A stretch of 64,000 nt of DNA from an uncultured Gammaproteobacteria bacterium (GTDB lineage: Bacteria; Pseudomonadota; Gammaproteobacteria; Steroidobacterales; UBA11654). Shown here piece by piece: positions 1 through 64,000 of the stretch; the first letter of the stretch is position 1, and each line of letters starts with the position of its first letter. The translations under genes were made by a program, and so were the position numbers. The notes under the pieces were generated by a model, which was not told the DNA's origin, made no database searches, and was given only the letters and a program-made list of their open reading frames with translations. The stretch spans positions 1 through 64,000 of the forward strand of contig CACDKD010000002.1 in the NCBI GenBank assembly GCA_902553145.1. Reading direction: 5' to 3'.

Positions 1-51
1 GGTCAGATTTTACTGAACCTGCTGCTAATTTGTCACTTGGGGGCAAGATAG
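1..51 (+). CDS. Partial leucine-rich leader peptide (3' end)
   Basis: Reading from base 1 gives 16 codons ending at TAG 49-51; the start lies left of the window. Five of seven consecutive codons at 10-30 are Leu (TTA CTG AAC CTG CTG CTA ATT), followed by Ile. A short Leu-rich frame just before an intrinsic terminator and a leucine biosynthesis operon is the signature of a leader peptide for transcription attenuation, as in enterobacterial leuL. The alternative, the tail of an unrelated gene, cannot be excluded because the start is not in the window. Frame 3 is also open across this stretch, but it reads through the terminator and resembles nothing I know. Confidence 0.6.
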   Translation, partial: GQILLNLLLICHLGAR

Positions 52-107
52 AGTTTTTTTACTATAAAACGATTTCTAAGGCCCCGCAGAATAGCGGGGT
101 TTTTTTT
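39..107 (+). promoter_or_regulatory. Attenuator of the ilv/leu operon (terminator plus candidate antiterminator)
   Basis: The terminator is CCCCGC 82-87 paired with GCGGGG 94-99, loop AGAATA, followed by eight T at 100-107. Upstream, GGGGC 40-44, within the last leader codons, can pair with GCCCC 81-85 and so remove the 5' arm of the terminator. A ribosome stalled on the Leu codons would leave 40-44 free and allow read-through. A ribosome at the stop codon (49-51) would cover it and allow termination. The hairpin and T-run are directly visible; the mechanism is inferred from known amino-acid attenuators. Confidence 0.7.
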
Positions 108-138
108 ATAAATCTTAATTATATAGGGAGCACAACCA

Positions 139-1155
139 ATGCAAATATTTTATGACAGTGATGCTGATCAGAATATTGTTAAAGGGATGAACATAGTAAT
201 CGTTGGGTATGGATCGCAAGGACATGCTCACGCAAACAATCTGAAAGATTCTGGCGCTAATGTGACTGTTGCCCTTCGAAAGGAGTCTGAGTCTTGGGCA
301 AAAGCTGAGTCTGCTGGATTCATCGTTAAAGAAGTTGATGATGCAGTGCCTGAAGCAGATCTTGTGATGATGCTAATTCCTGATGAGAAACAGGCTGTAA
401 TGTATGAAAATCATCTTAAAGGTAATATCAAAGATGGAGCTGTTTTGGCCTTTGCTCACGGGTTTAATATCCATTTTGAAATGATTGTTCCAAGAGAAGA
501 TCTTGATGTAATAATGATCGCTCCAAAGGGACCGGGACATACTGTCCGTTCTCAATTTGAATCAGGCGCAGGAGTGCCTTGCTTACTCGCAATTCATAAA
601 AATGTTTCTGGTAAAGCAAAAGACATTGGTCTTTCGTATGCATCTTTAATAGGCTCAGGTCGAGCAGGAATTATAGAGACAAACTTTAAAGACGAGACTG
701 AAACAGATCTTTTTGGAGAACAAGCAGTGCTTTGTGGCGGGTTGACCTCTCTAATTCAAACAGGCTATGAGGTCTTGGTAGAAAATGGCTATCCACCTGA
801 AATGGCTTATTTTGAATGCCTACACGAGGTAAAACTCATCGTTGACCTCATTTATGAAGGAGGCCTTCAAAATATGAGGTACAGCATTTCCAATACTGCA
901 GAGTATGGGGATTATGTAACAGGTCCAAAAATTGTGAATCAAAGCACAAAAGAAACAATGCAGAAAATTCTAAGCGAGATACAGTCCGGAGAATTTGCCA
1001 AAGACTTCATGGATGACTGTAACTCTGGTGGTGACAAAATGAGTGAATACAGAAGAAATTCATCCGAACACTCTATAGAGGCAGTGGGAGAAAACCTTCG
1101 TTCAATGATGCCATGGATTTCTGCTAATAAAATTGTCGACAAAGCTAAAAATTAA
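139..1155 (+). CDS. ilvC: Ketol-acid reductoisomerase
   Basis: Converts 2-acetolactate (or 2-aceto-2-hydroxybutyrate) to the dihydroxy acid with NADPH and Mg2+, the second common step of branched-chain amino acid synthesis. The 338-residue length is that of the short class I enzyme. A Rossmann motif [13 protein letters not shown] lies at residues 23-35, K130 in APKGPG, and metal ligands D190 and E194 in the DLFGEQ segment. AGGGAG at 125-130 sits 8 nt before ATG 139. It is the first gene after the leader attenuator, and leuA follows after 2 nt, so the branched-chain genes form one transcript. No ilvB, ilvN or ilvD is in the window; they may lie to the left. Confidence 0.97.
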
Positions 1156-1157
1156 TC

Positions 1158-2693
1158 ATGAAAGAATCTAGAGAAATAATTATATTTGACACAACACTCC
1201 GTGATGGTGAGCAAGCACCTGGATGCAGTATGACTATGGGTGAAAAATTAAAGATTGCTCACGCTTTAAAAGAATTAAATGTTGATGTGATTGAAGCAGG
1301 TTTTGCTGCCGCATCTCCTGGTGATTTTGATGCTGTAAATGCAATTGCATCCGAGATTGATGGTCCAACTATATGTTCGCTTGCAAGATGCAATGAGAGC
1401 GATATAGAAAAGGCTTACGAAGCCCTGAAGGTAAATAAAAATAGAAGAGTTCATGTCTTTGTAGCTACGAGTGAAATTCATCTCAAACACAAACTAAATA
1501 TGGCAAAAGATGAGGTTCTCAAAGCTGCTTACGAAGGTGTAAAAATGGCGAAGTCATTCTGTGAAAATGTTGAGTTTTCTCCTGAGGATGCTTCCAGAAC
1601 TGATCATGGTTTTCTAACCGAAGTTGTGAATGCTGCAATTGAAGCAGGTGCGACAACAATCAATGTTCCAGATACGGTAGGATACACAATCCCCTATGAG
1701 TTTGGTGAACTATTTAAGCACTTGATTTCAAACTGCAATGATACTGAGAATGTGATCTTCAGTGTCCATTGTCACGATGACCTTGGCCTTTCTGTAGCGA
1801 ATAGCTTGGCTGCAGTTGAATCTGGAGCAAGACAAATCGAGTGCACAATTAATGGCATTGGAGAGCGAGCTGGAAATACCTCACTTGAGGAAGTATGTAT
1901 GGCAATCAGAACAAGAGAAGAGTATTTCGATTTTAAAACATCGATTGATTCAACAAAGCTATATCCCACCAGTCGATTGGTCTCTTCGATTACGGGTATG
2001 CATGTCCCAAGAAATAAAGCCATCGTTGGCGACAATGCCTTTGCACATGAAGCAGGTATTCATCAACACGGCATGCTTAGAGATTCATCTACATATGAAA
2101 TCATGAAGCCTCAGGATGTTGGTATTGCAAGATCAAACCTAGTGCTTGGAAAACATAGTGGGAGACATGCTTTTTTAGATAGGATTAATGAGCTAGGATT
2201 TGCACTAGAGAAAGATGAGATTGATCCAGCTTTTCAGGAATTCAAGAAATTAGCTGATAGAAAAAAGGAAATATTCGATACAGACATAGAAGCAATCGTT
2301 CTAAATGCGGATATTGCCAATATGAGCCGTTGGAGCCTTATGGACCTAGAGACAACTTCAGGCTCATCATGGGGATCTACAGCATCACTGAAATTGAAAG
2401 ATTCTGGAGAAGAGATAATCGAGAGGGACAATAATAGCAATCCTGCCAGTGGACCAATTGAAGCTGTTTTCAATATCATAAGTGATATCACAGGATATAA
2501 ACTTGAATTGACAAATTTTGAGATTCACAGTGTCAGTGTTGGAGACGACGCACAGGGAGAAGTAACTGTCACAGTAAGCTATAACGGACAAAATTATAGA
2601 GGGCATGGCATTAGTACTGATATTATCGAATCAGGTGCTTTGGCTTATCTTGAAGTCATAAACAGAATTGAAAGAAATCAAGCAAAACATTAG
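1158..2693 (+). CDS. leuA: 2-isopropylmalate synthase
   Basis: Condenses acetyl-CoA with 2-oxoisovalerate, the committed step of leucine synthesis. The N-terminal catalytic TIM barrel starts with IFDTTLRDGEQAPGCSM (residues 8-24), which holds the metal-binding Asp and catalytic Arg. HCHDD near residue 205 and NGIGERAGN near residue 230 are conserved metal and active-site motifs. The C-terminal part (from about residue 390) is the regulatory domain that binds leucine for feedback inhibition. At 511 residues it matches the long bacterial LeuA type. It lies 2 nt after ilvC and 8 nt before ilvE, so it is likely controlled both by the upstream attenuator and by allosteric feedback. Confidence 0.97.
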   Translation: MKESREIIIFDTTLRDGEQAPGCSMTMGEKLKIAHALKELNVDVIEAGFAAASPGDFDAVNAIASEIDGPTICSLARCNESDIEKAYEALKVNKNRRVHVFVATSEIHLKHKLNMAKDEVLKAAYEGVKMAKSFCENVEFSPEDASRTDHGFLTEVVNAAIEAGATTINVPDTVGYTIPYEFGELFKHLISNCNDTENVIFSVHCHDDLGLSVANSLAAVESGARQIECTINGIGERAGNTSLEEVCMAIRTREEYFDFKTSIDSTKLYPTSRLVSSITGMHVPRNKAIVGDNAFAHEAGIHQHGMLRDSSTYEIMKPQDVGIARSNLVLGKHSGRHAFLDRINELGFALEKDEIDPAFQEFKKLADRKKEIFDTDIEAIVLNADIANMSRWSLMDLETTSGSSWGSTASLKLKDSGEEIIERDNNSNPASGPIEAVFNIISDITGYKLELTNFEIHSVSVGDDAQGEVTVTVSYNGQNYRGHGISTDIIESGALAYLEVINRIERNQAKH

Positions 2694-2701
2694 GAGAGAT
2701 T

Positions 2702-3631
2702 ATGCCACTCAAGCCAACAAAGAAGATTTGGTTTAATAATGAACTTGTTTCATGGGAGTCTGCTAAAATCCATGTGCTCAGCTATGCTTTGCATTATGGT
2801 TCGGCAGTCTTTGAAGGAATAAGAGCATATTCTACAGACAATGGCTCACAAATCTTCCGATTAAATGAGCACGTAAGAAGGTTATACAATTCTGCAAAGA
2901 TTTACAGAATGAATATTTCTTACACTGAGAATGAGGTGATTGAGGCATGTAGAAAAGTAGTTTCAGTCAATGAATTACATAGCGGAGCATATATCAGGCC
3001 TATAGCATTCAGGGGATACAATGATCTCGGTCTCCACGCATCCATGGATGATGATATAGAAGTTGCTGTTGCTGCCTGGGAATGGGGTACCTACCTTGGA
3101 GCAGATGCATTAAAGAATGGAGTGGATGTTTGCATATCATCGTGGAATAGAAACGCACCCAATACAATACCTGTTATGGCAAAAGCATCTGGGAACTATC
3201 TATCTGGGACATTAGTTGCAATTGAAGCTAAAGAAAATGGATACGATGAAGGTATTTGCTTAGACTCAGATGGTTTTGTAAGTGAAGGTGCAGGCGAGAA
3301 TATTTTTATGGTAAGGAATGAAAAGCTCATCACCCCTCCTCTCAGTTCTTCCATTTTAGATGGGATAACAAGAGACTCAGTAATGAAGATTGCGGACGAT
3401 CTAAATATTGAATGCATCGAGAGAAGAATCACAAGAGAAGAACTCTATCTCGCAGATGAATTATTTTTTACTGGCACTGCAGCAGAGATTACCCCCATCA
3501 GAAGCGTAGATAGAATTCAAATTAGAGAAGGGAAAAGAGGCCCCATCACAGAAAGCATTCAAAGTGTATTCTTTGGCTTGTTTAATGGCGAATCTGACGA
3601 TAAATGGAATTGGTTGACCTCTGTTGAGTAA
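2702..3631 (+). CDS. ilvE: Branched-chain amino acid aminotransferase
   Basis: PLP enzyme that transaminates the oxo-acid precursors of Leu, Ile and Val with glutamate. It is a class IV fold-type IV aminotransferase: [18 protein letters not shown] near residues 25-43, PLP lysine in [11 protein letters not shown] near residue 160, and the cofactor-phosphate segment SEGAGENIF near residue 197. The length (309) is standard. GGAGA precedes the ATG. Its end overlaps the start of leuC by 8 nt. An ilvE inside the leu cluster lets one transcript provide the final transamination step. Confidence 0.95.
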
Positions 3632-5033
3632 CTCTGGAAAAACATTATTTGAAAAGGTCTGGAACGATCATTTGGTTCTTCAGGAGACTGAAGAGACACC
3701 AGCAATACTCTATATTGACCTTCACCTCATTCATGAAGTTACAACGCCCCAAGCATTTCAGTCCCTGAGAGATCAAGGTTTTTCTGTAAGAGATCCAAAC
3801 AAAGTTTTGGCAACAATGGATCATTCCACTCCGACTCTGCCAGTCAAAAGTTTAAGAGATCTCGATATAGTTGCTGAAAAAGGGCCTGCCGATCAAATCA
3901 GAGACATGATAAGAAATTGTGAAGAATTTGGAATTGAGCTTCATGGTTTTGATTCAGATAAAAGAGGAATAGTTCATGTGATTGGACCAGAGTTAGGTGC
4001 TACTCAACCAGGAAAAACAATTGTTTGTGGCGATAGCCATACAAGCACACACGGTGCGTTTGGTGCACTTGCATTTGGCATAGGCACAACAGAGGTTGGT
4101 CACGTCTTGGCATCACAATGTCTTCTGCAGAGAAAACCAAGGACATTAGCAGTCAATATGAATGGTGCTCTCAAATCGGGTGTATCTGCAAAAGACATCA
4201 TATTAAGAATCATTCAAAAGCTTGGAGTTGATGGTGGCGTTGGGCATGTCATTGAGTACAGAGGGTCAACAGCGAGCATTCTTTCACTGGAAGAGAGAAT
4301 GACCATATGCAACATGAGCATTGAAGCAGGTGCAAGAGCTGGAATGTTTGCACCTGATGACAAAACTTTTAATTACTTAATTGATAAACCAATGTCACCT
4401 AAAGGATTAGCTTGGGATCAGGCAGTTGAAAAATGGTCAACATTGGTAAGCGATGACAATTGTGAATTCGATAAGGAAATAGATATTGATGTTGATCATT
4501 TATCTCCAATGATTACATATGGAACCAATCCTGGAATGGCTATTCAGATTGATGACATTGTCCCAGAATCAAATTCCGATCTTGGTTATAAAAAATCACT
4601 GAACTACATGCAGATTGAAGCTGGCAGACCTCTCCTTGGAAAAGAAATCGATGTTGTTTTTATAGGGAGCTGTACGAATTCAAGAATATCTGATTTAGAA
4701 GATGCAGCCGAGATACTTCAAGGTCAAAAAGTGGCAAATGGTATAAGGGCATTGATTGTGCCAGGATCTCAAGCAGTTAAGAAAGAAGCAGAAAGCCTTG
4801 GACTTGATAAAATTTTCGAATCTGCAGGCGCTGAATGGCGAGAATCTGGGTGTTCAATGTGTTTAGGAATGAATGGGGACACTGTAGGAAATGGACAACT
4901 TGCTGTCAGCACCAGCAATCGAAACTTTGAGGGCAGACAAGGAAAAGGAGCAAGGACGATCTTGGCAAGTCCTAAAACTGCTGCTGCATCTGCAATTGCT
5001 GGCTCTGTTGAGGATCCTAGAAAATATAGTTAA
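3624..5033 (+). CDS. leuC: 3-isopropylmalate dehydratase large subunit
   Basis: Aconitase-family subunit that, with LeuD, isomerises 2- to 3-isopropylmalate using a [4Fe-4S] cluster. Family motifs seen: [20 protein letters not shown] near residue 135, the cluster cysteine in [12 protein letters not shown] near residue 350, and the cysteine pair in [10 protein letters not shown] near residue 412. The start is TTG 3624, overlapping the ilvE stop. CTG 3621 is the only other near option because an in-frame stop lies at 3615. No strong Shine-Dalgarno precedes it, so translational coupling to ilvE is likely. The length (469) is typical. Confidence 0.96.
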
Positions 5034-5037
5034 TTCC

Positions 5038-5610
5038 ATGGAAAAGATTATTCAATTTAGCTCAAAAACAGTTGTCTTGGCAGTCAATGACATTGATACA
5101 GATCAAATTATACCTGCAAGGTATTTAACTGTGACAACGAAAGATGGACTCGGTGAAGGTTTATTTGCAGATTGGAGGTTCGATGAGTCTGGAGAAAAAG
5201 TAGAAGAATTTCCATTAAATCAGGAAAAGTCATCAGGATGCTCTATATTGGTTGCTGGTAGTAATTTTGGTTGTGGATCATCACGTGAACATGCCCCATG
5301 GGCACTCGTTGATTATGGATTCAAAGCAATTTTGAGCACATCATTTGCAGATATCTTTAAAAACAATGCGTTAAAAAATGGTCTGCTTCCATTATCAATA
5401 TCTAAAGAGTTTCATCGAATGCTCATTGAGAATGAAGGGACTGAGATTACTATTAGCCTCGAAAAAATGACAATTGAAAGCTCTAATGGAATGACCGAGA
5501 CATTCGATTTAGAGCCTTTTTCAAGATATTGCTTAATGAACGGAGTTGATCAGCTTGGATTCATAATGAAACACGAAGATCAAATCAATGCATTTGAAAA
5601 CAAAGGATAA
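5038..5610 (+). CDS. leuD: 3-isopropylmalate dehydratase small subunit
   Basis: Small swivel-domain subunit of isopropylmalate isomerase, partner of LeuC. The ATG at 5038 is 4 nt after the leuC stop and gives 190 residues, the normal size; the frame stays open further upstream but only as overlap with leuC. Characteristic motifs are NDIDTDQIIPARYL near residue 16 and GSNFGCGSSREHAPWAL near residue 72, where the substrate-contacting SSREH loop is found. It is followed after 3 nt by leuB. Confidence 0.96.
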   Translation: MEKIIQFSSKTVVLAVNDIDTDQIIPARYLTVTTKDGLGEGLFADWRFDESGEKVEEFPLNQEKSSGCSILVAGSNFGCGSSREHAPWALVDYGFKAILSTSFADIFKNNALKNGLLPLSISKEFHRMLIENEGTEITISLEKMTIESSNGMTETFDLEPFSRYCLMNGVDQLGFIMKHEDQINAFENKG

Positions 5611-5613
5611 TAA

Positions 5614-6669
5614 ATGAAAGCAGAAATAACTGTATTGTCGGGTGACGGGATTGGTCCTGAAATCACAGAGCATGCATTGCATATTCTCACTGCAATTGAA
5701 AAAAAATATGGCCATGAGTTTATTTTGCACGATGCTCTGTTTGGGGGTATTGCCATCGACAAAACTGGCGATCCTTATCCACAGGAAACAAGGGATCTTT
5801 GCAAAACATCTGATGCCGTTCTTTTAGGTGCTGTTGGAGGACCAAAATGGAGCGATCCCAAGGCAAAGACGAGACCTGAGAAAGGCTTGTTAGATATGAG
5901 ATCAGACCTCGGTGTTTATGCAAACCTAAGGCAAATAAAGACTTATCCTCAGTTAATTGATAATTCACCGATTGAAAACTCTAGGTTGAAAGATATTGAT
6001 ATCTTATTTGTCCGTGAGTTGATCGGCGGCATATATTTTGGCGAAAAAGAAAAGTCAGAAGATTATGCAAAAGATGTATGCGAATATTCAGCGACTGAGA
6101 TAGAGCGTATCGTTAAAGTTGCTGCAGATTTATCGAAGAAAAGAAAAAATAAGCTGACGTCCGTTGATAAAGCGAACGTGATGGCAACTTCACAACTTTG
6201 GAGATCAGTGACAACCACTGTGATTGAAAATGAATATCCGGATTTAGAAATTGAACACCTTTTAGTCGATGCTGCAACCATGCATCTGCTCTCTCGCCCA
6301 GCAGACTTTGATGTAGTTGTTGCTGAGAATCTTTTTGGAGACATCTTAACGGATGAGGCATCCATGCTGACGGGATCGATAGGCATGATCCCTTCCGCTT
6401 CTCTCGGCGATAATAATTTCGGCGTGTATGAACCTATTCATGGTTCTGCACCAGATATTCAGGGCAAAGGCCTTGCAAATCCATGCGGCATGATTCTTTC
6501 AGTTGCTATGATGCTTGAGCACTCACTGAATCTGATTGACGAAGCAAATGAAATTGAGAATGCAGTTCAAACAGCACTCAATCAAGGAATCTTTACCGCC
6601 GATCTTTCATCTCATGACCATGTTTCAACGGATGAGATGGGAGAAGCCATACTCTCAAATATAAATTAA
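5614..6669 (+). CDS. leuB: 3-isopropylmalate dehydrogenase
   Basis: Oxidises and decarboxylates 3-isopropylmalate to 2-oxoisocaproate with NAD+. The start motif LSGDGIGPEI (residues 8-17) and PKWSDP near residue 77 fit LeuB. RELIGGIYFG near residue 136 is the LeuB signature of the isocitrate/isopropylmalate dehydrogenase family. The metal-binding D and NLFGDILTDE motif lies near residue 240, and the NAD adenine-binding GSAPDIQGKGLANP loop near residue 280. It is 351 residues long and is the last gene of the ilv-leu operon. A 92-nt gap with a new promoter follows; I see no hairpin terminator there. Confidence 0.97.
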   Translation: MKAEITVLSGDGIGPEITEHALHILTAIEKKYGHEFILHDALFGGIAIDKTGDPYPQETRDLCKTSDAVLLGAVGGPKWSDPKAKTRPEKGLLDMRSDLGVYANLRQIKTYPQLIDNSPIENSRLKDIDILFVRELIGGIYFGEKEKSEDYAKDVCEYSATEIERIVKVAADLSKKRKNKLTSVDKANVMATSQLWRSVTTTVIENEYPDLEIEHLLVDAATMHLLSRPADFDVVVAENLFGDILTDEASMLTGSIGMIPSASLGDNNFGVYEPIHGSAPDIQGKGLANPCGMILSVAMMLEHSLNLIDEANEIENAVQTALNQGIFTADLSSHDHVSTDEMGEAILSNIN

Positions 6670-6688
6670 CATCTGCTCGATTTAAGTG

Positions 6689-6742
6689 TTGTATTTGATA
6701 TTTCTCTCATTATAATGTCATGCTGTACTAACACATTAGCAC
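6689..6742 (+). promoter_or_regulatory. his operon promoter with TrpR-type operator
   Basis: A sigma70-type promoter is visible: TTGTAT 6689-6694, a 16-bp spacer, and a perfect TATAAT at 6711-6716, predicting a start near 6723. An imperfect palindrome at 6725-6742 (GTACTAA CACA TTAGCAC; arms match at 6 of 7 positions) sits over the predicted start. From memory, E. coli TrpR operators have the same 18-bp geometry with GTACTA and TAGTAC-like arms, and the next gene encodes a TrpR-family protein. Repression and autoregulation at this site are inferred. No His-rich leader peptide is seen. Confidence 0.6.
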
Positions 6743-6761
6743 AATAGGACAAAGTGAAAAG

Positions 6762-7070
6762 ATGAAAATAGAAAGAGTTTTGACAAAAGAAGAGGAAAAG
6801 GTTGCTGAAGAGCGATTCTACAAAGCAATAATGAGCCTGAATGATGTAGATGAATATCGTTCATTTTTTAATGATATTTTTACACCGGCTGAATTTGAAT
6901 CCATTAAAGATCGATGGAGCGTCGCTGAACTTCTTGATAAAGGTTATACGTACAGAGAAATAAAAACCATGACAGGTGTGAGTCTTACAACAATTGGAAG
7001 GGTTGCAAGATTTCTTTTTGATGGAGCAAATGGTTACAAAATGGCACTAGAGAGAGTAAATAAAAAATGA
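6762..7070 (+). CDS. TrpR/YerC-family transcriptional regulator of the his operon
   Basis: A 102-residue all-helical protein of the TrpR-like YerC/YecD family. A dimerisation region is followed by a helix-turn-helix at about residues 62-86 (GYTYREIKTMTGVSLTTIGR), where TGVSLTTIGRV is the recognition helix region. It is the first gene of the his operon and overlaps hisG by an ATGA junction. Its promoter carries a TrpR-operator-like palindrome. A YerC relative in Firmicutes has been proposed as a histidine regulator (HisR), as I recall; the same role here is inferred from position. The corepressor, perhaps histidine, is not known. The Shine-Dalgarno is weak (AGGAC 6746-6750, 11 nt away). Confidence 0.8.
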   Translation: MKIERVLTKEEEKVAEERFYKAIMSLNDVDEYRSFFNDIFTPAEFESIKDRWSVAELLDKGYTYREIKTMTGVSLTTIGRVARFLFDGANGYKMALERVNKK

Positions 7071-7960
7071 ACGAACGAATTAAAATAGCCATTCAGAAAT
7101 CCGGTAGATTAACAGAACACAGCACTACCCTGCTCCAAAAATGTGGCCTTATCATCAGTCATACCAAAGACCAATTGATAGGATATGGAGAAAACATGCC
7201 TTTCGATATCATGTTTGTAAGGGACGACGATATTCCAGGATTGATTCAAGAAAATCTTTGTGAAATAGGGATTGTTGGTGCGAATGTCGCTATTGAAAAA
7301 CAGCTTTCATACGAGTCAAGTCAATTGCCTTCTCAATTTGTTCTTGAATCATCGCTTGATTTTGGTCACTGCAAGCTCTCCTTTGCATACCCAGAGACAT
7401 CGAGCATTCGATCGGTCAATGATCTTGAAGGCAAAACAATAGCAACCAGCTATCCATTTACAGTAAAAAACTACTTCGCTGAGAATCAGATTAATGCAAG
7501 AGTCACAGAATTTTCTGGTGCTGTAGAGTTGGCGCCAAGTTTGGGTAAAGCCGAAGCAATTTGCGATCTCGTTTCATCAGGAAACACTATAAAGGCGCAT
7601 AATTTAGTGCTTGGAGAAACAATATTAGAAAGCGTTGCAACTGTTCTTAAATCCAATTCAAATCAGTCAGCTTTTAAACAAATGTGGATCGATAAAATCA
7701 TTGAAAGAATCAATGGTGTTCTCCAAGTAAATGAAAGCAAATACATCATGATGCATGCTCCAAAAGATGCAATTAATGAGATCACTACCCTTCTGCCTGG
7801 AACAGAGTCACCAACGGTGATTCCATTGGATGGCATCAGTGATACAGTTGCAGTTCATGTTGTTTGTAAAGAGACGGTATTTTGGGAGACTTTAGAGGAG
7901 CTCAAAGAAGTGGGCGCGTCATCCATATTAGTGGTGCCTGTTGAGAAAATGTTGATGTAG
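7067..7960 (+). CDS. hisG: ATP phosphoribosyltransferase (long form)
   Basis: First step of histidine synthesis: ATP plus PRPP gives N1-phosphoribosyl-ATP. At 297 residues it is the long hexameric form with the C-terminal regulatory ACT-like domain (from about residue 220), which binds histidine, so no HisZ is needed. Seen are KIAIQKSGRL near residue 5, IGIVGANVAIE near residue 66, and the PRPP-binding stretch with EFSGAVELAPSLG near residue 145. The ATG overlaps the stop of the TrpR-like gene. hisD follows after 5 nt. Confidence 0.96.
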   Translation: MNERIKIAIQKSGRLTEHSTTLLQKCGLIISHTKDQLIGYGENMPFDIMFVRDDDIPGLIQENLCEIGIVGANVAIEKQLSYESSQLPSQFVLESSLDFGHCKLSFAYPETSSIRSVNDLEGKTIATSYPFTVKNYFAENQINARVTEFSGAVELAPSLGKAEAICDLVSSGNTIKAHNLVLGETILESVATVLKSNSNQSAFKQMWIDKIIERINGVLQVNESKYIMMHAPKDAINEITTLLPGTESPTVIPLDGISDTVAVHVVCKETVFWETLEELKEVGASSILVVPVEKMLM

Positions 7961-7965
7961 TAATT

Positions 7966-9267
7966 ATGAAACTTGAGATCATAAAATGGAAAGAACTGAC
8001 TGAAGATGAAAAAATAGCATCTCTTAAGAGGCCTGTTATTGAGAGCATAGAGGAACAAGAGTCAGTTATCACTGAGATATTCAATGAGGTCAAATCAAAT
8101 GGCGACCAAGCCATTAAGAGATATACAAAAATGTATGACGGTGTAGAGATTGATAATCTATTGATGAGCGACAAAGAAATTACTTCTGCATTCGATAGGG
8201 TGCCAAATACTTTGATTCAGTCCATCGAAAATGCAATTGAAAATGTCAAAACATTTCATGAAAAAAACTTCCAAAGCGATACAAATAAGGTTGAAGTAAG
8301 AACCGGAGTAAATTGTCAGATAATAAAAAGACCCATTGAAAATGTAGGTCTTTATATACCTGCAGGAAATAATCCACTTCCTTCGACTGCAATAATGTTG
8401 GGTGTACCCTCCTCGCTTGCCATGAATAAGGAATCCATTATCGTTTCTCCGCCCAATGACTCAGGCGTTGTGAATGATTCAATTGTTGTTGCAGCAAAAT
8501 TAAGCGGTATAGGAAGGATTTGTAAAGTGGGAGGAGCTCAATCAATCGCTGCTCTAGCATACGGCACCGAATCAATTCCTCAGGTGGATAAAATATTTGG
8601 ACCGGGAAATAGTTGGGTTACCAAAGCCAAACAAATGATCTCTTTATTAAACCTCCCTGTTTCAATCGATATGCCAGCTGGACCAACTGAAGTTCTGATT
8701 ATTTCCGATGGGAATACCAATCCTGAATTCATTGCTTATGATTTACTATCACAGGCTGAACACGGCGTAGATTCTCAAGTTATACTTATTTCTCAGAATG
8801 ATTCATTTCTCAAAAAAGTTGCAATCGAAATAGATAAAGCAATATCAAAAATCAGAACCCAAGAGATTGCTAAGATTTCAATGAAAAATTCCAAATTAAT
8901 TTTTGTTGATGACATTCAGGAAGCAATTAATATCTCAAATTATTATGCGCCAGAGCACTTGATCATTAACTGCAAGAATGCAGAAAAACTAGTACAAAAA
9001 ATATCATCAGCAGGTTCAGTATTTCTTGGCGAATGGAGCCCAGAATCTGCAGGTGATTACTGCAGTGGAACAAATCATGTTTTACCTACGGCAGGCTTTG
9101 CAAGATCATACAGTGGTTTGTCTGTAGATAGTTTTTGCAAATCAATATCTGTTCAAAGTTTGACCAAGAAAGGATTAGAGATAATTGGCGATGATATTAT
9201 TAATCTTGCAATGGCAGAAGGGCTAGAGGCACATGCAAAAGCAGTTGAAGTAAGGATTAAGAAATGA
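7966..9267 (+). CDS. hisD: Histidinol dehydrogenase
   Basis: Zn-dependent enzyme for the last two oxidations, L-histidinol to L-histidine with two NAD+. The 433-residue protein carries [19 protein letters not shown] near residue 125, the family signature around [17 protein letters not shown] near residue 208, [11 protein letters not shown] near residue 232, the zinc-ligand segment SQAEHG near residue 262 and YAPEHL near residue 328. The C-terminal [13 protein letters not shown] segment is the usual substrate/zinc region. It overlaps hisC by 4 nt. Confidence 0.97.
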
Positions 9268-10322
9268 AAATAAAAGACTTAGTTCGACCAGAGGTTTTGA
9301 ATCTAAAGCCATATGTGCCAGCTACTAAGGTTTTGGATAAGGTCAGGTTGAATGCTAATGAGAGCCCGTATTCAGTAACTAAATCTGCATCCAAAGATGC
9401 CTTGAACTTGTATCCAGATGCTAGGCCCGATCAGATAAGAGAGAAGGTTGCAAGTTACCTAAACTTATCGAGTGAAAATATCGTTGTAACCAGGGGAAGT
9501 ACAGAAGCAATCGACGTTGCCATTCGAACATTTTGCATTCCTAATCAAGATGGAATATTGGTTTTTCCACCGACATTTGAAATGTATAAATTCTATGCTG
9601 AGGTTCAAGGCATTGAAATGCACACCATCCTTTTGGATGATGAAAACGGGTACACACTAGATATGAGTGCGATAAAGGCATTCAACTCTAAAAATGCGAA
9701 ACTAACATTTATTTGCTCCCCTTCAAATCCACTTGGTCATAAGTTCAGCGATGACTCTATTTATCAAGTTTGTGAGCATTTTAGAGACTCAGGCCTCGTT
9801 ATACTTGACGGTGCATATGTCGAGTTTGATGACGATGAGATTTATAAAAGGATTTTGTCTAAGTTTGATAATGTCATTATTTTAAGAACCTTATCAAAGG
9901 CTTTTGGTTTGGCAGGAGTCAGATGCGGAGTTTTGATTTCTAGTTCTGAAATTTGTCAGTTCATTGAAAGGGTTATACCTCCCTACTCATTCAGCACACC
10001 AGCAGTGAATGCTGTTTTAGAGAGTCTTTCTGATAAGGGCATTGAGGAATCAAAAAGAAACATAAAGACCATCATCCAAGACAGAGAATGGCTAATGAAA
10101 GAGTTGGAGTCATTGGATGAAGTCATAAAAGTTTTTCCGTCATATACAAACTTTATATTGGTGAAGGTTAAAGACGCCAAATCATTTTGTAAAAAATCAA
10201 AAGATATAGGTTTTTTATTGAGAGACGTAGGTTATCAACCTTTGCTTGAAAACTGTGTGAGAATCACGGTTGGCACCACCAAGCAAAATCAAAAACTAAT
10301 CAAAGGGATAAAAGATGAGTGA
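9264..10322 (+). CDS. hisC: Histidinol-phosphate aminotransferase
   Basis: Class II PLP aminotransferase converting imidazole acetol-phosphate to histidinol-phosphate. Motifs are RLNANESPY near residue 28, the PLP-ring segment VTRGSTEAIDVAIRTF near residue 75, SPSNPLGH near residue 153, and the Schiff-base lysine in RTLSKAFGLAGVRCG near residue 212. Length 352 is typical. It overlaps hisD by 4 nt and hisB by 8 nt. A second hisC, found beside aroA in many gammaproteobacteria, is not present in this window. Confidence 0.95.
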   Translation: MKIKDLVRPEVLNLKPYVPATKVLDKVRLNANESPYSVTKSASKDALNLYPDARPDQIREKVASYLNLSSENIVVTRGSTEAIDVAIRTFCIPNQDGILVFPPTFEMYKFYAEVQGIEMHTILLDDENGYTLDMSAIKAFNSKNAKLTFICSPSNPLGHKFSDDSIYQVCEHFRDSGLVILDGAYVEFDDDEIYKRILSKFDNVIILRTLSKAFGLAGVRCGVLISSSEICQFIERVIPPYSFSTPAVNAVLESLSDKGIEESKRNIKTIIQDREWLMKELESLDEVIKVFPSYTNFILVKVKDAKSFCKKSKDIGFLLRDVGYQPLLENCVRITVGTTKQNQKLIKGIKDE

Positions 10323-11394
10323 ATTGCCATTAAAAGTTCTCTTTATTGACAGAGACGGAACCATTATCTTTGAGCCAGATGATTTTCAAGTTGATGATTT
10401 AAGTAAAGTGAAATTTGTACCTAATGTCATTGGTACTCTTAAAGAGCTAAAAAATGAAGGTTATGAACTAGTCATGGTAAGCAATCAAGACGGTTTAGGG
10501 ACTGAATCTTTTCCAGAAGCTCAATTTGAAGCTTGCCAACAATTTATGCTTGATACACTCTCATCAGAGGATGTTACCTTCAAAGAGATATTTATTTGTG
10601 CGCATTTTGAAAATGACAAATGCGATTGCAGAAAGCCAAAGACCGGCTTGCTTTCAGAATTCTTAACACACAACAATATCGATACTTCAAGATCATATGT
10701 GATCGGTGATCGAGATACTGATCTTCAATTGGCTCAAAAAATAAATCTTCCCGGAATAAAGATTGATCCAAAAAAAGAAAACGCATGGTTGGAAATAAAG
10801 AAAGAGATCATGAGCCTTGATAAAAAGTCATCTGTTAATAGAAAAACCAATGAAACAGAAATTACATCAACTGTTGATCTTTCTTCGGATCAGAGAATTG
10901 ATATTAAAACAGGGATTGGTTTTTACGATCACATGTTGGAGCAATTTGCCAAGCATTCGGGCATCTCAGTTGAGATTAAGTGCGAGGGCGATTTACACAT
11001 TGATGAACACCATACAGTTGAGGACGTTGCAATTACCTTAGGTGATGCATTAAGTCGTGCATTAAGCACCAAAGCAGGAATTGAAAGATATGGATTTACG
11101 TTACCTATGGATGATGCGAAATGCTCCGTTGCAATTGATTTATCAGGGAGACCTTTTTTTAAATTTGATGGAGAATTTACAAGAGAAAGCATTGGTGGAT
11201 TGCCAACAGAACTTATTATTCATTTTTTCTATACAATCAGTCAGCACTTAAAAGCAAACATTCATATCAGCGTGACTGGAGATGATGATCATCATAAGGC
11301 TGAAGCCTGCTTTAAATGCTTTGGTCGAGCTTTCTCTCAAGCAATCAATAAGACTAAAGCTACTGGCGTCCCATCAACGAAGGGCACACTTTAG
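10315..11394 (+). CDS. hisB: Bifunctional histidinol-phosphatase / imidazoleglycerol-phosphate dehydratase
   Basis: Catalyses steps 6 and 8 of histidine synthesis. The N-terminal HAD phosphatase domain (to about residue 165) has FIDRDGTI near residue 10, VSNQDGLG, and the zinc-binding CAHFENDKCDCRKPK region near residues 101-115. The C-terminal dehydratase domain has GIGFYDHMLEQFAKHSG near residue 203, DEHHTVEDVAITLG near residue 231, and DDDHHKAEACFKCFGRAF near residue 324, which hold the metal-binding histidines. The fused form at 359 residues is typical of Gammaproteobacteria. It overlaps hisC by 8 nt; hisH follows after 2 nt. Confidence 0.97.
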   Translation: MSELPLKVLFIDRDGTIIFEPDDFQVDDLSKVKFVPNVIGTLKELKNEGYELVMVSNQDGLGTESFPEAQFEACQQFMLDTLSSEDVTFKEIFICAHFENDKCDCRKPKTGLLSEFLTHNNIDTSRSYVIGDRDTDLQLAQKINLPGIKIDPKKENAWLEIKKEIMSLDKKSSVNRKTNETEITSTVDLSSDQRIDIKTGIGFYDHMLEQFAKHSGISVEIKCEGDLHIDEHHTVEDVAITLGDALSRALSTKAGIERYGFTLPMDDAKCSVAIDLSGRPFFKFDGEFTRESIGGLPTELIIHFFYTISQHLKANIHISVTGDDDHHKAEACFKCFGRAFSQAINKTKATGVPSTKGTL

Positions 11395-11396
11395 TC

Positions 11397-11993
11397 GTGA
11401 GTAATAAAGTTGCGATCGTTGACTCAATTGGCTCAAACCTCGCCTCATTGATATTTGCATTGAATAGAATTGGTTCTAGTTTTGAAATTACAGATGAAAT
11501 AGACGTATTAAATAAAGCTTCACACATTATTCTTCCCGGCGTAGGTGCGGCAAAGAATGCCATGACAAAATTAAAACAAAGAAAGCTAATTGATGAGATA
11601 TCAAAGCTAACAAAACCTACTTTAGGAATCTGTCTTGGAATGCAAATATTTATGGATGCATCAGATGAGGATGATGCAAAGTGTTTGGGCATTATTTCTA
11701 ATACCTGTAGACCTTTTGAGAATAATAGAGATTATCCTGTGCCACACATGGGATGGAATAAAGTTAGTTTTAACCGTGACTCAGTTTTAACAAAAAATCT
11801 TAAGGATGATGATTATTATTATTTCGTTCACAGTTATTATGTTCCTATCTGCAGTGAAACAATTGGTGTTTCGAGTTATCCAATCGAGTTTTCTGCGGTA
11901 GTTCAGAAAGATAATTTTTTTGGAACCCAATTTCATCCTGAAAAGTCTGGTTTATCGGGTTCAAAGATATTGCAGAACTTTGTCAGTCTCTGA
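11397..11993 (+). CDS. hisH: Imidazole glycerol phosphate synthase, glutaminase subunit
   Basis: Class I glutamine amidotransferase that feeds ammonia to HisF. The catalytic cysteine lies in LGICLGMQIFMD near residue 79, with the His-Glu pair in QFHPEKSGLSG near residue 180. The oxyanion region is PGVGAAKNAM near residue 48. The start is GTG 11397, 2 nt after the hisB stop. 198 residues is the normal length. hisA follows after 2 nt. Confidence 0.95.
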   Translation: MSNKVAIVDSIGSNLASLIFALNRIGSSFEITDEIDVLNKASHIILPGVGAAKNAMTKLKQRKLIDEISKLTKPTLGICLGMQIFMDASDEDDAKCLGIISNTCRPFENNRDYPVPHMGWNKVSFNRDSVLTKNLKDDDYYYFVHSYYVPICSETIGVSSYPIEFSAVVQKDNFFGTQFHPEKSGLSGSKILQNFVSL

Positions 11994-11995
11994 TT

Positions 11996-12733
11996 ATGAA
12001 ACTAATACCAGCAATCGATCTTCTTGATCAAAAATGCGTGAGACTTCTTCGTGGAGATTTCGATCGGGTTACTTTTTATGAAAAGGATCCAATTCAATTG
12101 GCCAAACATTATGAATCGCTGGGATGTGAGCACATACATCTTGTTGATCTCAATGGCACTAGAGATGGAAATAGTAAAAACAAGTCTATCGTCGATTCAA
12201 TCATTTCAAAGACCAATTTAAAGGTTCAAATGGGTGGCGGAATACGATCAAAGGACTCAATCAATTACTGGCTTGATTCAGATTTAGAAAAACTCGTAAT
12301 TGGAAGTTTTGCAGTCGAAGAGTATGACCAATTTATATCTTTACTAACTCCCAATACACGTTCACGAATAGTAATCGCATTAGACGTATTGATTGTCGCC
12401 AATATACCTCAAATTCAAATACATGGTTGGCAGAAAGATTCCGAGCTAACTCTATTGCCAACGATTAAAGCTTTCATAGATCAGGGGTTTGAAGAGTTCC
12501 TAATCACAGATATCAGCAAAGACGGAACACTCAAAGGCCCTAATATTGAACTATATAAGCAAATAAATCTAGAATTCAGCCCAATCAATGTAATTGCATC
12601 TGGAGGCGTTAGCTCGCTTGATGATCTATTCAAGCTGGATAACATATCCGTTCAATCAGCAGTGGTTGGTAAATCATTGCTTGAAAATAAAATTACAGAT
12701 CAGGAGGTAATGCAATTCTTACAAAAAGGATAA
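11996..12733 (+). CDS. hisA: ProFAR isomerase
   Basis: (Beta-alpha)8 barrel that isomerises ProFAR to PRFAR by an Amadori reaction. The catalytic acids are in [14 protein letters not shown] (Asp near residue 8) and [14 protein letters not shown] (near residue 170). Phosphate-binding loops MGGGIRS near residue 78 and ASGGVSS near residue 201 are present. 245 residues. The last 19 nt overlap the hisF reading frame, and the hisF Shine-Dalgarno AGGAGGT lies inside the C-terminal hisA codons. Confidence 0.95.
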
Positions 12734-13482
12734 TTCCGTGTCTAGACGTAAAAGATGGACAAGTTGTCAAGGGCGTTCAATTCAGAAACCATGAGATAGT
12801 TGGTGATATTTTAAAACTGGCTGAGCGGTATTCAAATGAAGGCGCAGATGAACTCGTTTTTTATGATATTACTGCAAGTCCTGAAGGGCGATCTGTCGAT
12901 AGATCATGGATCAACCGCGTTGCAGAAATCATCAATATTCCATTTTGTGTTGCTGGTGGAATTAAATCTATTGATGATGCAGAGGAAGTTCTTAATTACG
13001 GTGCAGATAAGATTTCGATAAATACACCCGCAATAGATAATCCTGATTTAATTAATAAACTTGCCAAACGATTTGGAACCCAGTGCATAGTCATCGGGAT
13101 TGATAGCTATGAGGATCAAGGTAACTACAAAGTTTACAGCAATACAGGAGATCCCAATAAAACAAGTGAAACTGGGAAACATGTCAATGATTGGCTTAAA
13201 GAAGTTCAAGACAGAGGCGCTGGTGAGATCGTTTTAAATTGCATGAATCAAGATGGCGTAAGAAAAGGCTATGACATCCAGCAGTTGAAGATAATGAGGG
13301 CGGATGCAAACATACCAATCATTGCATCCGGTGGTGCTGGAGAAATGGAGCACTTTGTTGAAGTATTTCGGATCTCAAATGTTAGTGGCGCGCTAGCAGC
13401 TTCGGTTTTTCATAAAGACATAATAAAAATTAATGAATTAAAGGAATATTTAAGAGACAACGAAATAGAGGTTAGATTATGA
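12715..13482 (+). CDS. hisF: Imidazole glycerol phosphate synthase, cyclase subunit, with ATT start
   Basis: Cyclase half of IGP synthase; uses ammonia from HisH to turn PRFAR into IGP and AICAR. The frame is intact for 255 residues, the family length. Its N-terminus reads [15 protein letters not shown], which aligns with the conserved HisF start, placing the initiator exactly at ATT 12715-12717. AGGAGGT 12702-12708 lies 6 nt upstream. No ATG, GTG or TTG occurs in frame before 13243, and the frame is closed upstream by TAA. Catalytic Asp are in CLDV (residue 11) and GIDSYED (near residue 130). FCVAGGIKS and [10 protein letters not shown] bind phosphate. It overlaps hisA by 19 nt and the next gene by 4 nt. 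Confidence 0.93.
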
Positions 13483-13787
13483 CAACTAATGAGAGCAATT
13501 TTTTAGACGAACTCGAAAGAATTATTAAAGACAGATCAGAATCCAATGACCCCGAGAAAAGCTATACTCGGGAACTTCTGGCATCCGGCAGCGATCGTAT
13601 AGCAAAAAAGGTAATTGAGGAAAGCGGGGAGTTGGCTGTGGCATACTTGAATAACGATGAAAATAAAGCTGAAATCATTTGGGAGAGTGCAGACCTTATT
13701 TATCACATGATGGTGTTGCTTCGCTCGGCAGATGTAACAATGAATGATATCTCAATGGAGCTCGAAAAAAGACATAAGACAGATTGA
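13479..13787 (+). CDS. hisE: Phosphoribosyl-ATP pyrophosphatase (stand-alone)
   Basis: Hydrolyses PR-ATP to PR-AMP and PPi, step 2 of histidine synthesis. The 102-residue protein is an all-alpha MazG-like fold with the metal-binding acids in [13 protein letters not shown] near residues 42-54 and [13 protein letters not shown] near residues 71-83. Most Gammaproteobacteria have a fused HisIE; here the HisI cyclohydrolase domain is absent and no hisI is found in the window. It overlaps hisF by 4 nt. Confidence 0.93.
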
Positions 13788-14546
13788 ATGATGCTTGATA
13801 ATTCTCAAATTGAATCCTTTAAACAAAAAGGCTTTTTAGTAATAAAAAACTTCTTCGATTCAGATTTTATGAATCAAATACTTAATGAAGTTAACCGACT
13901 AGACGTCTTGGAGCCCATAGAAAATGGACCAATGAAATATTATGAAGAATCTCAAATGAATAAAAATGAGATGCTTCTAATCAGAATTGAAAAATTCATA
14001 GAAACAAGCCCTCTATTAAAGTCGGTGGTCTACAACGAGGCAATGATTGAAGTTATTAGCACACTGCTTTCAGACAAACCAACTCTTCTAAAAGAGAAAA
14101 TCAACTACAAACCATATGGATCACCCCCTGATTACTTACATCAAGACTCACAAGCTGGATGGGATAAATATGGCACACAGTTTATTTCTGCTTTGATTGC
14201 TGTAGAAGACAGTAATCAGGCAAACGCATGCGTTGAATTTGATGTCTCAGGTAAATACAAAGATAAATTAATTGGACCATTATGGGAGCCATTGAATCCG
14301 GATAGGTTAGAAGAGCTTGATTTACAGTCTATTGAAACAATAAGCGGCGATATCATTCTCTTTAATAGTTATGTCCCCCATGGATCTGAGGCAAATAAGT
14401 CTGCTGATAGAAGATGCAATATCTACATCACATACAACAAAAAAACTGACGGCGATCACAGGGAGCAATACTTCAATGAAAAAAGGGAAAGTTTCCCACC
14501 CAATAATGAAAGGGATCCAAATAAAGATTACTCATTCAAAGTTTAG
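13788..14546 (+). CDS. PhyH-family Fe(II)/2-oxoglutarate dioxygenase
   Basis: 252-residue member of the phytanoyl-CoA dioxygenase (PhyH) superfamily. The iron-binding facial triad is visible as H118-x-D120 (YLHQDSQAGW) and H198 (VPHGSE). R208 or R209 in SADRRCNIYITYN is the likely 2-oxoglutarate anchor. The family includes hydroxylases of acyl-CoAs, ectoine and 2-aminoethylphosphonate; the KEKINYKPYG-HQD region resembles the small-molecule/PhnY side from memory. Its ATG directly follows the hisE stop with no gap, so it belongs to the his transcript. A role on histidine or an intermediate is a guess; it may simply ride along. It overlaps the convergent flavoprotein gene by 4 nt. Confidence 0.85.
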   Translation: MMLDNSQIESFKQKGFLVIKNFFDSDFMNQILNEVNRLDVLEPIENGPMKYYEESQMNKNEMLLIRIEKFIETSPLLKSVVYNEAMIEVISTLLSDKPTLLKEKINYKPYGSPPDYLHQDSQAGWDKYGTQFISALIAVEDSNQANACVEFDVSGKYKDKLIGPLWEPLNPDRLEELDLQSIETISGDIILFNSYVPHGSEANKSADRRCNIYITYNKKTDGDHREQYFNEKRESFPPNNERDPNKDYSFKV

Positions 14547-15946
14547 ATATCGATCAATTTGTCAGGGTTCATGATATTTTTGGGATCCAATGTTTTTTTA
14601 ATTTTTTTCATTAAATCCACCTTGATTGGATCTGAGAATCTGACCAAATCATCTTTTAGTTTGGACCCAATTCCATGTTCAGCACTAAACGAGCCACCCA
14701 GAGATTCAGCGTTTTCATGAACAACAGCATTTATTTCTTCGGAAAAAGTCATAAAATCATCTCCGTCCATATCTTCCGGTTGTTTTTTTGTAAAGTGAAG
14801 ATTCCCATCACCAAGATGACCAAAGGTATAAACAATAGATTTTCCTGCAATTGTTTCCATGGCAGGTATTGTCATATCTAGAAAGTCAGGGATTTTCTTA
14901 ATAGGCAGTGAAATGTCATGATGGATACCTCTGCCTGATAACTTCTCTGCTTCCGAAATGCTATGCCTAACAAGCCAAAAATCATTTCTTTCTTTTTCAT
15001 TCTTAGCGATCAATCCATTCGTAACCAGTCCTTTTTGAACTTGTTCTTCAAGGAATTCTGATAATGCATCTTCGTCATGATTAATGACTTCAAAAATAAT
15101 TTGCCAAGAGTCCTTATATCCCAATGGTAACTTTATGTGATTTAGAAAATCATTTATTGCAACCAGACACGATTGACTGATAAATTCGAATGCAGTTACA
15201 TTGTCCCCGAATCTATTTTTTGTTTCCTTAAGAAGAGCGATAGCATCACCTACTTTCTTTACTGAAACCATTGAAGTAATTTCCCGATGCGGGCTAGATG
15301 AGAGTCTCAAACTGACTTTTGTTATAACACCCAAAGTGCCTTCTGCACCGATGAAGAGTTGTTTGAGGTCATATCCAGTATTGTTCTTCCTGAGTGACTT
15401 CAAGTCAGAAAATATTGAACCATCAGGTAGAACGGCTTCGATTCCCATCACCTGGTCTCTCGCCATTCCATACTTAAGAACATTTACTCCACCAGCATTT
15501 GTCGAGATATTTCCACCAATCTGGCACGTCCCTTCTGCGCTTAAACTCAAAGGAAAAAGCAAATCATGATCTTCGGCAGTATTTTGAATATTCTGAAGAA
15601 TGCAACCGCTTTCAACAATTATAGATTGATTAAAGGGATCAACTTCGATGACTTGATTCATTTTTGAAGTATTGATGACAATTTCAAGTTTATGATCGGA
15701 TGAGTTTGGGACATTGGCTCCGCAAAGACTTGTATTCCCACCTTGACTGACAATCTTTATGTCATTTTCATGACAATAATGGACAATTTTTTGAACATCA
15801 TTAGTATTTTTTGGAAATAGAATTAGAGGTGTTGATCCTTTGAGTTGCCCTCTCCAATCTTCTAAAAAAGGATGGATATCTTCTTCACGATCAAGTGCAT
15901 TTGCAGCACCCACTATTGATATAAGGTTATCTATGTGATTTTCCAT
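14543..15946 (-). CDS. FAD-linked D-2-hydroxyacid dehydrogenase (D-2-hydroxyglutarate/glycolate/D-lactate type)
   Basis: Cytosolic flavoenzyme of the GlcD/D2HGDH family. The PCMH FAD-binding domain has SQGGNTSLCGANVP near residue 77 and IGGNISTNAGGVNVLKYG near residue 143. The C-terminal FAD-oxidase domain has YTFGHLGDGNLHF near residue 375 and SAEHGIGSKLK near residue 420. The ATG at 15946 gives 467 residues and lies 7 nt after the stop of the upstream permease gene; the frame is open for 18 more codons but only inside that gene. The substrate cannot be read from sequence. D-2-hydroxyglutarate is attractive because SerA, encoded in this window, can make it as a side product. Confidence 0.85.
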   Translation of the reverse strand: MENHIDNLISIVGAANALDREEDIHPFLEDWRGQLKGSTPLILFPKNTNDVQKIVHYCHENDIKIVSQGGNTSLCGANVPNSSDHKLEIVINTSKMNQVIEVDPFNQSIIVESGCILQNIQNTAEDHDLLFPLSLSAEGTCQIGGNISTNAGGVNVLKYGMARDQVMGIEAVLPDGSIFSDLKSLRKNNTGYDLKQLFIGAEGTLGVITKVSLRLSSSPHREITSMVSVKKVGDAIALLKETKNRFGDNVTAFEFISQSCLVAINDFLNHIKLPLGYKDSWQIIFEVINHDEDALSEFLEEQVQKGLVTNGLIAKNEKERNDFWLVRHSISEAEKLSGRGIHHDISLPIKKIPDFLDMTIPAMETIAGKSIVYTFGHLGDGNLHFTKKQPEDMDGDDFMTFSEEINAVVHENAESLGGSFSAEHGIGSKLKDDLVRFSDPIKVDLMKKIKKTLDPKNIMNPDKLIDI

Positions 15947-15953
15947 ATGGGTT

Positions 15954-16970
15954 TTATACGCGAGAAGACAATGACCAGATTGAGATAAATAGTGATGCAA
16001 TAATCGGGCCTACAATAAAACCAGTTATCCCAAAGATTGAAATACCACCAATTGTTGTCAATAAAATTAGGTAGTCAGGTATTTTTGTTTCTTTGCTTAT
16101 AAGAATTGGTCTAAGAAGGTTGTCAATCATTCCTATAATAAAGATACCTGAGAAAATCAGTAATGTTGCATCCATTATTTTTCCATTTGCAAATAAAATT
16201 AGAGCGATTGGAAGCCAAACAAGTATGGTTCCCACAGCAGGAACTATGCTTAGCAAAGCCATGACTGCACCCCAAATTAAAGCGCCTTCAATTCCCAGAA
16301 ATAGGAGCGTCAAATAGCCAAGAAATCCTTGTGCAAGGGCAACAATGACAGTGCCTTTTATTGTTGCTCGAGTTGTCTTTTGAAACTCATTGAGAAGATA
16401 GCTTTCGTCTTCGTTATTCATTGGAAACGAGTCCATACAGATCTTTAATATTTTTTCACCGTCTCTTAAGAAGAAGAAGGTCAGATATATAAAAATGAAT
16501 AGCGATATAAAAAAATTAATAACATTTGCTGATATTCTGGAAACAGATTCGTAAAATATTTTTGATGCAGAGATTAAAAAATCATCCAGTTTTTCCGTTA
16601 ATTGAGCAACATTTAAACCCAATGATCCTAATATTTCATTAATAAGTGATTCTTTAGGAATCATTTGTATGTATGCTTCAAAGCTCTGTCTCTCATAAGA
16701 ATTTATAAAACTGATGAGCTCATTTCCTATCAGGCCTAGAATTGCAATTGAAGGCATAATGACTAGTAGTGAAATTAATATCAGTGATAATATGCTCGAT
16801 AGTGATTTTTTATTCGTCATCAATAGAAATTTTTCATACAGAGGGTAAAAAATTATAGAAACTACGATTGACCATAGTATTGGTGCTGCGAAGTTAAAGA
16901 TTATGCTCACAAATAGAACTGTGATGACTGCCAGTAATAAGTAATAAGCATTTATACTTTTCATTGCCAT
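15954..16970 (-). CDS. PerM/AI-2E-family membrane permease
   Basis: 338-residue polytopic membrane protein of the AI-2E/PerM family. A first hydrophobic helix pair lies at about residues 10-50, another at 60-85, a soluble helical stretch at about 90-145, then five or so helices to the end. The region with FLGYLTLLFLGIEGALIWG and the end GGISIFGITGFIVGP match the family. The substrate is unknown for most members. It is the first gene of a two-gene minus-strand unit with the flavoprotein and is divergent from the HTH gene at 17034. Confidence 0.85.
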   Translation of the reverse strand: MAMKSINAYYLLLAVITVLFVSIIFNFAAPILWSIVVSIIFYPLYEKFLLMTNKKSLSSILSLILISLLVIMPSIAILGLIGNELISFINSYERQSFEAYIQMIPKESLINEILGSLGLNVAQLTEKLDDFLISASKIFYESVSRISANVINFFISLFIFIYLTFFFLRDGEKILKICMDSFPMNNEDESYLLNEFQKTTRATIKGTVIVALAQGFLGYLTLLFLGIEGALIWGAVMALLSIVPAVGTILVWLPIALILFANGKIMDATLLIFSGIFIIGMIDNLLRPILISKETKIPDYLILLTTIGGISIFGITGFIVGPIIASLFISIWSLSSRV

Positions 16971-17033
16971 TTTTAGTTTAAGAAATTAATTTATGTTAAT
17001 CATATCTAAAAATAATGAGATTGGATCAAGCTT

Positions 17034-17492
17034 TTGAATAATATTGTCGACAATGTGATAAGAGAACTGGAGTTTAAGGCTGGTTTGGTTCTTTCGTCGT
17101 ATGGTATTCAAGCCGAAATAAAGGCTGTGCAGAACTTTCTAAATGATGAGTCAATTGAAAACACATTAAGGGATGCTTGCCATATTATTTTTAGAGCTCA
17201 TTTTTTAAGAGAGGCACTTAAGAGGGATGACGCAGAGGATGCTTGCTATAACTTGATGATGCTCTGGGATCATTGCACGATAGCTGGGGAAGAGAGCTAT
17301 AATCAAATTCTTATTGAATCTATTGAAAAATTGCTAAAGGTCACCAATAAGAGCATGAAAACAGTCAAAAATAGACATCTCAGGGTTCTTGAATTAAATA
17401 AAATGAATTGGTCAATCGATGCGATTTCTGCTGATACAGGTTACTCAAGACGTCAAATATCCAGAGTAATAAATGGACATACAAAGAATTAA
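17034..17492 (+). CDS. Unrecognised protein with C-terminal helix-turn-helix
   Basis: I do not recognise this 152-residue protein. It is helical and soluble. Its C-terminal 40 residues look like a DNA-binding HTH: NWSIDAISADTGYSRRQISR is at about residues 124-143, followed by VINGH. The N-terminal 90 residues are acidic with several Cys and His (DACHIIF, DACYNLMMLWDHC) and no clear motif. The frame begins at TTG 17034 after an in-frame TGA at 17016; a GTG at 17055 is the alternative. Neither has a good Shine-Dalgarno. It is divergent from the permease gene and convergent with tRNA-Pro. It could be a local regulator, but that is inference. Confidence 0.6.
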   Translation: MNNIVDNVIRELEFKAGLVLSSYGIQAEIKAVQNFLNDESIENTLRDACHIIFRAHFLREALKRDDAEDACYNLMMLWDHCTIAGEESYNQILIESIEKLLKVTNKSMKTVKNRHLRVLELNKMNWSIDAISADTGYSRRQISRVINGHTKN

Positions 17493-17503
17493 TTAATGTT
17501 CTG

Positions 17504-17577
17504 TCGGGACGGCTGGATTTGAACCAGCGACCACTTGACCCCCAGTCAAGTGCGCTACCAGACTGCGCCACGCCCCG
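17504..17577 (-). tRNA. tRNA-Pro (GGG)
   Basis: On the minus strand the acceptor arms CGGGGCG and CGTCCCG pair. The D-loop region is GCGCAGTCTGGTAGCGC, the anticodon stem is CTTGA/TCAAG around loop CTGGGGG (anticodon GGG), and the T-arm is CTGG-TTCAAAT-CCAG. The discriminator is A and CCA is not encoded. It lies 13 nt downstream of the MerR-like gene and may be transcribed with the pheST-ihfA unit. Confidence 0.95.
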
Positions 17578-17590
17578 AAAGAAATATTAT

Positions 17591-17932
17591 TTAGTCAAGC
17601 AAGTCTATGATTGATTCTAACTCTGAACGGATGGCAGAGATTGAACTGCTTTTTGTTTCCTGATCCGATGCTTCATCAGAAAGTTTCTGCTTGGCACCTT
17701 TTATGGTGTAACCGTTGTCATAAAGCAGCTCTTTGATATGCCTAATAAGCATTACATCATGTCTCTGGTAATATCTTCTATTCCCTCTTCTCTTGATTGG
17801 GCTAAGTTGAGAGAATTCTTGTTCCCAGTATCTAAGAACATGTGCTTCAACATTACAGAGATTGCTAGCTTCGCTTATAGTGAAATACCTTTTTGAAGGA
17901 ATTGTGGGAAGTTGTGAGTCTTCTCTATTCAT
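17591..17932 (-). CDS. MerR-family transcriptional regulator
   Basis: 113-residue protein with an N-terminal MerR winged helix: KRYFTISEASNLCNVEAHVLRYWEQEF at about residues 14-40, then RRGNRRYYQRHDVMLI for the wing and second helix, and a short C-terminal helix (DNGYTIKGAKQKLSDE). No Cys pair for metal binding is seen. A small MerR gene directly after ihfA is a widespread arrangement in Gammaproteobacteria; the function is not settled. It starts immediately after the ihfA stop. Confidence 0.9.
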   Translation of the reverse strand: MNREDSQLPTIPSKRYFTISEASNLCNVEAHVLRYWEQEFSQLSPIKRRGNRRYYQRHDVMLIRHIKELLYDNGYTIKGAKQKLSDEASDQETKSSSISAIRSELESIIDLLD

Positions 17933-18223
17933 CTACTTATCTATAGATTTAACTTTTTCTTTGAGTTTTTGTCCTGACTTAAAAGTAACAACTCTGCGTG
18001 CCGTGATTTCAACGTCTTCGCCTGTTCTAGGATTCCTGCCTGGCCTTGCAGGCTTATCTTTTAACTGAAAATTACCAAATCCAGAAACCTTAACTTCTTC
18101 ACCATTGATCAAGGTTTGCTTAATGGTTTCGAATACACTATCCACAAGTTCTTTGGCCTCTCTTTTATTGAGGCCAATTTTATTGTTTAAATCTTCTACG
18201 ATGTCTGATTTTGTGAGTGTCAT
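17933..18223 (-). CDS. ihfA: Integration host factor alpha subunit
   Basis: DNA-bending protein, partner of IhfB (encoded at 46172-46477 here). 96 residues with [30 protein letters not shown]-type helices, a conserved [10 protein letters not shown] core near residue 47, and the beta-arm [14 protein letters not shown] with the intercalating Pro in RNPRTGE near residue 65. The ATG overlaps the pheT stop by one base (TAATG). Standard position downstream of pheT. Confidence 0.96.
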
Positions 18224-20259
18224 TATCTAATGTTTATTTGAAAACTTAATTCGAGCATTTTGATTACTTTTGAAATAAATTCATCAATTTCAGCATCCCT
18301 AAGAGTGCGTGATTTTGCTTGAAAAATCAACCCTATAGAGATACTTTTTTGAGTAGTCTCACCGTCACTCTTATCGAAAAGATCGAATATAATTGTATCT
18401 TTAAGCTCTTTTATCTTTAGACGTTTAATTTCAGTAAGTATTTCTTCTATTATCACTTCATTTGAAATCATTAAGGATAAATCTCTTCTTGAAGAGGGAT
18501 AATATTCAGAGCTAACGAAACTTCTTAAATCTGGCAGTTCTAAGCTGCTGTAATCAATTTCAAAGATAAAGGCATCATCATCAAGTTTCATATCAGCTGC
18601 CAATTCAGGATTGAGCATACCAATGATTCCGATTTTCTTATTTTTCAATTTTATTTCTGCCGCGACCCCTGGACATAACATTGGATGTGAAGTTGATACA
18701 AATGTAATATTTTTTAATTCGAATGAATTGAAAAGATCTTCTAAGTGCCCTTTTAGATCATAGAAGTCGAGACTATTTCTTTGATATGCCCAACTTTCAA
18801 GTCTACGTTGCCCATAAATAAGACCAGCGATCACGTTTTTTTCTATAGGCTTTTTATTTTTACTAGCAAAAAGTTTTCCAATCTCAAAGATTTTAATATT
18901 TTTATTTTGTCTTTTGATGTTATGCGACAAATTATTCAATAATCCTGGCCAGAGTGAATTTCTCATTACAGACATCTCTATTGAAATTGGATTTTGTAAA
19001 TCAATCATATCTTGGTCTGAATTCGATAATGAATTCATTGATGGACTAACAAAACTATAGTTCACTACTTCGTTGTAGCCCAGTCGATGAAAAATACTAT
19101 CGACTCTTTCACGCTTTATCTGTCTGAGAGATTTTGTTTTTAGTGCCGTATTTTGTTGTTCGATTCTTTCAGGAATATTTTCAAATCCATATACTCTTGA
19201 TATCTCCTCAATCAAGTCGCATTCTTCATTAATATCAAAGCGGTAACTCGGTGCTTTTACACTCCAGCCAATGTATCCAAAATCTTTTTCATCAATTTCC
19301 ATATCCAATCTATTGAGAATATTTTTGACCGTTTGATTTGGGATGGTAATACCTAATATTTGTTTGATCTTGTCTTTTCTAAGTGTGATGAATTTATTCT
19401 TAGGCATTTCTTTCTTGTTGATGGATGAATGTATCGGACCATTTTCACCGCCTGCAATCTCATTGATTAGGTTAGTAAATCTTTGAATCGCATGCTCTTG
19501 TATTGCTGGGTCTACGCCCCGCTCAAATCTCATGCTCGCTTCACTATGGAGACTAAGAGCCCTAGCTCTACCCATAATGGTTTCAAAATTAAAATAGGCA
19601 GATTCAAGGACAATATCTTCCGTATGTTCAGATATTCCTGATTCAAAGCTTCCCATGATTCCAGCAATTCCAAGTGGCTTTTCTACATCGGCAATGACAA
19701 GGTAGTTTGGATCTAAGATTTTTCTACTGCCATCTAGAATATCAATTGCTTCTTTTTTCTTTGCTCGTCTAACTAAAATTGTTTTTTTTATCTTTTTTAA
19801 ATCGTAAGTGTGAAGTGGTTGGCCCGTTTCTAACATTACATAATTAGCTATATCAACAACTGCATTGATTGACTTATATCCTGATTGATCGAGTTTTTCT
19901 TTGAGCCATTTAGGACTCTTTGCATTCCTATTTATAGACTTTATGACTCTCGTCATGAAAACAGGAGAATCTTCCTTCGATTGAACATCAACTTCCATTG
20001 TCAGATTGTGATGAATCTTAGGCAGAGCCTGTTTAACACTTATAATCTTAGCATTGTCTAAAGCACTCACTTCTTGCACAATCCCTTTATAACTGAAACA
20101 ATCAGCACGATTGGGTGTTAATGAAATATCGAGAATTTCTTCACCTTTAGATTTTTGGATCTCAGACTCGATTCCAGAGAGCGTCAAGAGATCAGATAGT
20201 TCGATCGCACTATAATCTTTCTTAAATGACTCATTAATCCATTTAACTGGTAGTTTCAT
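18223..20259 (-). CDS. pheT: Phenylalanyl-tRNA synthetase beta subunit lacking the tRNA-binding domain
   Basis: Forms the (alpha-beta)2 PheRS with PheS; the beta chain carries editing and anticodon recognition. At 678 residues it is about 115 shorter than the E. coli protein. The missing part is the EMAP-II-like OB tRNA-binding domain: residues 1-39 (ending [11 protein letters not shown]) run straight into [14 protein letters not shown], which in E. coli lies beyond residue 150. The B3/B4 editing region ([14 protein letters not shown] near residue 238), B5 domain and C-terminal FDX-ACB domain ([12 protein letters not shown] to the end) are present, and the frame is clean. The 5' end lies 2 nt after pheS. 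Confidence 0.95.
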
Positions 20260-20261
20260 AT

Positions 20262-21245
20262 TTAGAACTGGTTTAAGAAATTAAAATCATTTTCATAAAA
20301 AGATCGAATGTCTTTGATGCCGTATTTCAACATTGCCAATCTTTCTACACCCATACCAAAAGCATAACCACTGTAGATTTCAGTATTAATGCCAAGGTTT
20401 TCAAGAACTTTTGGATGAACCATTCCACAGCCTAGTATTTCAAGCCAATTTTTTTCTTTGGACAAAATATCGACTTCCGCCGATGGTTCTGTAAAAGGAA
20501 AATAGGAAGGTCTGAAACGTACCTCAGTGTTTTCTTCAAAAAATGTATCAATAAATTGATGCAGGATTCCTTTAAGGTGGCTGAAATTTATTCCTTTATC
20601 AATTACCAAGCCCTCAATTTGATGAAACATTGGCGTGTGTGTTATGTCAGAATCTCTTCGATAAACTTTTCCTGGTGCAATGACCCTTATCGGGACGCCT
20701 TCTTTTTCCATGCTTCGAATTTGGATTGGTGATGTATGAGTTCTTAATAGAAATTCAGAATTAAAGTAAAAAGTGTCGTGCATAGCTCTGGCTGGATGAT
20801 TACTTGGAATATTTAGGGCAGTGAAGTTATGATACTCATCTTCAATTTCGGGACCGTCTTCAACCGCAAAGCCAGCGCCATAAAATATCTCTTCAATTTC
20901 AAGTAAAGTTTTTGTTACAGGATGCCTATGTCCACCAAAGTTGCTTCTTCCAGGCAGTGAGACATCTATTTTCTTATCATCGATACTCTGATTAATTTCT
21001 TTTTTTTGTAAAGACGCTCTTTTTTGCGAAAGCGTACCTTGAATCAAAGATTTGAGTTCATTGATTTTCTTTCCGTATGCAGGTCTATCCTTTGGTTCGA
21101 CAGAGGATACTGATTTCAGAGCTATTGTAATAGCTCCCTTTTTACCTAGATATTTTACCCTGAGAGAATCAAGTTCAGTCGTTGATGAACATTCGTTTAT
21201 TTCTTGGGTTGCTGATTTTGACAGATCTGAAAGATTGTCAGGCAT
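20262..21245 (-). CDS. pheS: Phenylalanyl-tRNA synthetase alpha subunit
   Basis: Catalytic subunit of PheRS, class II. 327 residues, as in E. coli. Motif 2 is in VIAPGKVYRRDSDITHTPMFHQ near residue 190; the Phe pocket FRPSYFPFTEPSAEVD is near residue 243; motif 3 GYAFGMGVERLAMLKYGI is near residue 293. A coiled-coil N-terminus precedes. Its ATG shares one base with the rplT stop (TGATG), so there is no room for a pheM leader/attenuator as in E. coli. Confidence 0.97.
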   Translation of the reverse strand: MPDNLSDLSKSATQEINECSSTTELDSLRVKYLGKKGAITIALKSVSSVEPKDRPAYGKKINELKSLIQGTLSQKRASLQKKEINQSIDDKKIDVSLPGRSNFGGHRHPVTKTLLEIEEIFYGAGFAVEDGPEIEDEYHNFTALNIPSNHPARAMHDTFYFNSEFLLRTHTSPIQIRSMEKEGVPIRVIAPGKVYRRDSDITHTPMFHQIEGLVIDKGINFSHLKGILHQFIDTFFEENTEVRFRPSYFPFTEPSAEVDILSKEKNWLEILGCGMVHPKVLENLGINTEIYSGYAFGMGVERLAMLKYGIKDIRSFYENDFNFLNQF

Positions 21246-21607
21246 CAGGCAGTCTCTAATGCGCTTTTAGCTTTATCTGATATAGCTTTGAATGCCTCAG
21301 CATCATGCACAGCAAGATCTGCTAGCATTTTTCGATCAATTTCAACGCCTGCTGATTTGAGTCCATGCATCAACTTACTGTATGAAAGATTGTTTTGTCT
21401 TGCAGCAGCGTTGATCCTTACAATCCAGAGAGATCTGAATGTACTCTTTTTCTTTCTTCTATCTCTGTAGGCATACTGACCAGCTTTTATGGCAGCTTGT
21501 TTAGCAACTTTTATTAGACGACTTCTGGCACCATATTGACCTTTAGTCTTTTTCAGTACTTTCTTGTGCCTTGCTTTTGATGTTACACCTCTTTTTACTC
21601 TAGCCAT
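21245..21607 (-). CDS. rplT: 50S ribosomal protein L20
   Basis: 120-residue rRNA-binding assembly protein of the large subunit. The basic N-terminus [19 protein letters not shown], the [11 protein letters not shown] segment near residue 43, and [20 protein letters not shown] near residue 62 are diagnostic. In E. coli, L20 represses rpmI-rplT translation; whether that holds here cannot be read directly. It starts 14 nt after rpmI. Confidence 0.98.
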
Positions 21608-21621
21608 GGCTATATCCTATA

Positions 21622-21819
21622 TTAACTATATGGCAAAAGTTTTTTCACACTCTTCATATCACCTTCTGCAATGAGAGAAGATTTGCGAAGTTGCCTCTTT
21701 CTCTTGCTGCTCTTTTTTGTGAGGATATGATTCAAATGCGATGAACTTCGCTTGAATTTTCCACTGCCAGTCTTTTTAAAACGTTTGGCAGCTCCCTTAT
21801 TTGTTTTTAGTTTTGGCAT
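21622..21819 (-). CDS. rpmI: 50S ribosomal protein L35
   Basis: 65-residue, highly basic protein with the L35 pattern [18 protein letters not shown], then [18 protein letters not shown] near residue 29. It lies 9 nt after infC and before rplT, the universal order. Confidence 0.98.
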
Positions 21820-21828
21820 AATTAGTTC

Positions 21829-22347
21829 TCAATTGTGTTTTGGTGCAACCACTGTAATCAGTTGTCTTCCTTCGAATTGGACTTCCTGCTCAACGGATGA
21901 TATTCCTTCGATATCTGTCAGGACCCTTTTTAATAAGTCATGTCCCAATTCTACGTGCCTCATTTCTCTTCCTCTATATCTCAATGATATCTTTACTTTA
22001 TTTCCTTGTTCTATGAAGTCTCTTATTTTATTTACTTTGACCTCATAATCTCCTTTTTCAATTAATGGTCGAAACTTTATTTCCTTCACTTGGATTGTTT
22101 TTTGTTTCTTTTTCGCTCCTTGAGTCTTTTTCTTTTGCTCAAATAAATATTTCCCATAATCTAAAATCTTGCAGACAGGCGGTTCTGTATTCGGCGAAAC
22201 TTCAACTACATCTAAACCTTTTCCTGCGGCCATTTCTATTGCCTCTTTGATTGGTAAAATCCCTAACTGACCACCATCTTCATCTATTAAGCGAATCTCA
22301 GAAGCTCTTATTTGATCGTTCTTCCGAATCCTTTTCTTAGCAGCGAT
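21829..22347 (-). CDS. infC: Translation initiation factor IF-3, ATC start
   Basis: IF-3 checks start codon pairing and keeps 30S subunits apart. The conserved beginning AAKKRIRKNDQIRASEIRLID is preceded in frame by ATC (22347-22345). AAGGAG 22360-22355, 7 nt upstream, confirms this start; the first in-frame ATG is 38 codons further in. Total 172 residues. The N-domain is followed by the C-domain with EIKFRPLIEKGDYEVKVNK near residue 88. Rare AUU/AUC/AUA starts are a known trait of infC that allows IF-3 to repress its own synthesis. The Shine-Dalgarno overlaps the thrS stop. Confidence 0.95.
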   Translation of the reverse strand: MAAKKRIRKNDQIRASEIRLIDEDGGQLGILPIKEAIEMAAGKGLDVVEVSPNTEPPVCKILDYGKYLFEQKKKTQGAKKKQKTIQVKEIKFRPLIEKGDYEVKVNKIRDFIEQGNKVKISLRYRGREMRHVELGHDLLKRVLTDIEGISSVEQEVQFEGRQLITVVAPKHN

Positions 22348-22358
22348 ATTTTTTCTCC

Positions 22359-24272
22359 TTAATTACTTATTTCTTCAGAAAGTTTTTTTAGAAAACTTTC
22401 AACTTTCATGTTACCCAAGTCTTCACCCTTTTGAGTTCTAATAGTGATTTCCTCATCACAAACTTCTCGGTCACCTAAAACAATCATGTAAGGTACCTTA
22501 TTTAAGGTGTGATCGCGAATTTTAGAGCCTATTTTTTCGTTTCTCAAGTCAATTTCTACTCTTAACCCATTTTTTTTCAAAATCTTATACACAGAATCTG
22601 CATAATCATGTTGTTTTTGATTAATCGGCATCACGCAAACCTGAACGGGAGCAAGCCATAATGGGAATTTACCTGCAAAATGTTCCACTAAAATTCCAAA
22701 GAATCTTTCCACCGAACCAAGCAATGCTCGATGAATCATGATTGGATGATATTTCTTGCCGTCGCTTCCAACATATCGCATATCAAAACGCTCAGGTAGA
22801 TTGAAATCAAGCTGTATGGTTGAACATTGCCAAAGCCTTCCGATTGCATCTTTGATCTTAATGTCAATTTTAGGACCATAAAATGCTCCACCACCCGCAT
22901 CTAACTCATAACTTAGATTCTTTTCTTCCAGGGCCTTTATCAATGCAGCTGTTGCTTTATCCCAGATAGCTTCACTGCCAACGTATTTTTCTGGTCTCGT
23001 TGCTAAATGAATCTCAAATTCTGTGAATGTAAATTTATTGAGCATATTGATTGCCAATTCCAGTATTTCGCTGATTTCGCTTTCAATCTGGTCTTCTGAA
23101 CAAAAGATGTGTGCATCATCTTGGGTGAAACCCCTAACCCGCATCAAACCATGAAGGGCACCAGTCATTTCATGTCTATAAACAGTACCAAGTTCAGCCC
23201 ATCTGATCGGTAGATCTCTATAGGATCTTAATTTATCTTTATAAATGAGAACATGAAAAGGACAGTTCATTGGCTTTAGTCGATAGGATTGATTTTCATC
23301 TTCGATGGGGGTGTACATAGATTCTTCATAGAAATCCGTGTGTCCTGAGGTCTGCCAAAGAGTATCCAATGCTATGTGAGGCGTATATAAGATCTCATAA
23401 CCACCTTTTTCATGTTCAGTTTTCCAATATTGTTCAATTTGACTTCTTATCCTTGAACCTTTTGGATGCCAGAAAACAAGCCCTCCTCCTGCATCTTCTT
23501 GTATGCTAAATAAATCTAAGTCCTTGCCAATTCTTCGATGATCTCTTTTTTCAGCTTCTTCCAGTTGGGTTAGGTATTCATCGAGTTCTTTTTTGTTTCG
23601 CCAAGCAGTACCATAAATTCTTGTCAGCATTTCATTGCTTGAATCGCCTTTCCAATAGGCTCCAGAAACTTTGGTGAGTTTAAAGACTCCGATTTGACTC
23701 AAACTTGGAAGATGAGGACCTCTGCAGAGATCTATGAAATCTGTATCAAGATTTTTATATATTTGGAATTCATCGATTTGATCAGATTCTTTAATAATCT
23801 CAACTTTGTAATTCTCAGATATCTTCTTAAATATGCCAGTCGCATCTTTTTTATTATGAAATGACTTTTTAATTTCTGATTTACCTGCGATGATTTTTTT
23901 CATTTCTTTTTCGATCTTAGGTAGATCCTCAGTTGAAATAGTATTTTCTGTGAGAAAATCATAGTAGAAGCCATTTTCAATTGTTGGTCCTATTGCCAAT
24001 TTAGCATCGGGATAAATATTTTTGATTGCAAGTGCAAGAACTTGAGCAGCGATAGTATGCCTCATGATCTCCAGCCCTTCTTCTGAATCGAGGGTGATGA
24101 CTGATAGAGAGCAATCTGAATTTATTGGATCGCTTAAATCCTTTTGTATTCCATCAATGCTTACAGCAATCGCACTCTTTGCAAGACCGGGCCCTATTGA
24201 TTCAGCAACATCTAGTCCTGTCACACCTTTTGGCAACTCTTTAATAGATTCATCTGGCAACGTTATTTTCAT
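22359..24272 (-). CDS. thrS: Threonyl-tRNA synthetase
   Basis: Class II synthetase, 637 residues: TGS domain (1-60), N2 editing domain (about 65-220), catalytic core (about 240-530) and HGTP anticodon domain. Zinc ligands are in LKPMNCPFH and the later His in [10 protein letters not shown] and [17 protein letters not shown]. In the editing domain the Cys-His pair CRGPH is intact, but the HxxxH motif reads [11 protein letters not shown]: the second His is replaced and one residue inserted. No Shine-Dalgarno is visible before the ATG, and only 20 nt separate it from the upstream molybdoenzyme gene. Confidence 0.97.
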
Positions 24273-24292
24273 AAAATATTATCTTAACTCAC

Positions 24293-26164
24293 TTAGTGAT
24301 TAACGATTGTAACTGATACTGATTTGAATGACGGAGTTTTGCTCCTCACATCATTGTTTTGAGGTATTAGAATATTTGCCTCAGGCATATAGGTCATAAC
24401 ATTTCCTGGTTTAATGTCATATTCTGCAAGCGTTAAATTCTGCATTGACCCAGTCTCGCTCTTAACATCTACAAGTGATCCATTTGAAAGTCCAAGCTTA
24501 CGAATATCCTCGGCACTAATGTAAAGAACATTTCTCGAAGTTTGTTTTCTGAAGAGATCAGCTTCATCGTAAATCATTGTATTGAATTGACCCTCACTTC
24601 GAACCGATGAAAGATTGAATGCATTTGGCGTTTTCACTTTCTCCCAAGATGTTTGGTTAGGGATTCTAAGTTTATAGCTGTAACTCTCAATTTTTTCCTC
24701 GTCGATAGATAGCGAAGAACTATTTTCTGCAGGAATCTCACTATTCATATCAAAGTCTGGAAGTAGTTTCTTAATAGCATCCATGATGTCACTGTGTTGA
24801 CCGAAGCCTTCAAAACTAAGATCATCTCTCTCAAGTGATTTCGTTGCCAAATCAGACAAGATTTGTGATTCAGTTTTTAGATCAAATAATGATTCACTCT
24901 GATAGTGATCTCTGATTGGTAGAATCAAATTTTCATTATTGACACCAAATAAATGAGTTTCATTTAATGTTGAGCTGACCATTGCTTTAAAAGGTATGTT
25001 ATTCAAGGCTGACTCAGAGAAATTTCTATCAGGATTTACTGAAAACAAATTACCACCAAGTAAGAAAGCAAAGTCGATGCCTTTCATATGAGCAGTTTGC
25101 ATGCAGGTAAGAGTATCTTTGCCTTTATTTGTTGGTAAATCGATGCCATAAGTATTTTCAAACGATTCAAATATTCTTTTCTTTGTAGATGCTTTGAATC
25201 CCATAAACGGAAGTTGAGGAGCATTGTCATGCCATCTGAGCGGCAATAAACCTCTTCCCTTACCATTAATCATTGATCTTAGAATCGCTAAGTTAATAAT
25301 AGACTCTATATTGTCTGTTCCATTGACGTGGTGGGTTAAGCCCATCCCCCAGCTAAATACAGTCCTTTTTGAAGAAGCATATAAATCGGAGATCAGCATA
25401 ATTTCATTTTTTTCTATGCCTGAATTAGTTTCTATTGTTTCCCAAGATATCTTGTCTGTAAATTTTTGGAATTGATTAAAACCAACGATATTTTCTTTAA
25501 TATTGTCCACATCAATTTGACCATTTTCGATGAGACATTTTGAGACACCTGTAAATAGAGCAACATCTCCTCCTATGTTTGGTTGGCAATAATGAGTTGT
25601 CAGTTTATTTAGCTCAGATTCAATCGAAGGGTTAACTGCAATGACATTGCCACCACTCTCTCTATGTTTTCGAAGTATTTCTGAAAATTTAGGATGATTT
25701 GAGGTTGGATTTGCACCAATTACAAATATTAAATCCGAGTGTTTTAAGTCGTCATATGAAATTGATTTATTGTCTAAACCTAGAGAGTTGCTCAATGCTA
25801 TGCCAGAAGCTTCATGACAATAATTTGAACAAGTAATTATATGATTGCACCCAATTGTTCTTGCAAAAAGATCTAGTAGAAAAGTAGCTTCATTGGATGA
25901 TCTTCCCGACGCATAATAGAAGCTCTTTGATGGGTCAGATTTTTTGATCCTGCTTGCAATTATCTTTATTGCTTCTTGGTATGTAATCACAGAGTAGGAC
26001 TCGTCATGGCTTGATTTATAGAGTGGATATCTTAGTTTACCTAAGTCGAATAACTGCTTTGCTGACATCTTTTTCAGTTCCGAAAGACTCTTTTCCTGAA
26101 ACAAGTCAGTGGAGATATACTTGTGATTATTTTCAGATGTCGTGCTCACGGACTCTTTAATCAT
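24293..26164 (-). CDS. FdhF/YdeP-like molybdopterin oxidoreductase, N-terminally short
   Basis: 623-residue molybdenum bis-MGD enzyme most like the YdeP branch from memory. FYYASGRSSNEATFLLDLFARTIG-type text near residue 82 and SNYCHEASGIALSNS near residue 112 match that branch, where the Cys-His takes the place of the formate dehydrogenase CH motif. IVIGANPTSNHP-type cofactor loops and a C-terminal molydopterin dinucleotide-binding domain (SEGQFNTMIYDE near residue 535) are present. The N-terminal Fe-S cysteine segment of YdeP (about 100 residues) is absent. It overlaps the formate dehydrogenase gene by 4 nt, so it is probably an operon partner. The substrate is unknown. Confidence 0.8.
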   Translation of the reverse strand: MIKESVSTTSENNHKYISTDLFQEKSLSELKKMSAKQLFDLGKLRYPLYKSSHDESYSVITYQEAIKIIASRIKKSDPSKSFYYASGRSSNEATFLLDLFARTIGCNHIITCSNYCHEASGIALSNSLGLDNKSISYDDLKHSDLIFVIGANPTSNHPKFSEILRKHRESGGNVIAVNPSIESELNKLTTHYCQPNIGGDVALFTGVSKCLIENGQIDVDNIKENIVGFNQFQKFTDKISWETIETNSGIEKNEIMLISDLYASSKRTVFSWGMGLTHHVNGTDNIESIINLAILRSMINGKGRGLLPLRWHDNAPQLPFMGFKASTKKRIFESFENTYGIDLPTNKGKDTLTCMQTAHMKGIDFAFLLGGNLFSVNPDRNFSESALNNIPFKAMVSSTLNETHLFGVNNENLILPIRDHYQSESLFDLKTESQILSDLATKSLERDDLSFEGFGQHSDIMDAIKKLLPDFDMNSEIPAENSSSLSIDEEKIESYSYKLRIPNQTSWEKVKTPNAFNLSSVRSEGQFNTMIYDEADLFRKQTSRNVLYISAEDIRKLGLSNGSLVDVKSETGSMQNLTLAEYDIKPGNVMTYMPEANILIPQNNDVRSKTPSFKSVSVTIVNH

Positions 26165-29019
26165 TGGCTTATGATTTGCTCCATTTGACTCGCCTCATTG
26201 GCTTTATTCTCTTGCCATTTTGATCGGTATGCTGCCGGTTCTACCTCAACAGCTGTGACTTTGTATTCAGGACAATTTGTGGCCCAGTCACTGTTTTCTG
26301 TTGTTACAACGTTTGCGCCTGTTTCAGGATTATGAAAAGTTGTGTACACAACTCCGGGTGGAATCTTTTCTGTTATGTATGCTTTGAGGGTTGTTTCACC
26401 TTTTCTGCTTCTAAGAAGGACCAATGTTTGATCCTTAATTCCCCTCATCTCAGCATCAGACGGATGAATCTCAAGGACATCCTCGTTTGACCACTCATTG
26501 TTATGAGTTCTTCGGGTTTGTGTGCCCACATTATATTGAACAAGGTTTCTTCCGGTGGTTAACAATAAAGGAAATTTCCTGTTTGATTTTTCAGTTGTTG
26601 GAACAAAGTCGGTGATCATAAATTGCCCTTCACCTCGAACGAACTCATCAACATGCATAATGGGTGTTCCTTCCGGAGCTTTGTCATTGCATGGCCATTG
26701 AACACTGCCAAGTTTGTCTAGCTTTTTGAAAGAGACACCAGTGAATGTTGGAGTCAGTTCTGCTATTTCATCCATTATTTCTTCTGATGAATTAAAATTC
26801 ATTTCATAACCCATCGCCTTTGCTAGTTCTTGTGTGATTTGCCATTCGTGTTTTCCAGTGATTGGTTCCATTACAGGTCTAACTCTGTTGATGCGTCTTT
26901 CAGCATTTGTAAATGTTCCATCTTTCTCAAGAAATGATGTTGCAGGGAAAAAAACATGGGCAAACTTTGCAGTTTCAGTTAGGAATATATCCTGCACAAC
27001 GACACACTCCATGGATGAAAATGCTTCTTCAATGTGTTGCGTGTTTGGCTCGGATTGAACAAAATCCTCACCTTGAATATATATACCTTTAAATTCACCC
27101 CCGACTGCTGCATCAAACATATTCACAGATCTCATGCCGGGCTTATCTTGTATTTTGACATTCCATTTTTCCTCAAAGACTGATCTGGCTTTATCATCGG
27201 TGATTGGTTGATAACCAGATAATTCATGAGGAAAAGAGCCCATGTCACAGGATCCTTGAACATTATTCTGGCCTCTCAATGGATTCACTCCAGCTCCGAT
27301 AAAGCCAACGTTTCCAGTAGCCATGGCAAGATTTGCCATACCCATAACCATGGTTGAGCCTTGTGAATGTTCCGTGACACCTAAGCCGTAATAAATTGCA
27401 CTTCTGTTTCCACTTGCATAAAGATGTGCTGCTTTTTTAATAATGTCGGCACTTACACCCGTAGGTGCTTCTGCAGCTTCAGGGGAATTGGACTCATCTT
27501 TGATAAATTCTAGCCAATCCTCAAATGAGGATTGATCACAACGATTCTTGACATAGTCAAGGTCAATAAGATTCTCTTTTACAATATAATGGGCGAAGGC
27601 ATTGATCAGAGGAACGTTTGAGCCAGGAAGAATTGGCAAATGATAATCTGCTTTGACATGTGGTGACTGAACGATATCGGTTTTCCTTGGGTCAACCACT
27701 ATCAGTTTTGCCCCTTCTCTGATTCTCTTTTTCATTTGTGATGCAAAAACAGGGTGACCTACAGTCGGGTTTGCACCAATCACCATGATTACATCGCAGT
27801 GCTGAACGCTGTCAAAATGCTGTGTCCCTGCAGATGTTCCAAAAGTTTGCTTTAAGCCATAACCGGTTGGTGAATGACACACTCTTGCACAGGTATCGAC
27901 ATTGTTATTTCCAAATGCCGTTCTTATGAGTTTCTGGACAATATAGGCTTCTTCATTTGTAGTTCTTGCAGAAGTAATTCCACCAATTGTGTTGACTCCG
28001 TATTTCTTTTGAATGTTTTTAAATTTATCAGCAGCAAAATTAATAGCTTCATCCCATGAAACTTCTTTCCAAGGTTCATCAATGCTGTCCCTAACCAATG
28101 GCTTTTTTATTCTGTCTTGGTGATTTGCATAACCCCACGCGAATCTTCCTTTGATGCAACTATGACCCTTGTTAGCAGAACCCCCTTTGTATGGGACCAT
28201 TCTGATAACTTCTTTATCTTTAATTTCCGCTTTAAAAGAACAGCCCACGCCACAATATGCGCATGTGGTTAAAACGGTTTTATTCGGCATGCCTTTTTCT
28301 TCAACGCTCTTTTCTATAAGGCTCCCGGTTGGACATGCTTGAACACAGGCTCCACAGGAAACACATTCAGAATCAAAGAAATTATCAGAAATACCGGGCT
28401 TGACTTTGGACTCAAAACCTCTTGATTCGATTGACAGCGCGAAGGTTCCTTGCACTTCATTACAGGCCCTGACGCATCTGGAGCATACAATGCACTTATC
28501 AGGATCAAAATCAAAATACGGGTTGCTTTGATCGACATCGGACCCCAAATGATTACATCCGTTATCGAAACTGTATTTTGATTGAGTTAGCTTATTATCT
28601 TCAAATAAATCATGTCCTTTGGCTTGATCTTGAAGGTCACAGTCTCCATCGCCTGAGCAAGTGTTGCAATCTAGAGGGTGATCAGAAATATACATTTCCA
28701 ATAAATCTTTTCTAAAGACGGACAACTCAGAATTTTGCGTGACAACTTTCATTCCGTCCGTAAGTGGAGTTGTGCACGATGAAGGGTAACCAAAACCACT
28801 TCTGCCTTCAAAATCGACTATACAAAGTCTGCACGAACCAAAGTGATTCATATTGTCAGAAGCACATAGACTCGGGATATCAATATCGACCATTGATGCA
28901 GCTCTCATAATAGAAGTGCCTTCAGGAACTGTGACTTCAATTCCATCTACATATCCCGTAACAGTCTTTTCAGACTGCACTATGGGTGTACCATAGTCTT
29001 TTTCTTTTAACCGCATCAT
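26161..29019 (-). CDS. fdsA: NAD-dependent formate dehydrogenase, alpha (molybdenum) subunit
   Basis: Oxidises formate at a bis-MGD molybdenum site and passes electrons along Fe-S clusters to FdsB. Domains in order: N-terminal [2Fe-2S] (CASDNMNHFGSCRLC near residue 53), His-Cys type cluster (HPLDCNTCSGDGDC near residue 114), two [4Fe-4S] (CIVCSRCVRAC near residue 177 and CVSCGACVQAC near residue 220), a further one at CAYCGVGC near residue 253, then the catalytic core with the Mo-ligand Cys in CARVCHSPTG near residue 380, and a C-terminal dinucleotide-binding domain. Cys, not selenocysteine, is encoded. 952 residues. It overlaps fdsB by 4 nt. Confidence 0.9.
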   Translation of the reverse strand: MMRLKEKDYGTPIVQSEKTVTGYVDGIEVTVPEGTSIMRAASMVDIDIPSLCASDNMNHFGSCRLCIVDFEGRSGFGYPSSCTTPLTDGMKVVTQNSELSVFRKDLLEMYISDHPLDCNTCSGDGDCDLQDQAKGHDLFEDNKLTQSKYSFDNGCNHLGSDVDQSNPYFDFDPDKCIVCSRCVRACNEVQGTFALSIESRGFESKVKPGISDNFFDSECVSCGACVQACPTGSLIEKSVEEKGMPNKTVLTTCAYCGVGCSFKAEIKDKEVIRMVPYKGGSANKGHSCIKGRFAWGYANHQDRIKKPLVRDSIDEPWKEVSWDEAINFAADKFKNIQKKYGVNTIGGITSARTTNEEAYIVQKLIRTAFGNNNVDTCARVCHSPTGYGLKQTFGTSAGTQHFDSVQHCDVIMVIGANPTVGHPVFASQMKKRIREGAKLIVVDPRKTDIVQSPHVKADYHLPILPGSNVPLINAFAHYIVKENLIDLDYVKNRCDQSSFEDWLEFIKDESNSPEAAEAPTGVSADIIKKAAHLYASGNRSAIYYGLGVTEHSQGSTMVMGMANLAMATGNVGFIGAGVNPLRGQNNVQGSCDMGSFPHELSGYQPITDDKARSVFEEKWNVKIQDKPGMRSVNMFDAAVGGEFKGIYIQGEDFVQSEPNTQHIEEAFSSMECVVVQDIFLTETAKFAHVFFPATSFLEKDGTFTNAERRINRVRPVMEPITGKHEWQITQELAKAMGYEMNFNSSEEIMDEIAELTPTFTGVSFKKLDKLGSVQWPCNDKAPEGTPIMHVDEFVRGEGQFMITDFVPTTEKSNRKFPLLLTTGRNLVQYNVGTQTRRTHNNEWSNEDVLEIHPSDAEMRGIKDQTLVLLRSRKGETTLKAYITEKIPPGVVYTTFHNPETGANVVTTENSDWATNCPEYKVTAVEVEPAAYRSKWQENKANEASQMEQIISQ

Positions 29020-30551
29020 TCTTTAGTTAGTTCTCCTGGAAAATGATTAATTATAGAATATATTGGATTGGGCGTCATTCCTCCCATAGCACAAAGTGAA
29101 GTCGCCTCCATTGTTTCACAAAGATCATGAAGTAGATCAATGTCTTGTTTTGAGGACTTATTTATTTGCAATCGATCAATGATCTCCATGCCTCTGATCG
29201 ATCCAATTCTACATGGTGTGCATTTGCCACACGATTCTTTTGCACAAAATTCCATCGAAAATTTAGCTTGTTCAGACATATCTACTGAATCATCAAAAAT
29301 CACAATCCCACCGTGACCAACCGAACCTTTGATGCTTTGCAATGACTCAATTGTCAGCTTTGTTGACATCATGCTTGATGAGAGATACAAGCCGAGAGGG
29401 CCGCCAATTTGTATCGCGTGAATAGGTTTGCCAGACTTTGTTTCTTTTCCAAAGGTTTTTATCATATCTCCAATTGATATATCAAAACCAGTCTCTACCA
29501 AACCAGATTGTAAAATATTTCCACACAACTGAAATGGCATTGTACCAATCGATTTTCCCGACCCAATTTCAGAAAATTCAGAGAGCGATCCATTCAGCAA
29601 AGGAGGAATTGTAGCTAATGTGACAACGTTATTTATTAATGTCGGTTTTTCAAACAGACCATTGATTGCTGGCAATGGTGGTTTAGAACGAACAAGACCT
29701 CTTCGACCTTCAATGCTTTCCATCATGGCTGTCTCTTCACCACAAACGTAAGAGCCTGCTCCAATCCTTAAATCTATTTCAAAGTTAAAATCGCTGGATA
29801 AAATATTATTTCCCAAGAAGTTATTTTTGTTTGCTATATCAATTGCCTTCGAAAGAAACGATTTTGCCAGCGGGTATTCAGAACGAAGATAGATAAACCC
29901 TTTTGATGCACCAACAGCATAGGCTGCTATTGTCATACCTTCTATAAGTGAAAAAGGATCCGATTCCATAATCAATCTATCTGAAAAGGTGCCTCCGTCT
30001 CCTTCATCAGCATTGCATGCTAAATATTTAATGGAGTTATTCTGATCATGCACCGTTTGCATTTTGATGCCTGTCGGAAAGGCAGCCCCTCCTCTTCCTG
30101 TCAAACCCGACTTTTTGATCTTATCAATGACTTCTTGTGATTCGAGATTTAGAGCATTTCTCAGTGAATTGAATCCCTTATTACTCTGGTAGAAAGCAAT
30201 ATCGAGTGGATCTCCCTTACCAATTCGAGAAAAGACGATCCTCATTTGTTTTTTGATGAAGTCTATCCTGGATATATCAAACGGTTCTCTATTTTGAAAA
30301 TCAGTCATGAAATCATCGATCGTCTTGCAATGCGATAGATCAACACCTTTATAACAAGCTCCTTTTCTCTCTCCGTCTTTTTCAACTTCAATGAATGGTT
30401 CTAGCCAAAATGCACCCCAAGAGCCGTTTCTTATAATTTCAACCTCATCAAATCCTTTTAGAGAAGAAATAACGCGATTGATATCGTTGGATCCAACGGA
30501 ATTAGAGGTGGTTTCATTTGGAATATAAATTTTTGTTTTAGCACTCATCAT
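29016..30551 (-). CDS. fdsB: NAD-dependent formate dehydrogenase, beta subunit (NuoF-like)
   Basis: Diaphorase subunit: binds FMN, NAD(H) and a [4Fe-4S] cluster. Motifs are GLTGRGGAAFPTGIKM near residue 149 (NAD/FMN), CNADEGDGGTFSDR near residue 178, GAGSYVCGEETAMMES near residue 264, and cluster cysteines in ESCGKCTPCRIGS near residue 437 with the fourth Cys later. The N-terminal 130 residues form a thioredoxin-like/NuoE-like extension common in FdsB. It starts directly after the fdsG stop with a double ATG. Confidence 0.9.
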   Translation of the reverse strand: MMSAKTKIYIPNETTSNSVGSNDINRVISSLKGFDEVEIIRNGSWGAFWLEPFIEVEKDGERKGACYKGVDLSHCKTIDDFMTDFQNREPFDISRIDFIKKQMRIVFSRIGKGDPLDIAFYQSNKGFNSLRNALNLESQEVIDKIKKSGLTGRGGAAFPTGIKMQTVHDQNNSIKYLACNADEGDGGTFSDRLIMESDPFSLIEGMTIAAYAVGASKGFIYLRSEYPLAKSFLSKAIDIANKNNFLGNNILSSDFNFEIDLRIGAGSYVCGEETAMMESIEGRRGLVRSKPPLPAINGLFEKPTLINNVVTLATIPPLLNGSLSEFSEIGSGKSIGTMPFQLCGNILQSGLVETGFDISIGDMIKTFGKETKSGKPIHAIQIGGPLGLYLSSSMMSTKLTIESLQSIKGSVGHGGIVIFDDSVDMSEQAKFSMEFCAKESCGKCTPCRIGSIRGMEIIDRLQINKSSKQDIDLLHDLCETMEATSLCAMGGMTPNPIYSIINHFPGELTKE

Positions 30552-31001
30552 TCATTCATCAATTTCATTAAGAAATTTTATTACTTTGCTTTTATCGGCT
30601 TCACCAATGACTGTTTCATTGATCATCACAGAGGGGCCCAGAGCACAGTTCCCGAGGCAAAAGACTTCTTTGAGAGTAATTTTAGAATCAGCCGTTGTTT
30701 CGTCCAAGCTTAAGTTAAAGTGCGAAGTTAAATCATCAGTGAGCTCTTTAGATTTAAGGCTTTGACACGCCTCCGCTCTGCAGATTCTGACTATGTTTCT
30801 TCCCAAGGGCTCTAGAGTAAAATCATCATAATAGGTCAATACATCCAACACCTCAGCATTAGAATAGTTAAAAGCTTTGGCCAATTCCGATATGGCATCT
30901 TTACTGATATATCCTTCTTCTTCTTGAATGGCATGAAGTGCTGGCATCAAACCACCATCAATATCAACATAAGGCTCTATGATTTCATGAAGATTAGTCA
31001 T
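30552..31001 (-). CDS. fdsG: NAD-dependent formate dehydrogenase, gamma subunit (NuoE-like)
   Basis: 149-residue thioredoxin-fold [2Fe-2S] subunit. The four cluster cysteines are in CRAEACQS near residue 85 and CLGNCALGP near residue 121, the NuoE/FdsG spacing. The N-terminal helical part (LHAIQEEEGYISKDAI) is also typical. Together with FdsB and FdsA it completes the soluble NAD-reducing formate dehydrogenase. It overlaps the upstream rhodanese gene by 8 nt. Confidence 0.9.
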   Translation of the reverse strand: MTNLHEIIEPYVDIDGGLMPALHAIQEEEGYISKDAISELAKAFNYSNAEVLDVLTYYDDFTLEPLGRNIVRICRAEACQSLKSKELTDDLTSHFNLSLDETTADSKITLKEVFCLGNCALGPSVMINETVIGEADKSKVIKFLNEIDE

Positions 31002-31296
31002 CCGAGCTTATCCATTCCTCATAACCACCATGCATGCTATATACATCGCTAAATCCTAATTCGCAAAAATGTTGAGCAGCACTAAGACTAGATATTCCCT
31101 TATAACAATAGATTATGGTTGTTTTTGTTTTATCAGCATCAATTAAGAAATTATCAATCGATTCATTCGAAAGATGAACTGCGTTGGGAATATGACTTCT
31201 TTCAAAACTCTCTTGATCACGGATATCCAATAAATAAATATCTGTTGCGATCATCTCTTTTGTATCTTTGACCGAAATTTGTTTATAAGCACTCAT
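30994..31296 (-). CDS. Single-domain rhodanese (GlpE-like sulfurtransferase)
   Basis: 100-residue rhodanese domain with the catalytic loop IIYCYKGISSLSAAQ near residue 61 (Cys64) and the earlier LLDIRDQESFERSHIPNA signature near residue 22. Rhodaneses move sulfane sulfur. AGGT lies 7 nt before the ATG. It is the first gene of the formate dehydrogenase operon and overlaps fdsG by 8 nt. Since formate dehydrogenases need a sulfurated molybdenum cofactor and no fdhD is in the window, a role in sulfur supply is plausible but unproven. Confidence 0.85.
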   Translation of the reverse strand: MSAYKQISVKDTKEMIATDIYLLDIRDQESFERSHIPNAVHLSNESIDNFLIDADKTKTTIIYCYKGISSLSAAQHFCELGFSDVYSMHGGYEEWISSDD

Positions 31297-31367
31297 ACAA
31301 TTAAACCTGTTGTTCGATTGCCATTATAATTATTATGTTTGGATAAACCATAAAATTACATGCTCAA

Positions 31368-32543
31368 ATGAATAAATATGACGTCATTATTATCGGTTCA
31401 GGACCTGTGGGTTTAAGCCTTGCTAAATCACTTTCTAATGAAAGTTTTAGTGTATGCGTGATTGATCGCCAAACCAAAGAAGATCTATCTAACCCTGCTT
31501 ATGATGGCCGTGAGGTTGCAATAACGCATTTTTCAAAAAGAATACTGAAAGATATTGGTTCATGGGACCTCATTGAGCACAGTTGTATTTCTCATCTTAA
31601 AGAGGCGAAAGTAATTAATGGTCATTCGCCCTATTCACTTCATTTTAATTTCGAAGATACAAATCAAACAACACTCGGTTATTTGATACCAAATGACAGA
31701 ATCAAGTCAGCAATTTTTCGTTCTATTAATGACGATGAAATGATTTCCTTTAAAGAAAAAGCCAGCTCAAAGACATTCAGCATAAACACCGATGGTGTAG
31801 AAGTTGAGCTTGAATCAGGAGAAACGATTGATGGAGAACTATTGGTTGCTGCTGATGGAAGACTATCTGGATCAAGAAGGCAAATGGGTATCCCAGCTGA
31901 AGTCAAGGATTTTGGCAAGACAGTCATTGTTTGCAAAATGGATCATGAGAAGGAACATGAGAATGTTGCTTACGAATGCTTCCATTACGGCAGAACTTTG
32001 GCAATATTGCCGATGGTTGGAAAACAATGCTCCGTTGTTATTACAATACAGAGCGATAAGGCTGATGAAATACTAGAAAAAGATGACGCTACATTTAGCG
32101 AAGACATCGCAACGAGATTCAATCATCGATTAGGCAATATGGCAGTTGCATCTCAGAAATTTTCATACCCACTATTCGCATCACACGCAGATCATTTTCA
32201 TTCGGAACGCTTTGTTCTTGTTGGAGATGCATCTGTCGGTATGCATCCAGTTACAGCACATGGATTTAACCTTGGACTCAGAGGCATTGATACTTTGACA
32301 AGAATTCTAGTTGAGGCAAAAGCCAATAACCAGAAATACTACTCTTTTGAAAATCTGAAGAAATACAATCAAACACATCAGATGAATACTAGAGCCCTTT
32401 ATTACGGAACCAATCTGATCGTTGACCTTTTTAATTCTGAAAGATCTGCTGCAAAATTTATGAGACGCTTTGCTTTGCGTTTAGGAAACAATGTTTGGCC
32501 AATAAAAAAGATGATCATGGATCAGCTTACGGAAACCAAATAA
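31368..32543 (+). CDS. FAD-dependent ubiquinone-biosynthesis hydroxylase, UbiM-like
   Basis: 391-residue flavoprotein monooxygenase of the UbiH/F/I/L/M family. The Rossmann motif IIGSGPVGLSLAKSLS lies at residues 8-23, a DG motif in VAADGRLSGSRRQMGI near residue 155, and the second FAD motif VLVGDASVGMHPVTAHGFN near residue 283. MHPVTAHGFNLGLRG in place of the usual PxxGQGxNxG is, from memory, the UbiM signature; UbiM can hydroxylate several ring positions. It is divergent from the formate dehydrogenase operon across a 71-nt AT-rich gap. ubiG is at 55885. Another aromatic hydroxylase function cannot be excluded. Confidence 0.75.
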   Translation: MNKYDVIIIGSGPVGLSLAKSLSNESFSVCVIDRQTKEDLSNPAYDGREVAITHFSKRILKDIGSWDLIEHSCISHLKEAKVINGHSPYSLHFNFEDTNQTTLGYLIPNDRIKSAIFRSINDDEMISFKEKASSKTFSINTDGVEVELESGETIDGELLVAADGRLSGSRRQMGIPAEVKDFGKTVIVCKMDHEKEHENVAYECFHYGRTLAILPMVGKQCSVVITIQSDKADEILEKDDATFSEDIATRFNHRLGNMAVASQKFSYPLFASHADHFHSERFVLVGDASVGMHPVTAHGFNLGLRGIDTLTRILVEAKANNQKYYSFENLKKYNQTHQMNTRALYYGTNLIVDLFNSERSAAKFMRRFALRLGNNVWPIKKMIMDQLTETK

Positions 32544-32547
32544 AAAA

Positions 32548-33345
32548 ATGCAATCAACAAAAAATCTTACGCCATCGAGCTCCCTTATGATCGTAAGAGA
32601 CTCGGATGTAGGCATGCAAGTTTTTATGATGAAAAGATCGTTGAAAAGTAATTTTGGCGGTATATGGGTCTTTCCGGGCGGCATCCTTGAGGATCAGGAT
32701 CAAGATATTGCAAAAAAGAATTACTTCAGTGGTATGAACGAAAAAAAAGCCAAAGCGATATTAAATTATGATCGAGAATCGCTTACATACTGGATCGCAT
32801 CATTAAGAGAAACATTTGAAGAAACAGGTGCACTCATCGCAAACAGAGAAAATGATAGTTTTTTTATTCCGACTAAAGATGAAGCTATCAATCTCGATCG
32901 GTTAAGATCGGATTTAAACAATGGAAAGATTTCATTCATTTCGATTTTGAAGGAACTAAAATTAAAAATCGCTCTTGAACGTCTAATTTATGTTTCACAT
33001 TGGATCACACCAGATGTCGAAACCAAGAGATATACCACTCGTTTCTTCCTAACATCTTTGAATGAAGAAGTTACGATGACGCATGATGACCTCGAAGGAA
33101 CGGACAGCAAATGGATTAGCGTTGATAAGGTGCTTCAAGACCACAAGGAGAGAAAAATCTCACTGGTCATGCCTACAATCAAAAATTTAGAATCCATTTC
33201 CAGCTTCAAGAGTACCCAAGAACTGGTGAATGCAAAAAATGCAATAAAAGCAGATGATATACCTGCAATTGAACCAAAATTCTACAAAGAGAATGGACAA
33301 TGGAAGGGATTATTGCCAGGCGAGTATGGATATGAGGATCACTAG
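32548..33345 (+). CDS. Nudix hydrolase (NUDT8/NUDT19-like)
   Basis: 265-residue Nudix protein. The Nudix box is split by an insert of about 35 residues: GGIWVFPGGILED near residue 37, then SLRETFEETGALI near residue 89, where the RExxEE metal-binding core is intact. Such an inserted box is typical of NUDT19-type CoA/acyl-CoA diphosphatases, so CoA derivatives are the likely substrates (inference). The start is 4 nt after the UbiM-like gene, and the end overlaps the MBL-fold gene by 20 nt. Confidence 0.8.
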   Translation: MQSTKNLTPSSSLMIVRDSDVGMQVFMMKRSLKSNFGGIWVFPGGILEDQDQDIAKKNYFSGMNEKKAKAILNYDRESLTYWIASLRETFEETGALIANRENDSFFIPTKDEAINLDRLRSDLNNGKISFISILKELKLKIALERLIYVSHWITPDVETKRYTTRFFLTSLNEEVTMTHDDLEGTDSKWISVDKVLQDHKERKISLVMPTIKNLESISSFKSTQELVNAKNAIKADDIPAIEPKFYKENGQWKGLLPGEYGYEDH

Positions 33346-34144
33346 AATATCAGAAAATATACAAAGGCTCACAGCCAATAATGGGGGAGTTTTTACTGGC
33401 CCCGGAACAAACACTTATCTGGTTGGCAACGACGAACTTACAATAATTGATCCTGGGCCAAATCTATCTGAGCACATAGATGACATATTGGAAATTGGCA
33501 GTGGTAGAATTACAAAAATACTGATTACCCACACCCATCAGGATCACTCACCTGGGGCAAAATCATTAAGTAAAAGGCTTAATATTCCAATTTATGGATG
33601 CATTACGGAATCATCCCAATTACGAGATCTTCCAATCAAAATAGACCACATGGTAGAACATCAATCATTTATTTTTTCAAGCGATCATGATGAGATCGTC
33701 TCAATTCATACGCCAGGTCACGCATCAAATCACTTTTGTTATTTGTTTAACGGATACTTATTTACTGGAGATCACATCATGCAGGGCTCCACAGTTGTAA
33801 TAGCCCCACCTGATGGAAATATGTCCGATTATCTTGATTCACTTAAATTAATAAAGGATTTCCATGTTGAAACAATACTTCCAGGCCATGGCGATCCCAT
33901 CGATGAACCTTACGATGAGATAGATGCAATCATAGAGCATCGTTTGAAACGCGAAATGAAGGTGATTCATCAGCTGGAAGACTGCCATCCAATTGACATC
34001 GATTCTCTTGTACCTAAGGTTTATGATGACGTGAATGCTCTATTGCATCCTATAGCAAAATTTTCTCTAGAGGCACATCTCATCAGACTAATTGAAAACA
34101 ATCTTGCGACATTTGATGGACAAAAATACAGTCTGGTAGAATAA
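33326..34144 (+). CDS. MBL-fold metallo-hydrolase, LACTB2-like
   Basis: Metallo-beta-lactamase fold enzyme of about 272 residues. The metal motif THTHQDHSPGA (HxHxDH) is near residue 70. Further ligands are in HTPGHASNHF near residue 130, FTGDHIMQGS near residue 147, and PGHGDPI near residue 190. The N-terminal FTGPGTNTYLVG is the LACTB2-type start, followed by a C-terminal winged helix-like region. ATG 33326, preceded by AGGCGAG, was chosen over a longer frame starting inside the Nudix gene; ATG 33332 is equally possible. Substrate unknown; relatives include RNases and thioester hydrolases. Confidence 0.8.
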   Translation: MDMRITRISENIQRLTANNGGVFTGPGTNTYLVGNDELTIIDPGPNLSEHIDDILEIGSGRITKILITHTHQDHSPGAKSLSKRLNIPIYGCITESSQLRDLPIKIDHMVEHQSFIFSSDHDEIVSIHTPGHASNHFCYLFNGYLFTGDHIMQGSTVVIAPPDGNMSDYLDSLKLIKDFHVETILPGHGDPIDEPYDEIDAIIEHRLKREMKVIHQLEDCHPIDIDSLVPKVYDDVNALLHPIAKFSLEAHLIRLIENNLATFDGQKYSLVE

Positions 34145-34151
34145 TTAGCGT

Positions 34152-35390
34152 ATGGATACTTCGATATTGATTTCATTAGCCGTTCCTGTCTTCTTTTTGA
34201 TGATAGGCATTGAACTTGTGTACGGTTATGCTTCTGGAAAAAACAACTATCGATTGAATGACTCTGTAGCTGCCATATCCCTAGGACTTATCAGTCGCAT
34301 TCCCCCAATGCTGAATCTTGGTGTTCAGGGAATTGTTTGGACGAGTATCGCGACGAATTACAATTTGCAGCTTCTACCGAATGACAGTTGGGTCACATGG
34401 TTGATAGCGTTTGTTCTGTATGATGTTTGTTATTATTGGATGCATAGGATGAGTCATGAAATTAAAGTATTATGGGCATCCCATGTTGTTCACCATCAGG
34501 GTGAAGAGTTCAATTTAAGTACTGCACTTAGGCAAACCAGTTCAGGCTGGTTATGGAAATGGATATTTTATACACCGGTATTTTTTGTTGGTGTTCCCGG
34601 TGAGGTTTTCTTTACTGTGGCAGCAATTAATCTGCTATATCAATTTTGGGTACACACAGAGCATATTAGAAAATTAGGCATGCTTGAATATATCTTTGTT
34701 ACTCCATCTAACCACAGAGTTCATCATGCTCAGAATCCAGAATACATCGATGCAAACTATGGGGGAGTCTTTATCCTTTGGGATAGATTCTTCGGAACAT
34801 TCATAGAAGAAAGGGACGAATTAAAACCAACCTATGGAACAGTGAAACCTCTAAGAAGTTGGAATCCTATTTGGTCAAATATTGAAATCTATGATCAAAT
34901 GATCAGAGACAGTTTTCATACAAAAGGCATCAAAAATAAAATTAAAGTCTGGTTCTCAAGCACAAGATGGAGACCCGATGACGTAATGGAGAAGTTTCCT
35001 CACTTTTCTAACGACATGGATAATTTTGTCAAATATGATCCACAATGTGATTCAGCAATCAAATCATTCTCATTGATGCAATTCATCACAAATAGCATCA
35101 TTTCCACTGCCCTTATTTTTACAGTTTCAGATCAGTCGTACTTGATAACTTGCGCTGTTGCTGTGATGCTCATCTTTTCAACAACACTTGTTAATCTCAT
35201 TCTTGAGAATAAGCAATGGGCAATTAATCTCGAAATTATCCGATCAATATTTGTGGTCACTGCTTACTTGAGCTTTAACATTCAACCTTCAATTCTCACA
35301 ATCGACCTATTCTTTTACCAAGCGTTGTTGAGTATTTTTTATTTGCTTATGTTTTTGCCGATCAATAACAGATTATCGATTATCAAATAA
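34152..35390 (+). CDS. Sterol desaturase / fatty acid hydroxylase family membrane protein
   Basis: 412-residue integral membrane di-iron enzyme. Three His boxes are visible: HRMSH near residue 98, HVVHH near residue 112, and HRVHHAQN near residue 188, with an additional H (HTEH) near residue 168. Hydrophobic helices lie at the N-terminus, around residues 75-95 and 130-165, with three more helices at the C-terminus (about 315-405) beyond the catalytic domain. Bacterial members hydroxylate lipids or ether lipids; the substrate here is unknown. 7 nt after the MBL-fold gene, 8 nt before the protease gene. Confidence 0.85.
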   Translation: MDTSILISLAVPVFFLMIGIELVYGYASGKNNYRLNDSVAAISLGLISRIPPMLNLGVQGIVWTSIATNYNLQLLPNDSWVTWLIAFVLYDVCYYWMHRMSHEIKVLWASHVVHHQGEEFNLSTALRQTSSGWLWKWIFYTPVFFVGVPGEVFFTVAAINLLYQFWVHTEHIRKLGMLEYIFVTPSNHRVHHAQNPEYIDANYGGVFILWDRFFGTFIEERDELKPTYGTVKPLRSWNPIWSNIEIYDQMIRDSFHTKGIKNKIKVWFSSTRWRPDDVMEKFPHFSNDMDNFVKYDPQCDSAIKSFSLMQFITNSIISTALIFTVSDQSYLITCAVAVMLIFSTTLVNLILENKQWAINLEIIRSIFVVTAYLSFNIQPSILTIDLFFYQALLSIFYLLMFLPINNRLSIIK

Positions 35391-35398
35391 CTCTATAC

Positions 35399-36034
35399 AT
35401 GGATTTTCTCTTTCAAGTCATTGCGATCGCAATACCTGTTATTTATGCTATTACTGTTCATGAGGTCGCGCATGGTCTTATTGCGAAGGGTTTTGGAGAT
35501 TTTACAGCCTCAAGACAAGGCCGTCTCACACTCAATCCCATTGCCCATATTGATTTATTGGGCACTGTTATATTGCCTGCTTTACTAATATATTTAGGCG
35601 GTTTAGTTTTTGGATGGGCAAAACCTGTGCCTGTTAATCCATATAATTTTAAAAACCGAAACAGAGGAATGTTCTTTGTTGCTTTGGCAGGACCTTTTGC
35701 AAATCTGATGATGGCGATCATGTGGTCCATTATATTTGCCATGTATTTTACATTTTCAATGCAGAGTCTTGTAACCGAAAGGATGACAGAATTATTTTCA
35801 CTGATGTGTACGTATGGAGTGTTCATCAATCTTCTTCTCATGTTTTTTAATCTCTTACCAATTCCACCTCTTGACGGAGGCAGAGTGCTCAGATCAGTTG
35901 TTTCTGATAAGAACGGCTTATTAATTGATCAAATTGAGCCATACGGTATTTTTGCTGTTGTTGGCCTACTCTTTTTTGATATTTTAGATCCACTTTTTTC
36001 ACTTGTTCAATCCATGACACGATTCATGCTTTAA
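35399..36034 (+). CDS. M50 site-2 protease family protein
   Basis: 211-residue membrane metalloprotease. The zinc motif HEVAHG lies in the first helix near residue 21, and the second conserved motif NLLPIPPLDGGRVL near residue 152. It has about five hydrophobic segments and no PDZ domain, placing it in the small YwhC-like group rather than RseP. The family cleaves within membranes; the substrate is unknown. Same-strand cluster with 7-8 nt gaps. Confidence 0.9.
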   Translation: MDFLFQVIAIAIPVIYAITVHEVAHGLIAKGFGDFTASRQGRLTLNPIAHIDLLGTVILPALLIYLGGLVFGWAKPVPVNPYNFKNRNRGMFFVALAGPFANLMMAIMWSIIFAMYFTFSMQSLVTERMTELFSLMCTYGVFINLLLMFFNLLPIPPLDGGRVLRSVVSDKNGLLIDQIEPYGIFAVVGLLFFDILDPLFSLVQSMTRFML

Positions 36035-36041
36035 TGGTTTT

Positions 36042-36971
36042 ATGCAACGGTCCAGATTCAAGCATTACTTAGTTTTTATTACGATAGTATTTTTCTATCT
36101 GGACTCGACCAAAGTCCTGTCCGAGGAGACCAATGATAATGAATTACAAAAGATACAAACTTTTCAGTCTGAAAGCTTTAGTACCAGAATCAGATTCGTT
36201 GTCATTCACTACACAAGCATTGATTGGGAGAATTCGCTAAAAGTACTGACAAACGAAAGATACGAAGTCAGTTCGCATTATTTAATACCTGAAGGTGGTG
36301 ATGATACCTATTCAGATCAAATCAAAATCTTTCAGCTGGTTGATGAAGAAAATCGGGCATGGCATGCAGGCATTAGCAAATGGGAGGAGCGTACTAATAT
36401 CAATGATCAATCCATTGGTATTGAGCTCGTAAATCAAGCAGAATGCTCAGTCAGACAGGGTTCGCAATATGACTATACAAATAACTACATTTGTTTGTTT
36501 TCAGAGTTCGATAGTGACCAAATTGATCAATTAATACTGTTGCTCAAAGATATTCTTTCTAGGCATGATGAAATTAAACCTACTTATATTGTTGGCCACT
36601 CAGATATTTCTCCAGATAGAAAATTCGATCCTGGACCAAAATTTCCTTGGAAGAAACTATATGAGAATGGCATTGGTGCTTGGTATGACGATCAGACCTT
36701 TGAAAAATATAAAAATCAATTCAAAATAAAGATCCCTGATATTAATCAGATTCAATGTGCACTTAAACGATATGGTTATGGCGTAGAGATAACCAACAAA
36801 ATGGATGAGCAAACATTCTTTGTGATACGCGCATTTCAGTATCATTTTACACCCAATAAATCTGATGGATCTATCTCCGTTGATACGGTTTCAGCACTTT
36901 GGGCTTTATTAGAAAAATATTTCCCTGAAACAATCAAGAATGATAGTTTGGTTGAATGCAAAGATAATTAA
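36042..36971 (+). CDS. Exported N-acetylmuramoyl-L-alanine amidase, AmiD-like
   Basis: 309-residue protein with an N-terminal hydrophobic signal (KHYLVFITIVFFYLDSTKVL). Amidase_2/PGRP domain at about residues 45-220: zinc ligands in VVIHYTS near residue 49 and VGHSDISPDRKFDPGPKFPW near residue 187 (His and Asp). SIGIELVNQ near residue 126 is also conserved. A C-terminal peptidoglycan-binding (PG_binding_1) repeat spans about residues 230-300. E. coli AmiD is a lipoprotein; no lipobox Cys is seen here, so a soluble periplasmic form is likely. It cleaves the stem peptide from muramic acid in wall recycling. Confidence 0.88.
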   Translation: MQRSRFKHYLVFITIVFFYLDSTKVLSEETNDNELQKIQTFQSESFSTRIRFVVIHYTSIDWENSLKVLTNERYEVSSHYLIPEGGDDTYSDQIKIFQLVDEENRAWHAGISKWEERTNINDQSIGIELVNQAECSVRQGSQYDYTNNYICLFSEFDSDQIDQLILLLKDILSRHDEIKPTYIVGHSDISPDRKFDPGPKFPWKKLYENGIGAWYDDQTFEKYKNQFKIKIPDINQIQCALKRYGYGVEITNKMDEQTFFVIRAFQYHFTPNKSDGSISVDTVSALWALLEKYFPETIKNDSLVECKDN

Positions 36972-36985
36972 TTTGGTATCCAAAC

Positions 36986-38239
36986 ATGAAAAAAGTCTTA
37001 TTATTCTTCATATTCCTTCTATTTATACAGGTTGATGCTAATTCCAAGAGTTTACTGATCAAGCCAAAACAGATCCTTGATGTCAGATCTGGGATGCTGG
37101 TTAATGCAGACATTCTTATTGAATCTGGTGTGATAGTGAAAGTCTCTAAGAACATTCCAGTTATGAGTCATTATGAAATTATTGATCTCCAGGACATGAC
37201 TATTCTTCCCGGCCTAATGGATGCTCATGTGCATCTTACTGGAAATACAGATCTAAAAGGTCATGAAGGGATCTCAGAGTCCTCTTATCTAGCTACTATA
37301 TATGGAGTCAAGAATGCCAAACAGACTTTGATGGCTGGATTCACAACAGTGAGAAACGTTGGAGCATCAAATTATTCAGATGTGGCCTTAAGAGATGGGA
37401 TAGATCAAAAAGCAATTTTAGGACCTACTCTATTAGTATCTGGACCACCGCTTGGCATAACAGGTGGTCACTGCGATAGCAACATTTTACCGGCTGAATA
37501 TGAATACAAAGCGCAAGGCGTAGCTGATGGTCCATGGGAGGTTCGCAGAAAAGTCCGTGAAAATAAAAAGTACGGTGCTGATCTCATAAAGTATTGTGCA
37601 ACAGGTGGCGTTATGTCAAAGGGCACTAATGTCAATAACAGGCAGTATACACTCGATGAAATGAAAGCAATCGTTGATGAAGCTCATACCCTAGGGATGA
37701 AAGTTGCAGCTCATGCACATGGACTTGAAGGCATAAGAATGGCCATTGAGGCCGGCGTCGATTCAGTTGAACACTCAAGTCTGATCGATCAAGAAACCAT
37801 TAATCTTGCTATCGCGAAGGGAGTTTTCTTAGCTATGGATATATATGTCTCGGATTATATTCTTGGTGAGGGTGCTAAAAATGGAATACCTGAGTATTCA
37901 CTCAATAAAGAAAGAATTGTTGGAAAGAGGCAAAGAGAAAACTTTAAAATGGCAGTTGAGTCTGGAGCAAAGATGGTTTTTGGTACAGATGCAGGAATAT
38001 TTCCTCATGGAAAAAATGCTAAACAGTTCAAATACATGGTCGAATGGGGAATGAAACCAATCGAAGCCATTCAGGCCTCTACAATAAACACGGCTGAACT
38101 TTTTGGAAAAACAAACATTGGCGAAATAAAGGAAACTTTCGATGCTGACTTAATTGGTGTCAAAGGAAATCCACTTAAAGACATTACTTTATTGGAGAAT
38201 GTCGGTTTTATAATGAAAGAAGGTCAAGTCATTAAATAA
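36986..38239 (+). CDS. Exported amidohydrolase (imidazolonepropionase/prolidase-like)
   Basis: 417 residues with signal peptide MKKVLLFFIFLLFIQVDANS. Metal-dependent hydrolase barrel: HVHLTG near residue 80, a likely bridging carboxylated Lys in DLIKYCATGGVMSKG near residue 202, AHAHG near residue 244, VEHSSLID near residue 263, and GTDAG near residue 334. Relatives include Xaa-Pro/Xaa-Arg dipeptidases and 'imidazolonepropionase and related' proteins, so a periplasmic peptide hydrolase is the best guess. It ends at a strong terminator and faces a convergent TonB-dependent receptor. Confidence 0.85.
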   Translation: MKKVLLFFIFLLFIQVDANSKSLLIKPKQILDVRSGMLVNADILIESGVIVKVSKNIPVMSHYEIIDLQDMTILPGLMDAHVHLTGNTDLKGHEGISESSYLATIYGVKNAKQTLMAGFTTVRNVGASNYSDVALRDGIDQKAILGPTLLVSGPPLGITGGHCDSNILPAEYEYKAQGVADGPWEVRRKVRENKKYGADLIKYCATGGVMSKGTNVNNRQYTLDEMKAIVDEAHTLGMKVAAHAHGLEGIRMAIEAGVDSVEHSSLIDQETINLAIAKGVFLAMDIYVSDYILGEGAKNGIPEYSLNKERIVGKRQRENFKMAVESGAKMVFGTDAGIFPHGKNAKQFKYMVEWGMKPIEAIQASTINTAELFGKTNIGEIKETFDADLIGVKGNPLKDITLLENVGFIMKEGQVIK

Positions 38240-38270
38240 AAAAAAGCCCACAAAAGTGGGCTTTTTCTTT
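38240..38270. terminator. Bidirectional intrinsic terminator
   Basis: Stem AAAAAGCCCAC 38241-38251 pairs with GTGGGCTTTTT 38256-38266, loop AAAA. T-runs are on both strands, so it can end the amidohydrolase transcript (plus) and the TonB receptor transcript (minus), which converge here with 45 nt between stop codons. Confidence 0.9.
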
Positions 38271-38284
38271 AGTTTACTTCATTA

Positions 38285-40630
38285 TTAGAAGTCTCTGGAA
38301 TAAGACAAAGCTATAGTTCTAGGCGGTATCCATTGAAGATAGTTTCTAGCGCGATAGCTTGGCGATTCTGCAGAAAATCTAAATGCCTCACTCCTTTCAT
38401 CTGTCAGGTTGCTAACAGATAACTGAACTCTTGAATTCTCATCTATTTCCATACCTAGATTAAAGTTCACTTGTGTATAGCTTGGTGACATGTCTTCTCT
38501 GTCTTCAGCAAACGTAGCATAGCTTTCTCCATAGTAGTTAAAGTCAGCCCTTGCAAATGCTGGAGAATTAAACATTTCGAATCTGTACGACAAACCCATA
38601 GACAATTGCTCTTCAGCAATATTAGGTAAACGGTCGCCAGCTGAAGCGCCTAAAGATGCGATATCGTTGCTTATTTCAGCACTGATGAAGCTCCCAGCCA
38701 AATCTAGTACTAGGTTGTCTGAAATGTCGTAAGAAAAGTCAAGTTCCACACCAGAAGTTTCAGCTTCACCGCCATTGTAAGTAAATGACCACCCACAAGC
38801 TGGCCTAACTGTTACTTGGATTCCAGTCCAATCAACCCAAAAATACGTTGCATTCAATGTATAGTTGTCACCTCTTGATTTAACACCGATTTCTGTGTTT
38901 TCAGCTTCATCTGAGGTGTATCTTCTTTTGAATCCAGCCGCTTCAGGATCATTAGCACAGAAGAATGGAAGTGCAGCATTATTACCCCCTGATCGATAAC
39001 CCACTGATGATACTGCAAATAAAGTTAAATCGTCGTCAACTTCATAAGCAACTGTGTACTTAAATCTATTATCAGATTCTTTACCATTTTCTTCAGAACA
39101 AGTAGCACCGACTGCTTCTGTACCGTCACAGCCTGTATTGTCCGGGCTTTCATAAAAAATTCCGTATTCAGAAGTTTTAAAGCCATCCGAAAGTTCAAAG
39201 TCTCTCATGCCGACTGTGAATGTCCACTTATCAACTGTATAGTCTAGAGATGCATAAAAGGCTTCTTCTTCTGCGTAGTTATAGTAATTATAACTACCAT
39301 AAACCAAATACCCTTGGTTGCCTCGATAACTCGTATCGCCATATGGTGATCTATAGACCGATGGATCATATGTTCCATTATGCGATGTAAATCCCATATA
39401 CGATTTTATGTAATCTAAACCATCAGCAGTTGATACTTCCCATTCTGTCACGCTATTTGGAGCAGCTTCGTATTCAGTACTAAAGTAACCAACTGTCCAT
39501 TGAAATGGTCCATCTGTCGTAGATGAAAGCCTGATTTCTTGTGTATCACGACCAGCATCGCCATAGTAATAGAGAGGATCAGGATAGAGATCGTCCGTAT
39601 CAATTCTTGACCAATCAGTGACATAGAAATCTTCGAAGTCATAATCAGCAAGGATTAACATCGCTGTGAACGTTTCAAAATCATATTCAGCAGTAAGTGA
39701 TGTCACGGTTGATTCAACGTCGAATGTTTCATCTGTGAATGAATAAAATGCCACGCTAGGATCATAACCACTGAGGTCTCCACCTGCAGTTGCATAAACC
39801 CTTGAGCAAGTATCTCCATAGTACCAGGCAGTGTCATAAGAGCAGTTAGCATCTACAATGTCTGCAGTACCAGGCTTATCTGCATTACCTTTTTCCTTTT
39901 GACCAAAGTCATAACGCTCTCTTTTCATCACCATTGCATTGATATCCAAAGGACCGTTTTGGTACCTAAACATCAATCTATACTCGTCGTCCTCTTGAGT
40001 ACCAATGTCTTTTCTGCCAGTAGCCACATTCTGATAGATTCCAGGATTTTCTCCGGATGTATAGACGGCTCTCATTGCAAAATTCTCAGAAAATGGAACA
40101 TTGACCATGAAGTTGTAATTTAAGCCGGTGTCATCTGCGAGCTTTTTATCAACCGCCTCAACAGTCACGTTGCCTTCAAATTCATCAAACTGAGGCATAG
40201 CAGTAATGTATCTAATGGTTCCTCCAACGGCATTGGATCCATAGAGCGTGCCTTGTGGACCTCTAAGGACCTCAATTCTGTCAACATCATATAGGTTTGT
40301 CATTCCCATTGAGATCTCACCCATATATGTATTAGAAGTTCCTGAAGATACTTGTGCAGTTCCAGTGTTCAGGCCTCTCATAGTGTAATAAGTATCACCA
40401 CCAGGAGTGGAGACACCAGCAAGAGTTCTTAGATAATCTTCAGGATTATAAATTCCTCTTTCTGTCATAACTTCAGATGTTAAGACAGAGATATTCATTG
40501 GTATATCTTGTACGGTTTGTTCTCTTTTATTAGCTGTAACAATGATTTCCTCGATTTCCTGAGCAAATGAAGCTACAGAAAACAACGAGACACTTATTAT
40601 TGCTAATACATAGTTCTTTAAACTATTCAT
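38285..40630 (-). CDS. TonB-dependent outer membrane receptor
   Basis: 781 residues. Signal peptide (LAIISVSLFSVASFAQ), then EIEEIIVTANKREQ as TonB box/start of the plug domain, with plug residues up to about 160 (RIEVLRGPQGTLYGSNAVGG near residue 117). The rest is a 22-strand barrel ending in a terminal Phe (ALSYSRDF), the outer-membrane insertion signal. Barrel loops are rich in Tyr, Asp and Cys. The substrate cannot be read from sequence; marine relatives import siderophores, vitamins or glycans. It has its own promoter at 40704-40733. Confidence 0.93.
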   Translation of the reverse strand: MNSLKNYVLAIISVSLFSVASFAQEIEEIIVTANKREQTVQDIPMNISVLTSEVMTERGIYNPEDYLRTLAGVSTPGGDTYYTMRGLNTGTAQVSSGTSNTYMGEISMGMTNLYDVDRIEVLRGPQGTLYGSNAVGGTIRYITAMPQFDEFEGNVTVEAVDKKLADDTGLNYNFMVNVPFSENFAMRAVYTSGENPGIYQNVATGRKDIGTQEDDEYRLMFRYQNGPLDINAMVMKRERYDFGQKEKGNADKPGTADIVDANCSYDTAWYYGDTCSRVYATAGGDLSGYDPSVAFYSFTDETFDVESTVTSLTAEYDFETFTAMLILADYDFEDFYVTDWSRIDTDDLYPDPLYYYGDAGRDTQEIRLSSTTDGPFQWTVGYFSTEYEAAPNSVTEWEVSTADGLDYIKSYMGFTSHNGTYDPSVYRSPYGDTSYRGNQGYLVYGSYNYYNYAEEEAFYASLDYTVDKWTFTVGMRDFELSDGFKTSEYGIFYESPDNTGCDGTEAVGATCSEENGKESDNRFKYTVAYEVDDDLTLFAVSSVGYRSGGNNAALPFFCANDPEAAGFKRRYTSDEAENTEIGVKSRGDNYTLNATYFWVDWTGIQVTVRPACGWSFTYNGGEAETSGVELDFSYDISDNLVLDLAGSFISAEISNDIASLGASAGDRLPNIAEEQLSMGLSYRFEMFNSPAFARADFNYYGESYATFAEDREDMSPSYTQVNFNLGMEIDENSRVQLSVSNLTDERSEAFRFSAESPSYRARNYLQWIPPRTIALSYSRDF

Positions 40631-40703
40631 TTAGTCTTCTCCATTAAATTTTTTTTGCCACCCCTATGACATCGATTGATGATCATGAATACCTGACAGA
40701 AAT

Positions 40704-40733
40704 ATAATAGCAATAAATTGGTAGTTTCAGCAA
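40704..40733 (-). promoter_or_regulatory. Promoter of the TonB receptor gene
   Basis: On the minus strand TTGCTG (40733-40728) is followed after 18 bp by TATTAT (40709-40704). The predicted start leaves a leader of about 65-70 nt before the ATG, where GGAGA gives a Shine-Dalgarno. No clear Fur box is seen. Confidence 0.5.
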
Positions 40734-40746
40734 AGATTAAGTTAAC

Positions 40747-40823
40747 TGGTAGGCACGGGCGGACTCGAACCGCCGACCTCTTGCATGTCAAGCAAGCACT
40801 CTAACCAGCTGAGCTACGCGCCT
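40747..40823 (-). tRNA. tRNA-Val (GAC)
   Basis: Acceptor arms AGGCGCG / CGTGCCT pair. The anticodon stem is CTTGC/GCAAG with loop TTGACAT (anticodon GAC), and the T-arm is GGCGG-TTCGAGT-CCGCC. The 3' ACCA is encoded. 77 nt. It lies 5 nt after the stop of the small cytochrome gene. Confidence 0.96.
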
Positions 40824-40828
40824 CCAGT

Positions 40829-41158
40829 TTAACTCTTATTCGCTTCCTCAAAGAGATATGTGGCTAAATCATTGAGGTCATCTTCAATGTAGCCTGAAGC
40901 ATGCCAAGATTTGAGGATTCTGTCTAGAATTTCCTCTTTTGTGTTTCCCTCAAAAGTCTTGAGTTCATGACAGCCTTCGCAACCATTTTTTAATAGTTGC
41001 TTTGGCGAATCTAAGTATTTATAGAGTAGTATTTGAAGAATCAGTGGGCTCGGAGATTCTTCTGCAAGTTTTTTGCCGTATTCTATATCACCATTTATTT
41101 CTGCTTTAATAGGCAAAGAAATGAATAGACTTACAAAAATAATAAGTGGTAATTTCAA
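40829..41158 (-). CDS. Small periplasmic c-type cytochrome
   Basis: With the TTG start at 41158, supported by GGAGGG 6 nt upstream, the protein is 109 residues. The signal peptide is KLPLIIFVSLFISLPIKA. One haem c motif, NGCEGCHEL, is near residue 58. The mature part has no methionine at all, so the usual His-Met haem ligation is impossible; the His in KSWHASG near residue 81 is a candidate sixth ligand. The C-terminus DDLNDLATYLFEEAN resembles the last helix of class I cytochromes. The partner is unknown. It sits between uvrB and tRNA-Val on the same strand. Confidence 0.75.
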   Translation of the reverse strand: MKLPLIIFVSLFISLPIKAEINGDIEYGKKLAEESPSPLILQILLYKYLDSPKQLLKNGCEGCHELKTFEGNTKEEILDRILKSWHASGYIEDDLNDLATYLFEEANKS

Positions 41159-41208
41159 TTTATTCCCTCCATTCAAACATCCTATAAAACATAGGATAGA
41201 CAATCAAT

Positions 41209-43245
41209 TCAGATTGAGATCTTTTTAGAAGATTCCACATAGCTAATTCCAAAATTAAGATCTTTAATCAGTTTAATTTCATCTCTAATTCTTGCCGCTT
41301 CTTCAAAATCCAAGTCTTGTGCTGCATTGAACATTTTAATTTCAAGTTCTTCTAAAACTTTTGAAATATCTGACGGGTTGTCAGACTGAAGTTTCTTTTT
41401 GATTCTCTGTGGGATTTTAACAAACTGTTTTGTTTGAGTCGGTTTTGCACCTTCCATGATATCTTTTATATTCTTTATAATAGTCTTGGGTTTTATCCCA
41501 TTATCTTTATTAAACTGAATTTGCTTTTTTCTTCTGCGACTAGTCTCTCTGATGGCATTTTTCATTGAATCAGTTTCTTTATCTGCATACATAATTGCTT
41601 TTCCATTAACATTCCTTGCAGCCCTTCCTATGGTTTGAATTAAAGAGCCTGCTGATCTTAAAAAACCTTCCTTATCGGCATCAAGTATTGCGACAAGTGA
41701 CACTTCAGGTAAATCGAGACCTTCTCTTAATAAGTTAATCCCTACTAAAACATCAAACTCTCCTAACCTGAGGTCTCTAAGGATCTCCGATCTTTCAACG
41801 GTATCGATATCTGAATGGAGGTATCTGACCCTTACTTGATTGTCATTGAAATATTCTGCTAAATCCTCTGCCATTCTTTTCGTAAGAGTTGTCACAAGGA
41901 CACGCTCGCTATTATTTACCCTTAATCTAATTTCTGAAAGCAGATCATCGACTTGATTGGTTACTGGTCTGATTTCAACCTCCGGATCAATCAATCCAGT
42001 TGGGCGAACAATTTGTTCAGCAACATTGTCTGATTGTTCCAACTCATATTCTCTTGGTGTAGCAGAGACATAAACTGTTTGTGTAGACATTTGATCAAAC
42101 TCTTCATACATAAGTGGACGATTATCTAAGGCCGACGGAAGTCTAAATCCGTATTCAACCAAAGTAGTTTTTCTGGAGTGATCTCCTTTATACATGCCCC
42201 TTAATTGAGGAATGGTTACATGACTCTCATCAATGATAATTAATGAATCATTTGGGAGATAATCTATTAAGCATGGTGGTGGTTCCCCCTCCTCTCTTCC
42301 TGATAAGTAACGGCTGTAATTCTCAATTCCAGAACAGAATCCAAGTTCTCTAATCATTTCGATGTCATACATCGTTCTTTGTTCAAGTCGCTGTGCCTCA
42401 ACCAATTTGTTTTGTTTATTTAAAATAATCAATTGCTCTGATAGTTCATTTTTTATGAGATCAATTGCGTTCAACATGACTTCGCGCGGCGTGACGTAAT
42501 GTGTTTTTGGAAATACAGTCACTTGCCTCACCTTTCTTATGATTTCTCCAGTTAATGGGTCAAAGAAAGAAATATTTTCAACTTCGTCATCAAACAATTC
42601 GATCCTGATTGCTTGATTGTCAGAATCAGCTGGAAATACATCTAAAACATCACCCATGACTCTAAACATGCCTTGTTTGAATTCAATGTTATTTCTTTGA
42701 TATTGCAACTCTGCTAATTTCTGAGAAATGGATTTAATTGAGAAGCGGTCATTGATTGATAAATGCAACACCATATCTAAATATTGTTTAGGGTCACCCA
42801 GGCCATAAATAGCAGATACCGATGCGACGATGATTGTGTCCTTGCGTTCTATCAATGCTTTTGTTGCAGAAAGCCTCATTTGCTCTATATGGGCATTAAC
42901 AGATGCATCTTTTTCGATATAAATATCAGTTACAGGAACATAAGCTTCGGGTTGATAATAGTCATAATACGAGACAAAATACTCGACTTTATTTTCAGGA
43001 AAGTATTCTCTCATTTCACCATACAACTGAGCAGCGAGGGTCTTATTTGGAGCCAGTAAGAGTGTCGTTCTTTGCGATTTCTCTATTAAATTTGCGATTG
43101 TAAATGTTTTTCCTGAACCGGTAACACCAAGCAGTGTTTGTTTATGTAGGCCTGAATTTAATCCATGCAACAATGAGTCTATAGCCTCCGGTTGATCTCC
43201 TTTTGGTCTGTAGTTCGCTTTTAATTTAAAACAATCGTCTTTCAT
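41209..43245 (-). CDS. uvrB: Excinuclease ABC subunit B
   Basis: Damage-verification helicase-like subunit of nucleotide excision repair. 678 residues: Walker [16 protein letters not shown] near residue 40, the beta-hairpin [12 protein letters not shown] near residue 93, DEAD-like [11 protein letters not shown] near residue 337, helicase motif [11 protein letters not shown] near residue 540, and a C-terminal UVR domain ([16 protein letters not shown] near residue 643) that contacts UvrC. It has a 42-nt divergent gap with the aminotransferase gene; no clear LexA box is seen there. Confidence 0.97.
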
Positions 43246-43248
43246 AAT

Positions 43249-43276
43249 TTGTTATTATATCGATCTAAATTATAAA
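43249..43276 (+). promoter_or_regulatory. Candidate promoter of the aminotransferase gene
   Basis: TTGTTA 43249-43254, 16-bp spacer, TATAAA 43271-43276. The ATG is at 43288, so the transcript would have only about 5 nt of leader, close to leaderless, which agrees with the lack of a Shine-Dalgarno. Confidence 0.4.
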
Positions 43277-43287
43277 GATTCTAAAGA

Positions 43288-44469
43288 ATGAAAAACCCAA
43301 TTTCCGAAAGAGTTAGAAAGGTCAAACCTTCGGCAACTATTGCTATCTCATCCAAAGCAATGGAAATGAGATCTGCTGGTGTAGACGTCATAAGCATGAG
43401 TGCAGGCGAGCCTGATTTTGATACGCCTGAATACATAAAGGATGCTGCAAAAATGGCTATGGATAGTGGGATGACTAAATACACACAAGTAGATGGGCTC
43501 CCAGATTTAAAGCAAGCCATCATCAATAAATTCAGTGAAGATAATGATTTAATTTATGATCCTGAAAATATCCTTGTTTCAACCGGAGCAAAGCAAACAC
43601 TATATAATCTTTTTCAGGCCATTTTAGGTCCTGGTGATGAGGTCATTATTATTAGCCCATACTGGGTATCGTATCCAGACATGGTTCAGTTGGCAGATGC
43701 AAGACCTGTAATTATAGACACTTTTCAAGAAAATGACTTCGCATTAGATATAAGTGCATTTGCAGACGCCATTAATGATAAAACAAAACTTGTCATCATT
43801 AATTCCCCATCAAACCCTACTGGGATTACCTTCAGCAGAGCTGACTACGAATCAATTGGTGCTATATTACAGAATCACCCGGATGTATACGTCGCAACCG
43901 ATGATATGTATGAATATATTTATTGGGGCGATGAACCGTTTATTTCGTTTGCTCAAGCTTGCCCGTCATTATTTGATCGAACCATAACAATCAATGGCGT
44001 CTCTAAGTCATATGCAATGACAGGCTGGAGAATTGGTTATTGTGGCGGTCCCTCTGATGTAATTGGTGGAATGAAAAAAGTACAGAGCCAAAGCACTTCA
44101 AACGCATCATCAATTTCCCAAGCCGCAGCTATTGCAGCTCTCAATGGCTCTAAAGATGAAATCTATTCAATGGTTGAACAGTATAAGTTGAGGCATGATT
44201 ATCTCTGTACAGCACTCAATGATATTGATGGTTTTAAAACCACTCCAGGAACAGGTGCTTTTTATTTATTTCCTGACGTTAAGAATGTTATTGTGAAAAA
44301 AGGGTTCTCTGATGATGTTGAGCTATCTCAGTATCTAATTGAAAAGGCCAATGTTGCGGTTGTTCCTGGGAGTGCTTTTGGTTCTCCTGGATACATCAGA
44401 TTATCCTATGCAACCAGCCTTGAATTGATAAAAGAAGCGGTTAATAGAATCTCCAATTCATTGGATTAA
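43288..44469 (+). CDS. Class I aminotransferase (aspartate aminotransferase type)
   Basis: 393-residue PLP enzyme of the AAT I-gamma kind found in many bacteria. Motifs are MSAGEPDFDTPEYIKDAA near residue 38, SPSNPTGITFS near residue 172, and PLP lysine in NGVSKSYAMTGWRIGYCGG near residue 237, with the C-terminal Arg in PGYIRLSYATS near residue 374 binding the substrate carboxylate. It interconverts aspartate/oxaloacetate with glutamate/2-oxoglutarate and may also act on aromatic or prephenate substrates; specificity is not certain. It stands alone, followed by tRNA-Asn. Confidence 0.88.
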   Translation: MKNPISERVRKVKPSATIAISSKAMEMRSAGVDVISMSAGEPDFDTPEYIKDAAKMAMDSGMTKYTQVDGLPDLKQAIINKFSEDNDLIYDPENILVSTGAKQTLYNLFQAILGPGDEVIIISPYWVSYPDMVQLADARPVIIDTFQENDFALDISAFADAINDKTKLVIINSPSNPTGITFSRADYESIGAILQNHPDVYVATDDMYEYIYWGDEPFISFAQACPSLFDRTITINGVSKSYAMTGWRIGYCGGPSDVIGGMKKVQSQSTSNASSISQAAAIAALNGSKDEIYSMVEQYKLRHDYLCTALNDIDGFKTTPGTGAFYLFPDVKNVIVKKGFSDDVELSQYLIEKANVAVVPGSAFGSPGYIRLSYATSLELIKEAVNRISNSLD

Positions 44470-44518
44470 TCTCGCTTGACTATTCAGTTGGGTTCAAGCA
44501 GACTTCTTTTAAATCTAC

Positions 44519-44594
44519 TCCCCGGTAGCTCAGTTGGTAGAGCGATTGACTGTTAATCAATTGGTCGCTGGTTCGAGTCCGGCCCGGGGAGCCA
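44519..44594 (+). tRNA. tRNA-Asn (GTT)
   Basis: Acceptor arms TCCCCGG / CCGGGGA pair. The anticodon stem is TTGA/TCAA with loop CTGTTAA (anticodon GTT), and the T-arm TTCGAGT loop is present. GCCA is encoded at the 3' end. 76 nt. It lies 49 nt after the aminotransferase stop and 12 nt before the convergent nucleotidyltransferase stop; no hairpin terminator is visible between them. Confidence 0.96.
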
Positions 44595-44606
44595 GATTTA
44601 AGAACT

Positions 44607-45011
44607 CTAGAGCGTCTCCGCAATCAATTTCTTGAATTTCGTTGTACTCCATCCATGAGATCTATCTAAATAGTGGATAGGTATATTAAGATCATCTCCA
44701 GTGAATGATTTATCTCTATAATCATCACCTAAAAATCTTACATCTATTTTTTTTTCCTTAAGAATTTCATAAAGGTCTGATTCAGTTTTATAAGTGATGA
44801 TTCTATCAATTTGCTTTAAAGAATTTAAAACCATTGTTCTCTCATTTAGACTTAAGATAGGTTTTATTTTTTCAGGCCTTTCAATTGATGGATCGTCGTG
44901 AAGGAGAAGTAACAAAGTATCGCAATAATTTTTGCATTCATCGAACATATGTATATATCCAGGATGAATTACATCAAAATTTCCGGCAATTACACCAATC
45001 TTAGAAGTCAT
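44607..45011 (-). CDS. Cytidylyltransferase-like nucleotidyltransferase
   Basis: 134-residue single-domain protein of the TagD/HldE-C family. The nucleotide-binding motif GVIAGNFDVIHPGYI (HxGH-like, HPGY) is at residues 6-20, and SLNERTMVLNSLKQID near residue 54 corresponds to the RxxxS/T region. The family makes CDP-glycerol, ADP-heptose or similar activated sugars. It lies directly after lapB (1 nt), whose product controls LPS synthesis, so an envelope sugar role is plausible but unproven. Confidence 0.8.
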   Translation of the reverse strand: MTSKIGVIAGNFDVIHPGYIHMFDECKNYCDTLLLLLHDDPSIERPEKIKPILSLNERTMVLNSLKQIDRIITYKTESDLYEILKEKKIDVRFLGDDYRDKSFTGDDLNIPIHYLDRSHGWSTTKFKKLIAETL

Positions 45012-45012
45012 C

Positions 45013-46170
45013 CTAAATAGCTTTTAAAAAATTTATAGATGACGATGATTCCCAGCTTTTACATGTTGGACATTGCCAAGAGAATGAGATTGTTTGATAA
45101 CCACATTTTTTACAGCTGAATTTATATTCTGACTTCATTTTTTTATTTAGTTTGAGTCTCATGCTTTGACTGAGCTGATTTGATATCGTTGACGCAATTG
45201 AGTAATTATCATCAAGTTTATCAATTTCCTGAACTATATCTTGTCTCTCAATAAATGACTGCATTACATTTTCAATTACTTTATTTTGAATATCTGGATA
45301 CATAACACCCACTAGAGCAAGATATTCTTTTGTTTCCGGATCTTTGTCTAAAAGTTTACTTAACTCTTTATTTATATTATCTAAATCGACATTAGGCGAT
45401 TGAAGAATTTTTGGTAGAGCCAAGATAAAAGCAATCCTATTTTTATTTGCCATTGTTCTAAATGAACTTATTGCCGATATAACATCTGAGTTTTTTAGGT
45501 CAATTAGCATTTTTATATATTCACTTCTAATTGAATCAGTATGAAGACCTTGAGCTTTAAGAAGGTAATTATTTGCTGTTTTGATATCACCATTTTCTAT
45601 CTGCATTTCTGCTATTTCACAGTAATAGTGATTTCTACTAACAGATAGATCCAGATCATTATTAGCATCTAATTCTTCTAGATAATCTAGTGCTTTCTCC
45701 CACTCACCAAAATATTCATTGATAATGATTAATTTATTTAGTGCTTCTTCTTTATGAGTATTATGCTCTTTGAGTTTTATAAAAATATCTTCAGATTTAT
45801 TATAGATTCCAGCTGAGAAGTAATTTTCGCCCAACTCAAACAATGTTTGATAATAATGATTTTCTGGGAGGTCATCTTTTGAGAGTATATATTCATGAAG
45901 TTGAATGGCTTTATCCACCCGACCTTGTTTTCTAAATAATACACCTAGAGCAAGATGTGTTTGTATTGTTTCCTCGTCAATTTCAATAAGATTAGTGAAT
46001 AGATTTATCGCTTTATCGGATTCTTCATTCAACAGATATTTTAGACCAGTTAGATAGTCAGGATTAATATCATCATTAGCACCGGACTCAAAGAAGTTTA
46101 GATAGATATAAACAAAGACACCAAATAGAATAAATATTCCAGTTAAATAAAAGACGCTTTCTGAGGGCAT
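45013..46170 (-). CDS. lapB: LPS assembly regulator LapB (YciM)
   Basis: 385-residue inner membrane protein: one N-terminal transmembrane helix (FYLTGIFILFGVFVYIYL), a run of TPR-like helical repeats (about residues 40-340), and a C-terminal rubredoxin-type zinc site CKKCGYQ...CPTCKSW near residues 353-372. In E. coli it works with FtsH to set LpxC turnover. Gene order rpsA-ihfB-lapB is conserved in Gammaproteobacteria. It follows ihfB after 1 nt. Confidence 0.92.
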   Translation of the reverse strand: MPSESVFYLTGIFILFGVFVYIYLNFFESGANDDINPDYLTGLKYLLNEESDKAINLFTNLIEIDEETIQTHLALGVLFRKQGRVDKAIQLHEYILSKDDLPENHYYQTLFELGENYFSAGIYNKSEDIFIKLKEHNTHKEEALNKLIIINEYFGEWEKALDYLEELDANNDLDLSVSRNHYYCEIAEMQIENGDIKTANNYLLKAQGLHTDSIRSEYIKMLIDLKNSDVISAISSFRTMANKNRIAFILALPKILQSPNVDLDNINKELSKLLDKDPETKEYLALVGVMYPDIQNKVIENVMQSFIERQDIVQEIDKLDDNYSIASTISNQLSQSMRLKLNKKMKSEYKFSCKKCGYQTISFSWQCPTCKSWESSSSINFLKAI

Positions 46171-46171
46171 A

Positions 46172-46477
46172 CTATGTAACTATCTTTTTGTCAGCATCCT
46201 TGACTGATTCTCTAAAGTCTTTACCTGGCTTAAAATGTGGTACATATCTATTCTTAATATTGACAGATTCTCCAGACTTCGGGTTACGACCTGTTCTTGA
46301 TTTTCTAAACCTAAGGGCAAAGCTCCCAAAACCTCTAATTTCAATCCTATTTCCATTTTTAAGGGAATCTGACATTGATTTAAATATCGCTTTCACAGAT
46401 AGTTCAATATCTTTGTGAGAAAGTTGATCTTGTCTTGAAGAAATCAGATCAACAAGTTGTTTTTTATTAATAGCCAC
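46172..46477 (-). CDS. ihfB: Integration host factor beta subunit
   Basis: 101-residue HU/IHF family DNA-bending protein with the core RGFGSFALRFRKSRTGRNPKSGE (about residues 47-69, where the Pro of RNPKSGE intercalates DNA) and KNRYVPHFKPGKDFRE near residue 74, typical of the beta chain. It is the partner of IhfA at 17933-18223. It lies 37 nt after rpsA, its conserved neighbour, and 1 nt before lapB. Confidence 0.95.
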   Translation of the reverse strand: MAINKKQLVDLISSRQDQLSHKDIELSVKAIFKSMSDSLKNGNRIEIRGFGSFALRFRKSRTGRNPKSGESVNIKNRYVPHFKPGKDFRESVKDADKKIVT

Positions 46478-46514
46478 TTCTAGATTAAATCAAATAAAAC
46501 TCAATTCCGAAATA

Positions 46515-48197
46515 CTAATCTTTGTCTTTAACAAATTTAGATTTGAGTAGATCGCCCAGACTTGTCTTAGAGATGTTCTCTTTTTCATCTTTTTTGTATG
46601 TTTCAAGCGCTTCTTTTTCTTCAGTTTCTTCTTTTGCTTTGATTGATAGTTTTATGGTTCTATTTTTCTTATCAAATCCAACAATTTTTGCTTCTATCTC
46701 ATCATTAGGCCTAAATGATGATCTCATATCTTCGACTTTATCTCTTGAAACTTCAGAGATATTTAACATTCCGTTAACTTTATCAGCTAGAGTTATAAGT
46801 GCATTTCGTTCATCAACCTCAGATATAATCCCTTTTACTGTAGCGTTTTTAGGGTTATTAGTAAGATATTCTTGGAAAGGGTCACTATCTAGCTGTTTGA
46901 TACCTAGTGAAATTCTTTGTTTATTTGAGTCAATTGATAGAATCATAGTTTCAATTTCATCAGATTTTTTATATGCGGAAAGATCTATATCCTCATCATT
47001 CTCCCAAGAAACATCAGAAATATGAACAAGGCCATCTATTCCACCCTGAAGTTCAACAAAGATTCCAAAATCAGTAATTGATTTTATTTTTCCTTTGATC
47101 TTTTCATTTTCATTATGTGTTTCAGAAAAATCTGACCATGGGTTAGGAAGACATTGCTTGATACCAAGTGAGACTCTCCTTTTTTCTCTATCAATTCCTA
47201 GAATCATGACTTCTACTTGATCGCCAACATTAGCAATTTTGTGAGGATTGGGATTATTATTTGTCCAGTCAATTTCAGAAACATGAACCAATCCTTCGAT
47301 ACCATCATCGATCTCCATGAATAATCCATAGTCAGTGATATTGGATATAGTGCATGCAGCTTTCATACCGATTTCATAGTTCTTAATTAAATCATCCCAA
47401 GGGTCATCTTCAAGTTGTTTTAGTCCAAGTGAGACTCGATTTTTCTCGTTATCTATTGAAATGATCTTTACTTTAATCTTTTCAGCAATATTTAATAGTT
47501 CAGATGGATGTTTGATCTTTTTCCATGAGATATCAGTGATGTGTAGAAGTCCATCAAGGCCGCCTAAATCAATAAATGCACCATAATCCGTTAAATTTTT
47601 GATAATTCCATCAACAATGTCCCCTTCATTTAATTTAGAAAGCATTTCGCCTCTATTTTCTTCGGAATCACCAAGAAGAGCCGCTTTTCTTGAGACTACA
47701 ATATTATTCGATGACTTATCTGCCTTAATAATTTTAAACTCAGAAGTAGTCCCTTCAAGATATTGTGTCTCCCTTACTGGTCGAATATCAACTAAGGATC
47801 CTGGGAGAAAAGCAGTTACATCATCAATTAGTACCATGAAACCACCTTTAATTCTATTCTGGATAAGCCCGTTGATGATTTCACCAGATTCTGTTGCAGA
47901 TATTAATTTAGACCATGTTGCTTCATTCTTTGCTTTTTGTCTTGATAGTTTTGTCTGACCTTCTCCATCTTCAATTTCTTCAATAACAACTTTAACTCTA
48001 TCTCCAATAGATACTTCAATTTCACCATCGGAGTTCTTAAATTGATTTATATTGACAAAAGATTCAGACTTAAGTCCGGCACTTAGAACAGCATGATCAG
48101 GCGTTATATTGATGACATTTGCCTCAATTATTTGACCTGGTTTTATATTTTGATTGTACTGAGAACTTTCAAAGAGTTCCTCAAATGTTTGTTCCAT
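46515..48197 (-). CDS. rpsA: 30S ribosomal protein S1
   Basis: 560-residue protein with six S1/OB repeats, recognisable by GIIKNLTDYGAFIDLGGLDG near residue 198, CTISNITDYGLFMEIDDGIEG, and KIKSITDFGIFVELQGGIDG, each followed by VHISD/HITDIS motifs. S1 brings mRNAs with weak Shine-Dalgarno sites to the 30S subunit, which fits the many weak sites in this genome. The start overlaps the cmk end by 17 nt. Confidence 0.97.
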   Translation of the reverse strand: MEQTFEELFESSQYNQNIKPGQIIEANVINITPDHAVLSAGLKSESFVNINQFKNSDGEIEVSIGDRVKVVIEEIEDGEGQTKLSRQKAKNEATWSKLISATESGEIINGLIQNRIKGGFMVLIDDVTAFLPGSLVDIRPVRETQYLEGTTSEFKIIKADKSSNNIVVSRKAALLGDSEENRGEMLSKLNEGDIVDGIIKNLTDYGAFIDLGGLDGLLHITDISWKKIKHPSELLNIAEKIKVKIISIDNEKNRVSLGLKQLEDDPWDDLIKNYEIGMKAACTISNITDYGLFMEIDDGIEGLVHVSEIDWTNNNPNPHKIANVGDQVEVMILGIDREKRRVSLGIKQCLPNPWSDFSETHNENEKIKGKIKSITDFGIFVELQGGIDGLVHISDVSWENDEDIDLSAYKKSDEIETMILSIDSNKQRISLGIKQLDSDPFQEYLTNNPKNATVKGIISEVDERNALITLADKVNGMLNISEVSRDKVEDMRSSFRPNDEIEAKIVGFDKKNRTIKLSIKAKEETEEKEALETYKKDEKENISKTSLGDLLKSKFVKDKD

Positions 48198-48852
48198 AGG
48201 TTTTATTTACCTTATCCTTAGCTATTTTTTTTACTTCGATGACTGTTAAATCATCCGTTTCTATCAAAAATGCTCCTTTTGGGATTACAAGAGGAGAGCT
48301 ATCTCTGCTTTTATCTCTTTTATCACGAGCATTTAAATCCTTAATTAGAGCCGGAAGGCTAACATTAAATTTCCTATCCTTCAACTGCTTAAATCGTCTT
48401 TGAGCACGCGTTTCTATTGAAGCTGTAAGGAATATTTTAAGTTGTGCTTCAGGAAATATTACCGATCCCATATCTCTGCCTTCAGCAACCAAGCCAGGTT
48501 CCTTTTTAAATGATCTTTGAAGATTCAGTATAGATTCACGGACTTTTGGTTCAGAAGATATTTTTGAAGCGATTTTGGCAATTTCCTCATTATATATTAA
48601 TGAGCCTATCTCTCTATTTTTATATGAAATATGAAGCTTCTTATTCTTCAGAGAGAAAAGAATATTTTTTGAAGCATATTCTAAGTCTATGATATCATTA
48701 AGATTTAAAGAATCATTTATAGCAACCCAAGCGATAGCTCTATATAGTGCACCGCTATTTAAATAATTCCATTTAAGCTCATCTGAAAGATACTCTGAAA
48801 TGGTCCCTTTTCCTACTCCACTGGGTCCATCAATTGTGAGAACTTTAGTCAT
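48181..48852 (-). CDS. cmk: Cytidylate kinase
   Basis: Phosphorylates CMP/dCMP with ATP. 223 residues from ATG 48852, with P-loop IDGPSGVGKGTISEYL near residue 6, YLNSGALYRAIA near residue 30, GRDMGSVIFPEA near residue 124 and the LID-type RAQRRFKQLKDRKF region near residue 148. The ATG sits inside the aroA stop region (ATGACTAA), an 8-nt overlap; the longer frame would only extend into aroA. Confidence 0.95.
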   Translation of the reverse strand: MTKVLTIDGPSGVGKGTISEYLSDELKWNYLNSGALYRAIAWVAINDSLNLNDIIDLEYASKNILFSLKNKKLHISYKNREIGSLIYNEEIAKIASKISSEPKVRESILNLQRSFKKEPGLVAEGRDMGSVIFPEAQLKIFLTASIETRAQRRFKQLKDRKFNVSLPALIKDLNARDKRDKSRDSSPLVIPKGAFLIETDDLTVIEVKKIAKDKVNKTYGTNI

Positions 48853-50152
48853 AAACTTTGATATCCATACCAATATTATTAGCAATATTAATAAAGTCTG
48901 GGAATGATGTATCAATATTGACGGTATCTTGCACGATAATGTCTTCGCGAGACACCAATGAGGCTAAAAGTGCTGTCATTGCTACTCTATGGTCTCCAAA
49001 GCTATTAATTGTGTTTCCTTCGATAATTCCCCCATAAACCTCCATTCCATCATCAAATTCATTAATTGAAATGTTGAACCTTTTCATCATCTCTACCATT
49101 GATGAAATCCTATCAGATTCTTTAAAGCGAAGCTCTTCAGCATTTCTTATGGAAGTTTTACCAACAGCTTGGCTTGCTGCTAGAATAATAAGTGGTAACT
49201 CGTCTATAGACCTCACTATTAAATCTTTTTCAATTGCTATACCTTTTAGTTTTGATGATTCTACATCTATAGTTCCAACTACCTCTCCATTTACCTTTCT
49301 TAAATCCGAGATTTCAATACTAGCGCCCATCATTTTGAGAATATCAATGAATCCTGTTCTCAATGGATTCAAACCAACATTTGCAATCTTCACTTGACTA
49401 TCTTTAGAGATAATAGATCCAACTATAAAAAATGCAGCCGAGGAAATATCACCAGGAATATCAATTGTATTTGGTGAAGTAAGCTTACTAGGAATCACAT
49501 TAATAGAATCGGATTCTAGAGTGATATTGCATCCAAATTCATTCAACATGATTTCAGTATGATCTCTAGATTTAGGGGTAGTTATTGTAAATGGATCTCT
49601 GCCATAAAGTCCTGCAAGTATAATGGCTGATTTAATTTGTGCACTAGCAATATGAATTTTGTGGTCGACATTTTTTATGTCATCTATAGGAGATATGAAT
49701 ATTGGAGGCGTTCCATTTGAGGTTTTTATATTGGCATTCATGTTGATAAGAGGTTTTGAGACTCTATTCATTGGTCTTTGACTAAGTGATTCATCACCAT
49801 ATAAAATCGATGAAAAGATTTGTGCCGATAGAACGCCCATCATCAATCTCATAGATGTTCCAGAGTTACCAAAGTTCAATTCAGTATCTTCTTTCTGAAT
49901 TCGCTCAAGGTTATTTCCTGTAATAATCAATGATTCATTATTTCTTACAATTTCAGCACCAATGCGCCGACAAACATCAATGGTTGCATTGATATCTGCT
50001 GAATCTAAATATTGGTTAATTTGCGTTTTTCCTTTAGCAATAGATGAAATAATTATTGCTCTGTGCGAAATCGATTTATCGCCAGGGACTCTTATGCATC
50101 CATTTATTTTGTTGTTACTTGATGCTAGTAGATTGACTTGTTCCCTACTCAT
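48845..50152 (-). CDS. aroA: EPSP synthase
   Basis: 3-phosphoshikimate 1-carboxyvinyltransferase of the shikimate pathway. 435 residues: VPGDKSISHRAIIISSIA near residue 23, GNSGTSMRLMMGVL near residue 93, ELRFKESDRISSMV near residue 345, and FGDHRVAMTALL near residue 385. Its start overlaps the pheA stop by 4 nt and its end overlaps cmk. Residues after GNSGT are GNSGTSMRL, the normal class I pattern. Confidence 0.96.
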   Translation of the reverse strand: MSREQVNLLASSNNKINGCIRVPGDKSISHRAIIISSIAKGKTQINQYLDSADINATIDVCRRIGAEIVRNNESLIITGNNLERIQKEDTELNFGNSGTSMRLMMGVLSAQIFSSILYGDESLSQRPMNRVSKPLINMNANIKTSNGTPPIFISPIDDIKNVDHKIHIASAQIKSAIILAGLYGRDPFTITTPKSRDHTEIMLNEFGCNITLESDSINVIPSKLTSPNTIDIPGDISSAAFFIVGSIISKDSQVKIANVGLNPLRTGFIDILKMMGASIEISDLRKVNGEVVGTIDVESSKLKGIAIEKDLIVRSIDELPLIILAASQAVGKTSIRNAEELRFKESDRISSMVEMMKRFNISINEFDDGMEVYGGIIEGNTINSFGDHRVAMTALLASLVSREDIIVQDTVNIDTSFPDFINIANNIGMDIKVYD

Positions 50153-50967
50153 GAATCATTGTGACTAGGGTAAGACCCTAATATTTTGACGTTTGTTTTT
50201 TGCTCTTTTAGTGTATGTATCGCATTTTGGATATTTTTATTGTCAATATGCCCTTCACAATCAATAAAAAAAACATAGCTCCATAGCTGACCCCTAAAAG
50301 GGCGTGATTCAATCCTCAAAAGATTAATTTCTTCAGATGCAAATGGTTTTAGGAGGTTATAAAGTGATCCAGATGCGTCACTGTTTGGTGGTGAAATGAT
50401 TAAAGAAACTTTACTATTTTTGGATTTATCTTGCTGTTTATTGCTTAAAATCACGAACCTAGTGGTATTTTCTTTTGAGTCTTCAATATTTTCCTTGACC
50501 AAATTTAAGCCATATAATTCAGTAAGTGTTTTAGAACCTATACATCCCTCATTAGATTTCAAAACAGTCTCAGCGCCTTCTGAATTACTAAAAACTGGTA
50601 TTAGCTGAGCATTTGGAAGATTTTCTTTTAACCAATTTTGACATTGCCCAAAAGATTGCGGATGGGAATAAATTTTTTCAATCTGATTAATATCAGTGGT
50701 TTGAGCAATTAAGCACTGATGAATCCGCAATTGAATTTCATCATAAATCAGTAGATCAGATGCCATTAGGAGATCATGTGTATTATTTACAGATCCCTCA
50801 AAAGAATTCTCAATAGGAACTATGCCGTACTCTGCATCTTCCCCCTCTACGCTATCGAATACCTCATTAATAGTTCTTTTAGATATCTGATTCGAACCCT
50901 CGCCAAAATAATTAATGAGTGCAATTTGGGTGAATGATCCCTTCGGCCCTAAATATGAAATATTCAT
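50149..50967 (-). CDS. pheA: Prephenate dehydratase without chorismate mutase domain
   Basis: Converts prephenate to phenylpyruvate. 272 residues: YLGPKGSFTQIALINYFG at residues 5-22, PIENSFEGSVNNTHDLL near residue 51, NTTRFVIL near residue 166 (the TRF motif) and a C-terminal ACT domain with LLRIESRPFRGQLWSYVFFID near residue 216 (ESRP) for Phe feedback. Gammaproteobacterial PheA here is usually a chorismate mutase fusion; the AroQ domain is missing. 2 nt after serA. Confidence 0.95.
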   Translation of the reverse strand: MNISYLGPKGSFTQIALINYFGEGSNQISKRTINEVFDSVEGEDAEYGIVPIENSFEGSVNNTHDLLMASDLLIYDEIQLRIHQCLIAQTTDINQIEKIYSHPQSFGQCQNWLKENLPNAQLIPVFSNSEGAETVLKSNEGCIGSKTLTELYGLNLVKENIEDSKENTTRFVILSNKQQDKSKNSKVSLIISPPNSDASGSLYNLLKPFASEEINLLRIESRPFRGQLWSYVFFIDCEGHIDNKNIQNAIHTLKEQKTNVKILGSYPSHNDS

Positions 50968-50969
50968 AA

Positions 50970-52133
50970 TTAAAATAATAGATTGATTTTCATGACACCA
51001 TCGATATTAGATATTTCATGTAAAACACTTTCTGGAACTAACTTATCAACATTAAGTATAGTATAACCAATATCATCTAAAACCTTATGTGATAGGTCAT
51101 CGATATTAATTTCTGAATTACCAAGTATTGATGTGAATTGACCAATGATATTAGGTACATTTTTATTTGTTATTGTAAGTCGATGTGGGGATTTAATGCT
51201 TAATTTTACATTTGGAAAGTTAACAGAGTTAAGTATATTTCCAGTCTCAAGATATGATTTGATGCTCTTAGCTACCATCACAGCACAATTTATTTGAGCT
51301 TCTTTTGTTGATGCACCCAAGTGAGGCATAACAAGTACATCTTTGTGGTTGATCATTTCTCCATTAGGGAAATCTGTAACATAAGTTTTTATTTTGCTGG
51401 TTTCAAGGTGTTTCAATACAGCGATTGAGTCAACTATGGCTTCTCTAGATAGGTTAATAATTATAGCCCCATCGTTTAACTGTTTAATTTCATTTTCACC
51501 AATAAAATTCTCAGTTTCTTTTTTATGAGGAATATGGATTGTTATGATATCGGACTCATTAAGCAATTCCTTTAATTCATTAACATTCTGGACTCCAGGC
51601 TGAAGATTAATTGCATTATCGACGGTAATCAGTGGATCGTAACCAATCACATTCATTCCAAGATCATGGGCAGCATTTGCAACTTTTACACCAATTTGTC
51701 CTAATCCAATGACACCCAATGTTTTGGTTGGTAATTCAAAACCCACATATGCTTTTTTACCCTGTTCGATATCACTCTTAAGGTCATCTGAATCTTTTAC
51801 AGATTCGACATATTTAATAGCACTATGTATATTTCTTGCAGAGATTAGAATAGAGGCTAAAACTAGCTCTTTAACGGCATTAGAATTTGCACCCGGTGCG
51901 TTGAAAACGGGAATAGCTTGTTCAGTATATTTATCAATGGGAATATTGTTAACTCCTGAGCCAGCTCTTCCAACCGCTTTAAGATCTTTTGGTATATCCA
52001 TATCATGCATATCAAAAGAACGGAGTATAATTGCATCCGGATTAGTTACATCATCTCCACAATGAAATTGATCTAAGTCGAATATGCTTAGGCCTTCTTC
52101 AGCGATGTTGTTTAGTTTTAGGACTTTGTACAT
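50970..52133 (-). CDS. serA: D-3-phosphoglycerate dehydrogenase
   Basis: First step of serine synthesis. From ATG 52133, 1 nt after the serC stop, it has 387 residues. NAD-binding VIGLGQIGVKVANAAHDLG is near residue 142. The catalytic Arg is in NLSREAIVDS near residue 228, Glu in the following NGEMINHKDV segment, and His in MPHLGASTKEAQ near residue 275. A C-terminal ACT domain (from about residue 315) suggests serine control. Pairing serC-serA inside the gyrA-aroA-rpsA operon is less usual. SerA can also make D-2-hydroxyglutarate; compare the flavoprotein at 14543. Confidence 0.94.
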   Translation of the reverse strand: MYKVLKLNNIAEEGLSIFDLDQFHCGDDVTNPDAIILRSFDMHDMDIPKDLKAVGRAGSGVNNIPIDKYTEQAIPVFNAPGANSNAVKELVLASILISARNIHSAIKYVESVKDSDDLKSDIEQGKKAYVGFELPTKTLGVIGLGQIGVKVANAAHDLGMNVIGYDPLITVDNAINLQPGVQNVNELKELLNESDIITIHIPHKKETENFIGENEIKQLNDGAIIINLSREAIVDSIAVLKHLETSKIKTYVTDFPNGEMINHKDVLVMPHLGASTKEAQINCAVMVAKSIKSYLETGNILNSVNFPNVKLSIKSPHRLTITNKNVPNIIGQFTSILGNSEINIDDLSHKVLDDIGYTILNVDKLVPESVLHEISNIDGVMKINLLF

Positions 52134-52134
52134 T

Positions 52135-53211
52135 TCATTCGTGTAATTTTGCAAAATCATCCATAAAGGCAATTAATTTTTTAATTCCTTCAATTGGCAT
52201 CGCATTGTACACACTCGCACGCATTCCTCCAACGGTTCTATGGCCCTTTAGATTGAAAAGCCCCTCATCTTCAGCACTTTGTATAAAATCATTCTCCAGA
52301 TCATCTCTAGCAAGAATAAATGGTATATTCATCCATGACCTGTATGGCTTAGAAACTGGATTGGAGTAAAAACTAGATTCGTCGATATAATTATATAGAA
52401 GACTAGATTTTTCCATATTGACTTTACCCATCATCCGAACACCACCTTGTTCAGTTATCCAATCAAAAATAAAGCCTGATACATACCATGAAAAGACTGG
52501 TGATGTATTTAACATAGAAGCCTCTTCAGCATGAGCTGAGTAGTCAAACATTGGCAACAGCTCTTTATTGCAATCAGATAAAAGTTTATTTTTTATAATT
52601 AGAATCGTTAAACCAGCTATACCTAGATTTTTCTGGGCACCAGCAAAAACCAAATCATATTTATTAATGTCAATTGGTCTTGAAGCAATTGTTGATGACA
52701 TATCGCATATCACTGGTGAGTCACTTTCTATTGGATTATGTAATTCTAGTCCATGTACTGTCTCATTCGCACAATAAAAGAAATAATCTGGATCATCAGA
52801 AATATTCCATTTTTTAGGATCAGCAACATTTGTAAAGTTATTTGAGGAAGAATCAGAGACAATATTTACATTGGCAACTTTATTAGCATACTCACTGGCT
52901 TTTTTTGACCAAGCTCCAGTTACGAGATAATCAAGCACACCGTTTTTTGAGAAATTCATAGGTATTAAAGCGAACTGATGCGTTGCCCCACCTTGAAGAA
53001 ATAGAATTGAATATTCATCACTTATACTCAATAAATTCCTTAATGATGATTCAGAGGATTTTGCATATTCTTTAAAAGCATGGCTTCTATGGGAGACTTC
53101 AACAATTGACAATCCACGATGAAAGTCATCAAGCCCAGAATGTATTCTCTCAATGACCGATTGAGGAATTAATGCAGGTCCTGCTGAAAAATTGAATATA
53201 TCCTTTGGCAT
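52135..53211 (-). CDS. serC: Phosphoserine aminotransferase
   Basis: PLP enzyme (class V) making phosphoserine from 3-phosphohydroxypyruvate, also acting in pyridoxal phosphate synthesis. 358 residues: NFSAGPALIPQSVIE near residue 7, FLQGGATHQFALIPMN near residue 72, PLP lysine in FAGAQKNLGIAGL near residue 190, and the C-terminal GHRTVGGMRASVYNAM near residue 323. Position after gyrA is conserved. 2 nt after gyrA. Confidence 0.96.
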   Translation of the reverse strand: MPKDIFNFSAGPALIPQSVIERIHSGLDDFHRGLSIVEVSHRSHAFKEYAKSSESSLRNLLSISDEYSILFLQGGATHQFALIPMNFSKNGVLDYLVTGAWSKKASEYANKVANVNIVSDSSSNNFTNVADPKKWNISDDPDYFFYCANETVHGLELHNPIESDSPVICDMSSTIASRPIDINKYDLVFAGAQKNLGIAGLTILIIKNKLLSDCNKELLPMFDYSAHAEEASMLNTSPVFSWYVSGFIFDWITEQGGVRMMGKVNMEKSSLLYNYIDESSFYSNPVSKPYRSWMNIPFILARDDLENDFIQSAEDEGLFNLKGHRTVGGMRASVYNAMPIEGIKKLIAFMDDFAKLHE

Positions 53212-53213
53212 AT

Positions 53214-55742
53214 TTATTCTTCATCATCTTCACTGATGACTTTTTCCATGCCTAGTAGATTATCATCTTCGGATAGTCTAATGAGCCTTACGCCTTGTGT
53301 ATTTCTTCCAATGACCGATATATCATCGGTTCGAGTCCTTATGAGATTTCCAGTTGTGCTGATGAACATTACTTCATCACCAGTTCTAACTTGATTTGCA
53401 CCTATGAGATTTCCATTTCGCTTTGATGTTTGGATTGCAATAACACCCTTCCCTCCTCTTTTCTGAATTGAGAATTCATCTTTTAAAGTTTGTTTGCCAA
53501 ATCCATTTTCAGTTGCGACAAGAATATTTCCCTCTTCGAGTACAACAAGTGAGATTATTCTCTGATCTTTTTCAATACGCATTCCTCTAACTCCTTGAGA
53601 GACGCGCCCCATCGGTCTAGCATCGGTTTCCTTGAAGCGAATTGATTTACCAGAATTTGAGAAAAGCATAATTTCTTTTGAACCGTCAGTGATCTCTGCA
53701 TTAACTACTCGGTCACCTTCTTTTAGCTTTATTGCTTTTATACCTGATTTCATTGGCCTAGAGTATGCAGATAATTTTGTTTTCTTAACACTGCCTGATT
53801 CAGTTGCCATAAAGATAAATTGATCATCGTTGAATTCTTTGACTGGGAGAACAGCCTGTATTCTTTCATCCTTTTCTAATGGTAAGAGATTTACGATTGG
53901 GCGGCCTTTTGCATTCCTCCCACCTCTTGGAAGTCGGTAAACCTTAATCCAATAAACTTTCCCATAGCTAGAAAAACACAGCAATGTGTCATGGGTATTT
54001 GCTACAAATAATTTCGAAACAAAGTCCTCATCTTTTAGAGTTGCAGCTCTTTTACCTGTGCCACCACGATTCTGTGCTTGATATGCGTCGAGCGGTTGAG
54101 TTTTTGCATAACCCTCTTTCGACAAAGTAACAATGAGATCTTCTTCTGGTATAAGATCTTCATCAGTGAGGTCTGAATAGAATTCAACTATTTCTGTCCT
54201 TCGTTCATCACCATATGTTTCCTGTGTTTCAATAAGCTCTTTCCTTATGACAGATTTCAACTCATCTGGATTAGATAGAATAAGGGTGAATCGTTTAATA
54301 TCTTCAAGTAGTTCAGAATATTCATTAAAAATACTTTCTTGCTCGAGGCCAGTTAATCGATTAAGTTTTAAATCAAGAATTGCTTTGGCTTGCTCTGAAG
54401 ATAATCGATAGCCTCGTTTCTCAATACCAAATGTTTCTATATTGATTAGATGCTTGGGCACTGTAGAAACATTTCCTGCTTTCTTAAGCATCTCTTTGAC
54501 TTTACCAACCTTCCATAACTTTGACACCAATGCTCTCTGAGCATCCGCTGGTGTCTTAGATTTTTTTATGATAGCAATCATTTCGTCAATGTTTGTCAGA
54601 GCAATTGTTTGACCTTCAAGTATATGAGCTCTGTTGATAGACCGATTGAGTTGATAGATAGTTCTTTTGGTAACTACATCACGTCTATGACCAAGGAAGG
54701 CATCAAGCATGCTTTTAAGGTTCATCAATTGTGGCTGACCATTTGATAAAGCAACCATGTTGATAGAGAATGTGCTCTCTAATACCGTTTGTTTGTATAA
54801 GTTATTCAAAAGAACATCTGAAACTGTTCCTCTCTTAAGATCTATAGCAACCCTGAGTCCATCTTTGTCAGATTCATCTCGAATTTCAGAAATACCTTCC
54901 AATTTCTTATCTCTGACTAGTTCGGCAATTTTCTCTATCAAACGTGCTTTATTTACCTGATAAGGGAGTTCAGAAATGATGATTGATTCTCGATCTCCAT
55001 TTTCTTCAATTGAGGTTTTTGCCCTTACATAAACCTTTCCTCTGCCTGTTTCATAAGCTTGCTTAATGCCATCAATACCATGAATAGTGGCAGCTGTTGG
55101 AAAATCAGGAGCTGGTATGAGTTTTATAAGGTCATCAATTGTGGCTTGATCGTTATCTAAGATAAGTAAACAACCGTCTATGATTTCTTTAAGATTATGT
55201 GGAGGTATGTTCGTAGCCATACCCACTGCAATCCCAGCAGAACCGTTGATCAAAAGATTGGGTAACCTCGTTGGGAGCACAGATGGCTCCCATTCAGACT
55301 CATCATAATTAGGAATGAACTCAACTGTCTCTTTATCAATGTCGGAAAGGAGTTCTTGAGTAATTTTTTCCATTCTGACTTCTGTATACCGCATAGCAGC
55401 AGCTCGGTCACCATCGATTGAACCAAAATTTCCTTGTCCATCAACAAGGGTATATCGAAGTGAAAAATCTTGTGCCATTCTTACAATGGTTTCATAAACT
55501 GCACTGTCACCATGGGGATGATATTTACCAATCACATCACCGACAATTCTTGCTGATTTTTTGTATGCTTTTGTATGATCATTGCCAAGGACTTTCATGG
55601 CATAGAGTACTCTTCTATGTACCGGTTTTAATCCATCTCTGACATCAGGCAACGCTCGTCCAATAATGACACTCATTGCATAATCCAGATAGGATTTCTT
55701 CATTTCATCTTCTAAATTGATCTGAGAAATTTTATCTGTCAT
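53214..55742 (-). CDS. gyrA: DNA gyrase subunit A
   Basis: 842-residue type IIA topoisomerase breakage-reunion subunit. The active-site Tyr is in [14 protein letters not shown] near residue 119. The quinolone region reads [17 protein letters not shown] near residue 77, with the wild-type Ser; Glu at the E. coli 87 position is a common natural variant. The C-terminal beta-pinwheel contains the GyrA-box-like [11 protein letters not shown] near residue 755. It heads a long minus-strand operon through serC, serA, pheA, aroA, cmk and rpsA. Confidence 0.97.
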
Positions 55743-55817
55743 GGCACTAATTTATTCTTTTTTACGAAAATTATATTTTAGCTAATCAATACTGAGGTAT
55801 ATGTAGCAATATCTATG

Positions 55818-55860
55818 TATAATTTTAACACATCATTGAGGTTTTTTACGTTTAAAAACC
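55818..55860 (+). promoter_or_regulatory. ubiG upstream region: -10 box and inverted repeat
   Basis: TATAAT at 55818-55823 suits a promoter for ubiG, but no good -35 is seen 16-18 bp upstream. Downstream, GGTTTTT 55840-55846 and AAAAACC 55854-55860 form a 7-bp inverted repeat with a 7-nt gap in the 5' untranslated region. It lacks a T-run, so it is not a standard terminator; it may be a regulatory site. Confidence 0.35.
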
Positions 55861-55884
55861 CTATTAAATAAGGATTTATCACCA

Positions 55885-56604
55885 ATGAGTCAAAGGGAAA
55901 ATATCAGCTCAGAAGAAGTTGAGAAATTTAATGATTTAGCCAGAGAATGGTGGAATCCACATGGAAGCTTTGCTCCGTTACACAAACTCAATCCACTTCG
56001 TTTTGAATACATCCGGGAGAACTCCTCTCTAGAGGGAAAAACTGCTATTGATATTGGATGCGGTGGAGGAATACTTACCGAATCATTGGCCAGTGTAGCT
56101 GCAAATGTCCATGGAATAGATATGGCAGAAAAAGGCTTGGCAGTTGCAAATATCCATAAAAATAAATCTAAATTAACAAACATCAAATATTCACAGAGTA
56201 CTGTCGAAGATTATGCTCTAAAGAGTAATGAAAAATTTGATGTCCTAACATGCATGGAAATGCTTGAGCATGTTCCATCACCAGGCGAAACAATACAAGC
56301 TTGTTCTGATATTGTCATTGATGGCGGAGATCTTTTTTTTGCAACAATCAACAGAAATATCAAGTCTTATATCATGGCAATTGTTGGAGCAGAATACATA
56401 CTCAATTTACTTCCAAAGGGAACTCATGAATTTGACTGTTTTATAAAACCATCCGAATTAGAAAAGTGGTCAAAATCAGCTGGACTCGAACTTATTGAGT
56501 TAATTGGAGTCGTCTACAATCCAATCACGACAGTGTTTTCACTCTCAGACGATGTCGATGTCAATTACATGATGCATTTTAAGAAGATTAATGATGGCAG
56601 ATAA
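55885..56604 (+). CDS. ubiG: Ubiquinone biosynthesis O-methyltransferase
   Basis: SAM-dependent O-methylation in two steps of ubiquinone synthesis. 239 residues: NDLAREWWNPHGSFAPLHKLNP near residue 16 (UbiG-specific), SAM motif I AIDIGCGGGILTESLA near residue 55, and EMLEHVPSP near residue 129. AAGGA lies about 10 nt before the ATG. Divergent from gyrA, as in many Gammaproteobacteria, and followed by gph with a 14-nt overlap. Confidence 0.96.
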   Translation: MSQRENISSEEVEKFNDLAREWWNPHGSFAPLHKLNPLRFEYIRENSSLEGKTAIDIGCGGGILTESLASVAANVHGIDMAEKGLAVANIHKNKSKLTNIKYSQSTVEDYALKSNEKFDVLTCMEMLEHVPSPGETIQACSDIVIDGGDLFFATINRNIKSYIMAIVGAEYILNLLPKGTHEFDCFIKPSELEKWSKSAGLELIELIGVVYNPITTVFSLSDDVDVNYMMHFKKINDGR

Positions 56605-57247
56605 AAAATTTGTCCTATTTGACCTTGACGGGACACTTATCGATACTGCTCCTGATATGTACTTAGCATTAAGCATTCTTCTCGATGAAGAAAATGAGAA
56701 AATGGTTTCATATGATTTAGTTAGGACCCAGGTATCAAACGGTGTATTAGGCATATTCTCGGTTGCATTCTCTGATAATCCAGAAATTGAAGGAGATAGA
56801 TATGAGCGATACCTTGATATTTATGAATCGATTCTAGGTCAAAAATCTAAGCTCTTTGATAATGTAAGTCAACTTTTGGATAGTCTAGATTCAAGAGGGA
56901 TTGATTTCGGTGTCGTTACCAACAAATCAAGTCGTTTCACTATTCCATTGTTAAGTCAGTTTGATCTTCTAGGTAGAATAAAAACTTTAGTATGTGGCGA
57001 TGAAGTCAAGAATAGAAAGCCAGACCCTGAGCCACTATTCAAGGCATTAGATAAAACAGAGAATTCATATAATTCGAGCAATGTGTATTATGTTGGCGAT
57101 GCTAAAAAAGACATTACTGCAGCTAGAGCTGCAGATATTAGATCCATTGCTTGCACATACGGATATAGAGATGCTAATGATGATCCAAAATCTTGGGAGT
57201 CTGAGTTTATAATTAATAACATAATGAAGGTGAATGAAATTGTCTGA
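56591..57247 (+). CDS. gph: HAD phosphatase, phosphoglycolate phosphatase-like
   Basis: 218-residue HAD hydrolase: FDLDGTLIDTAPDM near residue 10 (nucleophile Asp), VVTNKSSRFT near residue 108, RKPDPEPLFKAL near residue 140, and YVGDAKKDITAARAAD near residue 168. Its place between ubiG and yciK is the standard gammaproteobacterial setting for Gph/MupP-type enzymes; it may therefore act on phosphoglycolate or MurNAc-6-phosphate. It overlaps ubiG by 14 nt and yciK by 14 nt. Confidence 0.85.
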   Translation: MMADKKFVLFDLDGTLIDTAPDMYLALSILLDEENEKMVSYDLVRTQVSNGVLGIFSVAFSDNPEIEGDRYERYLDIYESILGQKSKLFDNVSQLLDSLDSRGIDFGVVTNKSSRFTIPLLSQFDLLGRIKTLVCGDEVKNRKPDPEPLFKALDKTENSYNSSNVYYVGDAKKDITAARAADIRSIACTYGYRDANDDPKSWESEFIINNIMKVNEIV

Positions 57248-57965
57248 CAATCAACTCAAGAATAAGATTGTTTTAGTCACAGGTGCAAGCCGGGGGATTG
57301 GCAAATCAGCTTCAATAATGTATGCAAGTCTCGGTGCCAAAGTTATATTACTAGGAAGAGATCTTAAATCACTTGAGCAAGTTTACGATGAAATAGTCCA
57401 ACTCAAATATAGTGAACCAATGATATCTCTGATGGATTTAGAAAGAGCTGACGGAAATGATTATCAGGCAGTTTATGAAAACATGATGAATGAATTTGGA
57501 AGGTTAGATGGACTATTACTGAATGCTAGCATGCTTGGAGATCGCTCACCAATAGCACATTATGATTCTGAAGCATGGGCTCGAACGATTCATGTCAATT
57601 TAACATCACAATTTTTACTTACCAAATCACTTCTGCCAGCACTATATGAATCTGACAATGCTTCAGTGATATTCACTTCAAGTAGCGTTGGAAGAGTAGG
57701 AAAAGCATTTTGGGGTGCTTATTCGGTTTCAAAATTTGGAGTAGAAGCATTGTCACAGATCTTAAGTGCAGAACATGAGGACCAATTAAATATCCGTTTT
57801 AATTGTATTAATCCTGGAGCAACTAGAACCAAACTAAGAAAAGAGGCTTATCCATATGAGGATGAACACAAATTAAAAGAGCCGATAGATTTAATGGATA
57901 AATATGCATGGCTGATGTCTGATGAAAGCATAAATATCAAAGGGCAGAGCATTGATTGCCAATAG
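57234..57965 (+). CDS. yciK: Short-chain dehydrogenase/reductase, YciK family
   Basis: 243-residue SDR: NAD(P)-binding VTGASRGIGKSASIM near residue 16, LLNASMLGDRSPI near residue 93, catalytic Ser in VIFTSSSVGRVG near residue 145, and YSVSKFGVEAL near residue 163 (Tyr-xxx-Lys). Follows gph as in other Gammaproteobacteria. The substrate is not established. It is convergent with scpB, 5 nt apart, with no terminator visible. Confidence 0.88.
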   Translation: MKLSDNQLKNKIVLVTGASRGIGKSASIMYASLGAKVILLGRDLKSLEQVYDEIVQLKYSEPMISLMDLERADGNDYQAVYENMMNEFGRLDGLLLNASMLGDRSPIAHYDSEAWARTIHVNLTSQFLLTKSLLPALYESDNASVIFTSSSVGRVGKAFWGAYSVSKFGVEALSQILSAEHEDQLNIRFNCINPGATRTKLRKEAYPYEDEHKLKEPIDLMDKYAWLMSDESINIKGQSIDCQ

Positions 57966-57970
57966 CTATG

Positions 57971-58550
57971 TTAGTTTAACTGTTCTGTTGAAACTTGATT
58001 GATATCATTTGCTATATCTGGCTCTAAATCTAGGCTCATGTTTTGAGGCTCCTTAATTTCTGGCAGGTCTGGTAACTCACTCAGTTTCTCTAAACCAAAA
58101 TAATCTAAAAATTCATTTGTAGTAGAAAACATAGCCGGTTTACCAGGAACATCCCTGTATCCAACAATTTTAATCCAATTACGATCTGTTAATGTTCGCA
58201 TAATGCTGCTGCTGACAGATACACCTCTTATGGATTCAATGTCTCCTCTTGTTACAGGTTGCTTATATGCGATGATTGACAATGTTTCCATAAGCGCTCT
58301 TGAATACCTGGGTGTCTTTTCCGCATAGATAATATTTAGAAAATCATTGATCGTGGATTTTGCTTGAATTCTATAGCCACTAGCGACGCTCGATATTTCA
58401 ATTTCTTTATTTTCATAATCATTTTTTAGAGAATCAATTGCTTCGACTATATCCGCTTTAGAGCATGACTCTTTTGAATTGATTATTTTATGTATCCTGT
58501 CTGCAGAGAGTGGCTCTCCTGAAGATAGCAATAACGCTTCTACAATATTT

Positions 58551-58564
<14 letters not shown>
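57971..58564 (-). CDS. scpB: Segregation and condensation protein B
   Basis: 197-residue kleisin-associated protein with two winged helices: IVEALLLSSGEPLSADRIHKI near residue 7 and ALMETLSIIAYKQPVTRGDIE near residue 90, followed by SIRGVSVSS and an acidic C-terminal tail. It binds ScpA to complete the SMC complex encoded in the same cluster. The start overlaps scpA by 14 nt. Confidence 0.95.
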
Positions 58565-61854
<3,290 letters not shown>

Positions 61855-61855
<1 letters not shown>

Positions 61856-64000
61856 CAGGACAATTCAGTCGTTTCCGATAGCTCGATTGCTTCATCAAGA
61901 TCCACCGAGACTAATCTTGAAACTCCTGGCTCACTCATAGTTACACCAATCAATTGTTTAGTTAGCTCCATTGTTTTTTTATTATGTGTAATTACAACAA
62001 ACTGAACGTTGCTACTCATTTCTCTTACGATTTCGCAGAATCTACCTACGTTCGTGTCATCCAATGGTGCATCAACCTCATCCAATAGACAGAATGGTGC
62101 AGGATTTAGTTCAAATATAGAAAACAATAGTGCTACTGCAGTCAGAGCCTTTTCTCCACCCGAAAGAAGATGAATATTGCTGTTTCTCTTTCCAGGCGGT
62201 CTTGCCATTACAAATACACCACCATTCAATGCATCATTGTCTTCAAGCTCAAGATACGCTTTACCGCCGTCAAATAAACGAGGAAAGTGTTTTGAGAGTC
62301 CTTCATTTACTTTCTCAAAAGTATCACTGAATCTAGATTTTGATTCATCGTCTATTTGCTTGATTGCACTAGTGAGTGTTTCCAGTGCTCTATTAAGATC
62401 ATCAAATTGTTCATCAAGTTTTTCCATGCGCTTACTTTCTTCTTTGAATTCTGCCTCAGCAGCAAGATTAATGGCGCCCAGACGATCAATTCCCCTTAAT
62501 ATTTTTTCAAGCTCTGAAGATAGAGATTCTAGTGTAATTTTTTTAGTAGAAGAATTTTCATCAATTGTTTTGAAATCAGTATCCATAGAAACCAGTTGCT
62601 CATTCAGAGATTCTTTCCTGACTTCATACTCCTTTTGCTTTAATTTGAATTTTTCCAAATCTTCTCTTGCTTGATTTACCGATGCATTCAGATTCGTTCG
62701 ATCCACTTCCTGGTTTCTTAGAGCTAATTGCATCTCTTCTTGCTTCTTTCTTTCAATGTCTAATGATTTCTCGCTTTCTAAACTCATATTGAGAAGAGCT
62801 TCCAATTCTGATTTTTGATCATCATTGATCGATGTTTGAGGGTTTTCTTTGGTGGTTAACTCAAGTGATCTAGATTTTAGTTGAGTTATTTGTGCTTCTA
62901 GACGAGATATTGCAGTTTGAAGCCCTTGCTGAGATGACTTAAGAGACTCTGTTTTCAGTTCAGCATCTTGAAGCCTTTCTCTAAGATTTGATAGTTTTTG
63001 ACTCTGAGTATTTCTAAGATTAGCCAAATCAACTTTCTTTTGATCAGATTCATTCTTCTTTTTTGTCATTTCATCAAATAATTTTTTTGTTTTTCCAGTA
63101 ATACTTTTAGATTTAGTGAGTTGCTCTTCATTCTCAGATATCTTTAATTCGGTCTCCTTGTATTCGGATGATAATTGATTGATTTTTTCTTCAAGTGTTT
63201 CAATCTGATTGCTAATTATTCCCGATGTTTCAGAACTGAAACCAGACATGGATTCTTCTAATATATCCTTTAATGACGTGAATCCATCCTTAAGCTGATG
63301 AACGTTTATAATGATTTCTTTCTGACGATTTTGCTCACTCGATTGCTTCTCTAGCAAATTAACCCTTACAGTCTCACTTTCATATGTTGTTTTTAAATCA
63401 TTAAGTTCTGCTCTGAGCTTATCGTTTAGCTCTTCCTCTATGCCTAACTCATCTGTAGTGTTCTTTAGTTCGCTCTCAAGTTGAGAGGAAGTGACTTTAT
63501 TTTTTTCATTGGATTTATTTTTTGATTCAAGTTCAGTATTAATTCTCTTAAGTTCAATCTCATCTTCAGAATATTCATGCCTGATCCTATCAAGCTCTAT
63601 TCTGATTTCTTGAGCATTGATTGATTTCTGAGATTCTAATTCTTTTTCGTATTCAATAGACTGTTCGATCCTGGCAATATTCGCTTGGATTTCAAAATGA
63701 TCTTTTTGTCTTAAATTGAAGGACTCATTCACTTCATTATTTTTTATCCGGAGTTCTTCTATATCGGCCTCTATCTTTCTTAGTTTTGTAAGACGGTCAT
63801 CATACGTATCCCTAAATGATTTTGATTCAAGATCATTTGTTTTGAGTTTTCTATCGATATCGATGATTTTGCAGTAGATGATTTCACCTTGTATATCATT
63901 TTCTCTATTTTTCAATTGTTTATATTTTTCAGCATCTTTAGCTTGTTTTTTCAATCGTTTAATTTGCTTGTCAATCTCGTCTTTGAGGTCATTGAGTCGA
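61855..64000 (-). CDS. smc: Chromosome partition protein SMC (C-terminal part, cut by window edge)
   Basis: The frame stays open to base 64000, so the N-terminal head and hinge are at least partly outside. Visible: a long charged coiled coil (from [19 protein letters not shown] at the edge to about 62500), then the C-terminal ATPase head with the ABC signature [20 protein letters not shown] and Walker [16 protein letters not shown]. The complex compacts and segregates the chromosome with ScpA and ScpB, encoded downstream in the same direction. It abuts zipA. Confidence 0.96.

Follow-up and report, generated by a model that had tools for sequence, protein, structure and literature searches.

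A probable leucine attenuator ahead of ilvC in an uncultured gammaproteobacterium, with counterparts across its order

Background and summary

The first 107 bases of the window, by which is meant the whole analysed stretch of 64,000 nucleotides, appear to hold a ribosome-mediated transcription attenuator. It would sense charged tRNA-Leu and stand before a six-gene operon, ilvC-leuA-ilvE-leuCDB. We put the probability of this reading at about 0.9. The mechanism would be a known one in a variant form, in which ilvC comes first, the leader probably has a leaderless start, and there is no conserved protector hairpin.

The proposed mechanism is as follows. RNA polymerase would start on the AUG of a leader of about 32 codons, or a few bases away from it, and a ribosome would load on that RNA 5' end and trail the polymerase. 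When charged tRNA-Leu is scarce, the ribosome would wait at the Leu codons (10-27), which leaves GGGGC (40-44) free. Once GCCCC (81-85) has emerged, the free segment would pair with it, the terminator would be blocked, and ilvC-leuA-ilvE-leuCDB would be transcribed. When leucine is plentiful, the ribosome would reach the stop (49-51) and cover 40-44. Positions 82-99 would then fold as a terminator, and transcription would end at the U tract.

Read directly from sequence are the leader, its invariant Leu codons, the mutually exclusive pairings, the promoter and start spacing in relatives, and the operon order. From these we infer ribosome stalling, the leaderless start and the regulation itself. 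In this way a small-genome, probably marine bacterium would get leucine control without a regulator protein.

Leader and operon in the window

The elements of the leader region are listed here. Negative leader positions count codons back from GGG, the glycine codon in the antiterminator arm.

1..51, plus strand: 3' part of the leader open reading frame, translating to GQILLNLLLICHLGAR and then a stop (window sequence; truncated by the contig edge, with full homologues in 10 relatives)
10..27, plus strand: control codons TTA CTG AAC CTG CTG CTA, five of them Leu (Leu at -9, -7 and -6 invariant in 11/11)
40..44, plus strand: antiterminator 5' arm GGGGC, within the Gly-Ala codons of the leader (complementary to 81-85; covariation at 44/81; pre-terminator fold)
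81..85, plus strand: antiterminator 3' arm GCCCC (82-85 double as part of the terminator 5' arm)
82..99, plus strand: terminator hairpin CCCCGC-AGAATA-GCGGGG (sequence, folding)
100..107, plus strand: terminator U tract, eight T (sequence)
125..130, plus strand: Shine-Dalgarno-like AGGGAG of ilvC (sequence)

An earlier, sequence-only reading had proposed leucine-specific ribosome-mediated attenuation ahead of the six genes, a proposal that the leaders, codons and folds of relatives support well. Its coordinates are all correct on re-reading the sequence. The leader tail is as Leu-rich as claimed, with Leu in five of the seven codons at 10-30 (TTA CTG AAC CTG CTG CTA ATT), and ends in a TAG stop at 49-51. 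The GC terminator with its eight T is present at 82-107. Leader, terminator and pairing go beyond chance because they are kept in all 10 other genomes of the family, which comprises 11 genomes in the collection including the window's own, with ilvC in all. Loss of the Leu codons or of the 40-44/81-85 pairing in relatives would have counted against the proposal; both are retained in 11/11 family genomes.

Base 1 of the window is base 1 of contig C2, in an assembly of 1.44 Mb that is 85% complete. This means that the start codon and promoter of the leader lie outside the window. Judged by the spacing in the nearest relative, G003, some 203 nt would be absent between contigs C7 and C2.

The genes behind the attenuator are the following.

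139..1155, plus strand: ilvC, ketol-acid reductoisomerase (NF004017 3.8e-164, TIGR00465; ATG at 139)
1158..2693, plus strand: leuA, 2-isopropylmalate synthase (NF002086 4.7e-226, TIGR00973)
2702..3631, plus strand: ilvE, branched-chain aminotransferase (TIGR01122 4.6e-130)
3624..5033, plus strand: leuC, isopropylmalate dehydratase large subunit (TIGR00170 4e-187; start codon uncertain)
5041..5610, plus strand: leuD, isopropylmalate dehydratase small subunit (TIGR00171 4.5e-61)
5614..6669, plus strand: leuB, 3-isopropylmalate dehydrogenase (TIGR00169 1.1e-134)

These six genes, identified by NCBIfam, are tightly packed, and the plus strand of 1-7200 shows no terminator-like site besides 82-107. 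Their order is identical in 10/10 other family genomes, where leuC and leuD of L101 and ilvE of L105 were each matched in two pieces.

It had also been claimed that leucine sets the whole branched-chain set. This stands for ilvC and ilvE, which are in the operon and serve all three amino acids, and which would follow leucine. It is overstated for the set as a whole, since other members of it lie elsewhere in the window's own genome: contig C6 carries ilvI (acetolactate synthase) and, next to it in divergent orientation, ilvH, and C3 carries ilvD. Upstream of ilvI in that genome, no attenuator-like terminator was seen by eye.

The leader in the family

The leader start and promoter, cut off in the window by the contig edge, are found in 10/10 relatives. 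Each has TTGACA, a 17-nt spacer, a -10 box GANNA[T/A], 6-8 nt and an ATG; at L096 an 18-nt spacer can also be drawn, which shifts the -10 box by one base. The Leu-rich leader that follows is 27-34 codons long, and 27-31 nt separate it from the terminator.

The gene 5' of the leader is divergent in all 10 relatives, so frame 1-51 is not the C-terminus of an upstream gene, as the sequence-only reading had allowed it might be. Its product is assigned to DUF3450 by Pfam at L096 and L105. The counterpart in the window's own genome is contained in bases 1-883 of contig C7, at 91% identity to the nearest relative.

The proposed switch

Folding of 1-138 gives -35.6 kcal/mol, with a z of -2.5 against 200 shuffles. 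To place ribosomes, the 3' edge was assumed to lie 12 nt past the first base of the A-site codon. With a ribosome at Leu -6 and a transcript that ends before the terminator 3' arm, GGGG and CCCC are paired in 11/11 predicted folds, at -11.3 to -18.1 kcal/mol. With the ribosome at the stop, the CCCC arm is unpaired in all 11 pre-terminator folds. Once the whole terminator is included, 10/11 folds with a ribosome at Leu -6 have it as their minimum, and G009 alone has the antiterminator. Given that the terminator wins at full-length equilibrium, readthrough must be kinetic, and rest on folding order.

The antiterminator arm of the family leaders reads GGGG[C/U]. One arm pair covaries: pair 44/81 is C-G in 8 leaders and U-A in 3, with zero mismatches. 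The U-A form is found in G002 and G004, and again in G006, the close relative of which, G009, is C-G. A C-to-U change at 44 turns a peptide Ala into Val. The remaining four pairs of the core helix are invariant over the 11 leaders, hence uninformative, and a sixth pair (columns 45/82) is unpaired in 7/11.

A protector hairpin over the Leu codons is predicted in the window's own fold. As a conserved part it was rejected, with relatives no better than shuffles. At p ≤ 0.05, a 1:2 pause/protector hairpin beat shuffles in 0/10 family loci and in 7/60 loci order-wide (Fisher 0.0097). Because the test confined its search for the arm to the 33 nt at the leader's 3' end, overlap of the arm with a ribosome at the stop is there partly by construction and carries no weight here. 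Such a hairpin, of the trp, his and leu type, is not known to be required of every ribosome-mediated attenuator.

Which amino acid is read

Over the 11 family leaders, Leu is invariant at -6, -7 and -9, with synonymous changes (at -9, CTG in 5, CTA in 4 and TTA in 2). Ile or Val is invariant at no position. The earlier claim that leucine alone is sensed has support in the three invariant Leu positions, but the window leader also has Ile codons at -4 and -11, so a minor isoleucine input is possible.

A leader that senses leucine and isoleucine jointly, multivalent like that of E. coli ilvGMEDA, is unlikely. Each of the 11 family leaders does have Ile codons close to the Leu core, at -4 in 7/11 for example. 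However, no Ile position is invariant, against three for Leu, and given the assumed 12-nt footprint a ribosome waiting at -4 would hardly free the arm. In addition, leaders before ilvC-leuA are dominated by Leu (mean Leu share 0.72 of L+I+V), and it is before ilvC-ilvB that clearly multivalent leaders are found.

The choice of Leu codons is also biased. Positions -12 to -4 of the 11 leaders hold 60 Leu codons. CTG and CTA account for 43 of these, as against a fraction of 0.233 among 1628 Leu codons in 44 open reading frames of the window. With one leader per lineage for four lineages the figure is 14/23 (p = 1.3e-4, hand count). The tRNA-Leu anticodons in G000 and G001 are TAG, CAA, TAA and GAG, with 31/31 and 31/32 tRNA places read. 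No CAG anticodon is among the tRNA genes found in these two genomes, both incomplete, so CUA and CUG are probably read by a single tRNA.

This bias agrees with selective-charging theory for the E. coli leu attenuator, in which CUA is best, CUG a reasonable alternative, and UUA and UUG worse (PMC1183508). It could alternatively serve RNA pairing.

Survey of the order

Covariance model R1, run on 296 genomes of the order, gave 13 matches: the 11 family genomes, G015 and G285. G015, from another family, has a genuine ilvC leader. The match in G285 is a similar terminator between other genes, and was dropped. The model missed nearly all leaders found order-wide, which a search based on IlvC recovered.

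The IlvC query came from the sister genus (G010); 117 order genomes were searched and 112 had a match. From these, 100 ilvC upstream stretches were taken, leaving out others that include contig-edge matches and second IlvC copies at about 48%. Clade A consists of 72 loci from 71 genomes (G060 gives L169 and L195), namely 62 at 60-67% identity to G010 IlvC and the 10 family loci L096-L105. Clade B consists of 28 loci at 48-54% identity.

A locus was scored as having a leader if a terminator, with up to 3 stem mismatches allowed, follows a frame with 5 or more L/I/V among its last 18 codons. Clade A has a terminator in 66/72 loci, and a terminator with a leader rich in branched-chain codons in 60/72. 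For clade B, a terminator-like site is seen in 3/28, and a leader in 0/28. At least 7 L/I/V in the last 18 codons is the case for 54 of the 60 leaders versus 6.5% of 153 clade B control frames.

Pairing between leader tail and terminator arm beats dinucleotide shuffles (p ≤ 0.05) in 26/60 loci, with a combined Fisher value of 2.9e-26. The loci of this survey are related to one another and do not count as independent trials. The 34/60 loci without pairing at p ≤ 0.05 include many of f7, and some are worse than average (e.g. L211, L212).

The 12/72 clade A loci with no leader by the rule are L173, L175, L179, L182, L189, L203, L205, L208, L216, L217, L218 and L223. By eye, L173 probably holds a leader that the rule missed. 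L223 is cut by a contig end, and some of the other loci look degenerate. Conversely, L166, L184 and L225 satisfy the rule with poor leaders.

Start of the leader

A strict promoter, TTGAC[A/T], 17 nt and xAxxx[T/A], is found in 44/60 loci. The first in-frame ATG or GTG comes 6-8 nt past the -10 box in 32/44 and 18-43 nt past it in 12/44, and never at 9-17 nt. By chance, a given in-frame position would hold ATG or GTG about 2 times in 64. The short distance is seen in f1 (10/10), f2 (2/2), f4 (4/4), f15 (2/2), f11 (1/1) and f7 (13/14), and the long one in f6 (9/9) and f12 (2/2).

Transcription usually starts 6-7 nt from the -10 box. That spacing would put the RNA 5' end on the AUG or no more than about two bases away from it. 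The leader thus seems to be translated leaderless, from the first bases of its RNA, with the place of the transcription start being predicted from the promoter.

The loci of f6 (L163 of G015, L170, L190, L198, L199, L204, L213, L221 and L222) have their start 18-30 nt past the -10 box. This implies a 5' UTR, and that the type of start changed within the order.

In the literature searched, most subscription papers being outside it, there was no report of a leaderless attenuation leader in gammaproteobacteria, and no earlier report of this ilvC leader. Vitreschak and colleagues reportedly surveyed proteobacterial attenuators in 2004, and the ilvC leader may already be in print.

Codons and operon content

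In 48/60 loci leuA stands behind ilvC, immediately or within about 1.3 kb. In 9/60 it is ilvB. The ilvB copy of L197 is an acetolactate synthase large subunit (TIGR00118 7.3e-210, NCBIfam), and the other copies match it over 136-555 residues, that of L215 up to its contig end. At L170 and L184 ilvE and leuC come next, with no leuA. L205, of f12, has ilvB and no leader by the rule.

The leaders differ accordingly in codons. With cut-offs picked after inspection of the data, 2 or more Ile together with 3 or more Val occur in the last 18 codons of 9/9 ilvC-ilvB leaders and 0/48 ilvC-leuA leaders, or 0/50 if L170 and L184 are included. The mean Leu share before ilvB is 0.43, versus the 0.72 before leuA (Mann-Whitney p = 5.8e-6), though the two ranges overlap, L166 and L167 having shares of 0.5 or less. 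Of all the evidence, this fit of codons to operon argues most strongly that the leader codons are functional and that the leader of the window reads leucine.

The ilvB cases belong to f12 and f16, which group together in the IlvC tree (a single clade, with a support of 0.77 over four loci), so one evolutionary change is certain.

At a further locus, L219 of G087, the leader is multivalent for Leu, Ile and Val, and after ilvC come an ilvB-like piece of 49 residues and a thrA-like gene (aspartokinase/homoserine dehydrogenase). Its leader passes the Ile and Val cut-offs too, and was counted apart from the ilvC-ilvB set. L219 comes from f11, where the other seven scored leaders belong to the leuA type, and might represent a second change.

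Could this simply be a terminator with a fortuitous reading frame, and no regulation? Intrinsic terminators are common, and the control frames above show that frames rich in branched-chain codons arise by chance. Such an arrangement is nevertheless very improbable, for the terminator sits between a conserved promoter and the first operon gene, in the same sense, in 10/10 relatives, and Leu stays invariant through synonymous changes. The order-wide presence and the match of codons to operon speak against it as well. We hold it just as improbable that the sensor is a T-box, a riboswitch or an RNA-binding protein and not a translating ribosome. Nothing specific speaks for such a sensor. Conservation falls in the leader codons and arms, and no Rfam family reached its gathering score on window 1-10000 or on 10 loci of relatives, where the only matches were sub-threshold ones to Phe_leader, Trp_leader and unrelated families.

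A separate idea is that the leader has a role in trans as well, through its terminated RNA or its peptide, as rnTrpL and peTrpL do in Sinorhizobium meliloti. A leaderless trp leader of this kind is described in PMC7298713. We think a trans role here quite unlikely, as the N-terminal half of the peptide diverges freely in the family, and there is no pointer to a target.

The attenuation reading can be extended to the order, in a form that is possible but that we would sooner doubt than accept. One orthologous attenuator would stand before ilvC across much of the order. A 70S start on the bare 5' end of the RNA would substitute for the pausing hairpin in keeping ribosome and polymerase in synchrony. 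The control codons would have been recast, as Leu alone or as Leu+Ile+Val, in keeping with whichever gene comes second in the operon; this would have happened once in f12 and f16 at the least, and perhaps a second time in the one f11 genome with an ilvB remnant.

If true, this is a natural experiment on how leader codons gain specificity. The set has the same attenuator position with two operon contents, two codon sets and two start modes, apparently leaderless or with a 5' UTR. It makes two questions testable, namely whether operon content shapes the leader codons and whether a polymerase pause hairpin is replaced by leaderless initiation.

Comparison with known systems

The leuL of E. coli and Salmonella is a short leader with Leu codons and a stop inside a switch between terminator and antiterminator, and it controls leuABCD. 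The attenuator described here is similar in its Leu codons, the stop inside the switch, the competition of terminator and antiterminator, and the leu genes that it would control. It is unlike leuL in that ilvC comes first, ilvE is included, the leader start is 6-8 nt from the -10 box, and there is no conserved protector hairpin. Searches for the Rfam family Leu_leader (RF00512) listed no match at E ≤ 1 in window 1-10000, and none at E ≤ 0.5 in 10 loci of relatives. Among the shared features are also CUA control codons, present in the Salmonella leader (PMC1183508).

Two systems are precedents for leaderless attenuation leaders. The leader peptide of Corynebacterium glutamicum ilvBNC starts one nucleotide from the transcription start, has codons for branched-chain amino acids, and comes with a terminator (PMC11857589); its ribosome binding site is missing, according to Morbach 2000 as cited there. 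It differs in being from an actinobacterium, with an Ile/Val/Leu leader and a 292-nt region with three hairpins (PMC11857589). For S. meliloti trpL, the 5' end of the RNA is the ATG of the leader frame; differences are tryptophan, an alphaproteobacterial host, and the reported trans roles (PMC7298713).

A Leu-rich leader has been proposed to control a joint ilv-leu operon in Staphylococcus aureus (PMC5794164). Unlike the leader described here, that one also contains several Ile codons in a row and has a putative ribosome binding site; the antiterminator fold is another one, and CodY is a further difference.

Further observations

The genes ilvI and ilvH usually share one operon. They are transcribed divergently in G000, G004 and G007 (L106-L108; in the window's own genome on C6 at about 4356-6068; ilvH of G000 by Pfam).

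At 6762-7070, a YerC/YecD TrpR-related gene lies directly 5' of a hisG-like gene (his genes named by eye). The position of the YerC/YecD gene behind leuB is kept in all 9 other members of the genus.

The IlvC of the window's genus (139-1155; L096-L104) nests within SAR86 IlvC, with a clade support of 0.97. SAR86 as the source, which IlvC matches alone would suggest, was not accepted, since the operon and attenuator of this genus match those of other families. The sister genus (L105) carries a different IlvC, at 52% identity, and shares the leader, the terminator and the remaining operon genes. It seems that the ilvC coding sequence was replaced in place, behind a retained attenuator.
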